Shown here one piece after another: positions 1 to 37,259 of a stretch of 37,259 bases of DNA; positions within the stretch are counted from its first letter, which is position 1, and the number at the start of each line of letters is the position of its first letter. Made by a program: the position numbers and the translations under genes. The stretch comes from a candidate division WOR-1 bacterium RIFOXYB2_FULL_37_13 (GTDB taxonomy: Bacteria; Margulisbacteria; WOR-1; XYC2-FULL-46-14; XYC2-FULL-37-10): contig MEUB01000030.1 of the NCBI GenBank assembly GCA_001771535.1, positions 1 through 37,259 on the forward strand, written 5' to 3'. Under the pieces are notes generated by a model. It worked only from the letters and a program-made list of their open reading frames with translations. It ran no database searches and had not been told where the DNA came from.

Positions 1-553
1 CAATACAACCTTTTATATTAAAGCTATTCTCAAAGAATTTAATTTCTTTATTTGAAATCGAAACAGCCCCCGTTCCAGACTGAAACCACAAAGAAAAGCC
101 GTTATTTTGCATGGCTGATGAAACAAATTTGAGGCCATTTCCTCTCTGTTCCGGGCTTCTGCCTGATATCACCTTAGTAAACGCAATCTCCAATGCCTCT
201 TTATCACTTTTAATTTCAGGAATAATTCTACTTAAAGACGCCCTAATCCCCTGCCCTCTATCTGCAAGAATTACAAGTTTCTCGGCACTCAATACTTCTA
301 ATAAAAGTCCCACAACATCAGTCCATGAACCTAAATTGTGATCAAAAGAGTTATTTCCTATTTCACCGATAACAGCTGTAAGTAAAGGATCTTTTGTTTC
401 AGCATAAAAATTATCCAGTTTAGCTTTAAAAACATCTCTTGTTTCACATTGATAAGACTTATCATAAACCAATACCTTCTCTTGCTGTATCCATTTTAAA
501 ATACTATCAACTTCTTCATTTTTCAATTCATGGATATCCATTGTAGATTTCAT
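1..553 (-). CDS. GHKL (histidine kinase-like) ATPase, C-terminus cut by window edge
   Basis: The reading frame is open from an ATG at 553 to the window edge (184 codons, no stop), so the C-terminus is missing. The start has a good Shine-Dalgarno sequence (GGAG, about 565-568). A HATPase_c fold is suggested by an N-box (GEIGNNSFDHN, about residues 63-73), a G1/D-box (ADRGQGI, 97-103) and a G2-like RGNGLKF (137-143). No transmembrane segment or dimerisation/phosphoacceptor helix is seen, so it resembles a soluble anti-sigma or stand-alone ATPase more than a sensor kinase. Such ATPases are often paired with a STAS-like partner, but the downstream gene lies outside the window. It diverges from the orphan gene at 694, with the palindromic element at 581 between them. 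The ATPase call is fairly secure; substrate and role are unknown. Confidence 0.72.
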   Translation of the reverse strand, partial: MKSTMDIHELKNEEVDSILKWIQQEKVLVYDKSYQCETRDVFKAKLDNFYAETKDPLLTAVIGEIGNNSFDHNLGSWTDVVGLLLEVLSAEKLVILADRGQGIRASLSRIIPEIKSDKEALEIAFTKVISGRSPEQRGNGLKFVSSAMQNNGFSLWFQSGTGAVSISNKEIKFFENSFNIKGCI

Positions 554-580
554 TATACAACAACTCCTTTCAAAATTGCA

Positions 581-618
581 TGAAATTTCAAAAAAAAAAA
601 AACGATAACAGTATATAT
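581..618 (+). promoter_or_regulatory. Palindrome + A-tract control element, copy 1
   Basis: A perfect 10-bp palindrome (TGAAATTTCA, 581-590) runs into a 13-base A-tract and then CGATAACAGTATATAT (603-618). The same three-part layout recurs at 2803-2835 upstream of a different orphan gene. A TTTCA half-site at about 570 also faces the palindrome. It lies between divergent genes and could be an operator plus UP-element/promoter for the gene at 694. The similarity is seen directly; the regulatory role is inferred. Confidence 0.55.
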
Positions 619-693
619 AAAAATAGCATTGGTAAAACACTTAAATCATTGAGCAATAAGTTTAATTCAACATATTTAAAGGTGGAATAAAAA

Positions 694-1224
694 ATGAATG
701 TATCGATAAAAAATGTTGCAAGAATTGCGGTTCCTTTTATTGCATGCGGAGCACTATTGAGGGAAGGTATGTGCCCCCCAAAACCACACATATATGAAAC
801 ACCATATTCTAGTTCAGCAACAAACTCATCGACAACAATAACTATTAACCTTAAGCCCTTTGACTACTCCTATAATGTTCAAGATGATCGTGTTAAAAAA
901 AAATACCGTGGAGAATATAGGGTGTCTTTAGATGCGCAAGATATTTTAAAAACAACAATTCCAAATGGAACAACCCATGCGTTTGATTTAAAAACCAAAG
1001 AGCTTTATATTAATGGGAAAACCATTACTAAGGATTCAAGAGAATATTTAGAAGAAACAGTAAAAATGTTAGGCGGTTATGTAAGATTCCCTTATTGTTT
1101 TGATCCTAATTTTAATATCACAAAACCAAAATACAGCTGGGGACCAGAACTCGATAACTTTATATCACCAATACAAGAGGAAGCTCGCCAAAAACTTATT
1201 GATTTAAACTTCACTAAAGGCTAG
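694..1224 (+). CDS. Orphan protein of unknown function, 176 aa
   Basis: Not recognised. The ATG at 694 has a ribosome binding site (AGGTGG, about 681-686). The N-terminus is mildly hydrophobic with a cysteine at residue 18 (VPFIACGA). That could be a poor lipobox, but the hydrophobic run is too short for a confident signal peptide. The rest is hydrophilic, rich in Lys, Tyr, Asn and Thr, with no motif I can name. It lies between the divergent ATPase gene and the left copy of the glyS-derived repeat (1241-1291), and shares its upstream element with the unrelated gene at 2886. Upstream element, RBS and orderly codon use support a real gene. Confidence 0.6.
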   Translation: MNVSIKNVARIAVPFIACGALLREGMCPPKPHIYETPYSSSATNSSTTITINLKPFDYSYNVQDDRVKKKYRGEYRVSLDAQDILKTTIPNGTTHAFDLKTKELYINGKTITKDSREYLEETVKMLGGYVRFPYCFDPNFNITKPKYSWGPELDNFISPIQEEARQKLIDLNFTKG

Positions 1225-1240
1225 AAATCTTTTAACACAT

Positions 1241-1291
1241 TTCTCACAATACAATCTTCCCAAACTCCGCCGCTTTGAGAAAGAGGTTATT
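1241..1291 (-). repeat. Left copy of glyS 3'-end direct repeat
   Basis: Bases 1256-1291 are identical over 36 bp to 3742-3777, the 3' end of glyS. The match extends to 51 bp (1241-1291 against 3727-3777) with four mismatches. Read on the minus strand it still encodes the last 15 GlyS residues in frame ([12 protein letters not shown] then IVL instead of VVV), followed by the same TGA stop. It is therefore a detached copy of the glyS tail. Three mismatches fall in the last three sense codons and one just past the stop. It also supplies the TAA stop (1287-1289) of the neighbouring ATPase gene. Confidence 0.9.
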
Positions 1292-2726
1292 TTTCTATTA
1301 ATGTCTCTGTCAAAAGCCTGCTCTGCAATTCAAAGGCTTGTCTGGAATTTTTAGGATTATTCAAAAGAGATATTTCTTGAGTTAATAAACGAGCCACATT
1401 TACAAGTTGACGATCCCTATGTTTTGATTCCCTCTTATATAAAGGATGGTCAATGTTAATATATATTATAGAACCTTCCGTATAACTCTCGGGAACATCT
1501 TCGCCAAAATGGTCAAATTGGCAGGTAAACCCATCATTCCCCATTTTAAATTTGGTGACAACCGCCGATGGACCTAAAACTTTTGAAAGTATTTTCTTCT
1601 GCGCGAGGGTCTTCTTTTTATTGGCCATGGGTCTCTTAGGTAAGTTTCTTTCCCTCTCTTTTAACTTTGGTTTTTCATTTTCATCGGGAATGGACATACC
1701 CAAAAGTTCCGCAAGATTTGGATTTTTTCGCAAAGCTTCTTTAACCCTTTCCACGGCGGCATTTGCTATATTTCTAACTCTTTTCTTTTCTTTTTGATTT
1801 TGTAAATATTTAATATCATGAGCAATCCGTTGCAAAACCTGCCTCATCGTATTATAAAAACCTTTATATTCCGAGCTGTCCAAAACAAAATTTGTACGGT
1901 CGGAAGTTACTGTAAGAAAATCAGCATGAACTTCGCCCGTCAAAGAAGAAAAGTTGGGGACCATTTCCATACCAAAAAGCTCTTTTTTAACGGTAACACC
2001 TTTTACTTTAACTTCTATTCCAGCTCCGCCAAAAATCAATTTGGGATTGGAGACAATGATAATTTCACCGCTTACAGAGCCAAAATCTGTTCCCTCAAAA
2101 ATGGGGATGCGATGCCCAGGTAAAAATCTCGCGACAATTCTTTTGCCGTTTAAATAGACCGCGAAATTTTCCGCTTTAATCGGGACCCCTTCCAAAATCC
2201 TCCTTTCAACATCTGAAATGTCAAATTTTTTAGAGAGCTTTGTTAAAACAACTTTTGTCCCGTTATGTTTCCAAGCATTTGGATCATCTATGCGCAAAGG
2301 AATATGCCATTGGTCACGGCTTGCCTCCCAAGATTCTTTATCAAATATAACAGTAGCGGCAAAATCATCCCTTCTCGTTGAAATCTCAAAATGCGCGGCG
2401 GCCGCAAGGGAAGCAAATTTACCTATGCCAAACTCTCCTATCCTGATCCTGTTGAATTTTGGAGATTTGCTGTGTTTTTTCTTTTCCGTGGAGCCGATAT
2501 TAAAGTATTGGCTTAATCCTTCTCTATTCATTCCCGACCCATCATCTTCGATCACTATCTTATCATCTGCCATACTGACTTTGACAACTGACGCATCGGC
2601 ATCATAAGCATTATTTACAAGCTCGCGAATAAGTTCGATGCTCTCGGCATAAAGTCTTTCGCCAATAGTAATAAGATGGCTTTTGTCAAAAGTAATTGTT
2701 ATTGAAGGTTCTAATTCAACATCCAT
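1287..2726 (-). CDS. Soluble GHKL/HSP90-like ATPase, 479 aa
   Basis: The N-terminal ~200 residues form a GHKL ATP-binding domain: N-box ELVNNAYDADAS (35-46), G1 EDDGSGM (60-66), and G2-like IGEFGIGKFAS (96-106). A middle region follows that resembles the second domain of HSP90/MutL/MORC-type ATPases. A basic segment lies around 330-375 and a compact C-terminal domain contains IIYINIDHPLY (about 427-437). No membrane segment or DNA-binding motif is evident. Proteins of this build occur sporadically in accessory and defence loci, but function cannot be read from sequence. A -10-like TATAAT (2741-2746) leaves only about 8 nt of leader and there is no obvious SD. The TAA stop is formed by the first bases of the glyS-derived repeat, so the gene abuts the junction exactly. 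Confidence 0.85.
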   Translation of the reverse strand: MDVELEPSITITFDKSHLITIGERLYAESIELIRELVNNAYDADASVVKVSMADDKIVIEDDGSGMNREGLSQYFNIGSTEKKKHSKSPKFNRIRIGEFGIGKFASLAAAAHFEISTRRDDFAATVIFDKESWEASRDQWHIPLRIDDPNAWKHNGTKVVLTKLSKKFDISDVERRILEGVPIKAENFAVYLNGKRIVARFLPGHRIPIFEGTDFGSVSGEIIIVSNPKLIFGGAGIEVKVKGVTVKKELFGMEMVPNFSSLTGEVHADFLTVTSDRTNFVLDSSEYKGFYNTMRQVLQRIAHDIKYLQNQKEKKRVRNIANAAVERVKEALRKNPNLAELLGMSIPDENEKPKLKERERNLPKRPMANKKKTLAQKKILSKVLGPSAVVTKFKMGNDGFTCQFDHFGEDVPESYTEGSIIYINIDHPLYKRESKHRDRQLVNVARLLTQEISLLNNPKNSRQAFELQSRLLTETLIEK

Positions 2727-2802
2727 GCGTTATCTTCTTTATTATATCACGGATATTCCAGGGAAAAGAGGTTGTCTCTTATCCTCTCTCCTTGAAATCA
2801 CC

Positions 2803-2836
2803 TGAAATTTCAAAAAAAAAACGATAATAATATATG
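2803..2836 (+). promoter_or_regulatory. Palindrome + A-tract control element, copy 2
   Basis: The palindrome TGAAATTTCA (2803-2812) is followed by ten As and CGATAATAATATAT (2822-2835). The last block matches copy 1 (603-616) at 12 of 14 positions, while the A-tract is three bases shorter. A further TTGAAATCA lies just upstream (about 2792-2800). It sits between the divergent ATPase gene and the orphan gene at 2886, the same position as copy 1 in its module. Promoter/operator function is inferred. Confidence 0.55.
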
Positions 2837-2885
2837 AGAAGTTTGGAAAAGTGTGCTCATCAATACATAATGAGGGAGTGAAAAA

Positions 2886-3686
2886 ATGATTTCAGCAATA
2901 AGATTACCTGTAATTGGCAAAATAATAAGAAGAGGAATTGCTTATGTCAATTTAAAAGCAATAGAAGCAGATTTTTTCAAAAAGACAGAAGGGACAAAGA
3001 ATGATGGTCGATTTACTTTCACCAGAACATTAGCAATTCCAGAAAAGGTTGGTATTTATACTTTACCAAAAGGATCAAAAATGGTTTTTAGAGATGTTAA
3101 AGATCTTTATTGGCCAAAAGTTGGAGGATTGCGTACTAGAGATTTTCATCTTGAAAAAGTTGTTCTGGGTGGATCTTCGACAATTTATACCGAAGATACT
3201 ACATATTATAAGGAATATGAGCAACAAGAAAGGATTAAGGATGGTAGTCTAGGAGCCTTAACTTTAGAAGAAGGGACAACAATGCTCTTTGCGCCATATG
3301 AAGAAAGAGGAAGCCTTTTTCCACCCCTTACTCAATTAAAAGGAATTAAGACTAACAACCCACTAACTATTGATCTATGTACTTATGATGCCGGACTTAT
3401 TGAGCTTATTATATATCCTGGATTTAATTTTAATGTTGCAGATGGAGTTTTATCAAGCGAAAAAACTCATAATATTTTTTGGAAAGAACTTTTTGGAGAT
3501 TATGGAGAGAAAGATCATTTTATACCATGTAAAGGTGGGACTAGAATAAAGAGAGTAAGTACCTACGATATGTTTCCAGGTCAACTTAAAGAACTTACTT
3601 TGGCTGAAGATTGGTATACTTTTAGCGCAGGGCAAACAATAATTTTAAATGGATTTAATATTGATAAAATTACATTAAAGCCTTAA
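2886..3686 (+). CDS. Orphan protein of unknown function, 266 aa
   Basis: Not recognised. The ATG at 2886 follows a GGGAG ribosome binding site (about 2873-2877). No signal peptide or membrane segment is convincing. The sequence alternates short hydrophobic and charged stretches typical of a beta-rich soluble protein, with recurring patterns such as LTLEEGTTMLFAPYEE, KELTLAEDWYTFSAGQT and EKVVLGGSSTIYTED. It shows no evident similarity to the 176-aa orphan at 694 apart from the shared upstream element. It is the second gene of the repeat-bracketed module and runs toward the glyS 3' end, stopping 43 bp before the glyS stop. It may be an effector or partner of the divergent ATPase, but that is only positional inference. 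Confidence 0.65.
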   Translation: MISAIRLPVIGKIIRRGIAYVNLKAIEADFFKKTEGTKNDGRFTFTRTLAIPEKVGIYTLPKGSKMVFRDVKDLYWPKVGGLRTRDFHLEKVVLGGSSTIYTEDTTYYKEYEQQERIKDGSLGALTLEEGTTMLFAPYEERGSLFPPLTQLKGIKTNNPLTIDLCTYDAGLIELIIYPGFNFNVADGVLSSEKTHNIFWKELFGDYGEKDHFIPCKGGTRIKRVSTYDMFPGQLKELTLAEDWYTFSAGQTIILNGFNIDKITLKP

Positions 3687-3726
3687 ACCTAATATCTCTC
3701 GAAAAGACCAAAAGAAAAGCATAGTA

Positions 3727-3777
3727 TTTTCACACAACAACCTTCCCAAACTCCGCCGCTTTGAGAAAGAGGTTATT
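3727..3777 (-). repeat. Right copy of direct repeat = native glyS 3' end
   Basis: This is the glyS-embedded member of the repeat pair. Bases 3742-3777 are identical to 1256-1291, and the last 15 bp carry four mismatches. It covers the final 15 glyS codons plus the stop. Inside is a short inverted CTTT-GAG-AAAG. This pattern is what integrases that use the 3' end of a protein gene leave behind (phage 21 and e14 in E. coli icd are known precedents), but no integrase gene is present here. Confidence 0.85.
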
Positions 3778-5796
3778 GATAGATTTTAATAGTGCCAAGC
3801 GATTGGCTTTTATTCTTTCATCCTGGTGCATCACCAGAACTTTTTCAAAAAACTTTTCAACGGGATTTGTAAGTTTTGAAAGTTCAAAAATAGCTATTTC
3901 ATATTTTTTAGCCTCAAGAGCCTCCCCTACCGCCACATTTGTTTTTAAATAAATATCGTAAAGTTGCTTCTCTTCCTCGTCCACCAAATCGTGTTCCATT
4001 ATTTCATCCCTCACAGCTATAGAAGATATCTTCGCCACCCTGTCGTGAGTTTGTACAAGCCCTGTAAAATAAGGCTCTTTTTTGAGTTTTTGCAAAACAT
4101 GCGCCATATCATAAACAAAAACGATATTCTCCAAATTAACAAAAGAAGCGGATACAACATCGTGACTTATCCCCTCCTCCTGCAAAATCCCCCGTAAACG
4201 AACCGCAATAAATTCGAGCATATTCTTATAGGTTTTTTCAAAGTTCCCATGCTGCAAAATAGAACCGTATAATTTAAAAGCATGTTCAAAAACTTGGTCA
4301 AGTAAAAGGTCTTTTTTATATGAGACAAGTATCTTGATAATCCCGTTTACCGCACGGCGCAATCCATACGGATCGGCAGACCCCGACGGGATTTTATCGA
4401 TCCCAAAACAACCAACAAGCGTATCAATTTTGTCCGCCAGAGAAACAACAATCCCTGCCTCCGTCTTGGGTAAATCATCCCCAAAAAATCGTGGGAGATA
4501 ATGTTCAAAAATCGCAACAGCATCCCCGCCAAGCTCTTTTTTGGCATATTGCCACCCCATATACCCCTGCAAATCAGGAAACTCAAAAACCATTTGTGTC
4601 ACAAGATCAGCCTTGCAAAGGAGCGCGATTTTACTTGTCAGAGATAAAACTTTTTCGCTTAATTTAAACTCTTTTCCTATGAAGTGAGAAAGCTTATGAA
4701 TCCGCTCCGTCTTTTGCCCCAAATTCCCCAACCCTTTAAAAAATTGGACATTGTTTAATTTTGGAACTCTTGAGCTAAGTTGTGTTTTGCTGTCTTCATC
4801 AAAGAAAAATTTGGCGTCAGAAAGTCGAGCCGAAATAACTCTCTGATTGCCATCCCTTATATTTTTTTGCTTACATCCGTTGGTAATGGCAACAAACTTC
4901 GCTGTCATCTTCCCATTGCCATCTAAAATAGGGAAATATTTCTGGTTCTTCTTCATGCTTGTTATCAAAACCTGATCAGGTAAAGATAAAAACTTCTCAT
5001 CAAAAGAGCAAACTATCGGATACGGATCTTCAACAAGATATGTAACTTCTTCTAAAAGATCTTTTTGGATAAGAGCTGTCGGAGCTATCTTTTTTATTTG
5101 ATCTTCTATTTTTTTCCATCTCTCATCCTGATCAACAATAACACCCGCTTTTTGGAGTTTTGATTTGTATGTTTTAACATCTGCATTGTCAATTGTTATT
5201 TGTTTTTTTACAAATCGATGCCCTTTTGTTTTGTTCGATGATTTAATCCCTGCAAGTTCGAATTTGATAATTTTGGATTCGAAAAGAGCCACAATCCAAT
5301 GTATCGGCCTTATAAATTTAAAGTCCTGCCTCCCCCACTTCATGCTTATCGGCATGTAAAGGGAAGAGATAATATCGGGCAATAAAGAGGCTAAAACTTT
5401 TTCAGCAGGCAATCCTTTTTGCTCAACCTTTGCAAAAAAATAATTATCCTTTACAAAAAGAGAATCCACGGAAACACCAAACTTTTTAGCAAACCCCTCC
5501 GCCGCCTTTGTTAACTTTCCGCCAGCATCATAAGCGATGTTTTGTGGAGGGCCTTTTATTTCCTCGCTTTTATCAGGTTGCTTATTGGGCAATCCCTCAA
5601 CAAAAAGAGTCAAACGCCTTGGTGTTCCGTAAGTAGAAATGGATTCGAATTGAAGATTATTGGAAAGAAGTTTTTCTTCGGCCTTCTTTTTTAAATCGAT
5701 AATCAAAGCCGGCATAAACCGGGCAGGAATTTCTTCACAACCGACTTCTAACAGTAAATTTGGTTTTGACGCCATGTTTTTAGTTTTTTTCTTCAT
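3730..5796 (-). CDS. glyS: Glycine--tRNA ligase beta subunit
   Basis: The beta subunit of bacterial alpha2beta2 glycyl-tRNA synthetase, responsible for tRNA(Gly) recognition during charging in the cytoplasm. 688 residues is the normal family length. The start [14 protein letters not shown] (about residues 14-27) is the family hallmark. The central B-domains and HD-like part ([25 protein letters not shown]) and the C-terminal DALR-like anticodon-binding region ([19 protein letters not shown]) follow in order. The start codon overlaps the glyQ stop by 4 bp (ATGA), so the two are translationally coupled. The last 15 codons are duplicated 2.49 kb downstream at 1241-1291, which makes the gene's 3' end a probable integration site. 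The protein itself looks intact. Confidence 0.97.
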
Positions 5797-6656
5797 TTAA
5801 GATCGATATCCCCGAGATAAATCTGCGCGCAAAGCCTCGCCATTTTTCTTATCTTCAATATATATTGCATCCTCTCGGTTACAGAAACAGCCCCTCTCGC
5901 ATCCAGAATATTAAACGAGTGTGAACATTTTAAAACATAATCATACGCAGGTAGGACTAATTTTTTTTGTAGCATATCGAGAGCCTCTTTTTCATAAAGC
6001 TCAAACATTTTAAAGAGCGAATCGATATTCGCTTCTTCAAAATTATAACGGGAATGTTCTTTTTCCTGCCTTAAATAGACATCGCCATATTTTACAGTAT
6101 CATTCCATGCGATATCGTAAACACTATCGACTTTTTGAATAAACATCGCAAGCCGTTCTAGCCCATAAGTTATTTCAACAGGAATCGGGTTGCAAGGATA
6201 GCCCCCACATTCCTGAAAATATGTAAATTGCGTAATCTCCATCCCCTCCGCCCAAACTTCCCACCCTGTCCCCCATGCGCCAAGAGTCGGTGATTCCCAG
6301 TTATCTTCAACAAAACGGACATCGTGGTTTGCAGGCTCTATCCCGATTGCACGCAGGCTGTCAAGATATATCTCCTGTATTTCAAGTGAAGAAGGTTTCA
6401 TTATGACCTGATATTGAAAATAATGGAAAAGCCGGTTGGGGTTTTCGCCATAGCGCCCATCGGTAGGACGGCGGACAGGATCGATGTAAGCGACATTCCA
6501 AGATTTATCTCCCAACACTCCCAAAAAAGTCGCGGGAGACATTGTCCCCGCCCCTTTCTCGGTATCATAAGGCTGGCGGATAACACAACCTTGGCTTGCC
6601 CAAAAACTGTTAAGTTTTTCTACTATTTGCTGGAAATTTAAAACGACTTTTTTCAT
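5793..6656 (-). CDS. glyQ: Glycine--tRNA ligase alpha subunit
   Basis: The catalytic alpha subunit of heterotetrameric glycyl-tRNA synthetase (class II aaRS fold), making glycyl-adenylate and transferring glycine to tRNA. 287 aa matches the usual size. Family blocks are all present: [20 protein letters not shown] near the N-terminus, [15 protein letters not shown] (about 62-76), [21 protein letters not shown] (about 115-135) and [10 protein letters not shown] (about 184-193). First gene of the glyQ-glyS operon. No Shine-Dalgarno is visible at the ATG at 6656. An extended -10 lies only about 12 bp upstream, so the mRNA is expected to be leaderless or nearly so. Confidence 0.98.
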
Positions 6657-6668
6657 TAATTAGAAAGA

Positions 6669-6677
6669 ATTATAACA
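6669..6677 (-). promoter_or_regulatory. Extended -10 promoter of glyQS
   Basis: On the minus strand TGTTATAAT (TGN plus a perfect -10) ends 12 bp before the glyQ ATG, predicting a 5' leader of roughly 6 nt. No good -35 is seen at 17 bp, in keeping with an extended -10 promoter. Position and match are seen; activity is inferred. Confidence 0.5.
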
Positions 6678-6716
6678 TGTCGCAGGATGTTTAGAAACGT
6701 AAAAAAGCCAAAACTA

Positions 6717-7484
6717 TTATCCTGCTTCCGCATCAAGAAGGTCTATTCCTTCGTCAGAAATATCTCCCAGTGCATCTATCTCCGTAGCAGTCAATGAGGG
6801 GAGTAATTTTAGTTTAAAAGGTTTTGGTTGCGTTCTTCCGGCTACAACGTCAGAGAATTTTATTTTAATTTCTGATTCTATTTTTGCTGCATCAAGAGGT
6901 CTTCCCTGACTTATATAAAGTTCTCCCAATTTGGCCAGAATTGTAACGGTCTCTTCTCTTCTGTCGCTTTGTTTATAGACCAAAGACAAACCGGTCAAAG
7001 CATCAACAGACTCAGGATTAAGTTGTAATGCCATATTAAAACAAGAAATAGCCGGTTCAAAATCATTTGATGCAAAATAAATGTTAGCCGCTTTAATAAA
7101 ATGAATCGATGCAAATAAATTGCTCTCAGGATTAAGATAGAAGCTTGTTAAAGCTAAAAGCTTATAGGCTCCGGCATGAGTTGGGGCTAAAGTGATTACT
7201 GCTTCAAAATCTTTAGAAGCTTTTGTAAAAAGCTCTTGTGCCTTAACTTTTGATTCTAACTCTCTAGCAGCACCAAAAAACGCAAGCCCTCTGCAATAAA
7301 ACAAATCAACAGATCTTGGATAATAATGAAGAGCTTTTGTATATGCTGGTATTGCCGCGTAAAATTGTTTCTTTCTTAAAAAGGCTTCCGCTTCAGTTCT
7401 AAACTGATTGGGGTTCAGATTAGCTAAAGGTTGCGCGACAGATTTTGGCGTAACAAATCTTTGCAAAAAACTAGGCACCCGCAT
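6717..7484 (-). CDS. Tetratricopeptide repeat protein, 255 aa
   Basis: At least three TPR units are visible: about residues 28-60 (AEAFLRKKQFYAAIPAYTKALHYYP), 85-110 (FTKASKDFEAVITLAPTHAGA) and 135-165 (FEPAISCFNMALQLNPES, then VDALTGLSLVYKQ). A further helical pair and an acidic, Leu-rich tail (DALGDISDEGIDLLDAE) complete it. No signal peptide or membrane helix is present, so it is likely a cytoplasmic scaffold; the partner is unknown. The ATG at 7484 has a strong GGGAGG ribosome binding site. It is divergent from the U32 gene, with -10-like TATAAT boxes for both directions in the 114-bp gap. Confidence 0.85.
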   Translation of the reverse strand: MRVPSFLQRFVTPKSVAQPLANLNPNQFRTEAEAFLRKKQFYAAIPAYTKALHYYPRSVDLFYCRGLAFFGAARELESKVKAQELFTKASKDFEAVITLAPTHAGAYKLLALTSFYLNPESNLFASIHFIKAANIYFASNDFEPAISCFNMALQLNPESVDALTGLSLVYKQSDRREETVTILAKLGELYISQGRPLDAAKIESEIKIKFSDVVAGRTQPKPFKLKLLPSLTATEIDALGDISDEGIDLLDAEAG

Positions 7485-7598
7485 ATAGTTGCCTCCCTGA
7501 TCTTATGAGGCTAGCAATGCCTTCTCTGTATAATTGATTATATCACTTAACGCGATTAAAAGAATGATATAATTCTCAAAAGGATTGACAAACTTAAG

Positions 7599-8867
7599 AT
7601 GACAAAACAATTTCTTAAAAAACCGGAGCTGTTGATTCCTGGTGGTGATTTGGAAAAGCTGAAAACCGCTGTAAGGTTTGGCGCGGATGCCGTATATGTC
7701 GGGGCCGGCGCTTATTCCCTACGAGCCAAGCAAACAGCATTTACTATAAAAGAACTGAAACAAGGAGTTTTGTTTGCACATAAAAACAATGTCAAAGTTT
7801 ATCTTGCGATGAATATTTTTGCTTTTGATGAAGATCTCTCAAAAATGAAGAACTACCTCAAAAAAGCTATAAAAACAGGGATTGACGCTATTATTATTTC
7901 CGATCCGTCACTTATCAAGATAATCCGCGCATTAAGTAAAAAAATAAATATCCACCTAAGCACTCAGGCAAACACCTTAAACAGTTACGCTGTTGATTTC
8001 TGGCGGCATCAAGGGATCAAACGAATAGTACTGGGACGAGAATTAAGCCTGAAACAAATATCAAAAATAAGAAAAAATGTTCGAAATATCGAATTGGAAG
8101 TATTTATCCACGGCGCTATGTGTATGGCTTATTCAGGAAGATGCCTCCTGTCAAAATATATGACAAATAGAAGCGCGAATCGCGGAGAATGTTCGCATCC
8201 ATGCAGATGGGAATATATATTAAAAGAACCAAACAGACCTAAAGAAGATTATACAATTGAACAGGATAAAAGAACTACATACATAATGAATTCAAAAGAC
8301 CTTTGCATGATAGAACAGCTTCCGCGATTGATACAATCAGGTGTAAATTCATTTAAAATTGAAGGACGAATGAAATCTTCATATTATGTCGCAATAGTAA
8401 CAAAAATATATCGCAAAGCTATAGATACATATATGGCAAATCCCAAAAAATATAAATATAACCCCATATGGAAAGAAGAGCTTGAAAAAATATCACACAG
8501 AAAATACTCAACCGGATTCTTTTTTGGCATAAAAGAAAAAGAAAACAAAGAGACAAGCGCCTATACGGCAAACTATACATTTGTCGGAATAGTAAAAACC
8601 CATCATACCAACAAAAACGAGTTGGAGATAAAAGGACGCAATTACTTCGCGCAAAATGATACGCTTGAAATAATTGACCCGGAAAAAGACGAAATAATAA
8701 AATTTAAAGTTCTTAAAATAAGGACAAACAAAAACAAAACTATCGATAAAGCACATAATGGCTACCATGTTTTTGTCGGAGCAGAGTTAAAAGACAGAGT
8801 ATCAAAACACTCTTTGCTTAGAAGGGCGCGCCCGAATACTTGCTCATTTTTTTCAACTAAACTATAA
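7599..8867 (+). CDS. Peptidase U32 family protein (RlhA/TrhP-type)
   Basis: A TIM-barrel N-terminal domain starts PELLIPGGDLEKLKTAVRFG, followed by GADAVYVGAG. The U32 signature is clear at about residues 168-188 (EVFIHGAMCMAYSGRCLLSK). Further cysteines in RGECSHPCRWEY complete the Cys set that in RlhA/TrhP proteins is thought to hold an iron-sulfur cluster. Characterised members are mostly RNA hydroxylation factors (23S rRNA C2501 or tRNA U34 modification with prephenate as input), despite the peptidase name. 422 aa is typical of the YegQ/TrhP size class. It is first of a plus-strand operon with plsY (8-bp gap) and gpsA. A TATAAT at 7568-7573 is a plausible -10. Which RNA is modified cannot be decided here. 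Confidence 0.92.
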   Translation: MTKQFLKKPELLIPGGDLEKLKTAVRFGADAVYVGAGAYSLRAKQTAFTIKELKQGVLFAHKNNVKVYLAMNIFAFDEDLSKMKNYLKKAIKTGIDAIIISDPSLIKIIRALSKKINIHLSTQANTLNSYAVDFWRHQGIKRIVLGRELSLKQISKIRKNVRNIELEVFIHGAMCMAYSGRCLLSKYMTNRSANRGECSHPCRWEYILKEPNRPKEDYTIEQDKRTTYIMNSKDLCMIEQLPRLIQSGVNSFKIEGRMKSSYYVAIVTKIYRKAIDTYMANPKKYKYNPIWKEELEKISHRKYSTGFFFGIKEKENKETSAYTANYTFVGIVKTHHTNKNELEIKGRNYFAQNDTLEIIDPEKDEIIKFKVLKIRTNKNKTIDKAHNGYHVFVGAELKDRVSKHSLLRRARPNTCSFFSTKL

Positions 8868-8875
8868 TATAAAAT

Positions 8876-9463
8876 ATGCTTTTTATTTTTCTTGTCTTTA
8901 TTGCCTATGTTATTGGATCCATTCCTTTTGGATATATAATAGGAAAATTATTTAATATAGATGTAACCAAAACAGGGAGCGGCAATATAGGGGCTACTAA
9001 TGTCGCAAGATCACTAGGTTTTAACTTTGGATTAATAGTCTTTGTCTTAGATCTTCTCAAGGGAACTTTTGCTATTTTAATAGCTTTGCAAATAACCCAA
9101 GAACCATCAACTGTTATCCTTGTAGGGTTAAGTGCTATTCTGGGGCATATGTTTTCAATTTTCTTAAAATTTAAAGGCGGAAAAGGTTCCGCGGTAGGTC
9201 TTGGTATTCTTTTAGGAATAGCTCCCGATGTTTTCTTTTTTACATTCCTTTTTGTAGTTTTTGTAATGTTAACAACAAGATATGTGTCGGTTTCTTCTAT
9301 TCTCGGCGTATTATGTACAGTAATATTGATGATACTATTCCAAAAACCAACACCGTATGTCTGGGTCTCGATTTTAATGCTGATTCTGAGCATTATTAAA
9401 CATCGAAGCAATATCCAGCGCCTGATGCAGGGAACAGAACGAAAAATTGGAGAAAAACTATGA
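8876..9463 (+). CDS. plsY: Glycerol-3-phosphate acyltransferase PlsY
   Basis: An integral membrane acyltransferase that moves the acyl group from acyl-phosphate to sn-glycerol-3-phosphate, the first step of phosphatidic acid synthesis. 195 aa with several hydrophobic helices is normal. All family motifs are visible: GSIPFGYIIGK near residue 15, GSGNIGATNVARSLG (about 35-49), FKGGKGSAVGLG (about 100-111) and the C-terminal HRSNIQRLMQGTERKIG. It overlaps gpsA by 4 bp (ATGA). gpsA makes the G3P substrate, so the pair forms a compact phospholipid-entry unit. Confidence 0.97.
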   Translation: MLFIFLVFIAYVIGSIPFGYIIGKLFNIDVTKTGSGNIGATNVARSLGFNFGLIVFVLDLLKGTFAILIALQITQEPSTVILVGLSAILGHMFSIFLKFKGGKGSAVGLGILLGIAPDVFFFTFLFVVFVMLTTRYVSVSSILGVLCTVILMILFQKPTPYVWVSILMLILSIIKHRSNIQRLMQGTERKIGEKL

Positions 9464-10449
9464 AAAAAATATCCGTAATTGGAGCTGGGGCATGGGGAAC
9501 TACGCTTGCTCTTTTACTTTCCCAAAACCAATACGAGATCACGCTATGGACTCACGAAGAAGAAGTCATATCAAGCATAAAAACATTTCGGGAAAACAAA
9601 AAATATCTTAATGGGTGCCCCCTCTCTCCCAATATTATCCCTGATTCAAATATAAAAACAGCAATAAAAGAAGCAGAAATTGTTGTTTACGCGACACCGA
9701 CACAATTCATGCGCGGCATTGTAAAAGAATCAATGGAATATTTTAAAGGTAAATATATTGTTTCAGCGTCAAAAGGGATAGAAATTTCGACATTAAAATT
9801 TCCATCTCAGATAATATCAGAATTCACAAAAGAGCCGGTAACAATTCTTTCGGGTCCAAACCTAGCAAAAGAAATAGCAAACGGTTTTCCAGCGGCATCA
9901 ATCGCGGCTTCGCAGAACACTTCTTACGCCAAGCTTGTCCAATCTCTTTTTGAGAAATGCAAAAATTTCAGGGTGTATACAGGCTGTGATCCGCTGGGCG
10001 CTGAAATCGGAGGCGCATTGAAAAATGTTATAGCCATCGCGGCAGGCGCTCTAGAAGAGAAACAATTGGGGGACAATGCCAAAGCAGCTCTTATCATTAG
10101 AGGAATTTCTGAAATCACAAAGCTTGGAATGGCAATGGGCGCCGCAAAAGAAACTTTTTCAGGATTGTCCGGATTAGGAGATCTTATCGCAACTTGCCAA
10201 AGTGCTCTTTCCAGGAATCACACAGTGGGAGCAAAACTCGCAAAAGGAGAAACGCTTGATTCTATTGTAAACTCCATGAAGCAGGTTGCAGAAGGAGTTG
10301 CAACAACAAAGGCCGCTGTTAAGTTGGCAGATAAATATAAGGTAGAAATGCCAATAATATTTGAAGTGTATGAAGTTCTTTTTAACAACAAAAGCGTTGA
10401 CAAAGCTTTGATCAATTTAATGTCAAGACCACAAAAGAACGAAGATTAA
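9460..10449 (+). CDS. gpsA: Glycerol-3-phosphate dehydrogenase [NAD(P)+]
   Basis: Reduces dihydroxyacetone phosphate to sn-glycerol-3-phosphate for membrane lipid synthesis; cytoplasmic. 329 aa is standard. A Rossmann motif GAGAWGTTLA opens the protein at residue 7. SASKGIE, SGPNLAKEIANG and the catalytic/substrate block GGALKNVIAIAAG (Lys in ALKN) are intact, as is SGLGDLIATC. Its ATG overlaps the plsY stop. The gene ends only 7 bp from the end of the convergent secretin gene, with no terminator hairpin between them. Confidence 0.97.
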   Translation: MKKISVIGAGAWGTTLALLLSQNQYEITLWTHEEEVISSIKTFRENKKYLNGCPLSPNIIPDSNIKTAIKEAEIVVYATPTQFMRGIVKESMEYFKGKYIVSASKGIEISTLKFPSQIISEFTKEPVTILSGPNLAKEIANGFPAASIAASQNTSYAKLVQSLFEKCKNFRVYTGCDPLGAEIGGALKNVIAIAAGALEEKQLGDNAKAALIIRGISEITKLGMAMGAAKETFSGLSGLGDLIATCQSALSRNHTVGAKLAKGETLDSIVNSMKQVAEGVATTKAAVKLADKYKVEMPIIFEVYEVLFNNKSVDKALINLMSRPQKNED

Positions 10450-10456
10450 ACTTCTG

Positions 10457-11734
10457 TCACGGCAAAATCAAATTAGAATTCTTACTGGTTTGTTGTTTCT
10501 TTATGACATTCATCTGTTCCTGCATTTCATCCAAATATTCAGGTGTCATAATTTTAGGAGTGATTGTTACCAATAATTCCCTTTTTTCATTGTCTATAGA
10601 GGTTTTCTTAAATAAACTTCCAATAATAGGAATATTCATTAATAATGGTATCCCTATTTCAGTTTTTGCTTCTTTATTTTTAGTCAATCCCCCGATTATA
10701 ATTGTTTGGCCGCTCTTCACCATAACCTCATTTTGGGTTTCAGTTGTATTTTCAGCGGGAAGATCATCGATAACATATCCTTCACTGATCTTTGGCGCTA
10801 TTGTCATCCTAATATAACCGTCATCACTGACATGAGGGGTTATCACAAGCTTGGTGCCGGTTTCCAGAAAATGGACTTCCTGTACCGTGCCCGTTTGTGT
10901 AATTGTCACTGTTTTATATCCAAGTTTAGAGCCTATAAGAATAGAAGCCGCTTTATGGTTAACAGTCGCGATACGAGGAGCGGCAATAAGGTCGTAACCT
11001 GTTTTGGTAAGAACAGTAGATAAATAAGATTCGATATTGCTTGACACAACCTGAGCATATAGACCAACAGGAGTAGCATCACTGGGTTTTCCCGCCAAAT
11101 TTTTCGTTTGGGCATTATTATTGGGATTATTTTTTGAAGAGTACTTAACATCCATTCCAAGGTTTCCCACATCTCCTGACTTAAACTCAATAATGTTAAC
11201 CTCAACCATAACTTGAGTAGGAGGCACATCCATATCTTGTATAGCTCTTTCAATGCGGCTCATGTTATCGGATGATGTTTTAACAATTAAAGCATTGTAT
11301 GAATCATTTGCTGAAACCTGGTCACCCTCTATCATTAAAAGATCGAGGGCAACTTTAACTTCCAAAGCATTGGCATACTGCAAAAGAAATGTTTTTACTG
11401 TTTTTTTGTTTGAAACAACAATGGTGTCGCCTTCCTGGAACCAATCAAAACTTTTTGCACGCAAAACCGCTTCCAACCCTTCCTGCGGCTTCACATTTGA
11501 AAAAGAAAGAGTAACAGTCCCTTTAACTCCATCCCCGGCAACAATATTTTTATGAAGCTGTTTTGCGAAAATCTGCAAAACAGATTTTATGTCGGCATCT
11601 TTTAATTTAAAACTTAGAAGCCCATTGTTAACACTAACGCCTTGATATTGTTCCTCCGGCGCAGAAAATGCCGTAATAGAAAAAATAAAAATTAAAATAC
11701 ATATAAAAACAAAATTTCTTTTATAATTTGTCAT
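10457..11734 (-). CDS. pilQ: Secretin (PilQ-type outer membrane channel)
   Basis: Forms the outer-membrane ring through which the pilus or substrate passes. An N-terminal signal peptide (hydrophobic FVFICILIFIFSITAFSA, about 8-25) is followed by an STN/N0-like domain (LSFKLKDADIKSVLQIFAKQL). An N1-type secretin domain comes next (ANALEVKVALDLLMIEGDQVSANDSYNALIV), then the C-terminal secretin barrel with VPPTQVMVEVNIIEF and the signature region VMVKSGQTIIIGGLTKN plus PLLMNIPIIGSLFKK. At 425 aa it is short for PilQ: there are no AMIN domains and only one N1-type domain. Last gene of the pilMN-O-P-Q operon; 4 bp separate it from the pilP-like gene. A type II GspD role cannot be excluded, but the PilMNOP neighbours favour PilQ. 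Confidence 0.92.
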   Translation of the reverse strand: MTNYKRNFVFICILIFIFSITAFSAPEEQYQGVSVNNGLLSFKLKDADIKSVLQIFAKQLHKNIVAGDGVKGTVTLSFSNVKPQEGLEAVLRAKSFDWFQEGDTIVVSNKKTVKTFLLQYANALEVKVALDLLMIEGDQVSANDSYNALIVKTSSDNMSRIERAIQDMDVPPTQVMVEVNIIEFKSGDVGNLGMDVKYSSKNNPNNNAQTKNLAGKPSDATPVGLYAQVVSSNIESYLSTVLTKTGYDLIAAPRIATVNHKAASILIGSKLGYKTVTITQTGTVQEVHFLETGTKLVITPHVSDDGYIRMTIAPKISEGYVIDDLPAENTTETQNEVMVKSGQTIIIGGLTKNKEAKTEIGIPLLMNIPIIGSLFKKTSIDNEKRELLVTITPKIMTPEYLDEMQEQMNVIKKQQTSKNSNLILP

Positions 11735-11738
11735 CTGT

Positions 11739-12242
11739 TTATTCCACCCCCAATTTTAACCTTAAAGTCTTTCGCAGTCTACCTTTTTTCATTGCTACGC
11801 GATCAGAATATATTTTAACAACTGTCCAGCCAGAAACCCTTTGCCCAACGGCAACAATCTTATCATCAATAATTGCAGCTTTATCTCCATTAGGCATATC
11901 AAAAATGCCCTGTAAAGACAAAACCTTGGCTTCTTGGGTTTGGGACGATGATTCGGGAGATACAGGCTCTTTTTTATAAGCAAAATCCACTCTAAAAGGA
12001 TCTCTAAAAATCGCTTCCTGATATCTTTTATCATTAATTTTAACAACTTTTTCTTTTGTAGTTTTAGAAGAACCGCCTGCGGCTCCTTCCTCTGATAAAA
12101 CACCTAAAGAGACATTTTCTGAAATTGAGTTTTGTCCTTTTACATCAAAAAACATATTCCCAACCGGAGAATAGAAAATGATATAAGTTAAACCAATTAG
12201 AAACAATCCGCCAGTTAAAATATATTTAAAATCCTTTGTCAT
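11739..12242 (-). CDS. PilP-like pilus assembly protein, 167 aa
   Basis: A single N-terminal membrane helix (about 7-24, YILTGGLFLIGLTYIIF) precedes a flexible Ser/Gly/Thr-rich linker. The RDPFR motif (about 80-84) and a C-terminal beta domain follow (LSLQGIFDMPNGDKAAIIDDKIVAVGQRVSGWTV, then VKIYSDRVAMK). RDPF plus LxGI plus AIIDDKxVxVGxxVxGWxV is the pattern of PilP/GspC HR domains that link the inner-membrane PilN/PilO complex to the secretin. Unlike classical PilP it carries a membrane anchor rather than a lipobox, which is closer to GspC topology. Good SD (GGAG) upstream of the ATG at 12242. It lies directly before the secretin, as expected. Confidence 0.8.
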   Translation of the reverse strand: MTKDFKYILTGGLFLIGLTYIIFYSPVGNMFFDVKGQNSISENVSLGVLSEEGAAGGSSKTTKEKVVKINDKRYQEAIFRDPFRVDFAYKKEPVSPESSSQTQEAKVLSLQGIFDMPNGDKAAIIDDKIVAVGQRVSGWTVVKIYSDRVAMKKGRLRKTLRLKLGVE

Positions 12243-12257
12243 TGTTGCTCCATTAAT

Positions 12258-12764
12258 TTAATAATAAACCGAAAGAACAAGGAGAACCTCAACTTGCAAA
12301 GGCTCCCCCTGAACCATATTCATAGAATCAACAAGTATGAGAATCGGTAAATCCCCTAATTCCTTCATAAATCCATAAATATCTTTATATTGACCCGTAA
12401 AATTAATATCAAAAAAAATTGCTTTTGCAAAATCTACGGGAATTTCCTGTGTTCTTGGTTTAATAGAAACCAAATCAAGTTTTAATTTTGACAAAGAATA
12501 AGAAATATATCTCAATGCCTCTATTGTCTGCTCCTCTTTTGTTTTTGTGGCGCGCAACAAATTAAGAGGCGCCATTTCCAGTTTTTCTAGGACTTTGGCT
12601 TTTTCTTCATAAGCAGTCAGCTGCTGCTGATCCAATACAAGCTTTTGCTTTGATGAAAATATTTCTCCCATTTTAGGAAGATACAAAAATTGAAAAAAAA
12701 CATAAAGAAGCCCTGCTAAAACCATTAAAAAAAACAACCATTTTTCCCTATCTGATAATTTCAT
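12258..12764 (-). CDS. pilO: PilO-like inner-membrane pilus assembly protein
   Basis: 168 aa with one membrane helix at about residues 9-26 (WLFFLMVLAGLLYVFFQF), then a coiled-coil stretch (EIFSSKQKLVLDQQQLTAYEEKAKVLEKL). A small alpha/beta periplasmic domain ends ...VDFAKAIFFDINFTGQYKDIYGFMKELGD, with LPILILVDSMNMV after it. This order is the PilO/GspM ferredoxin-like layout that pairs with PilN. The ATG overlaps the pilMN stop (ATGA), indicating translational coupling. Sequence identity is low, so the call rests on architecture and on its slot between pilN and pilP. Confidence 0.85.
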   Translation of the reverse strand: MKLSDREKWLFFLMVLAGLLYVFFQFLYLPKMGEIFSSKQKLVLDQQQLTAYEEKAKVLEKLEMAPLNLLRATKTKEEQTIEALRYISYSLSKLKLDLVSIKPRTQEIPVDFAKAIFFDINFTGQYKDIYGFMKELGDLPILILVDSMNMVQGEPLQVEVLLVLSVYY

Positions 12765-14404
12765 TGCCTTTTCCTTACTACTCCGTCAATTTCAAAGTCC
12801 AAAGCTCCATAAATAAATTCAGAGTTTTTAGTCGCACTGACAAGCTCAACAATTGCAAAAGATGGCGATTTTGAAAGATCCAATACAAGTTTTGAAAGGA
12901 CGTTTTCAGAAGAATTCCCTCGCTCAAAAGCAATTCCGCTGAGTTTAATTTTTTTACTTGATTCAACAAATGAGATTGATTTCAGCTTAACAGAAGGAGG
13001 TATGGAATAACTGATCTCTTCTAAGATTTTTTGTATTTCTATGCGTGAAAGTTCTATCGATTTAAAAATTCCCTTACGCCCCTGCTCTTCTCTCATAATT
13101 CTTTCCAGCTCTAAAAGCCGTTCAACTTTTGGCTTTAGCTCTGTTACTTGTTTTTCGACTTCGGCAACTGTTTTTTTTAAGCCGGAATCAATATAAAACA
13201 TAACTCCATAAACAATAAGAAGAATTAAGGCAAGAGCTGCTATTATGGGCACGGGTTTAAAATATTTCCGTATAAGCAGTTTGTTTTTATCTTTTATCTC
13301 TAAAGGAAGCAGGTTGATTCCTTTTTTGGAAAAAGTCATGGCAGCCCCCATCGCAGCAGAAAGCTGAGGAAAAAAGGTTTTAAATTGTTCCTCATCTGCT
13401 ATTTTGCTTTCTGCCATGATTTCCGGCATAATATCAAATCTCTCAAAAGGGATCCCAAGCCCTTCCGCCAAAAACTCGAGAACATGAGGCGTTTTACTTG
13501 CCCCTCCCGTTATCATCATCTTCTGGATGGAAACTTCTCCTTCCTGGCTTTTAAAATATTCTATTGTCCTTAAAAATTCATCTTCAATTTTTTCCAAAGC
13601 GGGACGAACCACGGCTTGCAATTGTAAAACAGGAATTTTTTCAAGTTTAGGATACGCCTCCAAATCCGTGGGAACTCCGTGTTCTTTTTTTATCTTTTCG
13701 GCCTCTTCATAATTTAGCTCTATTCTCCCGCCTTCAGAGGTCAACGCAGATGTCATGGCACGGGTTATATCTTCTCCTCCTATCGATATTTCACGGTTAA
13801 AAACAAGCTTTCCGTTTTTGAAAAAACTGATATTGGTAGTACGCCTTCCCATGTAAACAACCGAAACAACCCCATTTTCAGGCAAACAAGATATGCATAA
13901 CTCCCTTAACGCAAAAGGGAGGGTAACAATAGAATTAATTTGAAGGCCTGCTTCCCTGATAACAGCCAGGGCGCTGCTTATGGTATCTTTATGCGCGCAG
14001 GAAACAAGATAATCTGTATCGCCGGAGGCGGCAATTTTACCGACAGGAACAAAATCCACAAGAGCTTCTTCTGTCGGGTAAGATATATCATCTTTCATTT
14101 TCCATTTAATGGCTTCAGATAATTCTTCAGAAGAAAGATGAGGAATGGAAACTGTCTTTGACACAACATCAGTCCCACCTACAACAACAATTGCTTCTTT
14201 TGCTGCGATGGACTTTTCGGATAAAATTTGTTTCAGTACTTTGCCCTGCGCTATTTCTTTGTTAGGATGTTTTGCTAAAAGGTCATAAGGGACTTCCTCC
14301 ATTCCCCACTTTAAAAGCTCCCAGCCTTTGATGCCCTTTTTGAGTTCTACAACCTTTACAGAACAAACCCGAAGGTCAATCCCTAAAATATTTTTTTCAG
14401 CCAT
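12761..14404 (-). CDS. pilM: PilM-PilN fusion (actin-like ATPase joined to membrane partner)
   Basis: Residue numbers here count from a GTG at 14410; the preferred ATG at 14404 is residue 3. Residues ~5-360 are a PilM actin-like domain (NILGIDLRVCSVKVVELKKG at the start, VSVVYMGRRTTNISFFKNGK around 182-201, MMITGGASKTPHVLEFLAEG around 298-317). Without a stop it continues into INLLP (365-369), the conserved peptide with which separate PilN proteins bind PilM. A membrane helix (about 386-407), a coiled coil (410-445) and a PilN-like ferredoxin domain ending at 549 follow. The whole resembles GspL topology. The promoter at 14413-14441 would start transcription at about 14406, past the GTG, so the ATG is favoured and the mRNA is essentially leaderless. 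No SD is present. Confidence 0.9.
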   Translation of the reverse strand: MAEKNILGIDLRVCSVKVVELKKGIKGWELLKWGMEEVPYDLLAKHPNKEIAQGKVLKQILSEKSIAAKEAIVVVGGTDVVSKTVSIPHLSSEELSEAIKWKMKDDISYPTEEALVDFVPVGKIAASGDTDYLVSCAHKDTISSALAVIREAGLQINSIVTLPFALRELCISCLPENGVVSVVYMGRRTTNISFFKNGKLVFNREISIGGEDITRAMTSALTSEGGRIELNYEEAEKIKKEHGVPTDLEAYPKLEKIPVLQLQAVVRPALEKIEDEFLRTIEYFKSQEGEVSIQKMMITGGASKTPHVLEFLAEGLGIPFERFDIMPEIMAESKIADEEQFKTFFPQLSAAMGAAMTFSKKGINLLPLEIKDKNKLLIRKYFKPVPIIAALALILLIVYGVMFYIDSGLKKTVAEVEKQVTELKPKVERLLELERIMREEQGRKGIFKSIELSRIEIQKILEEISYSIPPSVKLKSISFVESSKKIKLSGIAFERGNSSENVLSKLVLDLSKSPSFAIVELVSATKNSEFIYGALDFEIDGVVRKRQ

Positions 14405-14412
14405 TCGCACAT

Positions 14413-14441
14413 AATATATATGAGAGGGAAGAGCTTGTCAA
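14413..14441 (-). promoter_or_regulatory. Strong sigma70-type promoter of pilMN-O-P-Q
   Basis: On the minus strand a perfect TTGACA (14436-14441) is followed by a 17-bp spacer and TATATT (14413-14418). The predicted start point is about 14406, two or three bases before the ATG at 14404, which predicts a leaderless mRNA. The promoter sits in the 53-bp gap after the pilX-like gene. Confidence 0.7.
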
Positions 14442-14457
14442 CTTATAATAAAATAAT

Positions 14458-15711
14458 TCAAAAAACCTCATACCAATTGGATTTTTGTCCAGCTTCAGAT
14501 GTTCCAGTCCCTTCAATAGACGCTCCAAGCCCCACGGGTATATTTACCGGAAGCTTTAAGGGATCATATGTTATGATAACATTATTACTTAGAGATCCTA
14601 CATCATTTACAACAACAGAGCCGCTAACATGCGCGTTATTTAAAGCATCAAAAGTATCAGCATAAATTAATCCGTCGATTATTGTATTGTTTGTGCACGT
14701 AACTGTTCCGTCAGGAGCTAAAACAGATCCTGAAAAATGCCCGTTATTATCAAAAGTTACATCTCCCTGATCCGTATAAAACAAAGCCTCGGAAGGTATA
14801 ATTGAATTATTTTTGACAATAATATCCCCATGGGCATAAATTTTAAAGTTACCTTTAAAATTTGTATTATTTTCAAGAATAACATCCCCTTCCGCGATAA
14901 GAGTAATATTATCATCATAAAACAAGGCATTATTTTGTATTGTAATATTCCCTTCCGTAGCCACAATGGTTCCTGACCCATAAATTTTGGCATTATTTTT
15001 AAAAGTGACACTCTTATAAGCCATACTGTTCACCGTCCATGAATCATTATTTTGTACAACTAAATTGCTGGAAGCGGAAGCATTTGTAGCCGCCAAAATA
15101 TTATCATATTGAGAAGAATCAAAGGTAGGCACCTCTGGAGCTGGTGCCACTTCCCAAGTTTCCACAGTAGCATTATTATATGTCTTCAGTTTTGCAGAAT
15201 ATAATGTCCCATCTAAAATCAAAGCATTATTTTTCATAACTACATCCCCATTATAATAAAGATCCCCATATACATGTGCATCATTTATCACTTCTAAAGT
15301 AGTCCTAGGCGCGCTGGCATAAATAGCATGAGTAAAAGCTGCCGAATAACCAATACTTCCTGTGTTTCGATCAACATCGACCTCAATAACTCTTATCACC
15401 CCACTTGCAAGCCCTAAAGACCGCAATTTGATAGTGTCAACACTTTGAGAATGATAAGTAACAGTAAAGGAACCGCCTCCCAGGCTTTTTGTAAATCCCG
15501 TATTATCCGACCAATCAGAATCGCCTGCCAGATCAGACGTAATAGCATATTGAGCTCCGGCTTCTGCTAAGTTTAAAGCCTGCAACCCTTTTAAGTCTTT
15601 AACAGTTACTATACTTTCTCCTGAAATAAGTGATACGGCAACAACACCTATAACTGCAAAAGTAACAACAACAAAAATCGCAACGATCAAAGCAAATCCA
15701 TTTTTTTTCAT
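14458..15711 (-). CDS. PilX-like minor pilin with long beta-helical C-terminus
   Basis: The N-terminus MKKNGFALIVAIFVVVTFAV is a prepilin-like leader (cleavage after G5) without the usual Glu at +5, as in PilX-type minor pilins. The long hydrophobic helix ends in LNLAEAGAQYAI, a typical PilX_N feature. From about residue 135 the protein is a repetitive beta-solenoid, with about eleven turns each bearing an Asn-Asn pair (VVMKNNALILDG, VTFKNNAKIYGSG, VILENNTNFKGN and similar). At 417 aa it is two to three times the size of ordinary minor pilins. The beta-helix could form an adhesive tip, but function is inferred. Its start overlaps the upstream minor pilin by 4 bp. Confidence 0.85.
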   Translation of the reverse strand: MKKNGFALIVAIFVVVTFAVIGVVAVSLISGESIVTVKDLKGLQALNLAEAGAQYAITSDLAGDSDWSDNTGFTKSLGGGSFTVTYHSQSVDTIKLRSLGLASGVIRVIEVDVDRNTGSIGYSAAFTHAIYASAPRTTLEVINDAHVYGDLYYNGDVVMKNNALILDGTLYSAKLKTYNNATVETWEVAPAPEVPTFDSSQYDNILAATNASASSNLVVQNNDSWTVNSMAYKSVTFKNNAKIYGSGTIVATEGNITIQNNALFYDDNITLIAEGDVILENNTNFKGNFKIYAHGDIIVKNNSIIPSEALFYTDQGDVTFDNNGHFSGSVLAPDGTVTCTNNTIIDGLIYADTFDALNNAHVSGSVVVNDVGSLSNNVIITYDPLKLPVNIPVGLGASIEGTGTSEAGQKSNWYEVF

Positions 15712-16199
15712 AAATTTCTCAACCTCGCTGCTGACTCCAAAGTAATCAGCTGATTATTTTTTTCAATCGAAACTTTAACCCTTACGCTTCTAACGCCAAC
15801 AGCTTCAGAAGTGCTTACCCCATTTTCATTCAGGTATAAAAAACTCAAGCCTCCCGGATTTAAAAGATTTTCCGCAAGTATATCATTATTGCGATAAAGG
15901 TTCGCCCCTGATTGCTTAAAATCAATATAAACCACCCCCCCCGTCGAGTCAAACGCCTCAAAACTGCACTCAGTTGAGGTCATAACGGTTATCCCATAAG
16001 GACTGGTCATTCTACGCATATCTACAAGCATCCTGTTCATAGAGTAACGGGCACTTCCAAAAGCGCTGTCTCTTGTCTTGACAAAAATCCATGAATCCAC
16101 CGCCTTTATAATAAAAGTTGCAAAAGTCATGGACAACACAGCCATCACTATAATAACAATAACCAACTCTATAAGCGTATACCCTTTATAAGCTTTCAT
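15708..16199 (-). CDS. Minor pilin, PilW/GspJ-like
   Basis: 163 aa with a class III prepilin leader: MKAYKGYTLIELVIVIIVMAV, cleavage after G6 and Glu at +5. The pilin helix is followed by FGSARYSMNRMLVDMRRM, the helix pattern of GspJ/PilW. The C-terminal beta domain has no Cys pair. It overlaps the preceding PilV-like gene by 14 bp and the following PilX-like gene by 4 bp, so the minor pilins are made as a set. The subtype call is from order (FimT, PilV, PilW, PilX) and weak motifs. Confidence 0.87.
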   Translation of the reverse strand: MKAYKGYTLIELVIVIIVMAVLSMTFATFIIKAVDSWIFVKTRDSAFGSARYSMNRMLVDMRRMTSPYGITVMTSTECSFEAFDSTGGVVYIDFKQSGANLYRNNDILAENLLNPGGLSFLYLNENGVSTSEAVGVRSVRVKVSIEKNNQLITLESAARLRNL

Positions 16200-16578
16200 A
16201 TGTTGTTACCAAAGTCACAACTTCAACAGTAGGAGATAAATTACTCCAAACATGGACTTTGACTCTTTTAAAGTTTGTCGGATTTACAGATACAACATCA
16301 GGTTCAGCTGTAGTAACAAAATCAATTACTATTTCATATTTGAACTTGTCAAAAGGGATCGCGAAATTTGTTTGGCCAACAGAAGAAATGCTGGAAAATT
16401 TTTTAGCAGCCGTTTCTTCAGTTATGCGATTTGCAAGATAAGTTGCCTTTGAAATCGATTCAACCCCCATACTTTTAGGCATAACGGCCGTAAAGACAGC
16501 TATTAAAGCTAGGAAAGAAACAGATATTACAACAATAGCAACCACCAGTTCAACAAGAGTAAAAGCTTTGTTATTCAT
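16186..16578 (-). CDS. Minor pilin, PilV/GspI-like
   Basis: 130 aa. The leader MNNKAFTLVELVVAIVVISV is cleaved after Ala (A|FTLVE), an accepted variant of the usual Gly, with Glu at +5. A KATYLANRITEETAAKKF helix segment matches the PilV/GspI pattern, and a short C-terminal beta domain follows. The ATG overlaps the stop of the FimT-like gene (ATGA). Likely part of the priming pseudopilus complex with its neighbours. Confidence 0.87.
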   Translation of the reverse strand: MNNKAFTLVELVVAIVVISVSFLALIAVFTAVMPKSMGVESISKATYLANRITEETAAKKFSSISSVGQTNFAIPFDKFKYEIVIDFVTTAEPDVVSVNPTNFKRVKVHVWSNLSPTVEVVTLVTTYESL

Positions 16579-17072
16579 TGGATAGAAACCTTCCCTGTAT
16601 TTGGAGTTATTGTTATAGTTTTAGTATCCGACCCGACACTTAAAATTATAGCGCTTTCTGTTGAAAGAATTGATCCGGTTTTGTCCGAATATGGCTGGCC
16701 CAATGGGCTAAACTCCACCTTATTGCCGCCACCAATTAAAACAGATGCAATGGATATGCCAAAATCATGAAAAAGGTCTACCTGTAAACTTCTGCCAAAA
16801 TCAGCAGGGTTATTAACCAAGGTGTCCTCTGTTCCTGTCGTAGTATAAATAAAATATGTATTGCCCTCAAAGCTTACACCGCTAAACTGAGCGGTCGACA
16901 TGGATAAATTTTGCGCATAGCGCAGATCCGCAGCAACTTTAGACGTTCCCGCATCCAGATTAAAGGTTTTGGAGTAATTTATGTACACAAAAATGCTGAC
17001 CGACAAAATGGAAATAACAGCAATAACGAGAACAATTTCTATTAGAGTATATCCTTTAAGGTTTAACTCCAT
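16575..17072 (-). CDS. Minor pilin, FimT/GspH-like
   Basis: Leader ELNLKGYTLIEIVLVIAVIS with cleavage after Gly and Glu at +5. A FimT/GspH helix follows (TSKVAADLRYAQNLSMSTAQ), then a beta domain with VEFSPLGQPYS and the typical ending of the form ITITPNTGKVS. I prefer the ATG at 17072 (165 aa), which leaves a short leader peptide. An in-frame TTG at 17108 would add 12 residues, and neither start has a clear SD. It overlaps the PilV-like gene by 4 bp. First gene of the minor pilin set; a decayed pilin lies immediately upstream. Confidence 0.87.
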   Translation of the reverse strand: MELNLKGYTLIEIVLVIAVISILSVSIFVYINYSKTFNLDAGTSKVAADLRYAQNLSMSTAQFSGVSFEGNTYFIYTTTGTEDTLVNNPADFGRSLQVDLFHDFGISIASVLIGGGNKVEFSPLGQPYSDKTGSILSTESAIILSVGSDTKTITITPNTGKVSIQ

Positions 17073-17122
17073 CGCGTAGATTCTAACATTCTTATATAAA
17101 GGTTTCAAGATAAAGATAACTT

Positions 17123-17232
17123 TTAAATATCAACATATTTTAAGTTATTTATCCAAGCTTTACCTTCCAGCGAACTATAAGCTCTATCAGTGTAAATCCT
17201 TTATTAGATATATTGATTTTGGTTGAAATCAT
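17123..17232 (-). pseudogene. Decayed type IV pilin with internal deletion
   Basis: The minus strand from an ATG at 17232 reads MISTKINISNKGFTLIELIV, a complete prepilin leader and start of the pilin helix. The frame then runs into nonsense (RWKVKLG) and stops at 17149. In the next frame, from about the same point, it reads AYSSLEGKAWINNLKYVDI and stops at 17123. That matches the C-terminus of the intact pilin (AYSSSEGKVWINNTSYTSY) at 11 of the 13 positions AYSSxEGKxWINN. The two ends meet over bases that could belong to either side (GCTTATAGTT). The middle of the gene (about 290 bp if it was the size of the intact pilin) is missing and the frame is shifted. No SD is seen. Confidence 0.85.
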
Positions 17233-17253
17233 TTAAATCGTCTTTGGTGTTTT

Positions 17254-17964
17254 CTATATCCTTTTAAATATATATTTAACACAAACCCATAAAGTTTGAA
17301 AACCATAAACAACACTGCGAAAAAAATTTACAGAAGATGCTTCAGGAAAATATCTGCATGGAACAGGGATCTCTCCCACCCTAACCCCATATTTCGCTGC
17401 TTCCGCCAAAAACTCGGTATCAAAAACAAAGTCATTCGAATTTTTTTCAAAAGGGATTGTTTCAAGCGCTTTTTTTGAATAAGCGCGAAACCCTGTATGG
17501 TATTCCGATAATCCCAGCTTAAAAGTAAGATTCTCACATAATGTCAGAAAAACATTGGAAATATATTTCCAAACAGGCATCCCTCCGGCAAGAGTATCAC
17601 GGCCTCCGAATAAAACCCTAGATCCAAGCATAATATCCTTATCGCCTGCCACAATAGGAGCTATCATTTCGGGTATTTTTTTTGCATCGTACTGCCAATC
17701 AGGATGCAACATAACAACAACATCCGCCCCTCGGGACAAAGCTTCTCTGTAAAGCATTTTTTGGTTTCCGCCATATCCGATATTTTTTTTGGTTTTAAAA
17801 ACAGAAATACCAAGCCTCTGCGCCAATTCAATTGTTCCATCAGATGAGCAATCGTCGCCCAGTAAGACTTCATTAACTTTATCCAATGGAATATCATCGT
17901 AAGTCTTTTTCAATGTTTTCTCGGCATTGTATGCCGGCATTACGACTATAGTTTTATGTGCCAT
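17254..17964 (-). CDS. Family 2 glycosyltransferase
   Basis: 236 aa GT-A fold enzyme that transfers a sugar from a nucleotide-sugar donor. The N-terminal VVMPAYNAEKTLKKTYDDIP (about 5-24) and LLGDDCSSDGT (about 34-44) carry the donor-binding Asp residues. LHPDWQYD (about 86-93) is in the place of the metal-binding DxD block. GSRVLFGG and the acceptor-side HTGFRAYSKKALETIPF follow. It resembles dolichyl-phosphate/undecaprenyl-phosphate mannose or glucose synthases but lacks a C-terminal membrane anchor. It lies between the major pilin and minor pilins, beyond the pilin terminator. A role in pilin or surface glycosylation is positional inference. Confidence 0.9.
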   Translation of the reverse strand: MAHKTIVVMPAYNAEKTLKKTYDDIPLDKVNEVLLGDDCSSDGTIELAQRLGISVFKTKKNIGYGGNQKMLYREALSRGADVVVMLHPDWQYDAKKIPEMIAPIVAGDKDIMLGSRVLFGGRDTLAGGMPVWKYISNVFLTLCENLTFKLGLSEYHTGFRAYSKKALETIPFEKNSNDFVFDTEFLAEAAKYGVRVGEIPVPCRYFPEASSVNFFRSVVYGFQTLWVCVKYIFKRI

Positions 17965-17980
17965 AAAAGTATTTTATCAC

Positions 17981-18012
17981 AAAAAAAGAGCAGAGATAAC
18001 ATTAATCTCTGC
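17981..18012 (-). terminator. Rho-independent terminator after the major pilin
   Basis: On the minus strand an 8-bp perfect stem (GCAGAGAT/ATCTCTGC; 18012-18005 with 17997-17990) with a 7-nt loop is followed by CTC and a run of seven Us (17987-17981). It lies 38 bp after the pilin stop and just before the glycosyltransferase start. It isolates the strong pilin transcript from the genes behind it. Confidence 0.85.
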
Positions 18013-18049
18013 CCTTTCCATAGCTTAAAGATATCTTTAAATCTTATGC

Positions 18050-18427
18050 TTAATAGCTGGTGTACGAAGTATTATTTATCCAGACTTTCCCTTCACTCGA
18101 ACTATAAGCCCACCCTGCACCTGAACCAATAGCGGCAAGACCACTGACAAGCGTAACCGAATTGGAATTTGTCAAAGGCTCTGTTGGGATATTGCCATCC
18201 TGGAACATTGAAGCTTCAATAGTAGGAGGCAAAGGCTCAGCTTCAACAGTTGCCCTGCTGGCATATCGAACTGCCACTGCCGAACGAATAGCACCAAGAG
18301 CTGCTTTTGACGCAGAAATTCTGGCTTCGTTTTGCAAATTAACAAATCTAGGCAAAACCATTGCAGCCAAAATGCCTAGAATGACTATCACCATGACCAA
18401 CTCAATAAGTGTAAACCCTTTTTTCAT
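18050..18427 (-). CDS. Major type IV pilin
   Basis: 125 aa with a short class III leader MKKGFTLIELVMVIVILGILAA-type N-terminus, cleavage after G4, Glu at +5. A helix follows (LPRFVNLQNEARISASKAALGAIRSAVAV), then a small beta domain ending GWAYSSSEGKVWINNTSYTSY-like. Of all pilins here it has the strongest expression signals: a consensus promoter (18480-18509), a near-perfect anti-16S Shine-Dalgarno (AAGGAGGTGAT) and its own terminator. That marks it as the fibre subunit. There is no C-terminal disulfide pair; similar compact pilins also act as GspG-like major pseudopilins. It follows pilB-pilC. Confidence 0.93.
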   Translation of the reverse strand: MKKGFTLIELVMVIVILGILAAMVLPRFVNLQNEARISASKAALGAIRSAVAVRYASRATVEAEPLPPTIEASMFQDGNIPTEPLTNSNSVTLVSGLAAIGSGAGWAYSSSEGKVWINNTSYTSY

Positions 18428-18479
18428 CTTTCATATCACCTCCTTAATGAAAATTAAAACTAAAAGTATTCCGCGATGC

Positions 18480-18509
18480 ATTATATTTTCAATATCAATT
18501 GTTTGTCAA
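18480..18509 (-). promoter_or_regulatory. Consensus promoter of the major pilin gene
   Basis: On the minus strand TTGACA (18504-18509), an 18-bp spacer and TATAAT (18480-18485) are both perfect matches to the sigma70 consensus. The leader is about 45-50 nt and ends in AAGGAGGTGAT. The promoter lies in the gap between the pilC stop (18527) and the pilin start. Confidence 0.85.
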
Positions 18510-18526
18510 GGGGCATTTGTATAATT

Positions 18527-19747
18527 TTATGATTTAACAAGTTTAACCATGTCCCACATAGGAAGAAAAACACCCAAGGCCAGAAGAAGAACTAACCCAC
18601 CCAGCATAAGAATTAAAAGCGGCTCTATAAGCGGAGTCAAATTTCTTATAGTATAATCAGAATCACGATCAAAATAATCTGCCACCTTGGAAAGCATCGC
18701 TTCAAGAGATCCCGATTTTTCGCCAATTGCCACCATTTGAATAACCAAAGGAGGAAAAACTTTAGCGTTTTTCATGGGCTCAGTCAATCCGCTCCCCTTT
18801 ACAACCTCATCCTTTACAGAGGCCACAACATTGGAAAGAATTACGTTTTCAATCGTATCCCTGCTGATATTTAAAGCCTCGACTATAGGAATTCCTGATT
18901 TCAGCATAGAAGACAACATTCTGGAAAAACGGGCTAAAATCAATTTTTTAATCAATGGCCCAAATATCGGCACGGCCAAAATAAAACGATCGCCCCAAAT
19001 ACGCCCCTGCTCGGTTTCAAGCACTCTTTTAAGCAGGAATATAATCGCAATTAAAATCATAATAATATAAAGCCAGTAATTCACAAGAATATAATTTATC
19101 CCCAAAAGAATTCTGGTTGGAAGAGGAAGTTCTGTTTTAAAAGAAGAATACAATTTTGAAAATTGCGGTATAACAAAAGTAATAACAACAGCAAAAGCAA
19201 TAATCAAGGCAGAAATTACCATCATAGGATATCGCATTGCAGATTTTATCTTCTGCCTGTTATCAAAATCGGTTTCAAGCAAATTGGCTACCCTATCAAG
19301 CACTTCTCCCAAAATGCCCGCTCTTTCACCAGCTTTAACCATCGATATAAAAATAGCTCCAAAAACTTTTTTGTTGATTGATAAAGCGTCAGAAAAACTG
19401 GCTCCGCCTTCTATATCATGGCGCATTCCAAGTATTATTTTTTTAAAGTTGGGGCTCTGCACTTGCTCATAAACAGCATCCAATGATTCAAGAAGAGGCA
19501 CTCCTGCCGCCAATATAGTGGAAAGTTGCCTGACAAAAACTATCAACTCTTCTAGCTTTATTTTTTGAAAACCTGAAAAATATTTTTCAAAAAAATCAGA
19601 AAAAAGCTCCTGTTGCTTTGCAATTAAAATAGGTGTATATTTTTTCTCCTTTAACCGTGAGGCCGCGGCCTCAGATGAGGCAGCTTCTATTTCTCCGCTT
19701 ACATTAACTCCATATTGATCTTTTGCTTTGTAATTAAATTTTGACAT
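18527..19747 (-). CDS. pilC: PilC/GspF inner-membrane platform protein
   Basis: 406 aa, the family norm. Two homologous T2SSF domains (about 67-190 and 270-392) each have the pattern of a four-helix cytoplasmic bundle and membrane helices. Recognisable segments are FVRQLSTILAAGVPLLESLDAV, the inter-domain helices (MVISALIIAFAVVITFVIP, about 170-190), FSRMLSSMLKSGIPIVEALNI, and the C-terminal helix LLILMLGGLVLLLALGVFLP. The N-terminal FNYKAKDQYGVNVSGEIEA is also standard. It couples the PilB motor to the growing pilus. Downstream of pilB with a 36-bp gap. Confidence 0.96.
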   Translation of the reverse strand: MSKFNYKAKDQYGVNVSGEIEAASSEAAASRLKEKKYTPILIAKQQELFSDFFEKYFSGFQKIKLEELIVFVRQLSTILAAGVPLLESLDAVYEQVQSPNFKKIILGMRHDIEGGASFSDALSINKKVFGAIFISMVKAGERAGILGEVLDRVANLLETDFDNRQKIKSAMRYPMMVISALIIAFAVVITFVIPQFSKLYSSFKTELPLPTRILLGINYILVNYWLYIIMILIAIIFLLKRVLETEQGRIWGDRFILAVPIFGPLIKKLILARFSRMLSSMLKSGIPIVEALNISRDTIENVILSNVVASVKDEVVKGSGLTEPMKNAKVFPPLVIQMVAIGEKSGSLEAMLSKVADYFDRDSDYTIRNLTPLIEPLLILMLGGLVLLLALGVFLPMWDMVKLVKS

Positions 19748-19783
19748 GATTTTCAGTCTGTAAAGAAATTCAGAGTCTGCCGG

Positions 19784-21451
19784 CTAATCCAATTGTGTTA
19801 CTCTCATTACTTCATCAAGAGTTGTTACTCCCTGGGTTACTTTTAACAGTCCATCTTCGTATAATGTTTTCATGCCGGTTTTCAATGCCGCTTCCTTAAT
19901 CCTAGAAGTAGACTGCCTTGCAATAACAAGCTGGCGAACTTCTTCATTCATTGTAAACATTTCAAAAATACCGGTACGACCCCTATATCCGGTATCCCTG
20001 CACGCGTTACAACCCTTTCCATGATAAAATTTGAACTTTTTATCTTTAAAGAAAGGGATATCTTCAATAATTTTCCCGGGCAATTTTATTTCTTCTTTAC
20101 AATTATCGCATATTTTTCTTATCAGCCTCTGAGCGACAACTCCCACTGTGGCAGAAGATGTTAAAAAAGGTTCAACGCCCATATCTGTCAATCTTGTCAA
20201 AGCTCCGGCCGCGTCATTTGTGTGAAGCGTAGAAAAGACAAGGTGGCCGGTCAAAGCAGCCTCAATCGCAACGCCCGATGTTTCCAAATCCCTGATTTCT
20301 CCAACAAGAATAACATCAGGATCTTGTCTCATAAGAGACCTCAACGCAGTACCAAAAATAAGTCCAGCCTTCGGATTAACCTGGGATTGGCGTATCCCCG
20401 GAAGCTCATATTCTACAGGATCTTCAATTGTAAGAATATTCCTGTCAGGCGTGTTTATATCCGTAAGAGCCGCGTATAATGTTGTTGTTTTTCCTGATCC
20501 GGTCGGACCCGTAACCAAAATAACGCCGTAAGGATGTTTAATCATTGTTTGGAACAGTTTCAAATTTTCCGGAGCAAACCCCATATCTTTTAAAGAAAGC
20601 AGCATCCCATGTTTATCAAGAAGCCTCAATACCACGGCTTCGCCATGGATTGTAGGGCATGTAGAAACACGCACGTCTATATCCCTTCCTTCAATATTAT
20701 AAGAAAAACGTCCGTCTTGAGGAATACGGCTTTCTGCAATATCCAAAGCAGACATAATTTTTATACGTGAAACAAGGGAAGCATGCAGATGCGACGGAGG
20801 AGAAGAAGCTTCCTGCAGAATTCCGTCTATTCTATAACGGATCCGAACCCTATGTTCTTCCGGTTCTATATGAATATCTGAAGCCCTTTCCTGAATTGCT
20901 TGGGTAACAACCAAGTTAACAAGCTTTGATACGGGAGATTCTTCTTCTATTTGAGGAACATCAGATTTTGAAGATTCAGGAACAGAAACCTCAGCCAAAA
21001 GTTCCTCCAAAGTGCCGGATACCCCGTAGTATTGCATTATAGCCTGATTTATTTCTGAAGGAGTTGCCGCCATTGCTTCGACATCAAATTTTGACTCCCG
21101 TCGAACATCATCTATAGCCTTTATGTCAAAAGGATCAATCATCCCAATAGAAAGAGAATTACCAACCAAAAAGAGCGGGATAACACCATACTTTTTCGCG
21201 GTTTCAGGGGTAATATAAGAAAGAGTTTTTTGATCAATAAGATAACTGGATAAATTAATATGAGGAATATACATTTCTTCTTCAAGGAATTTTATAACTG
21301 TCTTTTCGTCCAAAAGCCTTTTTTTTATAATTGATTTAATTAATGTTTCGCCTGTTTTTTGCCCCTCTTTTACAGCTTCTTTTATTTGTTCTTCAGTTAA
21401 AAGCCCGCATTCCACAAATGCCTTGCGTAAATCCCTTTTTTTTTCAGTCAT
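19784..21451 (-). CDS. pilB: PilB/GspE assembly ATPase
   Basis: Hexameric motor ATPase that powers pilin polymerisation at the inner-membrane face. 555 aa in order: an N-terminal MshEN/GspE-N domain (about 1-150), the N2 domain (ASDIHIEPEEHRVRIRYRID, about 190-209), Walker A GPTGSGKTTT (near 316), the Asp box TIEDPVEY, Walker B DPDVILVGEIRD, the His box TGHLVFSTLHTNDA, and a tetracysteine zinc module (CDNC ... CNAC). All catalytic elements are intact. It overlaps the response regulator gene by 8 bp. No retraction ATPase (pilT) is present in the window. Confidence 0.96.
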   Translation of the reverse strand: MTEKKRDLRKAFVECGLLTEEQIKEAVKEGQKTGETLIKSIIKKRLLDEKTVIKFLEEEMYIPHINLSSYLIDQKTLSYITPETAKKYGVIPLFLVGNSLSIGMIDPFDIKAIDDVRRESKFDVEAMAATPSEINQAIMQYYGVSGTLEELLAEVSVPESSKSDVPQIEEESPVSKLVNLVVTQAIQERASDIHIEPEEHRVRIRYRIDGILQEASSPPSHLHASLVSRIKIMSALDIAESRIPQDGRFSYNIEGRDIDVRVSTCPTIHGEAVVLRLLDKHGMLLSLKDMGFAPENLKLFQTMIKHPYGVILVTGPTGSGKTTTLYAALTDINTPDRNILTIEDPVEYELPGIRQSQVNPKAGLIFGTALRSLMRQDPDVILVGEIRDLETSGVAIEAALTGHLVFSTLHTNDAAGALTRLTDMGVEPFLTSSATVGVVAQRLIRKICDNCKEEIKLPGKIIEDIPFFKDKKFKFYHGKGCNACRDTGYRGRTGIFEMFTMNEEVRQLVIARQSTSRIKEAALKTGMKTLYEDGLLKVTQGVTTLDEVMRVTQLD

Positions 21452-21830
21452 TTATGTTTGTCCTGTTTTTGGCAAGAATCTCATCAATTTTTGACATCAA
21501 TTCTTTAGGCTCAAAAGGTTTCAAAATATAAGCATCAGCTCCGACATCCATTCCCATTTTTTTATTATCATCACCAAACTTTGCCGTAATCATGATAATA
21601 GGTATATGCTTAAATTTTTCATCAAACTTTAAAATGCGGCAAACCTTATATCCATCAAGCTTGGGCAGCATTATGTCTAAAAGAATAAGATCCGGATATC
21701 CTGATCGCGCTTTTTCAAGCCCTTCGATCCCGTCTGCCGCCGAAATAATTTCATGGCCAGAAGCTTTAAGTCTGATAGAAAGCGCGCCAACTATGTCTTC
21801 TTCATCATCAATTATAAGAATTTTGCTCAT
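21444..21830 (-). CDS. Stand-alone CheY-like response regulator
   Basis: 128 aa consisting only of a receiver domain. The acidic pair D8/D9, the phosphoacceptor D52 (LILLDIMLP), T82 (MITAK) and K104 (ILKPF) are all present, so it should be phosphorylatable. There is no output domain, so it would act by protein-protein contact. It is the first gene of the pilB-pilC run and overlaps pilB by 8 bp, suggesting that it tunes the pilus motor as PilG/PilH-type regulators do; that link is positional inference. No cognate kinase is visible nearby. The predicted leader is only about 4 nt. Confidence 0.93.
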   Translation of the reverse strand: MSKILIIDDEEDIVGALSIRLKASGHEIISAADGIEGLEKARSGYPDLILLDIMLPKLDGYKVCRILKFDEKFKHIPIIMITAKFGDDNKKMGMDVGADAYILKPFEPKELMSKIDEILAKNRTNIND

Positions 21831-21840
21831 AACAAAAGTG

Positions 21841-21869
21841 ATTATATGTTATAATGGTTCTATAATCAA
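21841..21869 (-). promoter_or_regulatory. Promoter of response regulator-pilB-pilC run
   Basis: Minus strand TTGATT (21864-21869), a 17-bp spacer and a perfect TATAAT (21841-21846). The predicted start is about 4 nt before the ATG at 21830. It is face to face with the hflX promoter: the two -10 elements are separated by only three bases. Confidence 0.65.
21847..21855 (+). promoter_or_regulatory. Extended -10 promoter of hflX
   Basis: TGTTATAAT (21847-21855) is a TGN-extended perfect -10 on the plus strand, ending 15 bp before the hflX ATG. The predicted leader is about 9 nt and no SD is present. There is no usable -35 at 17 bp. It overlaps the divergent promoter of the pilus response regulator. 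Confidence 0.55.
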
Positions 21870-21870
21870 T

Positions 21871-22947
21871 ATGGAAAAAGCCCTCTTGGTAGAAGTAAAG
21901 TTGAAATCAGATAAAACTCCCGTAAAAGAATCAATTGAAGAATTGGAACAACTTGTAACAAGCGCCGGAGCAAAAGTAGCGGGAGTACTAACCCAGCAAA
22001 AAGATGCCACTGACATTAAATTCTGTATCGGCAAAGGAAAAGTTGAAGAACTAAAAGAACTGTGCAGAACAACAGAGGCAAATATAGTAATTTTCAATAA
22101 TGAACTTCATCCTTCACAAACCAGAAATCTGGAAGAGGCATTAGGGATAAAAGTATTAAACCGCACTGAACTTATTTTAGACATATTTGCTCAAAATGCC
22201 TTTTCACGCGAGGGAAAACTCCAGGTAGAGCTTGCTCAAAATGAATATCTATTAACACATTTAACAGGACATGGCATTGAACTTTCAAGATTAGGAGGAG
22301 GAATCGGAACAAGAGGCCCCGGCGAAACACAATTGGAATTAGACCGAAGAATTATAAATACCCGCATAACAAAATTAAAAAAAGAACTGGAAAAAGTCAA
22401 AATAAGCAGGGAAACAGCTAGGCAAAAAAGGAAATCATCCAATATGGTCTTAATCTCGCTTGTTGGTTACACAAATACAGGCAAATCAACTCTACTTAAT
22501 TCTCTTACAGCCGCATCCGTACTTACAAAGGATAAACTGTTTGCAACACTCGATCCCGTAACAAGACGTTTATATCTCCCTTCGGGGAAAACGGTATTGC
22601 TCACCGACACAGTCGGTTTTATACGGAAACTTCCGCATACATTAATTTCCGCGTTCAGGGCAACGCTTGAAGAAACCATACAGGCAAATCTCCTTCTGCA
22701 TGTTGTAGACGCTTCCTCTCCTTATATGGAAGATCAAATAAGCGCTGTATATAATGTGTTAGAAGAGCTTGGCATTGTATCAAAACCAATCATAACTGTT
22801 TTTAACAAAACAGATAAAGTTACAGATAAAAATTATATAGAAGAAATGAAGCAAAAATATTATCCATCTGCCGCCATATCAGCTTTAAATAAAGAAGGAT
22901 TAAAAGATTTAATCAGTCTTCTTGACGAACAATTTCTTTCCAGTTGA
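21871..22947 (+). CDS. hflX: GTPase HflX
   Basis: A ribosome-associated GTPase that splits stalled or stressed ribosomes. 358 aa from the ATG at 21871. A longer in-frame reading from 21592 would run through the response regulator on the opposite strand and is rejected. The HflX N-terminal domain carries IKFCIGKGKVEELKEL and FNNELHPSQTRNLEEAL. The glycine-rich linker SRLGGGIGTRGPGETQLELDRR is diagnostic. The G domain has G1 GYTNTGKST, G2 FATLDPVTR, G3 DTVGFI and G4 NKTDK. It is slightly shorter than many homologues at the C-terminus. It ends 6 bp from the convergent aroF gene. Confidence 0.96.
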   Translation: MEKALLVEVKLKSDKTPVKESIEELEQLVTSAGAKVAGVLTQQKDATDIKFCIGKGKVEELKELCRTTEANIVIFNNELHPSQTRNLEEALGIKVLNRTELILDIFAQNAFSREGKLQVELAQNEYLLTHLTGHGIELSRLGGGIGTRGPGETQLELDRRIINTRITKLKKELEKVKISRETARQKRKSSNMVLISLVGYTNTGKSTLLNSLTAASVLTKDKLFATLDPVTRRLYLPSGKTVLLTDTVGFIRKLPHTLISAFRATLEETIQANLLLHVVDASSPYMEDQISAVYNVLEELGIVSKPIITVFNKTDKVTDKNYIEEMKQKYYPSAAISALNKEGLKDLISLLDEQFLSS

Positions 22948-22953
22948 CAAGTC

Positions 22954-23973
22954 TTAAACTTTTCTGCCAACTGCTTTTGCGACAAGTTCTATTTGCCGCA
23001 TAAGCTCTGCAAATGTCTCGGGCTTTAATGATTGAGATCCGTCGGAGAGAGCTTCTTCGGGATTATTATGTACCTCTATAATCAACCCGTCACATCCGGC
23101 GGCAACCGCAGCACGAGACATGGGAATAACATAATCCCATACGCCGGTCGCATGGCTTGGATCAACAATAACAGGAAGGTGGCTGAGTTTTTTTATTACA
23201 GGGACAGCGGAAAGGTCTAATGTATTTCTGGTATATTTGCAAATTGTCCTTAATCCTCTTTCGCAAAGGATAACATTTCTATTCCCTTCGGATACAATAT
23301 ATTCTGCTGACATAAGAAGCTCTTCTATTGTCGCAGACATCCCTCTTTTTAAAAGAACGGGCTTATCTATCTTGCCAACCTCTTTTAAAAGCTCAAAGTT
23401 CTGCATATTTCTGGCGCCTATTTGTATAACATCCGCATATTGCGCTACAAGCGCAACTGTTCTTGTATCTAGGGCTTCCGTAACAACCGGCAATCCTGTT
23501 TTGTCACCAGCTTCCCGCAGCAGCTTAAGCCCCTCTTCTCCCATTCCTTGAAAACTATACGGGGAAGTTCTTGGCTTAAAAGCTCCCCCTCTTAATCCGG
23601 AAGCTCCGGATTTTTTTACACTTTCCGCTATTTCAAAGATTTGCTCCCTGCTTTCAACAGAACAAGGGCCGGCAATAACGAGTAGAGGAGCTTTTGATCC
23701 GACAAAAATTTTATCTTTTATTTTAATCTGGCTGTCTTCCGATTGAAACTCACGGCTTACAATTTTGAAAGGTTTCCGAATAGGAACAATTTCCGAAACA
23801 CCCGGCAACAATTGAATAGACTCAAGCTCTATCGCGCTCTTATCTCCTATTGCTCCAACAACTGTTCTTTCTGTCCCCTTGCTCAAGTGAATGCCAAACC
23901 CATGTTTTTTTAATTTTTCAACAACATGATTGATTTGTTCGTCTGTAGCATCCGTCTTCATTATAATAATCAT
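22954..23973 (-). CDS. aroF: 3-deoxy-7-phosphoheptulonate synthase (DAHP synthase, type I-beta)
   Basis: Condenses phosphoenolpyruvate and erythrose 4-phosphate, the entry step of the shikimate pathway. 339 aa. An N-terminal ferredoxin-like regulatory domain (about 1-70, MIIIMKTDATDEQINHVVEKL) marks the Thermotoga/Geobacillus-type enzyme. The KDO8P/DAHP synthase barrel has GPCSVESREQ, GGAFKPRTSPYSFQG, IGARNMQNF, LLKRGMSATIEE, CERGLRT and DPSHATG, so the metal and PEP ligands are in place. An SD-like AGGA precedes the ATG. It lies 3 bp after aroH; an enzyme of this class fused to or regulated by chorismate mutase is a known theme. Confidence 0.97.
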   Translation of the reverse strand: MIIIMKTDATDEQINHVVEKLKKHGFGIHLSKGTERTVVGAIGDKSAIELESIQLLPGVSEIVPIRKPFKIVSREFQSEDSQIKIKDKIFVGSKAPLLVIAGPCSVESREQIFEIAESVKKSGASGLRGGAFKPRTSPYSFQGMGEEGLKLLREAGDKTGLPVVTEALDTRTVALVAQYADVIQIGARNMQNFELLKEVGKIDKPVLLKRGMSATIEELLMSAEYIVSEGNRNVILCERGLRTICKYTRNTLDLSAVPVIKKLSHLPVIVDPSHATGVWDYVIPMSRAAVAAGCDGLIIEVHNNPEEALSDGSQSLKPETFAELMRQIELVAKAVGRKV

Positions 23974-23976
23974 TAT

Positions 23977-24327
23977 TTATTCCTTTCTTAAACTTTCTGT
24001 TCCGCTTAAATACACATGCTTTATCTCTTTTTGTTTTTTATCCGTATTTATATGCATTAAAATGCGTATGCATTTCGGCATGCTTTTGGGAACGGCAATT
24101 TCCTGTACACATAAAAGCGGAACATCTTTTAAACCCATAAGCCTGGCAGCTTTTGCGGGAAATTCTGAATTAATATCTTTTGTCGCGGAAAAAATAATAG
24201 AAGCTATATCAGCAGGATCAATGCTGTTTGCTTTCAAAATCTCCCGCAGCAGTTCTTCTGTTGCCTGCAAAATATTAGAGACTTCATTTCTTTTTACAGT
24301 AGTCGCCCCTCTAATCCCTCTAATCAT
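23977..24327 (-). CDS. aroH: Chorismate mutase, AroH class
   Basis: Rearranges chorismate to prephenate. From the ATG at 24327 the protein is 116 aa and begins MIRGIRGATTVKRNEV, the exact AroH-type N-terminus with the catalytic Arg. A TTG six codons upstream is the alternative but adds residues unlike the family. The conserved VQEIAVPKSMPKCIRILMH (Arg in CIR) and HVYLSGTESLR (Tyr) segments complete the trimeric active site. It forms a two-gene operon with aroF, supplying both ends of chorismate metabolism. No SD is visible at the ATG. Confidence 0.95.
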   Translation of the reverse strand: MIRGIRGATTVKRNEVSNILQATEELLREILKANSIDPADIASIIFSATKDINSEFPAKAARLMGLKDVPLLCVQEIAVPKSMPKCIRILMHINTDKKQKEIKHVYLSGTESLRKE

Positions 24328-24369
24328 ATATATAGAATCATACAATATTTATGCGATAATTTAAATAGC

Positions 24370-24400
24370 AAAAAGAGAGCAAGATAACTTGCTCTCTTTT
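24370..24400 (-). terminator. Terminator downstream of the SLH gene (possibly bidirectional)
   Basis: A perfect 10-bp stem (AGAGAGCAAG/CTTGCTCTCT; 24374-24383 with 24388-24397) with a 4-nt loop is flanked by A/T runs on both sides. On the minus strand the stem is followed by U4, 28 bp beyond the SLH gene stop. It lies between that gene and the aroH promoter region. Confidence 0.85.
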
Positions 24401-24427
24401 AATTGTCCGCAAAAACTTTAAAAAAAT

Positions 24428-25804
24428 TTACATCAAAGAACAGCTCACAAAAAACATATTATATTGGCGGGTGAAATTTCCGCTGCTTAAAAACATTGTT
24501 TCTCCCTGATAACCTACAAGCATAGGAGTTCCAAACAATTTCATATCAAAGCCGGCCTCATAATTCAAAAGGCTTTTAGACGCGCCTAAGGCTGACGAGG
24601 TTGTCGGCGTTGAGGCAAGAAGAGAATAATAAACACGACTCAACATGTTGGTTTGAAAAAACGGGATTACAGTCGCTATTCCCACATTGCCCGCTAAAAA
24701 ACTCATTGGAGAAATACTGTTGCTGAAATAAGCATATTTAACACCCAAAAGGATTAATCCTTTTGTTCCATGAAAAGCAACAACGGGAGCTACAGTGTTT
24801 ATGTCCAAATCAGAACGATATTCATTTACAACTCCGCCTGTTATCCCCCCTCCGGATGTCAGAAATACAATTTGGTCGCGCTGGACTTTTGCCGTTATTT
24901 CATAGTCTCCCTTTAATATTCCTAAATAATATTTATTGCCATAAGAAGCAGTTGCTCCAAAATTCATCCAATTATTGGTGCCGCTCCCGCCTTCATAAAT
25001 ATTTCCAAAAAACCCGGACAAAGAAGCCCGTGGCTTGCCTATCATGAGTTGCTTCTCCATTTGAGAAGAAACTTCCGCCATTCCTGAATATTTTCGGCGA
25101 AGCGCGTTAAGTTTTTCCGTCCCAAGCGCGTCAATACGGGCAACACATGATCCAATTAATTTAGCTCCAACGCTTGCAACAAAATATCGGTTGGCTCCTT
25201 TTTTGCCATCATAGTTTTTTGTCTTATCTATTATTTTATACATGGCAAGGATATCAAGATATTTTTTGACCCAATGGGAACTCTTTACGTCAGAAAACTT
25301 GCTGTCCGCTGATTTTACAGGCAATTCAACGCGGGTAAGAATCAGCTCAAACGCCCTGCCGGCAACCGCGGCCATTTCATATTTATCAATTGTCTTATTA
25401 GGCTTAAAGCTCCCGTCAGGATATCCCTGGAAAATCTTGTACTTTGTGGACAACCCTTCGACATATGGATATGACCAATGGGTTTTAGGCAAATCAGTAA
25501 ATACAAGGTTTTTGTCGGTAGGTTCATTTGCCATAGGAAGGTCATATTTCTTTTCAATGTATGAAATAGATCCCGCAATAACCTTGGCAAATTCAGCTCG
25601 AGTGATGGTTTTATCCCCTTTAAATGTATTGTCAGGATATCCTGAAATCACACCATATTGAGAAACCATCTTTTCAACGTAATAATAAGCGGGATTTGTA
25701 CTTTTTAAATCTTTAAATTCAATGCTGGAACCAGCTTTTTTTGCTTCCCCGAACGCAGGGAGCGCAAACAGCAAAACCAGAAAAAAAATCAATAGTTTCT
25801 TCAT
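24428..25804 (-). CDS. SLH-domain outer membrane protein (OmpM/SlpA-like)
   Basis: 458 aa from the ATG at 25804, chosen because a strong GGGGAGGT Shine-Dalgarno lies just upstream; a TTG at 25822 is less likely. Signal peptide MKKLLIFFLVLLFALPAFGEA. Three SLH-type repeats follow (about 30-85, 95-150, 160-215; ISGYPDNTFKGDKTITRAEFAKV and FQGYPDGSFKPNKTIDKYEM are canonical). A short helical linker (ARIDALGTEKLNALRRKY) leads to about 190 residues of amphipathic beta strands ending in aromatic residues, with the look of a small beta barrel. SLH domains of such proteins bind peptidoglycan-linked polymers and tether the outer membrane (as in Negativicutes, Thermus, Cyanobacteria). The third repeat is degenerate. 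Confidence 0.9.
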   Translation of the reverse strand: MKKLLIFFLVLLFALPAFGEAKKAGSSIEFKDLKSTNPAYYYVEKMVSQYGVISGYPDNTFKGDKTITRAEFAKVIAGSISYIEKKYDLPMANEPTDKNLVFTDLPKTHWSYPYVEGLSTKYKIFQGYPDGSFKPNKTIDKYEMAAVAGRAFELILTRVELPVKSADSKFSDVKSSHWVKKYLDILAMYKIIDKTKNYDGKKGANRYFVASVGAKLIGSCVARIDALGTEKLNALRRKYSGMAEVSSQMEKQLMIGKPRASLSGFFGNIYEGGSGTNNWMNFGATASYGNKYYLGILKGDYEITAKVQRDQIVFLTSGGGITGGVVNEYRSDLDINTVAPVVAFHGTKGLILLGVKYAYFSNSISPMSFLAGNVGIATVIPFFQTNMLSRVYYSLLASTPTTSSALGASKSLLNYEAGFDMKLFGTPMLVGYQGETMFLSSGNFTRQYNMFFVSCSLM

Positions 25805-25836
25805 TCTCTTACCTCCCCGCAAACCAGAAGAACTTT

Positions 25837-25869
25837 GCCTCCTACCTCAGTTAACCCAAGATAGGAGGC
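25837..25869 (-). other. Stem-loop between lipoprotein and SLH genes
   Basis: An 8-bp perfect inverted repeat (GCCTCCTA 25837-25844 with TAGGAGGC 25862-25869) around a 17-nt loop lies in the 82-bp gap. There is no U tract after it on either strand, so a simple terminator is unlikely. It could be a processing or mRNA-stability element between two co-transcribed genes of different output. Confidence 0.5.
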
Positions 25870-25886
25870 ATATAATCAAATCTTTG

Positions 25887-27428
25887 TTAGTCGAGTGTTA
25901 CGCTGGATGCTTCCGTTGAGCTATTTCCCGCCAAATCTTTTACTCCAGTCCCTACACGAACAACTTTACCTGTTATGTCAGCAGTTGAGTTAATCCTTAC
26001 AAGGCAGCGATCGTTTCCTCCACCTGATAAGCCTAAGGGAGTATTATCTTGAGCTAAAACAGAAACAGTATAAGTACCACCATCCTCTACGGTAATATTT
26101 GAGGTTGTAACTGTAGATATGTCAAGTGGTTCATTAAAATAGATATATGCTTTCCCCGTATCACTTGTAGTAATTGGATCTACTATATAGCCATTAGCTA
26201 ATACTTGTTTCGTTACAGTATCTAAGGCATCATCTGAAAGAGGCGATAGCACTGGAGGAACAAGTTCTTTAGCATTGGCTTCTATAGAAGCAGATTCCCC
26301 ATCACCATTATATGCAGTAACTTTTATATACAATGGCGCGTTTATCATAGGAACATTCGCAGAAGATAAAGGATCCAATGATGAAAGATTAACCCCATAT
26401 ATCGCGGTTGTTATGGCATTAAGAGTTGTTGAAAGCCCTGGTGTTGTTGTCTGGGCAACACGGAAATAATTTCCGGTTGATCCATACGCCGCATAAACAT
26501 TGTAGCCTGTAATAGGTCCTGTTGTAGGAGCATCCCAATATAATACAACAGCATTTGCGCCAACTGTGGCCACATCTGTAAAGTTAACTCCTGTCGACTC
26601 TCTTGTAAACATCTTAGATGCCACAGAGCTGATTGTTAAGCCGCTTGGAGTTCCAGGCTTTCCTCCGACATCTACCCTATAAACAGGCGTTAAAGTCTCT
26701 CCTTCCTCAACTGAGGATGATCCTGCTATCAAAGGATATCCCGCAGTATCTTTTGCAGAAGTAAGAGGATCAATATCTAATGTACATGTTGTATTTGCCG
26801 TCAAAGAACCAACTGTGGTAAGCGTTAAAACTGTGTTGGAATTATTCCATGAAGCGGAAAGAGGAACTGTCCCGCTATCAGAAAAAGCGCGAAGACCATT
26901 AATTGTTAAGCTTGGAAGAACGGAATTTATTTCCATTGTTTCATTAAATGTAATTACAAACGTAGGATTACGGTCAATCTCTGTCCCAGTAGAAGTAGTA
27001 GGTGTAGGAGTAATAGTTTTAGCTATTGGTCTTGAAGATAAAAGAATATCATCAACATCTATACACCCATCAGTAACAGTAGCATTATCCTCTTTAAAGT
27101 ATACAGGAGTGGTTGAAATCCTTTGATGCCCTTCTGCTGTTACGACAAGTTTATAATCTCCATCTGGTATATTTGAAAACAGATATTCACCTAATGAATT
27201 TGTTGTTGTCGCACTGCTCACCGCGTCACCGGAAAGATACACATAAGCGCCAGAAATGCCGGCACCGCGGCCTCCTGCAAGTTCAGTAGTATAAACTGTT
27301 CCCTTTATTTTTAAATTTGAGGGTTGAGCATTTGTAGTAGTAATGCTGGGTTGTTCCTGTCCACAACCTACTAATACAAAAGCTCCAATTAAAAGAACAA
27401 AACAACTTAACAATAAATGTTTTCTCAT
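25887..27428 (-). CDS. Exported lipoprotein with Ig-like/Fn3-like domains
   Basis: 513 aa. Signal peptide II with lipobox LVGC (Cys at about residue 22). Residues ~40-125 form a carboxypeptidase-regulatory-like beta domain (KIKGTVYTTELAGG, AYVYLSGDAVSSATTTNSLGEYLFSNIPDG). A SbsA-type Ig-like domain follows (TEIDRNPTFVITFNETMEI, about 150-245), then an Fn3-like domain (PSGLTISS, VLYWDAPTTGPITGYNVYAAYG, about 260-380). A second SbsA-like domain ends the protein (AYIYFNEPLDISTVTTSNITVEDGG-type). It is probably an envelope-surface structural or binding protein. A good GGAGG SD precedes the ATG. It is upstream of, and probably co-transcribed with, the SLH gene. Confidence 0.85.
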   Translation of the reverse strand: MRKHLLLSCFVLLIGAFVLVGCGQEQPSITTTNAQPSNLKIKGTVYTTELAGGRGAGISGAYVYLSGDAVSSATTTNSLGEYLFSNIPDGDYKLVVTAEGHQRISTTPVYFKEDNATVTDGCIDVDDILLSSRPIAKTITPTPTTSTGTEIDRNPTFVITFNETMEINSVLPSLTINGLRAFSDSGTVPLSASWNNSNTVLTLTTVGSLTANTTCTLDIDPLTSAKDTAGYPLIAGSSSVEEGETLTPVYRVDVGGKPGTPSGLTISSVASKMFTRESTGVNFTDVATVGANAVVLYWDAPTTGPITGYNVYAAYGSTGNYFRVAQTTTPGLSTTLNAITTAIYGVNLSSLDPLSSANVPMINAPLYIKVTAYNGDGESASIEANAKELVPPVLSPLSDDALDTVTKQVLANGYIVDPITTSDTGKAYIYFNEPLDISTVTTSNITVEDGGTYTVSVLAQDNTPLGLSGGGNDRCLVRINSTADITGKVVRVGTGVKDLAGNSSTEASSVTLD

Positions 27429-27473
27429 TATTTCCTCCTAAAGCAGTCAAACTTTATATAACATCAATTCAAA

Positions 27474-27518
27474 CTATTCGCTTAAGCCATCACCTCCTGA
27501 TAGTTTTATCTTTTTCAT
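27474..27518 (-). other. Possible leader ORF with internal orphan Shine-Dalgarno
   Basis: The ~110-nt leader of the lipoprotein gene contains a 14-codon ORF (MKKIKLSGGDGLSE). In its middle lies a perfect anti-16S sequence AGGAGGTGAT with no usable start codon after it. AAACTAT/ATAGTTT arms (inverted repeat) enclose this SD. It could be a regulatory leader or a remnant of a lost 5' gene end. Coding is unproven. Confidence 0.25.
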
Positions 27519-27545
27519 AAACAAAAAAGAAGTAATTTTACGTTA

Positions 27546-27574
27546 AAGCTACCATCGGAAGAAAATCTTGTCAA
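27546..27574 (-). promoter_or_regulatory. Promoter of the lipoprotein-SLH operon
   Basis: Minus strand: perfect TTGACA (27569-27574), 17-bp spacer, TAGCTT (27546-27551), which keeps the key first, second and last -10 bases. The predicted leader is about 110 nt. It lies just after the ftsZ stop. Confidence 0.55.
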
Positions 27575-27582
27575 GGACTTTT

Positions 27583-28629
27583 TTAGACTCTCATAAATGA
27601 AGGCAATTCGATGTGTTCTTTTCCGCGGGGAGTGGACTGTATGATAGTGTTGGGAATCAATTCTTTTTCTCTGTGGGCGCTTAGTTTAAACCCTGTGGCA
27701 ATTACAGTAACAACAACTTCCCCTTCCAGTTTTTCGTCTATTACCGCGCCAAAAATTATATTCGCGTCCGGATCAACGGCATTGTAAATAACTTCTGCCG
27801 CGTCATTAACCTCATACAGTGTAAGGTCAGACCCGCCTGTAACATTGAATATAACTCCTTTTGCCCCTGTAATTGTCTCTTCAAGCAATGGGCTTGAAAT
27901 AGCCTGTTCAGCTGCTTCTGTCGCCCTGTTTTCTCCTGAGCCGGATCCGATTCCCATCATTGCAGAGCCCGCTTCATACATTATTGTGCGAACATCGGCA
28001 AAATCGAGATTGATTAATCCGGGGACTGTAATTAAGTCTGATATTCCTTTTACTCCCTGCCTCAATACATCGTCGGCTATTTTAAATGCTTCAATTATAG
28101 AAGTTTTACGTTCAACAACCTGAAGAAGTTTGTCGTTGGGAATAACAATTAAAGCGTCAACTTTTTCTTTTAGAAGGGCAACTCCGGATTCTGCCTGCGA
28201 TATGCGGACAGGCCCTTCAAAACGGAAAGGCTTTGTAACAACCGCGATAGTTAAAATGCCAAGTTCTTTGGCAACTTCAGCAATAACAGGAGAAGCGCCA
28301 GTCCCAGTCCCTCCCCCCATTCCAGCAGTTAAAAACACCATATCAGCGCCGGTCAAGGCTTCTTTGATCTCTTCGCGCGATTCTTCGGCGGCTTTTTGGC
28401 CTACTTCCGGATTTGATCCGGCTCCCAACCCTTTTGTAATTTTGCTCCCTATGTGCAAACGATTATCAGCCAAAGAGACGGATAATGCCTGGCTATCGGT
28501 ATTGACTCCCCAAAATTCAACCCCTTTTACTCCTGAACCAATCATACGATTAACCGCATTTGTTCCGGCTCCGCCAACACCAAAAACCTTTATGGTCGCA
28601 AAATTTTTATTTTTTTCTTCGTTATTCAT
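27583..28629 (-). CDS. ftsZ: Cell division protein FtsZ
   Basis: Tubulin-like GTPase that forms the Z-ring at midcell. [17 protein letters not shown] near the N-terminus, the tubulin signature [20 protein letters not shown] and the T7 loop [12 protein letters not shown] are intact. I choose the ATG at 28629 (348 aa, MNNEEKNKN). The upstream in-frame ATG at 28647 overlaps the promoter -10 and would not be transcribed. The C-terminal linker is very short, about 20 residues between the core and the conserved end peptide (IELPSFMRV). ftsA, usually between ftsQ and ftsZ, is absent. Predicted leader about 10 nt, no SD. Confidence 0.97.
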
Positions 28630-28645
28630 ATCTGTATACAGTTGC

Positions 28646-28675
28646 ATTTTATCCCAAGAGCTTATAAGATGTCAA
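28646..28675 (-). promoter_or_regulatory. Promoter of ftsZ
   Basis: Minus strand: perfect TTGACA (28670-28675), 18-bp spacer, TAAAAT (28646-28651). The predicted start point is near 28639, so the ATG at 28647 lies in the -10 and the ATG at 28629 is the first transcribed start. The promoter sits in the 69-bp gap between ftsQ and ftsZ. Confidence 0.65.
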
Positions 28676-28698
28676 TCTTTAAAAAATCCGTGATCCAA

Positions 28699-29463
28699 TT
28701 ACTTAAATTTGACGGCAGGAAATAAGGGGGAACTTACATCTATATAAGCTATATCGTATTTACGATCTTTAACTTTGGAATAAATAGCATTGAAAATTTT
28801 TACTTTAGATGAAAGCCCTTCAAGCTTGCCAATTCTTATATCAAGAATATCATCTACAAGCAATTTCACGTCATCATTTTTTGCAATATCAATTTGAAGC
28901 TTTTGAGGCAAAACCAACGTTTTAAATTCGGCAAGCATGGCAAGAAGTTCCTTCCCTTTGTCAGACTTAATGGCTAAACCGTTTTCAAGCCATGAGGAAT
29001 CAAGACCGCTTATCACAGGAAGATTTGTTATATCAGGGAATGAAATCCCCACCCCCATAACTCCCTCTGGGTTCATCACAACTCCTTTATCATCCAATAT
29101 TAAAGATTGGTTTTTTACAACGCAAATAACAGCTTCCTTCCTTTCTTTAATTTTAATTTGCACAGTACTAAACAATTTTCTTTTGAAATCAACTTGTTTG
29201 ATAACAGGAATATTTATTAATCGCTGCTTCGCCTTGTTAAACCTTACCAAAAACAGGTTTTCCCCTTGCGGAATATCTGCCAATCTTAAAATTTCATCGG
29301 GAGACATGAGGCGTGTTCCGACAACAAAAACATTATTTATCCTAAAAAGAGGAAGAGTGATAAAAACAGTCAAAACAGCTGCGGCAAAAAAAGCAAAAAT
29401 AATAAACCAGATGATATACCAGCTTTTTTTAGGTTTCCGTTTTTTTATAGTTTGTTTTTTCAT
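28699..29463 (-). CDS. ftsQ: Cell division protein FtsQ/DivIB
   Basis: A bitopic divisome protein linking FtsZ-ring and cell-wall synthesis complexes. 254 aa: a basic cytoplasmic tail (KKQTIKKRKPKK), a membrane helix (about 16-38), a POTRA domain (FRINNVFVVGTRLMSPDEIL, then the ENLFLVRFNKAKQRLINIPVIKQV region) and the FtsQ beta domain ending in IAYIDVSSPLFPAVKFK. The IDVSSP-type C-terminal strand is typical. The ATG overlaps the ddl stop (ATGA). Normal length. Confidence 0.94.
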   Translation of the reverse strand: MKKQTIKKRKPKKSWYIIWFIIFAFFAAAVLTVFITLPLFRINNVFVVGTRLMSPDEILRLADIPQGENLFLVRFNKAKQRLINIPVIKQVDFKRKLFSTVQIKIKERKEAVICVVKNQSLILDDKGVVMNPEGVMGVGISFPDITNLPVISGLDSSWLENGLAIKSDKGKELLAMLAEFKTLVLPQKLQIDIAKNDDVKLLVDDILDIRIGKLEGLSSKVKIFNAIYSKVKDRKYDIAYIDVSSPLFPAVKFK

Positions 29464-30392
29464 CTTGCGCTTTGTAAAATCCTAACAACCAATTCATCAA
29501 ACGATATCCCCGCGTGCGCGGCTTCCGCTGGCAGGTCTGACTTATCGGTCATGCCTGGAATCGTATTAACTTCGGTAATGTAAGGAATATGATCTTTATC
29601 GCTTATGATAAAATCAACTCTTGAAACTCCTTTGCACCCCAAAGCCCTATGCGCGGCAAGGGCGAGTTTTTGTGTTTTTTTGTAGAGCGGAGGAGAAAGT
29701 CTGGCAGGAATTATAAATTGCGTACCGCCTGCGGAATACTTCGCGTCATAATCGTAAAACTCATTTCGGGGGACAAGCTCAAGTATTGGCAAAGCTTCTT
29801 CGCCCAAAATGCCGACTGTGACTTCTTTACCTTTTATATACTCCTCGACAAAACAGTTTTTATGTTCTTGTAGAGTTTTTTGCAATATTTTTTCAAATTC
29901 ATTTTTATCTTTTATGATAGAAACGCCAAAGCTTGATCCTTCGGAAACAGGCTTTAAAACAACGGGAAACGGAAAAAAGCTTTTTATTCTTTCGGCTGTA
30001 TCTTTTGGTTTTGCAAAAGGGTCAAGAAGCGCAAACGCGGCTGTCGGGATTTTATTTGCCAAAAAAATATTTTTCGCGGCGACTTTGTTCATTGCCAAGG
30101 CAGATGCCAAAACACCCGATCCCGTGTAAGGGATTCCCGCATATTCCAAAAGCCCCTGGATTACGCCATCTTCGCCATATGTCCCGTGGAGGGCAATGTA
30201 GACGATATCGATTTTTTTCTTTTTTAATTTGGAGATCAGGTCGTCATCGGTATCAAACTGGAAGACATTAAAGCCTTGATTTTTAAGTGAATCAAAAACC
30301 CGTTTTCCTGAACGAAGGGAAACATCCCATTCACGCGAGCGCCCGCCGGACAAGACGGCGATTTTTAGGTTTTTGAAGGATTGCTTGAGCAT
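29460..30392 (-). CDS. ddl: D-alanine--D-alanine ligase
   Basis: ATP-grasp ligase making the D-Ala-D-Ala dipeptide of peptidoglycan. 310 aa, standard size. Landmarks: LSGGRSREWDVSLRSG at the N-terminus (usual start LxGGxSxExxVSLxSG), IALHGTYGEDGVIQGLLE, VVLKPVSEGSSFGVS (ATP loop with Ser/Glu), VEEYIKGKEVTVGI, FYDYDAKY and EVNTIPGMTDKSDLP with the Mg-binding Glu/Asn. The Tyr of the omega loop suggests D-Ala rather than D-Lac specificity. First gene of ddl-ftsQ, followed by ftsZ under its own promoter. A TATAAT-like box (30401-30406) sits 9 bp before the ATG, again a very short leader. Confidence 0.96.
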   Translation of the reverse strand: MLKQSFKNLKIAVLSGGRSREWDVSLRSGKRVFDSLKNQGFNVFQFDTDDDLISKLKKKKIDIVYIALHGTYGEDGVIQGLLEYAGIPYTGSGVLASALAMNKVAAKNIFLANKIPTAAFALLDPFAKPKDTAERIKSFFPFPVVLKPVSEGSSFGVSIIKDKNEFEKILQKTLQEHKNCFVEEYIKGKEVTVGILGEEALPILELVPRNEFYDYDAKYSAGGTQFIIPARLSPPLYKKTQKLALAAHRALGCKGVSRVDFIISDKDHIPYITEVNTIPGMTDKSDLPAEAAHAGISFDELVVRILQSAR

Positions 30393-30489
30393 TAAAATAA
30401 ATTATAACATAAATCATTCAAACAGTTCTCCGACTATACCAATCCAGAAGCACACTGCTAACTATTTTTTAGTTTTCCTGCTTGTGGCA

Positions 30490-31308
30490 TTAAACCTTCG
30501 TTCCCCAATGTACAAACAAAAGTGGAATTCTCTCTGACAAATCCTCACTGGCATAAACAGTAAATGATGAAGTAGTCTTTGTTTTTTTTGTTTCCCTAAG
30601 AAAAAATACAATACTCCTTGTCGCAGAAACAGTTGGGCGAGGATGTAACAAAGGTGCAAGTAGTATTCCATCATCTTCAAATAATTGCCCCAACATGCTC
30701 CTATGAGCCGACCCCTGTTCAGTAACTAACATCTCTTCACAAACAACTCCCTTTCGTTTTTGATTTTGTATTATTTTAGCCATTATCGACCAGTCACTTG
30801 CCCTTACTCTTCTTACTATTTCATCAATTCCTATTGAAATATCATTAAACTCTCTCACAGTATCAAGCCTTGCTTGCATAGCCTCTCCTGGTGAAACAAT
30901 AGAATGATATTCAGGGTTTCCCTTTCCTTTTACATCCTCCGCTTGACTCCCTCGCTCTACATCTCTCTCCCAAAAAACAAGATGCGAGCTACCATCAAGT
31001 CCTCTTTCTTTAACTCCCGCCCCTGACATAATCAATGCTGAACAAGCGTTTCCTCTATCTTCAATTTGCACATGAGAAAAAGATGGATTTTTATCTATCC
31101 CTTCTTTTGCAACAACTTCAGCAGATGCAATAAATCTCGCCGCACACTCTTGACATCCTTCTCTCCCCGTTTGTCCCAAAACATGAGCCGCAACTTTTCT
31201 TTGTGTATCTATGGAAAGGCCTCCCTTCTTTCTCAATGCTACAAACAATCCATCCATTTCATACATAGCTCTTCTTGCGGCAGTAACTGATGGACTAACA
31301 CTTGTCAT
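30490..31308 (-). CDS. Unknown protein, first member of a tandem paralogous pair (272 aa)
   Basis: Not recognised. Soluble, with no signal or membrane helix. It is clearly homologous along its length to the gene at 31415. Shared blocks: VAAHVLGQTGREGCQECAAR matches VAGHVLGHVGKGGWSETAGN in the partner; SHLVFWE against SHLVFWG; SIVSPGEAMQARLDTV against SVVSLEEAVNKRLSTI; ASDWSIM against MNDWAIV; HRSMLGQLF against YRPMLEHLF; and IPLL near the end. A CxxC-like GCQEC is present only in this copy. The ATG at 31308 has an AGGAG SD. Same orientation as, and 106 bp after, the paralogue; the pair may be co-transcribed. Confidence 0.75.
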   Translation of the reverse strand: MTSVSPSVTAARRAMYEMDGLFVALRKKGGLSIDTQRKVAAHVLGQTGREGCQECAARFIASAEVVAKEGIDKNPSFSHVQIEDRGNACSALIMSGAGVKERGLDGSSHLVFWERDVERGSQAEDVKGKGNPEYHSIVSPGEAMQARLDTVREFNDISIGIDEIVRRVRASDWSIMAKIIQNQKRKGVVCEEMLVTEQGSAHRSMLGQLFEDDGILLAPLLHPRPTVSATRSIVFFLRETKKTKTTSSFTVYASEDLSERIPLLFVHWGTKV

Positions 31309-31414
31309 GATATTTTTACTCCTTTTTATTTAAGGCTCATCCAGCTTTTTGTTTATTGAACCTGTTGCAAAATGACATTAAAACACCTTTTTTACAGAAG
31401 ATTGTTTATTTTGT

Positions 31415-32239
31415 TTACTGTATCTTCAATTTTAACAATGGTATTTCTCGGCATGCATTTAGTCCTTCTAAAAAAACTCTAAAAACTCCTTCAGTTCCTG
31501 AGTTTTTAATCAATCTAAACCTATAAGATAAGCCCTCCATATAAGGATAATATTCTGTTACTATTGGGGTACCTCGTGAGCCCGATAATAAGCGTAGGCC
31601 TAACAATAATTGGATTGGAATATTTTTAGTTTGCCTGTCTATTGAGAACAAGTGTTCTAACATGGGTCTGTAAGGCAATCCTTCACCTGTCATTTCCATA
31701 CTAATCAGCCGTCCCTCGCCAATCATCCCTTGAACAATAGCCCAATCGTTCATTCTGGTGGCCATTGTAAGTCGCTCGACTCCTCTTCTCGTTTTTTCTG
31801 AAAAATAAGCGTCATATATCGTACTTAATCTTTTATTTACAGCTTCTTCAAGAGAAACAACAGAAGAACGGCCGTCATTTCCGATTGCCACGGTTCCATT
31901 CCCTTTTCCCCAAAAAACAAGATGTGAGCAAAATTCAAGCTGTTGCGCCTTGGGACCTTCTCCTCGCATCTTCCAAGCTGTTACTCCATACTCATTCGTA
32001 TCAACTTCTATTTGAGTATCTTCCCCATTATTCACCAAAACTTCAGCTGACCTAACAAAATTCCCTGCAGTTTCACTCCAGCCGCCTTTCCCTACATGCC
32101 CCAAAACATGTCCAGCAACAAACCGTTTTTCTCTCATCGACAAAGTCTCTCCATAGCGTTTAAGTTTTGATTCTCTTCTCGCAAATAAGCCAACAACCTC
32201 AGACATAACTCTTCTTGGAAAACTATTTATAACAACCAT
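31415..32239 (-). CDS. Unknown protein, second member of the tandem pair (274 aa)
   Basis: Not recognised. The start is set at the ATG at 32239 because GGGGTGGAG just upstream is a strong SD; a TTG at 32257 would add six residues. It is homologous to the gene at 30490 but well diverged (clearly less than half identical by eye), so the duplication is old or the two arrived together. The most conserved parts, HVLGxxG near residue 45 and SHLVFWxK near 105, look structural, with no catalytic signature known to me. It sits in an accessory stretch between ddl and icd that also holds a toxin-antitoxin-like pair. Confidence 0.75.
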   Translation of the reverse strand: MVVINSFPRRVMSEVVGLFARRESKLKRYGETLSMREKRFVAGHVLGHVGKGGWSETAGNFVRSAEVLVNNGEDTQIEVDTNEYGVTAWKMRGEGPKAQQLEFCSHLVFWGKGNGTVAIGNDGRSSVVSLEEAVNKRLSTIYDAYFSEKTRRGVERLTMATRMNDWAIVQGMIGEGRLISMEMTGEGLPYRPMLEHLFSIDRQTKNIPIQLLLGLRLLSGSRGTPIVTEYYPYMEGLSYRFRLIKNSGTEGVFRVFLEGLNACREIPLLKLKIQ

Positions 32240-32420
32240 TCTCCACCCCTTTTTCAAGATCTAAGATTTACCAATCAACCGTTTCTTGGTATAATTTTAT
32301 TATCATCTTAATATTGTTTTAAAAATTTCAGATGATTTAGAGGGCACTGTTAGAGGCAATGTCAAATTAAAAATGATAAATGAAATGCTGAAAAATTTAA
32401 AGACTTTAAGTAAAAATCAA

Positions 32421-32765
32421 TTATTTTGTTGTCTCTTCGACAATTTCTTTTATTTTTGAAAAAATTTTCTTTGCGGATGGTTCTTTGCATTTTTTATGTT
32501 TTAAAGCTTTTCCAAATGGATGGCAATGCCAGCCGCCAAGATTATCCCAACCGATTTTTCGCTCATCATCTTTTATAAGAGCATAGTTTTTTCTGTTGTT
32601 TTCAACATTACAGTAAATGTCAATAAAAAACTTTTTTGAGATTTCTATCCTTATGCTTACCCTATTAAACCTAGAATAATTAACAGATAAAAAACTATGA
32701 GGGAAAAACTTGCTTGATAAAGTTTTTATTTCCAAAAGATACTTTTCCAATAAATGCTCAAACAT
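32421..32765 (-). CDS. Small protein resembling TumE/DUF6516-type toxin (tentative)
   Basis: 114 aa. A C-terminal pattern DNLGGWHCHPFGKALKHKKCKEP recalls the WDNxPHH...HxH signature of TumE (DUF6516) toxins; the N-terminal half has paired beta strands (SVRIEISKKFFIDIYCNVENNRKNY-like). It follows the 108-aa gene by 3 bp, the usual tight arrangement of toxin-antitoxin pairs. The match is by eye and partial, so both family and toxicity are inference. It could equally be an unrelated accessory protein. Confidence 0.55.
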   Translation of the reverse strand: MFEHLLEKYLLEIKTLSSKFFPHSFLSVNYSRFNRVSIRIEISKKFFIDIYCNVENNRKNYALIKDDERKIGWDNLGGWHCHPFGKALKHKKCKEPSAKKIFSKIKEIVEETTK

Positions 32766-32768
32766 ATT

Positions 32769-33095
32769 TCATCTCTTAGGAAAGTATTTAATTCGAATTT
32801 CTTTCAAAGCTGATAGCCAGTGTTTTTTTTCCTGTTCAAACCCTTCCCATTCAATGTAGTCTCTTTCCGTTTGATGGCTGTATTTGTCAGAGATTTTTCC
32901 TTTATTCCAAATAATCTCAAAATCCTTAAAAATCATTCCATATTTTGATTCAAATTTAACAATTTCATCTTCGCATTCTTTCAATTTTAACGATGCATTT
33001 CCATTGACTAGGTTAACTACTTTTTTTTCAGTGGTATCACCATCAAAAAGATTTAACATTTCAATTATTTGTTTTGACAATGCAAAGGTTGGCAT
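32769..33095 (-). CDS. Small helical protein, possible antitoxin partner
   Basis: 108 aa, mostly helical and charged (LKECEDEIVKFESKYGMIFKDFE), ending in a basic tail (ALKEIRIKYFPKR). The segment YIEWEGFEQEKKHWLSALKEI is characteristic of short proteins that precede TumE-type toxins in two-gene operons. No helix-turn-helix is convincing. Start ATG at 33095 with GGGGGAG-like SD upstream. First gene of the two-gene unit. The antitoxin role is inferred from size, order and partner. Confidence 0.55.
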   Translation of the reverse strand: MPTFALSKQIIEMLNLFDGDTTEKKVVNLVNGNASLKLKECEDEIVKFESKYGMIFKDFEIIWNKGKISDKYSHQTERDYIEWEGFEQEKKHWLSALKEIRIKYFPKR

Positions 33096-33184
33096 TTTTT
33101 CTCCCCCATATTTTATTCTTATGGAACTAGGTTAATTATATCACAAAGTGGGGAGTTGCGTTTTAAAAAGGGAGATACCTTACA

Positions 33185-33239
33185 TTGACAAGCTAAACCG
33201 ACAATTATACAATGCAATTGTCGGTTGCAACCGACAATT
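33185..33239 (+). promoter_or_regulatory. icd promoter overlapped by three operator-like half-sites
   Basis: TTGACA (33185-33190), a 17-bp spacer and TACAAT (33208-33213) form a near-consensus promoter. The 10-mer ACCGACAATT occurs at 33197-33206 inside the spacer, inverted at 33216-33225 over the start point, and again directly at 33230-33239. The last two make a perfect 24-bp palindrome (33216-33239); the first two form a 10-bp stem around the -10. This looks like a repressor operator array. Alternatively the two overlapping hairpins act in the transcript, since the second is followed by TTTTT. Confidence 0.75.
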
Positions 33240-33272
33240 TTTAGAAAATTTTTATAACGATAGGAATAAAAA

Positions 33273-34364
33273 ATGACATATAAAATAACTTTAATCCCGG
33301 GAGACGGAATAGGACCTGAAGTTTCAAATGCGGCTCGCAGGTGCGTTGACGCTACAGGAGTTAAAATAGATTGGGAAATCGCGGAAGCGGGAGCCGATGT
33401 TATAGAGAAATACGGGACGCCGCTTCCACAAGAAACATTAGAATCAATCAGAAAAAACAAAATCGCCTTAAAAGGACCGTTGACTACCCCTATCGGCACA
33501 GGATTTAGAAGCGTTAATGTCGCTATCCGCAAAGAACTGGATTTGTATGTATGTTTAAGACCTTGCAAATCCTTCAAAGGGGTTCGCTCAAGATATGAAA
33601 ATATCAACCTCGTAGTTGTCCGCGAAAATACAGAAGATCTTTATGCGGGGATCGAATTTGAAGAAGGGAAACAAGAAACAAAAAATCTCATTTCTGAAAT
33701 AGAAAAACTTTCGCAGAAAAAAATCAAGCCCGATTCCGGCATATCCATAAAACCAATCTCAATTTCCGGGACAAAAAGGATCGTCGAGTTTGCTTTTGAA
33801 TACGCCGTAAAGCATAACAGGAAAAAAGTAACTGCGATAACTAAAGCAAATATTATGAAATTTACCGACGGCCTCTTTTACGCAGCGGCACGCGAAGTTG
33901 CAAAACAATATGAAGGAAAAATCGAATACGAAGAACGGCTAATCGATAACATGTGCATGCAACTCGTCCAAAAACCGGAACTTTACGATGTGCTTGTTCT
34001 TCCAAATTTATACGGAGATATCCTCTCCGACCTTTGCGCGGGACTTATCGGCGGGCTTGGCATAGCTCCCGGAGCAAACCTTGGAAATGGGATTGCGGTC
34101 TTTGAAGCAATCCACGGATCGGCTCCAAAATATACAGGCCAAAACAAGGTAAACCCTGTTGCAATGATATTATCCGCAGTTTTAATGCTGGATTATATAG
34201 GAGAAAAAGAAGCGGCAAGAAAACTTGAAAATGCCGTCGCTAAAATAATCGCAGAAGGGAAAAGCGTTACATACGATCTAAAAACCGATCGCAATGACCC
34301 AACCGCTGTCGGAACATCACAAATGGCAGATGCGATAATAGAAGAATTGGCGATTGACAAATAA
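33273..34364 (+). CDS. icd: Isocitrate dehydrogenase (isocitrate/isopropylmalate family)
   Basis: Oxidative decarboxylation of isocitrate to 2-oxoglutarate. 363 aa, the length of the short NAD-IDH-like subfamily. [13 protein letters not shown] opens the fold. Substrate residues are the IDH pattern [21 protein letters not shown] and [15 protein letters not shown]. The family signature [19 protein letters not shown] is intact. The cofactor region [15 protein letters not shown] (H281, K286, Y287) carries the Lys-Tyr pair associated with NADP use in E. coli Icd rather than the Asp-Ile of NAD enzymes. The later Arg equivalent appears missing, so the cofactor is uncertain. Homoisocitrate dehydrogenase is a less likely alternative. 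Single gene with its own promoter and operator. Confidence 0.93.
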
Positions 34365-34432
34365 AGACCAATTTTGTATATTCGAGGACAAGAAAACTTC
34401 ATAGCTTTTAAAAAGCAAGAGAGGTAATTTTT

Positions 34433-36073
34433 ATGAAAACAAAGTTTTTTATGCCTTCCGTTTCTATCTTTATCCTTTTAGTTTTATCTTTTTTGGTCGG
34501 TGGATGCGGATCATCAAATAGTTCAAGCGGAGGAGGAAACACCGGGGATGGAACAATCACCGCGTCAGGAAATGTAACCATATCGGGAAAACTTTACACA
34601 GGAACAATAACAGCCTCTTCTATTAAAACAAACTCTGTTGGAGTACGGGTTTTTGCTGAAAAAAGTACTCCTATAGAAGGCTACAAGGTTGTAGCAGTCG
34701 GGACAGAAACACAACAAACATATTTTGCCGATGCTTCAACAGACGATTCTGGAAGCTTTACAATTTCCAACCTTCCATCGGGTGAATCTTATTATTTAGA
34801 AATAGTAAACGATAACAACAAATACGCCGCGCCAATCTCTTTTGGCACAAGCGGAAATGATGTTGTTATGGCAGTTTCAGCAGATGCCACATCGACATCT
34901 ATAGAAGTAGGAAATATTGTGTATGAAAGTAATAACGGAGGAGCAGTGCCTGAAATCGCAATCCCAAGCGGCAATCTTGATGTTGCCAGTACTGCAAGAG
35001 CAAAAACTGATGAAAACATGGTTCCCGTGGGCGCAGGAAATCTGGGAAAAGGAGATGTTGCAGATTTTACAGGAAGCGCTGATACAAAATTAGATGGGGA
35101 TGATGATGGAATTCCCAATATATTTGACGCAGATGATGATGGAGACGGAAAGGTTGACGGTTTAGATGATATACCTCGTCCATCAGGTGCAATTGAAATA
35201 CAAATAGACGGAGTAAGCAACACAGGAACTTTTTCCAATCTGCCCGAACAATATGAATTTTTCCCAACTTATACCAATAATGGGACATTAAATGAAACTG
35301 CAGTTAATGTAGGAAACGATACAACTTTGGCAATTGAAATTGTAATGTCAGGCAGTACATCTCCCGACAAATTTTCTGATGTAAGAATTATTGAAGGGCC
35401 AAGCTGGCTTACAAGTGCAAAGGTTGCAGGATCATCCCTTGCCGACTATCCAACCAGCGGAACATCTTGGAATAGCGTTGATTACAAACTTTACAAATCA
35501 ACAGACAGATGGACTGTTTGGGTAAATCCGATTGGAACACCCGAAGCAGGAGATGTTTTAAAATTTCAATTAACCGATGCGGCAACAGGAGATAAATCAT
35601 ATGTATTATCAACACTAACTTATGTTTTTAATGATTTTCCACGGCTTGTGAAATATTCTTACACTGGATCAAGTGGATTGGTTACTAAAGAGGCAAATGA
35701 TCTTACTTTAGATATATACAATGCAAACTCTAGGTGTTTCCCTTATGAAGGCAATACAATAACGTTTATATGGTCTGCCCCAAAAGATGATGACGGCAAT
35801 TATATAACAAACATGATATATCAATTAGACGGAATAACATATCACACATCAACAGGAGAAGGAGATACAACTTTTATTCACTCAGGTGCATCTTTGGCAA
35901 ATTTGGATACAACAACAAGCACAGATTCTGATTTTGGGACTCTTTACAATTATACATTTACGCCAACAACCGATGCTTTTGCCTATTTCAAAGTTGATAT
36001 AAAGGCACAAAGCCCAACGCCCGGAGGTGGGAACGCGTCACAAATGATTAATTTCCTAAAAATTGGCGACTAG
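34433..36073 (+). CDS. Surface lipoprotein with calcium-binding TSP3-type repeat
   Basis: 546 aa. A signal peptide ends in the lipobox LVGGC (Cys about residue 25), followed by a Ser/Gly-rich tether. A carboxypeptidase-regulatory-like beta domain lies at about 45-150 (VTISGKLYTGTITA, DSGSFTISNLPSGESYYLEI). Around 218-246 an Asp-rich stretch (KLDGDDDGIPNIFDADDDGD) is a thrombospondin type 3/dockerin-like calcium motif. The C-terminal ~300 residues are beta-rich with no named domain. Likely exposed on the outer membrane. SD GAGAGG precedes the ATG. The stop lies only 3 bp from the convergent gene's stop. Confidence 0.83.
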   Translation: MKTKFFMPSVSIFILLVLSFLVGGCGSSNSSSGGGNTGDGTITASGNVTISGKLYTGTITASSIKTNSVGVRVFAEKSTPIEGYKVVAVGTETQQTYFADASTDDSGSFTISNLPSGESYYLEIVNDNNKYAAPISFGTSGNDVVMAVSADATSTSIEVGNIVYESNNGGAVPEIAIPSGNLDVASTARAKTDENMVPVGAGNLGKGDVADFTGSADTKLDGDDDGIPNIFDADDDGDGKVDGLDDIPRPSGAIEIQIDGVSNTGTFSNLPEQYEFFPTYTNNGTLNETAVNVGNDTTLAIEIVMSGSTSPDKFSDVRIIEGPSWLTSAKVAGSSLADYPTSGTSWNSVDYKLYKSTDRWTVWVNPIGTPEAGDVLKFQLTDAATGDKSYVLSTLTYVFNDFPRLVKYSYTGSSGLVTKEANDLTLDIYNANSRCFPYEGNTITFIWSAPKDDDGNYITNMIYQLDGITYHTSTGEGDTTFIHSGASLANLDTTTSTDSDFGTLYNYTFTPTTDAFAYFKVDIKAQSPTPGGGNASQMINFLKIGD

Positions 36074-36076
36074 CGG

Positions 36077-37259
36077 TTATTTAATAACAGAAATTTTGCC
36101 ACCTGTTACAACTGCTCCATTTTGGACTATTTTGTAAAGATAAACGCCTTCAGATAAAACACGCCCCCATGAATCCTTTCCATCAAACTCAACGTTATTG
36201 TCTCCCTTTTTGGCTCCATTCTGGGCAGCTGCGTAAGAATTTCGCCAAACGATACTGCCGGCAAGATTTATTACAAAAATACTCGTCTCTCTTTCTTCAA
36301 AAAGCCAATAATAGATCCTCGCGCTTCCAATGTTCGGATTATACGGATTTGGACCAAATATTGAAGAATTGTGATCTGTCGCACCTACCGCCGCGAAAGG
36401 AGTAAAATGGGTAGTTGTAAAAGTTAAAGAATTGTTGTCATATCCCAAAATCGTAATACCATCTTCACTCCAAGAGCCCCCTTTCCAATAATAAACTTTT
36501 ACAGGATCATTAAGCAAACGGTCTAAAGGAATAGTGACAACAGCCGGAATCAAAAATTCATTGATAGAAGCTCTGATATCAAAAACCTTACTCAACAATC
36601 CAAAATATTGGGGAAAGCTTCCCGGTTCTTTGGCAAGAATTGGAACAGAAACCGTTACATCCATTGTCACAGCTCCAGCAGGAATTGTTATGTGCATACC
36701 TGGAATTTTTAAATCGGCCTCTGTAAATTCCTGCGTAGCATGCCCCGTTGCTATTTCAGGCTCTCCTTCTGCTCCCTGAGAAGTAGTCCCCGTAACAGGA
36801 ATAAATTCAAAAACCAATTTTGCTTTATCCTGTTTTTGCGCGTCACCAGAAGAAACAGCAGTTATAAAAGTTGTTGCCGTCACTTTGCTATTCCCCTTGT
36901 AACCAACATTCGCTTTTACTTCGCGGCTTATCCCCGAAGATAGAGGAACGACATAACCACTGCCTAAAACATAAGCAGTAATATCACTTCCTCCACTATT
37001 TAGGTCATAAAATGTCATTAAAAAATCATCATTCAACTTTTCTCCCTGTATTACAATATCATCCTTTAATTCAGAAATATTGTTAATTTTAAAATAAAGA
37101 GTTGCAATTTTATTCGCCAAAACTTCAACTGTCGCAACCTGTTCAATTGTCTCATTTTCAAAAACTCCGGCACCACGATAAATCCCCTCAACTGTTCCTA
37201 TCATCATGTCCGGCTGATAAACGGAAGGTGGTGGCGGCGGGGGTGGGGGAACTAAAGGA
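36077..37259 (-). CDS. Large surface protein, C-terminal part (N-terminus beyond window)
   Basis: The frame stays open through the right edge. Upstream of the internal Met codons at 37204-37207 it reads PLVPPPPPPPPSVYQPD without a stop, so the gene continues past 37259 and this is its C-terminal ~394 residues. After the proline linker come beta domains. One resembles ZU5 (MHITIPAGAVTMDVTVSVPI, then VTIPLDRL and TFTTTHFTPFAAVG). The last ~90 residues are a FlgD Ig-like/sorting-type domain (FGPNPYNPNIGSARIYYWL, IFVINLAGSIVWR, DGKDSWGRVLSEGVYLYKI). An exported cell-surface or secreted protein is likely. Convergent with the TSP3 lipoprotein gene. Confidence 0.85.
   Translation of the reverse strand, partial: PLVPPPPPPPPSVYQPDMMIGTVEGIYRGAGVFENETIEQVATVEVLANKIATLYFKINNISELKDDIVIQGEKLNDDFLMTFYDLNSGGSDITAYVLGSGYVVPLSSGISREVKANVGYKGNSKVTATTFITAVSSGDAQKQDKAKLVFEFIPVTGTTSQGAEGEPEIATGHATQEFTEADLKIPGMHITIPAGAVTMDVTVSVPILAKEPGSFPQYFGLLSKVFDIRASINEFLIPAVVTIPLDRLLNDPVKVYYWKGGSWSEDGITILGYDNNSLTFTTTHFTPFAAVGATDHNSSIFGPNPYNPNIGSARIYYWLFEERETSIFVINLAGSIVWRNSYAAAQNGAKKGDNNVEFDGKDSWGRVLSEGVYLYKIVQNGAVVTGGKISVIK

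What the first reader, a model, noticed from the sequence alone, without database searches (positions are those of the whole stretch)
581..2836. Identical palindrome + A-tract + CGATAA element ahead of two unrelated orphan genes
TGAAATTTCA followed by 13 or 10 As and CGATAAnAnTATAT occurs at 581 and 2803, in the same place relative to divergent gene pairs. The genes themselves are not alike, so the control region has been kept while the cargo changed. It may be a common operator that makes the cassettes a regulon, or part of the mobility mechanism.
Basis: seen in the sequence. Interest (0 to 1): 0.66.

Follow-up and report, generated by a model that had tools for sequence, protein, structure and literature searches.

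The report
Phase-variable sigma-28 promoters before orphan genes
The repeated DNA element is an on-switch of the kind read by the flagellar sigma factor, with a run of A's inside it that probably lets it flip by copying slips; in these uncultured, apparently non-swimming bacteria (Saganbacteria) such switches sit in front of many unknown genes whose proteins look like cargo of a flagellum-derived secretion machine.

Summary
Both copies belong to a promoter class, TGAAATT-N15-CGATAWA, strongly over-represented in all 31 sampled genomes of the window's class (Candidatus Saganbacteria/WOR-1): about 881 sites against 8 for the reversed pattern. It has a sharp spacing optimum (TGAAA-N17-CGATA) and lies just upstream of ORFs. 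The form fits FliA/sigma-28 promoters, and a FliA/WhiG-type sigma gene lies inside the flagellar basal-body cluster. Yet these bacteria lack flagellin (6 of 6 genomes tested) and the FliG motor domain (31 of 31), while keeping the export gate FlhA (30 of 31). Many controlled genes are orphans with type-III-substrate-like N-termini, so I infer a filament-less, motor-less flagellar secretion system with sigma-28-controlled cargo. In the window's genus and a sister genus the promoter spacer is often poly-A: all 13 A-runs of 11 or more in both genomes lie in it, shifting the spacing across 14-19. Another sister genus has poly-G there at some sites. That is the signature of a slippage (phase-variable) promoter. 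The palindrome is incidental (0 of 61 sites in two relatives). The two units are cassettes beside glyS with a copied glyS end; homology to the sister genus stops at the -10 box.

The parts
2..541 (-). Left gene of unit 1 (ATPase-like by eye, runs off the contig edge); 86% identical homologue beside the same promoter in the sister genus
   Evidence: no Pfam match
581..589 (+). -35 box TGAAATTTC of promoter 1
590..602 (+). poly-A spacer, 13 A; gives TGAAA-N17-CGATA, the canonical class spacing
603..608 (+). -10 box CGATAA of promoter 1; homology to the sister genus ends here
694..1224 (+). Orphan gene 1 (176 aa), putative sigma-28-controlled exported protein; RBS AAAGGTGG near 678-684
1241..1291 (.). 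Copy of the glyS 3' end (92% over 51 bp), scar of a cassette insertion
1287..2726 (-). Left gene of unit 2, GHKL ATPase (HATPase_c_3, E 2.4e-19), 479 aa
2803..2811 (+). -35 box TGAAATTTC of promoter 2
2812..2821 (+). poly-A spacer, 10 A; gives TGAAA-N14-CGATA, 3 nt shorter than canonical (predicted weak or off state)
2822..2827 (+). -10 box CGATAA of promoter 2
2886..3686 (+). Orphan gene 2 (266 aa); RBS GAGGGAG near 2872-2878; a remnant of its 3' end is present in the sister genus array
3727..3777 (.). Original glyS 3' end, target side of the cassette array (glyS 3730-5796, - strand)

Best explanation
Each element is a promoter read by a FliA/sigma-28-type sigma factor: -35 TGAAATTT(C), -10 CGATAA/CGATATA, optimal spacing TGAAA-N17-CGATA. 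It drives the orphan gene to its right. In this lineage the spacer has often become a poly-A run (10-15 A) that changes length by slippage, so spacing moves between 14 and 19 and the gene is probably switched or tuned by phase variation. The sigma belongs to a flagellar gene set in which no flagellin or motor domain was found, and which probably works as a secretion system; the orphans are probably among its exported cargo. The promoter-orphan units are exchangeable cassettes added next to glyS and other genes. SHOWN: motif, spacing, position before ORFs, class-wide distribution, sigma genes in the flagellar clusters, lack of motor domain and flagellin, confinement of long A-runs to this spacer, cassette scars. 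INFERRED: that this sigma reads this motif, that slippage switches expression, that the products are exported.
For: Class-wide enrichment (sums): about 881 matches to TGAAATTN{12,16}CGATAWA in 31 class genomes against 8 for the reversed pattern; about 113 against 11 in 26 genomes of other classes. Spacing peak at N17 in two 400-kb samples: 31 and 17 sites against typically 1-5 at other spacings, 24 of 31 and 13 of 17 just upstream of a gene. The N17-spaced sites of G005 share the consensus TGAAATTT...ACGATATATATATAG. rpoD carries a site in G000, G001 and G005. The sigma's best family is FliA_WhiG (143 bits; SigBFG 82) and it sits in flgA-flgH-flgI-flgJ-[sigma]-flgB-flgC-fliE; a second FliA-like sigma follows flhA. 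CGATwt is the published sigma-28 -10 box in Campylobacter (PMC4626219). FlhA in 30 of 31, FliG_C in 0 of 31, flagellin in 0 of 6. All A-runs of 11 or more, 7 in G000 and 6 in G001, lie in this spacer. N-terminal S+T+P+N fraction 0.267 against 0.198, p<=0.0002 at residues 2-25, no difference at residues 60-150.
Against: No transcript, protein or secretion data. The sigma scores below the NCBIfam FliA cut-off (143 against 189.6 bits). Two FliA-like sigmas exist and I could not assign the motif to one. The -35 TGAAATTT differs from the enteric TAAAGTTT (from memory). Some regulon members are ordinary enzymes or rpoD, so not all are cargo. Gene starts were called by a simple ORF rule. Slippage rests on length differences between loci and genera, not on variation within one population.
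Confidence: 0.72

Rival explanations
1. A palindromic operator for a repressor or activator shared by the cassettes.
For: TGAAATTTCA is a perfect palindrome and identical at the A-tract sites.
Against: The palindrome is missing at the same promoter class in relatives (0 of 41, 0 of 20) while -35, -10 and spacing persist. Its final A belongs to the A-run.
Confidence: 0.04
2. Ordinary vegetative (sigma-70) divergent promoters with an A-tract acting as a bend or UP-like element.
For: On the other strand TTGAAA-N17-TATAAT-like promoters share the palindrome at some sites: 3 of 15 A-tract sites have 0-1 mismatch to TATAAT, and leuC carries one.
Against: The conserved -10 on the orphan side is CGATA, not TATAAT. 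In the window neither leftward promoter is intact. Relatives lack the A-tract at these sites, and some sites in G002 have poly-G instead.
Confidence: 0.1
3. The cognate sigma is the second, shorter FliA-like sigma beside flhA (196 aa, G000:C44), not the one in the rod/ring cluster.
For: It lies in the export-gate cluster and also matches FliA_WhiG best (86.6 bits).
Against: Weaker FliA match, close to generic sigma-70/ECF (80.9 bits). The longer sigma is found in 30 of 31 class genomes by my reading.
Confidence: 0.2
4. A recombination or attachment site that moves cassettes.
For: Homology between the two genera breaks at the -10 box; the cassettes are clearly exchangeable.
Against: The motif class is genome-wide before non-cassette genes. 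Insertion scars are copies of glyS, pabB or leuC ends of varied length (41-140 bp), not the motif. No recombinase seen in the cassettes.
Confidence: 0.06

Closest known systems
FliA/sigma-28 regulons with non-flagellar secreted proteins (Campylobacter jejuni Feds, Cia and others)
   Same: sigma-28 promoters with a CGAT -10 box; regulon includes proteins not needed for motility, some exported by the flagellar T3SS (PMC4626219, PMC9856085)
   Different: Here no flagellin or motor domain was found, many regulon members are orphans, and the -35 is TGAAATTT
Flagellar basal bodies kept without filament (Buchnera aphidicola)
   Same: Export gate, rod and P/L rings kept; flagellin and motor genes lost (PMC8109811)
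   Different: Here it holds across the Saganbacteria genomes sampled, with a FliA-type sigma and a large regulon; FliG itself lacks its motor domain
Non-flagellar T3SS derived from flagella (Abby and Rocha 2012, PMC3459982)
   Same: Flagellar machinery turned to protein delivery
   Different: Their early Myxococcales group lacks FlgBCDEK, FliEG and FlgH and injectisomes use a secretin; this one keeps the flagellar rod and FlgH/FlgI rings
Phase-variable promoters with simple repeats between -35 and -10 (known from Neisseria, Haemophilus, Bordetella; from memory)
   Same: A homopolymer or short repeat in the spacer alters spacing
   Different: Here poly-A in a sigma-28-type promoter shared by many loci of one genome; not shown experimentally

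Membership tests
sigma-28 (FliA) promoter | -10 box CGATAA/CGATAT | tested here: met
   literature CGATwt
sigma-28 (FliA) promoter | -35 box (TAAA or TAAAGTTT) at fixed spacing from the -10 | tested here: inconclusive
   Fixed spacing met (peak at N17); the -35 sequence is TGAAATTT, related but not identical to the textbook consensus (from memory)
sigma-28 (FliA) promoter | Transcription depends on FliA | not testable with these tools
   no expression data
FliA/WhiG sigma factor | Passes NCBIfam TIGR02479 cut-off (189.6 bits) | tested here: not met
   143 bits for the C48 sigma, 86.6 for the C44 sigma, though best family for both
FliA/WhiG sigma factor | Encoded with flagellar genes | tested here: met
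   flgA-flgH-flgI-flgJ-sigma-flgB-flgC-fliE in G000 and G005; some gene names by order and sequence, not all by a family search
Motile flagellum | Flagellin (PF00669) | tested here: not met
   0 of 6 class genomes; control genomes ring
Motile flagellum | FliG C-terminal motor domain (PF01706) | tested here: not met
   0 of 31 class genomes, 18 of 26 in the other classes
Flagellar-type T3SS | Export gate FlhA, FlhB, FliP, FliQ, FliR | tested here: met
   FlhA in 30 of 31; FlhB, FliP, FliO by Pfam; FliQ and FliR by position in the operon only
Phase-variable promoter | Homopolymer between -35 and -10 that differs in length between copies | tested here: met
   A10-15, spacing 14-19 across loci and two genera; A13 against A11 at the homologous promoter
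Phase-variable promoter | Length varies within a population and alters expression | not testable with these tools
   no reads, no expression data

The most novel reading that the evidence does not exclude
A whole bacterial class (Saganbacteria) has turned the flagellum into a motor-less, filament-less type III secretion machine that keeps its sigma-28 switch, now controlling a fast-changing set of exported orphan proteins. In one lineage cargo genes are put under independent poly-A (in a sister genus sometimes poly-G) slippage switches, and the cargo is swapped as cassettes at housekeeping gene ends.
Probability: 0.42. Interest if true: 0.9.

Novelty: new variant of a known kind. Interest (0 to 1): 0.74.

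Why it matters
It gives a sequence handle (TGAAATT-N15-CGATAWA) to list, genome by genome, the likely cargo of an apparently undescribed flagellum-derived secretion system in an uncultured phylum. It would add a case to the question of how flagella become secretion machines. It also points to a contingency mechanism, a homopolymer inside an alternative-sigma promoter, used at many loci of one genome. I found no paper on it in the library searched.

Tried and rejected
Palindromic operator: rejected, the palindrome is not conserved. Recombination site: rejected as the main role. Intrinsic terminator: rejected by inspection (AT-rich 10-bp palindrome without loop). Defence or toxin-antitoxin cassette as the whole story: left genes include a GHKL ATPase, MNT/HepT-like and AbiEii-like nucleotidyltransferases, but they differ from site to site and the promoter faces the orphan. 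AlphaFold of both window orphans without an alignment gave pLDDT 29 and 38, useless. PDB sequence searches: nothing. Literature searches for promoter-spacer phase variation gave no hit.

Full report
CHECK OF THE OBSERVATION. TGAAATTTCA is at 581-590 and 2803-2812, followed by A-runs of 13 and 10 (counting the palindrome's last A) and CGATAACAGTATAT / CGATAATAATATAT. The strict pattern occurs four times in the 1.79-Mb genome and never in reversed form. A looser form occurs five times each in this genome (G000) and in the nearest sister genus (G001), and in none of 55 other genomes of the phylum. Ten copies align without a mismatch over TGAAATTTC and CGATA, differing in A-run length. Nearly all are followed by a ribosome-binding site and an ORF, usually of unknown kind.

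WHAT IT IS. A sequence profile of these sites found further, more divergent sites without an A-run but with the same two boxes. This led to TGAAATTN{12,16}CGATAWA. In all 31 genomes of the class (G000-G030) it has 6 to 152 matches per genome, about 881 in total, against 8 for the reversed pattern; in 26 genomes of other classes of the phylum it has about 113 against 11 (sums mine). In 400-kb samples of G005 and G000 the count of TGAAA-Nx-CGATA has one sharp peak at x=17 (31 and 17 sites; most other spacings 1-5), and 24 of 31 and 13 of 17 peak sites lie just upstream of a gene on the same strand; control patterns give 0-2. The 31 G005 sites share the consensus TGAAATTT...ACGATATATATATAG. This is the anatomy of a promoter class. 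rpoD has such a site in G000, G001 and G005, a conserved footprint at a non-cassette gene.

WHICH SIGMA. CGATwt is the published sigma-28 -10 box in Campylobacter (PMC4626219). The class carries a roughly 240-260 aa sigma whose best curated family is FliA/WhiG (143 bits; SigB/F/G 82), in 30 of 31 genomes by my reading of the list. In G000 and G005 it lies between flgJ-like and flgB genes in a basal-body cluster: flgA, flgH, flgI, flgJ, sigma, flgB, flgC, fliE, fliF, fliG, fliH, fliI, fliJ (some names from order and sequence). A second, shorter FliA-like sigma follows flhA in the fliO-P-Q-R-flhB-flhA cluster. I cannot say which of the two reads the motif. Neither reaches the curated FliA cut-off, so I call them FliA-type, not FliA.

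WHAT IT CONTROLS. The organism belongs to Candidatus Saganbacteria (WOR-1), judged from named genomes found with the sigma. The export gate FlhA is present in 30 of 31 class genomes, but the FliG motor domain is absent from all 31 while present in 18 of 26 genomes of other classes. FliG is cut to 159-184 aa in the three genomes inspected. Flagellin is absent from the six genomes tested. Rod and short hook-like proteins, FliM, FliN, FliK-like and P/L-ring proteins remain. So the machine is flagellar but has neither filament nor motor domain. Fifty ORFs follow a site in the samples. Of 46 scanned, the 25 Pfam families shown account for about 15 members (TPR, protein kinase, PP2C, GH8, hydrolases, two rpoD and others); many of the rest have none. 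Their N-termini are rich in S, T, P and N (0.267 against 0.198 in 609 other proteins, p<=0.0002 at residues 2-25), and the difference vanishes at residues 60-150, as expected of type III substrates. Export is therefore plausible but inferred. Campylobacter offers the precedent: sigma-28-dependent non-motility proteins, some exported by the flagellar T3SS (PMC9856085).

THE A-RUN. Genome-wide, runs of 11 or more A occur 7 times in G000 and 6 times in G001. All 13 are in the spacer of this promoter; G005 has none and G002 one, near a contig end (positions matched). The run length sets the TGAAA-CGATA distance to 14-19 across 15 sites. The homologous promoter beside the left-hand ATPase has 13 A here and 11 A in G001. 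In G002 four of 20 sites have a run of at least six G in the spacer instead, and one G011 site has nine. A homopolymer of whichever base, confined to the spacer, fits slippage control better than DNA bending. In the window, promoter 1 is at the optimal spacing and promoter 2 is 3 nt short; the model predicts 1 on and 2 weak in the sequenced population.

THE CASSETTES. Window 1241-1291 is a 92% copy of the glyS 3' end at 3727-3777. G001 has a similar array at glyS with three promoter-orphan units and its own decayed glyS-end copy (83% over 41 bp). Window 1-608 aligns at 86% to G001 and the match ends at the -10 box; the orphan beyond differs. The 3' end of orphan 2 survives in G001 as a remnant. 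Elsewhere the pabB 3' end (88% over 140 bp and 95% over 41 bp) and the leuC upstream region (93% over 45 bp) are copied beside such units. The simplest history is stepwise insertion next to glyS, each event leaving a gene-end copy. The varied scar lengths and the lack of a recombinase argue for homologous or Campbell-type insertion rather than a fixed attachment site, but this is not settled.

THE PALINDROME. It arises because the spacer begins with A after TGAAATTTC. At 3 of 15 A-tract sites the reverse strand also forms a good vegetative promoter using it as -35; leuC has one too. In the window the leftward promoters are not intact there.

LIMITS. No expression, protein or population data. 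Gene starts come from a simple ORF rule. The 400-kb samples were chosen partly because they contain sites; the A-run census and the class comparison were genome-wide.

Noticed in passing
G007 (same order), whole genome: 152 matches to the promoter pattern, several times more than in most other class members (next highest 58); possibly a very large cargo set.
   Followed up: no
L233:13620-14210 (G000:C44): Second FliA-like sigma (196 aa) directly after flhA, with a 74-aa unknown between.
   Followed up: partly
L226:3853-4899 and L254:14374-15417: rpoD itself carries a sigma-28-type site upstream in G000 and G005, and one lies upstream of rpoD in G001, suggesting the export-linked sigma feeds back on the main sigma.
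   Followed up: partly
L007:12688-16125: leuC and leuD are split by an orphan plus an MNT/HepT-like pair; a copy of the leuC promoter region now stands before leuD.
   Followed up: partly
L007:7800-7991; L068:2885-2990; L116: Sigma-28-type promoters followed within about 100 nt by a GAGCCC...GGGCTC-type terminator-like sequence and no long ORF: perhaps small RNAs or emptied cassettes.
   Followed up: no
window 30490-31308 and 31415-32257: Two tandem orphan paralogues (32% identical) with short basic N-termini like the regulon proteins; no clear promoter match upstream.
   Followed up: partly
L233:8530-13077 and L202:12026-14452: Orphan proteins of 1515 and 808 aa encoded near the export-gate and basal-body clusters; possible large cargo.
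   Followed up: no
L021:1306-2880: SMI1/KNR4 (SUKH) plus TPR protein inserted between two copies of the pabB 3' end in the sister genus.
   Followed up: partly
G037, G042, G045 and other flagellated sister genomes: Two or more FlhA matches each, which may mean a true flagellum plus a second, Saganbacteria-like export system.
   Followed up: no
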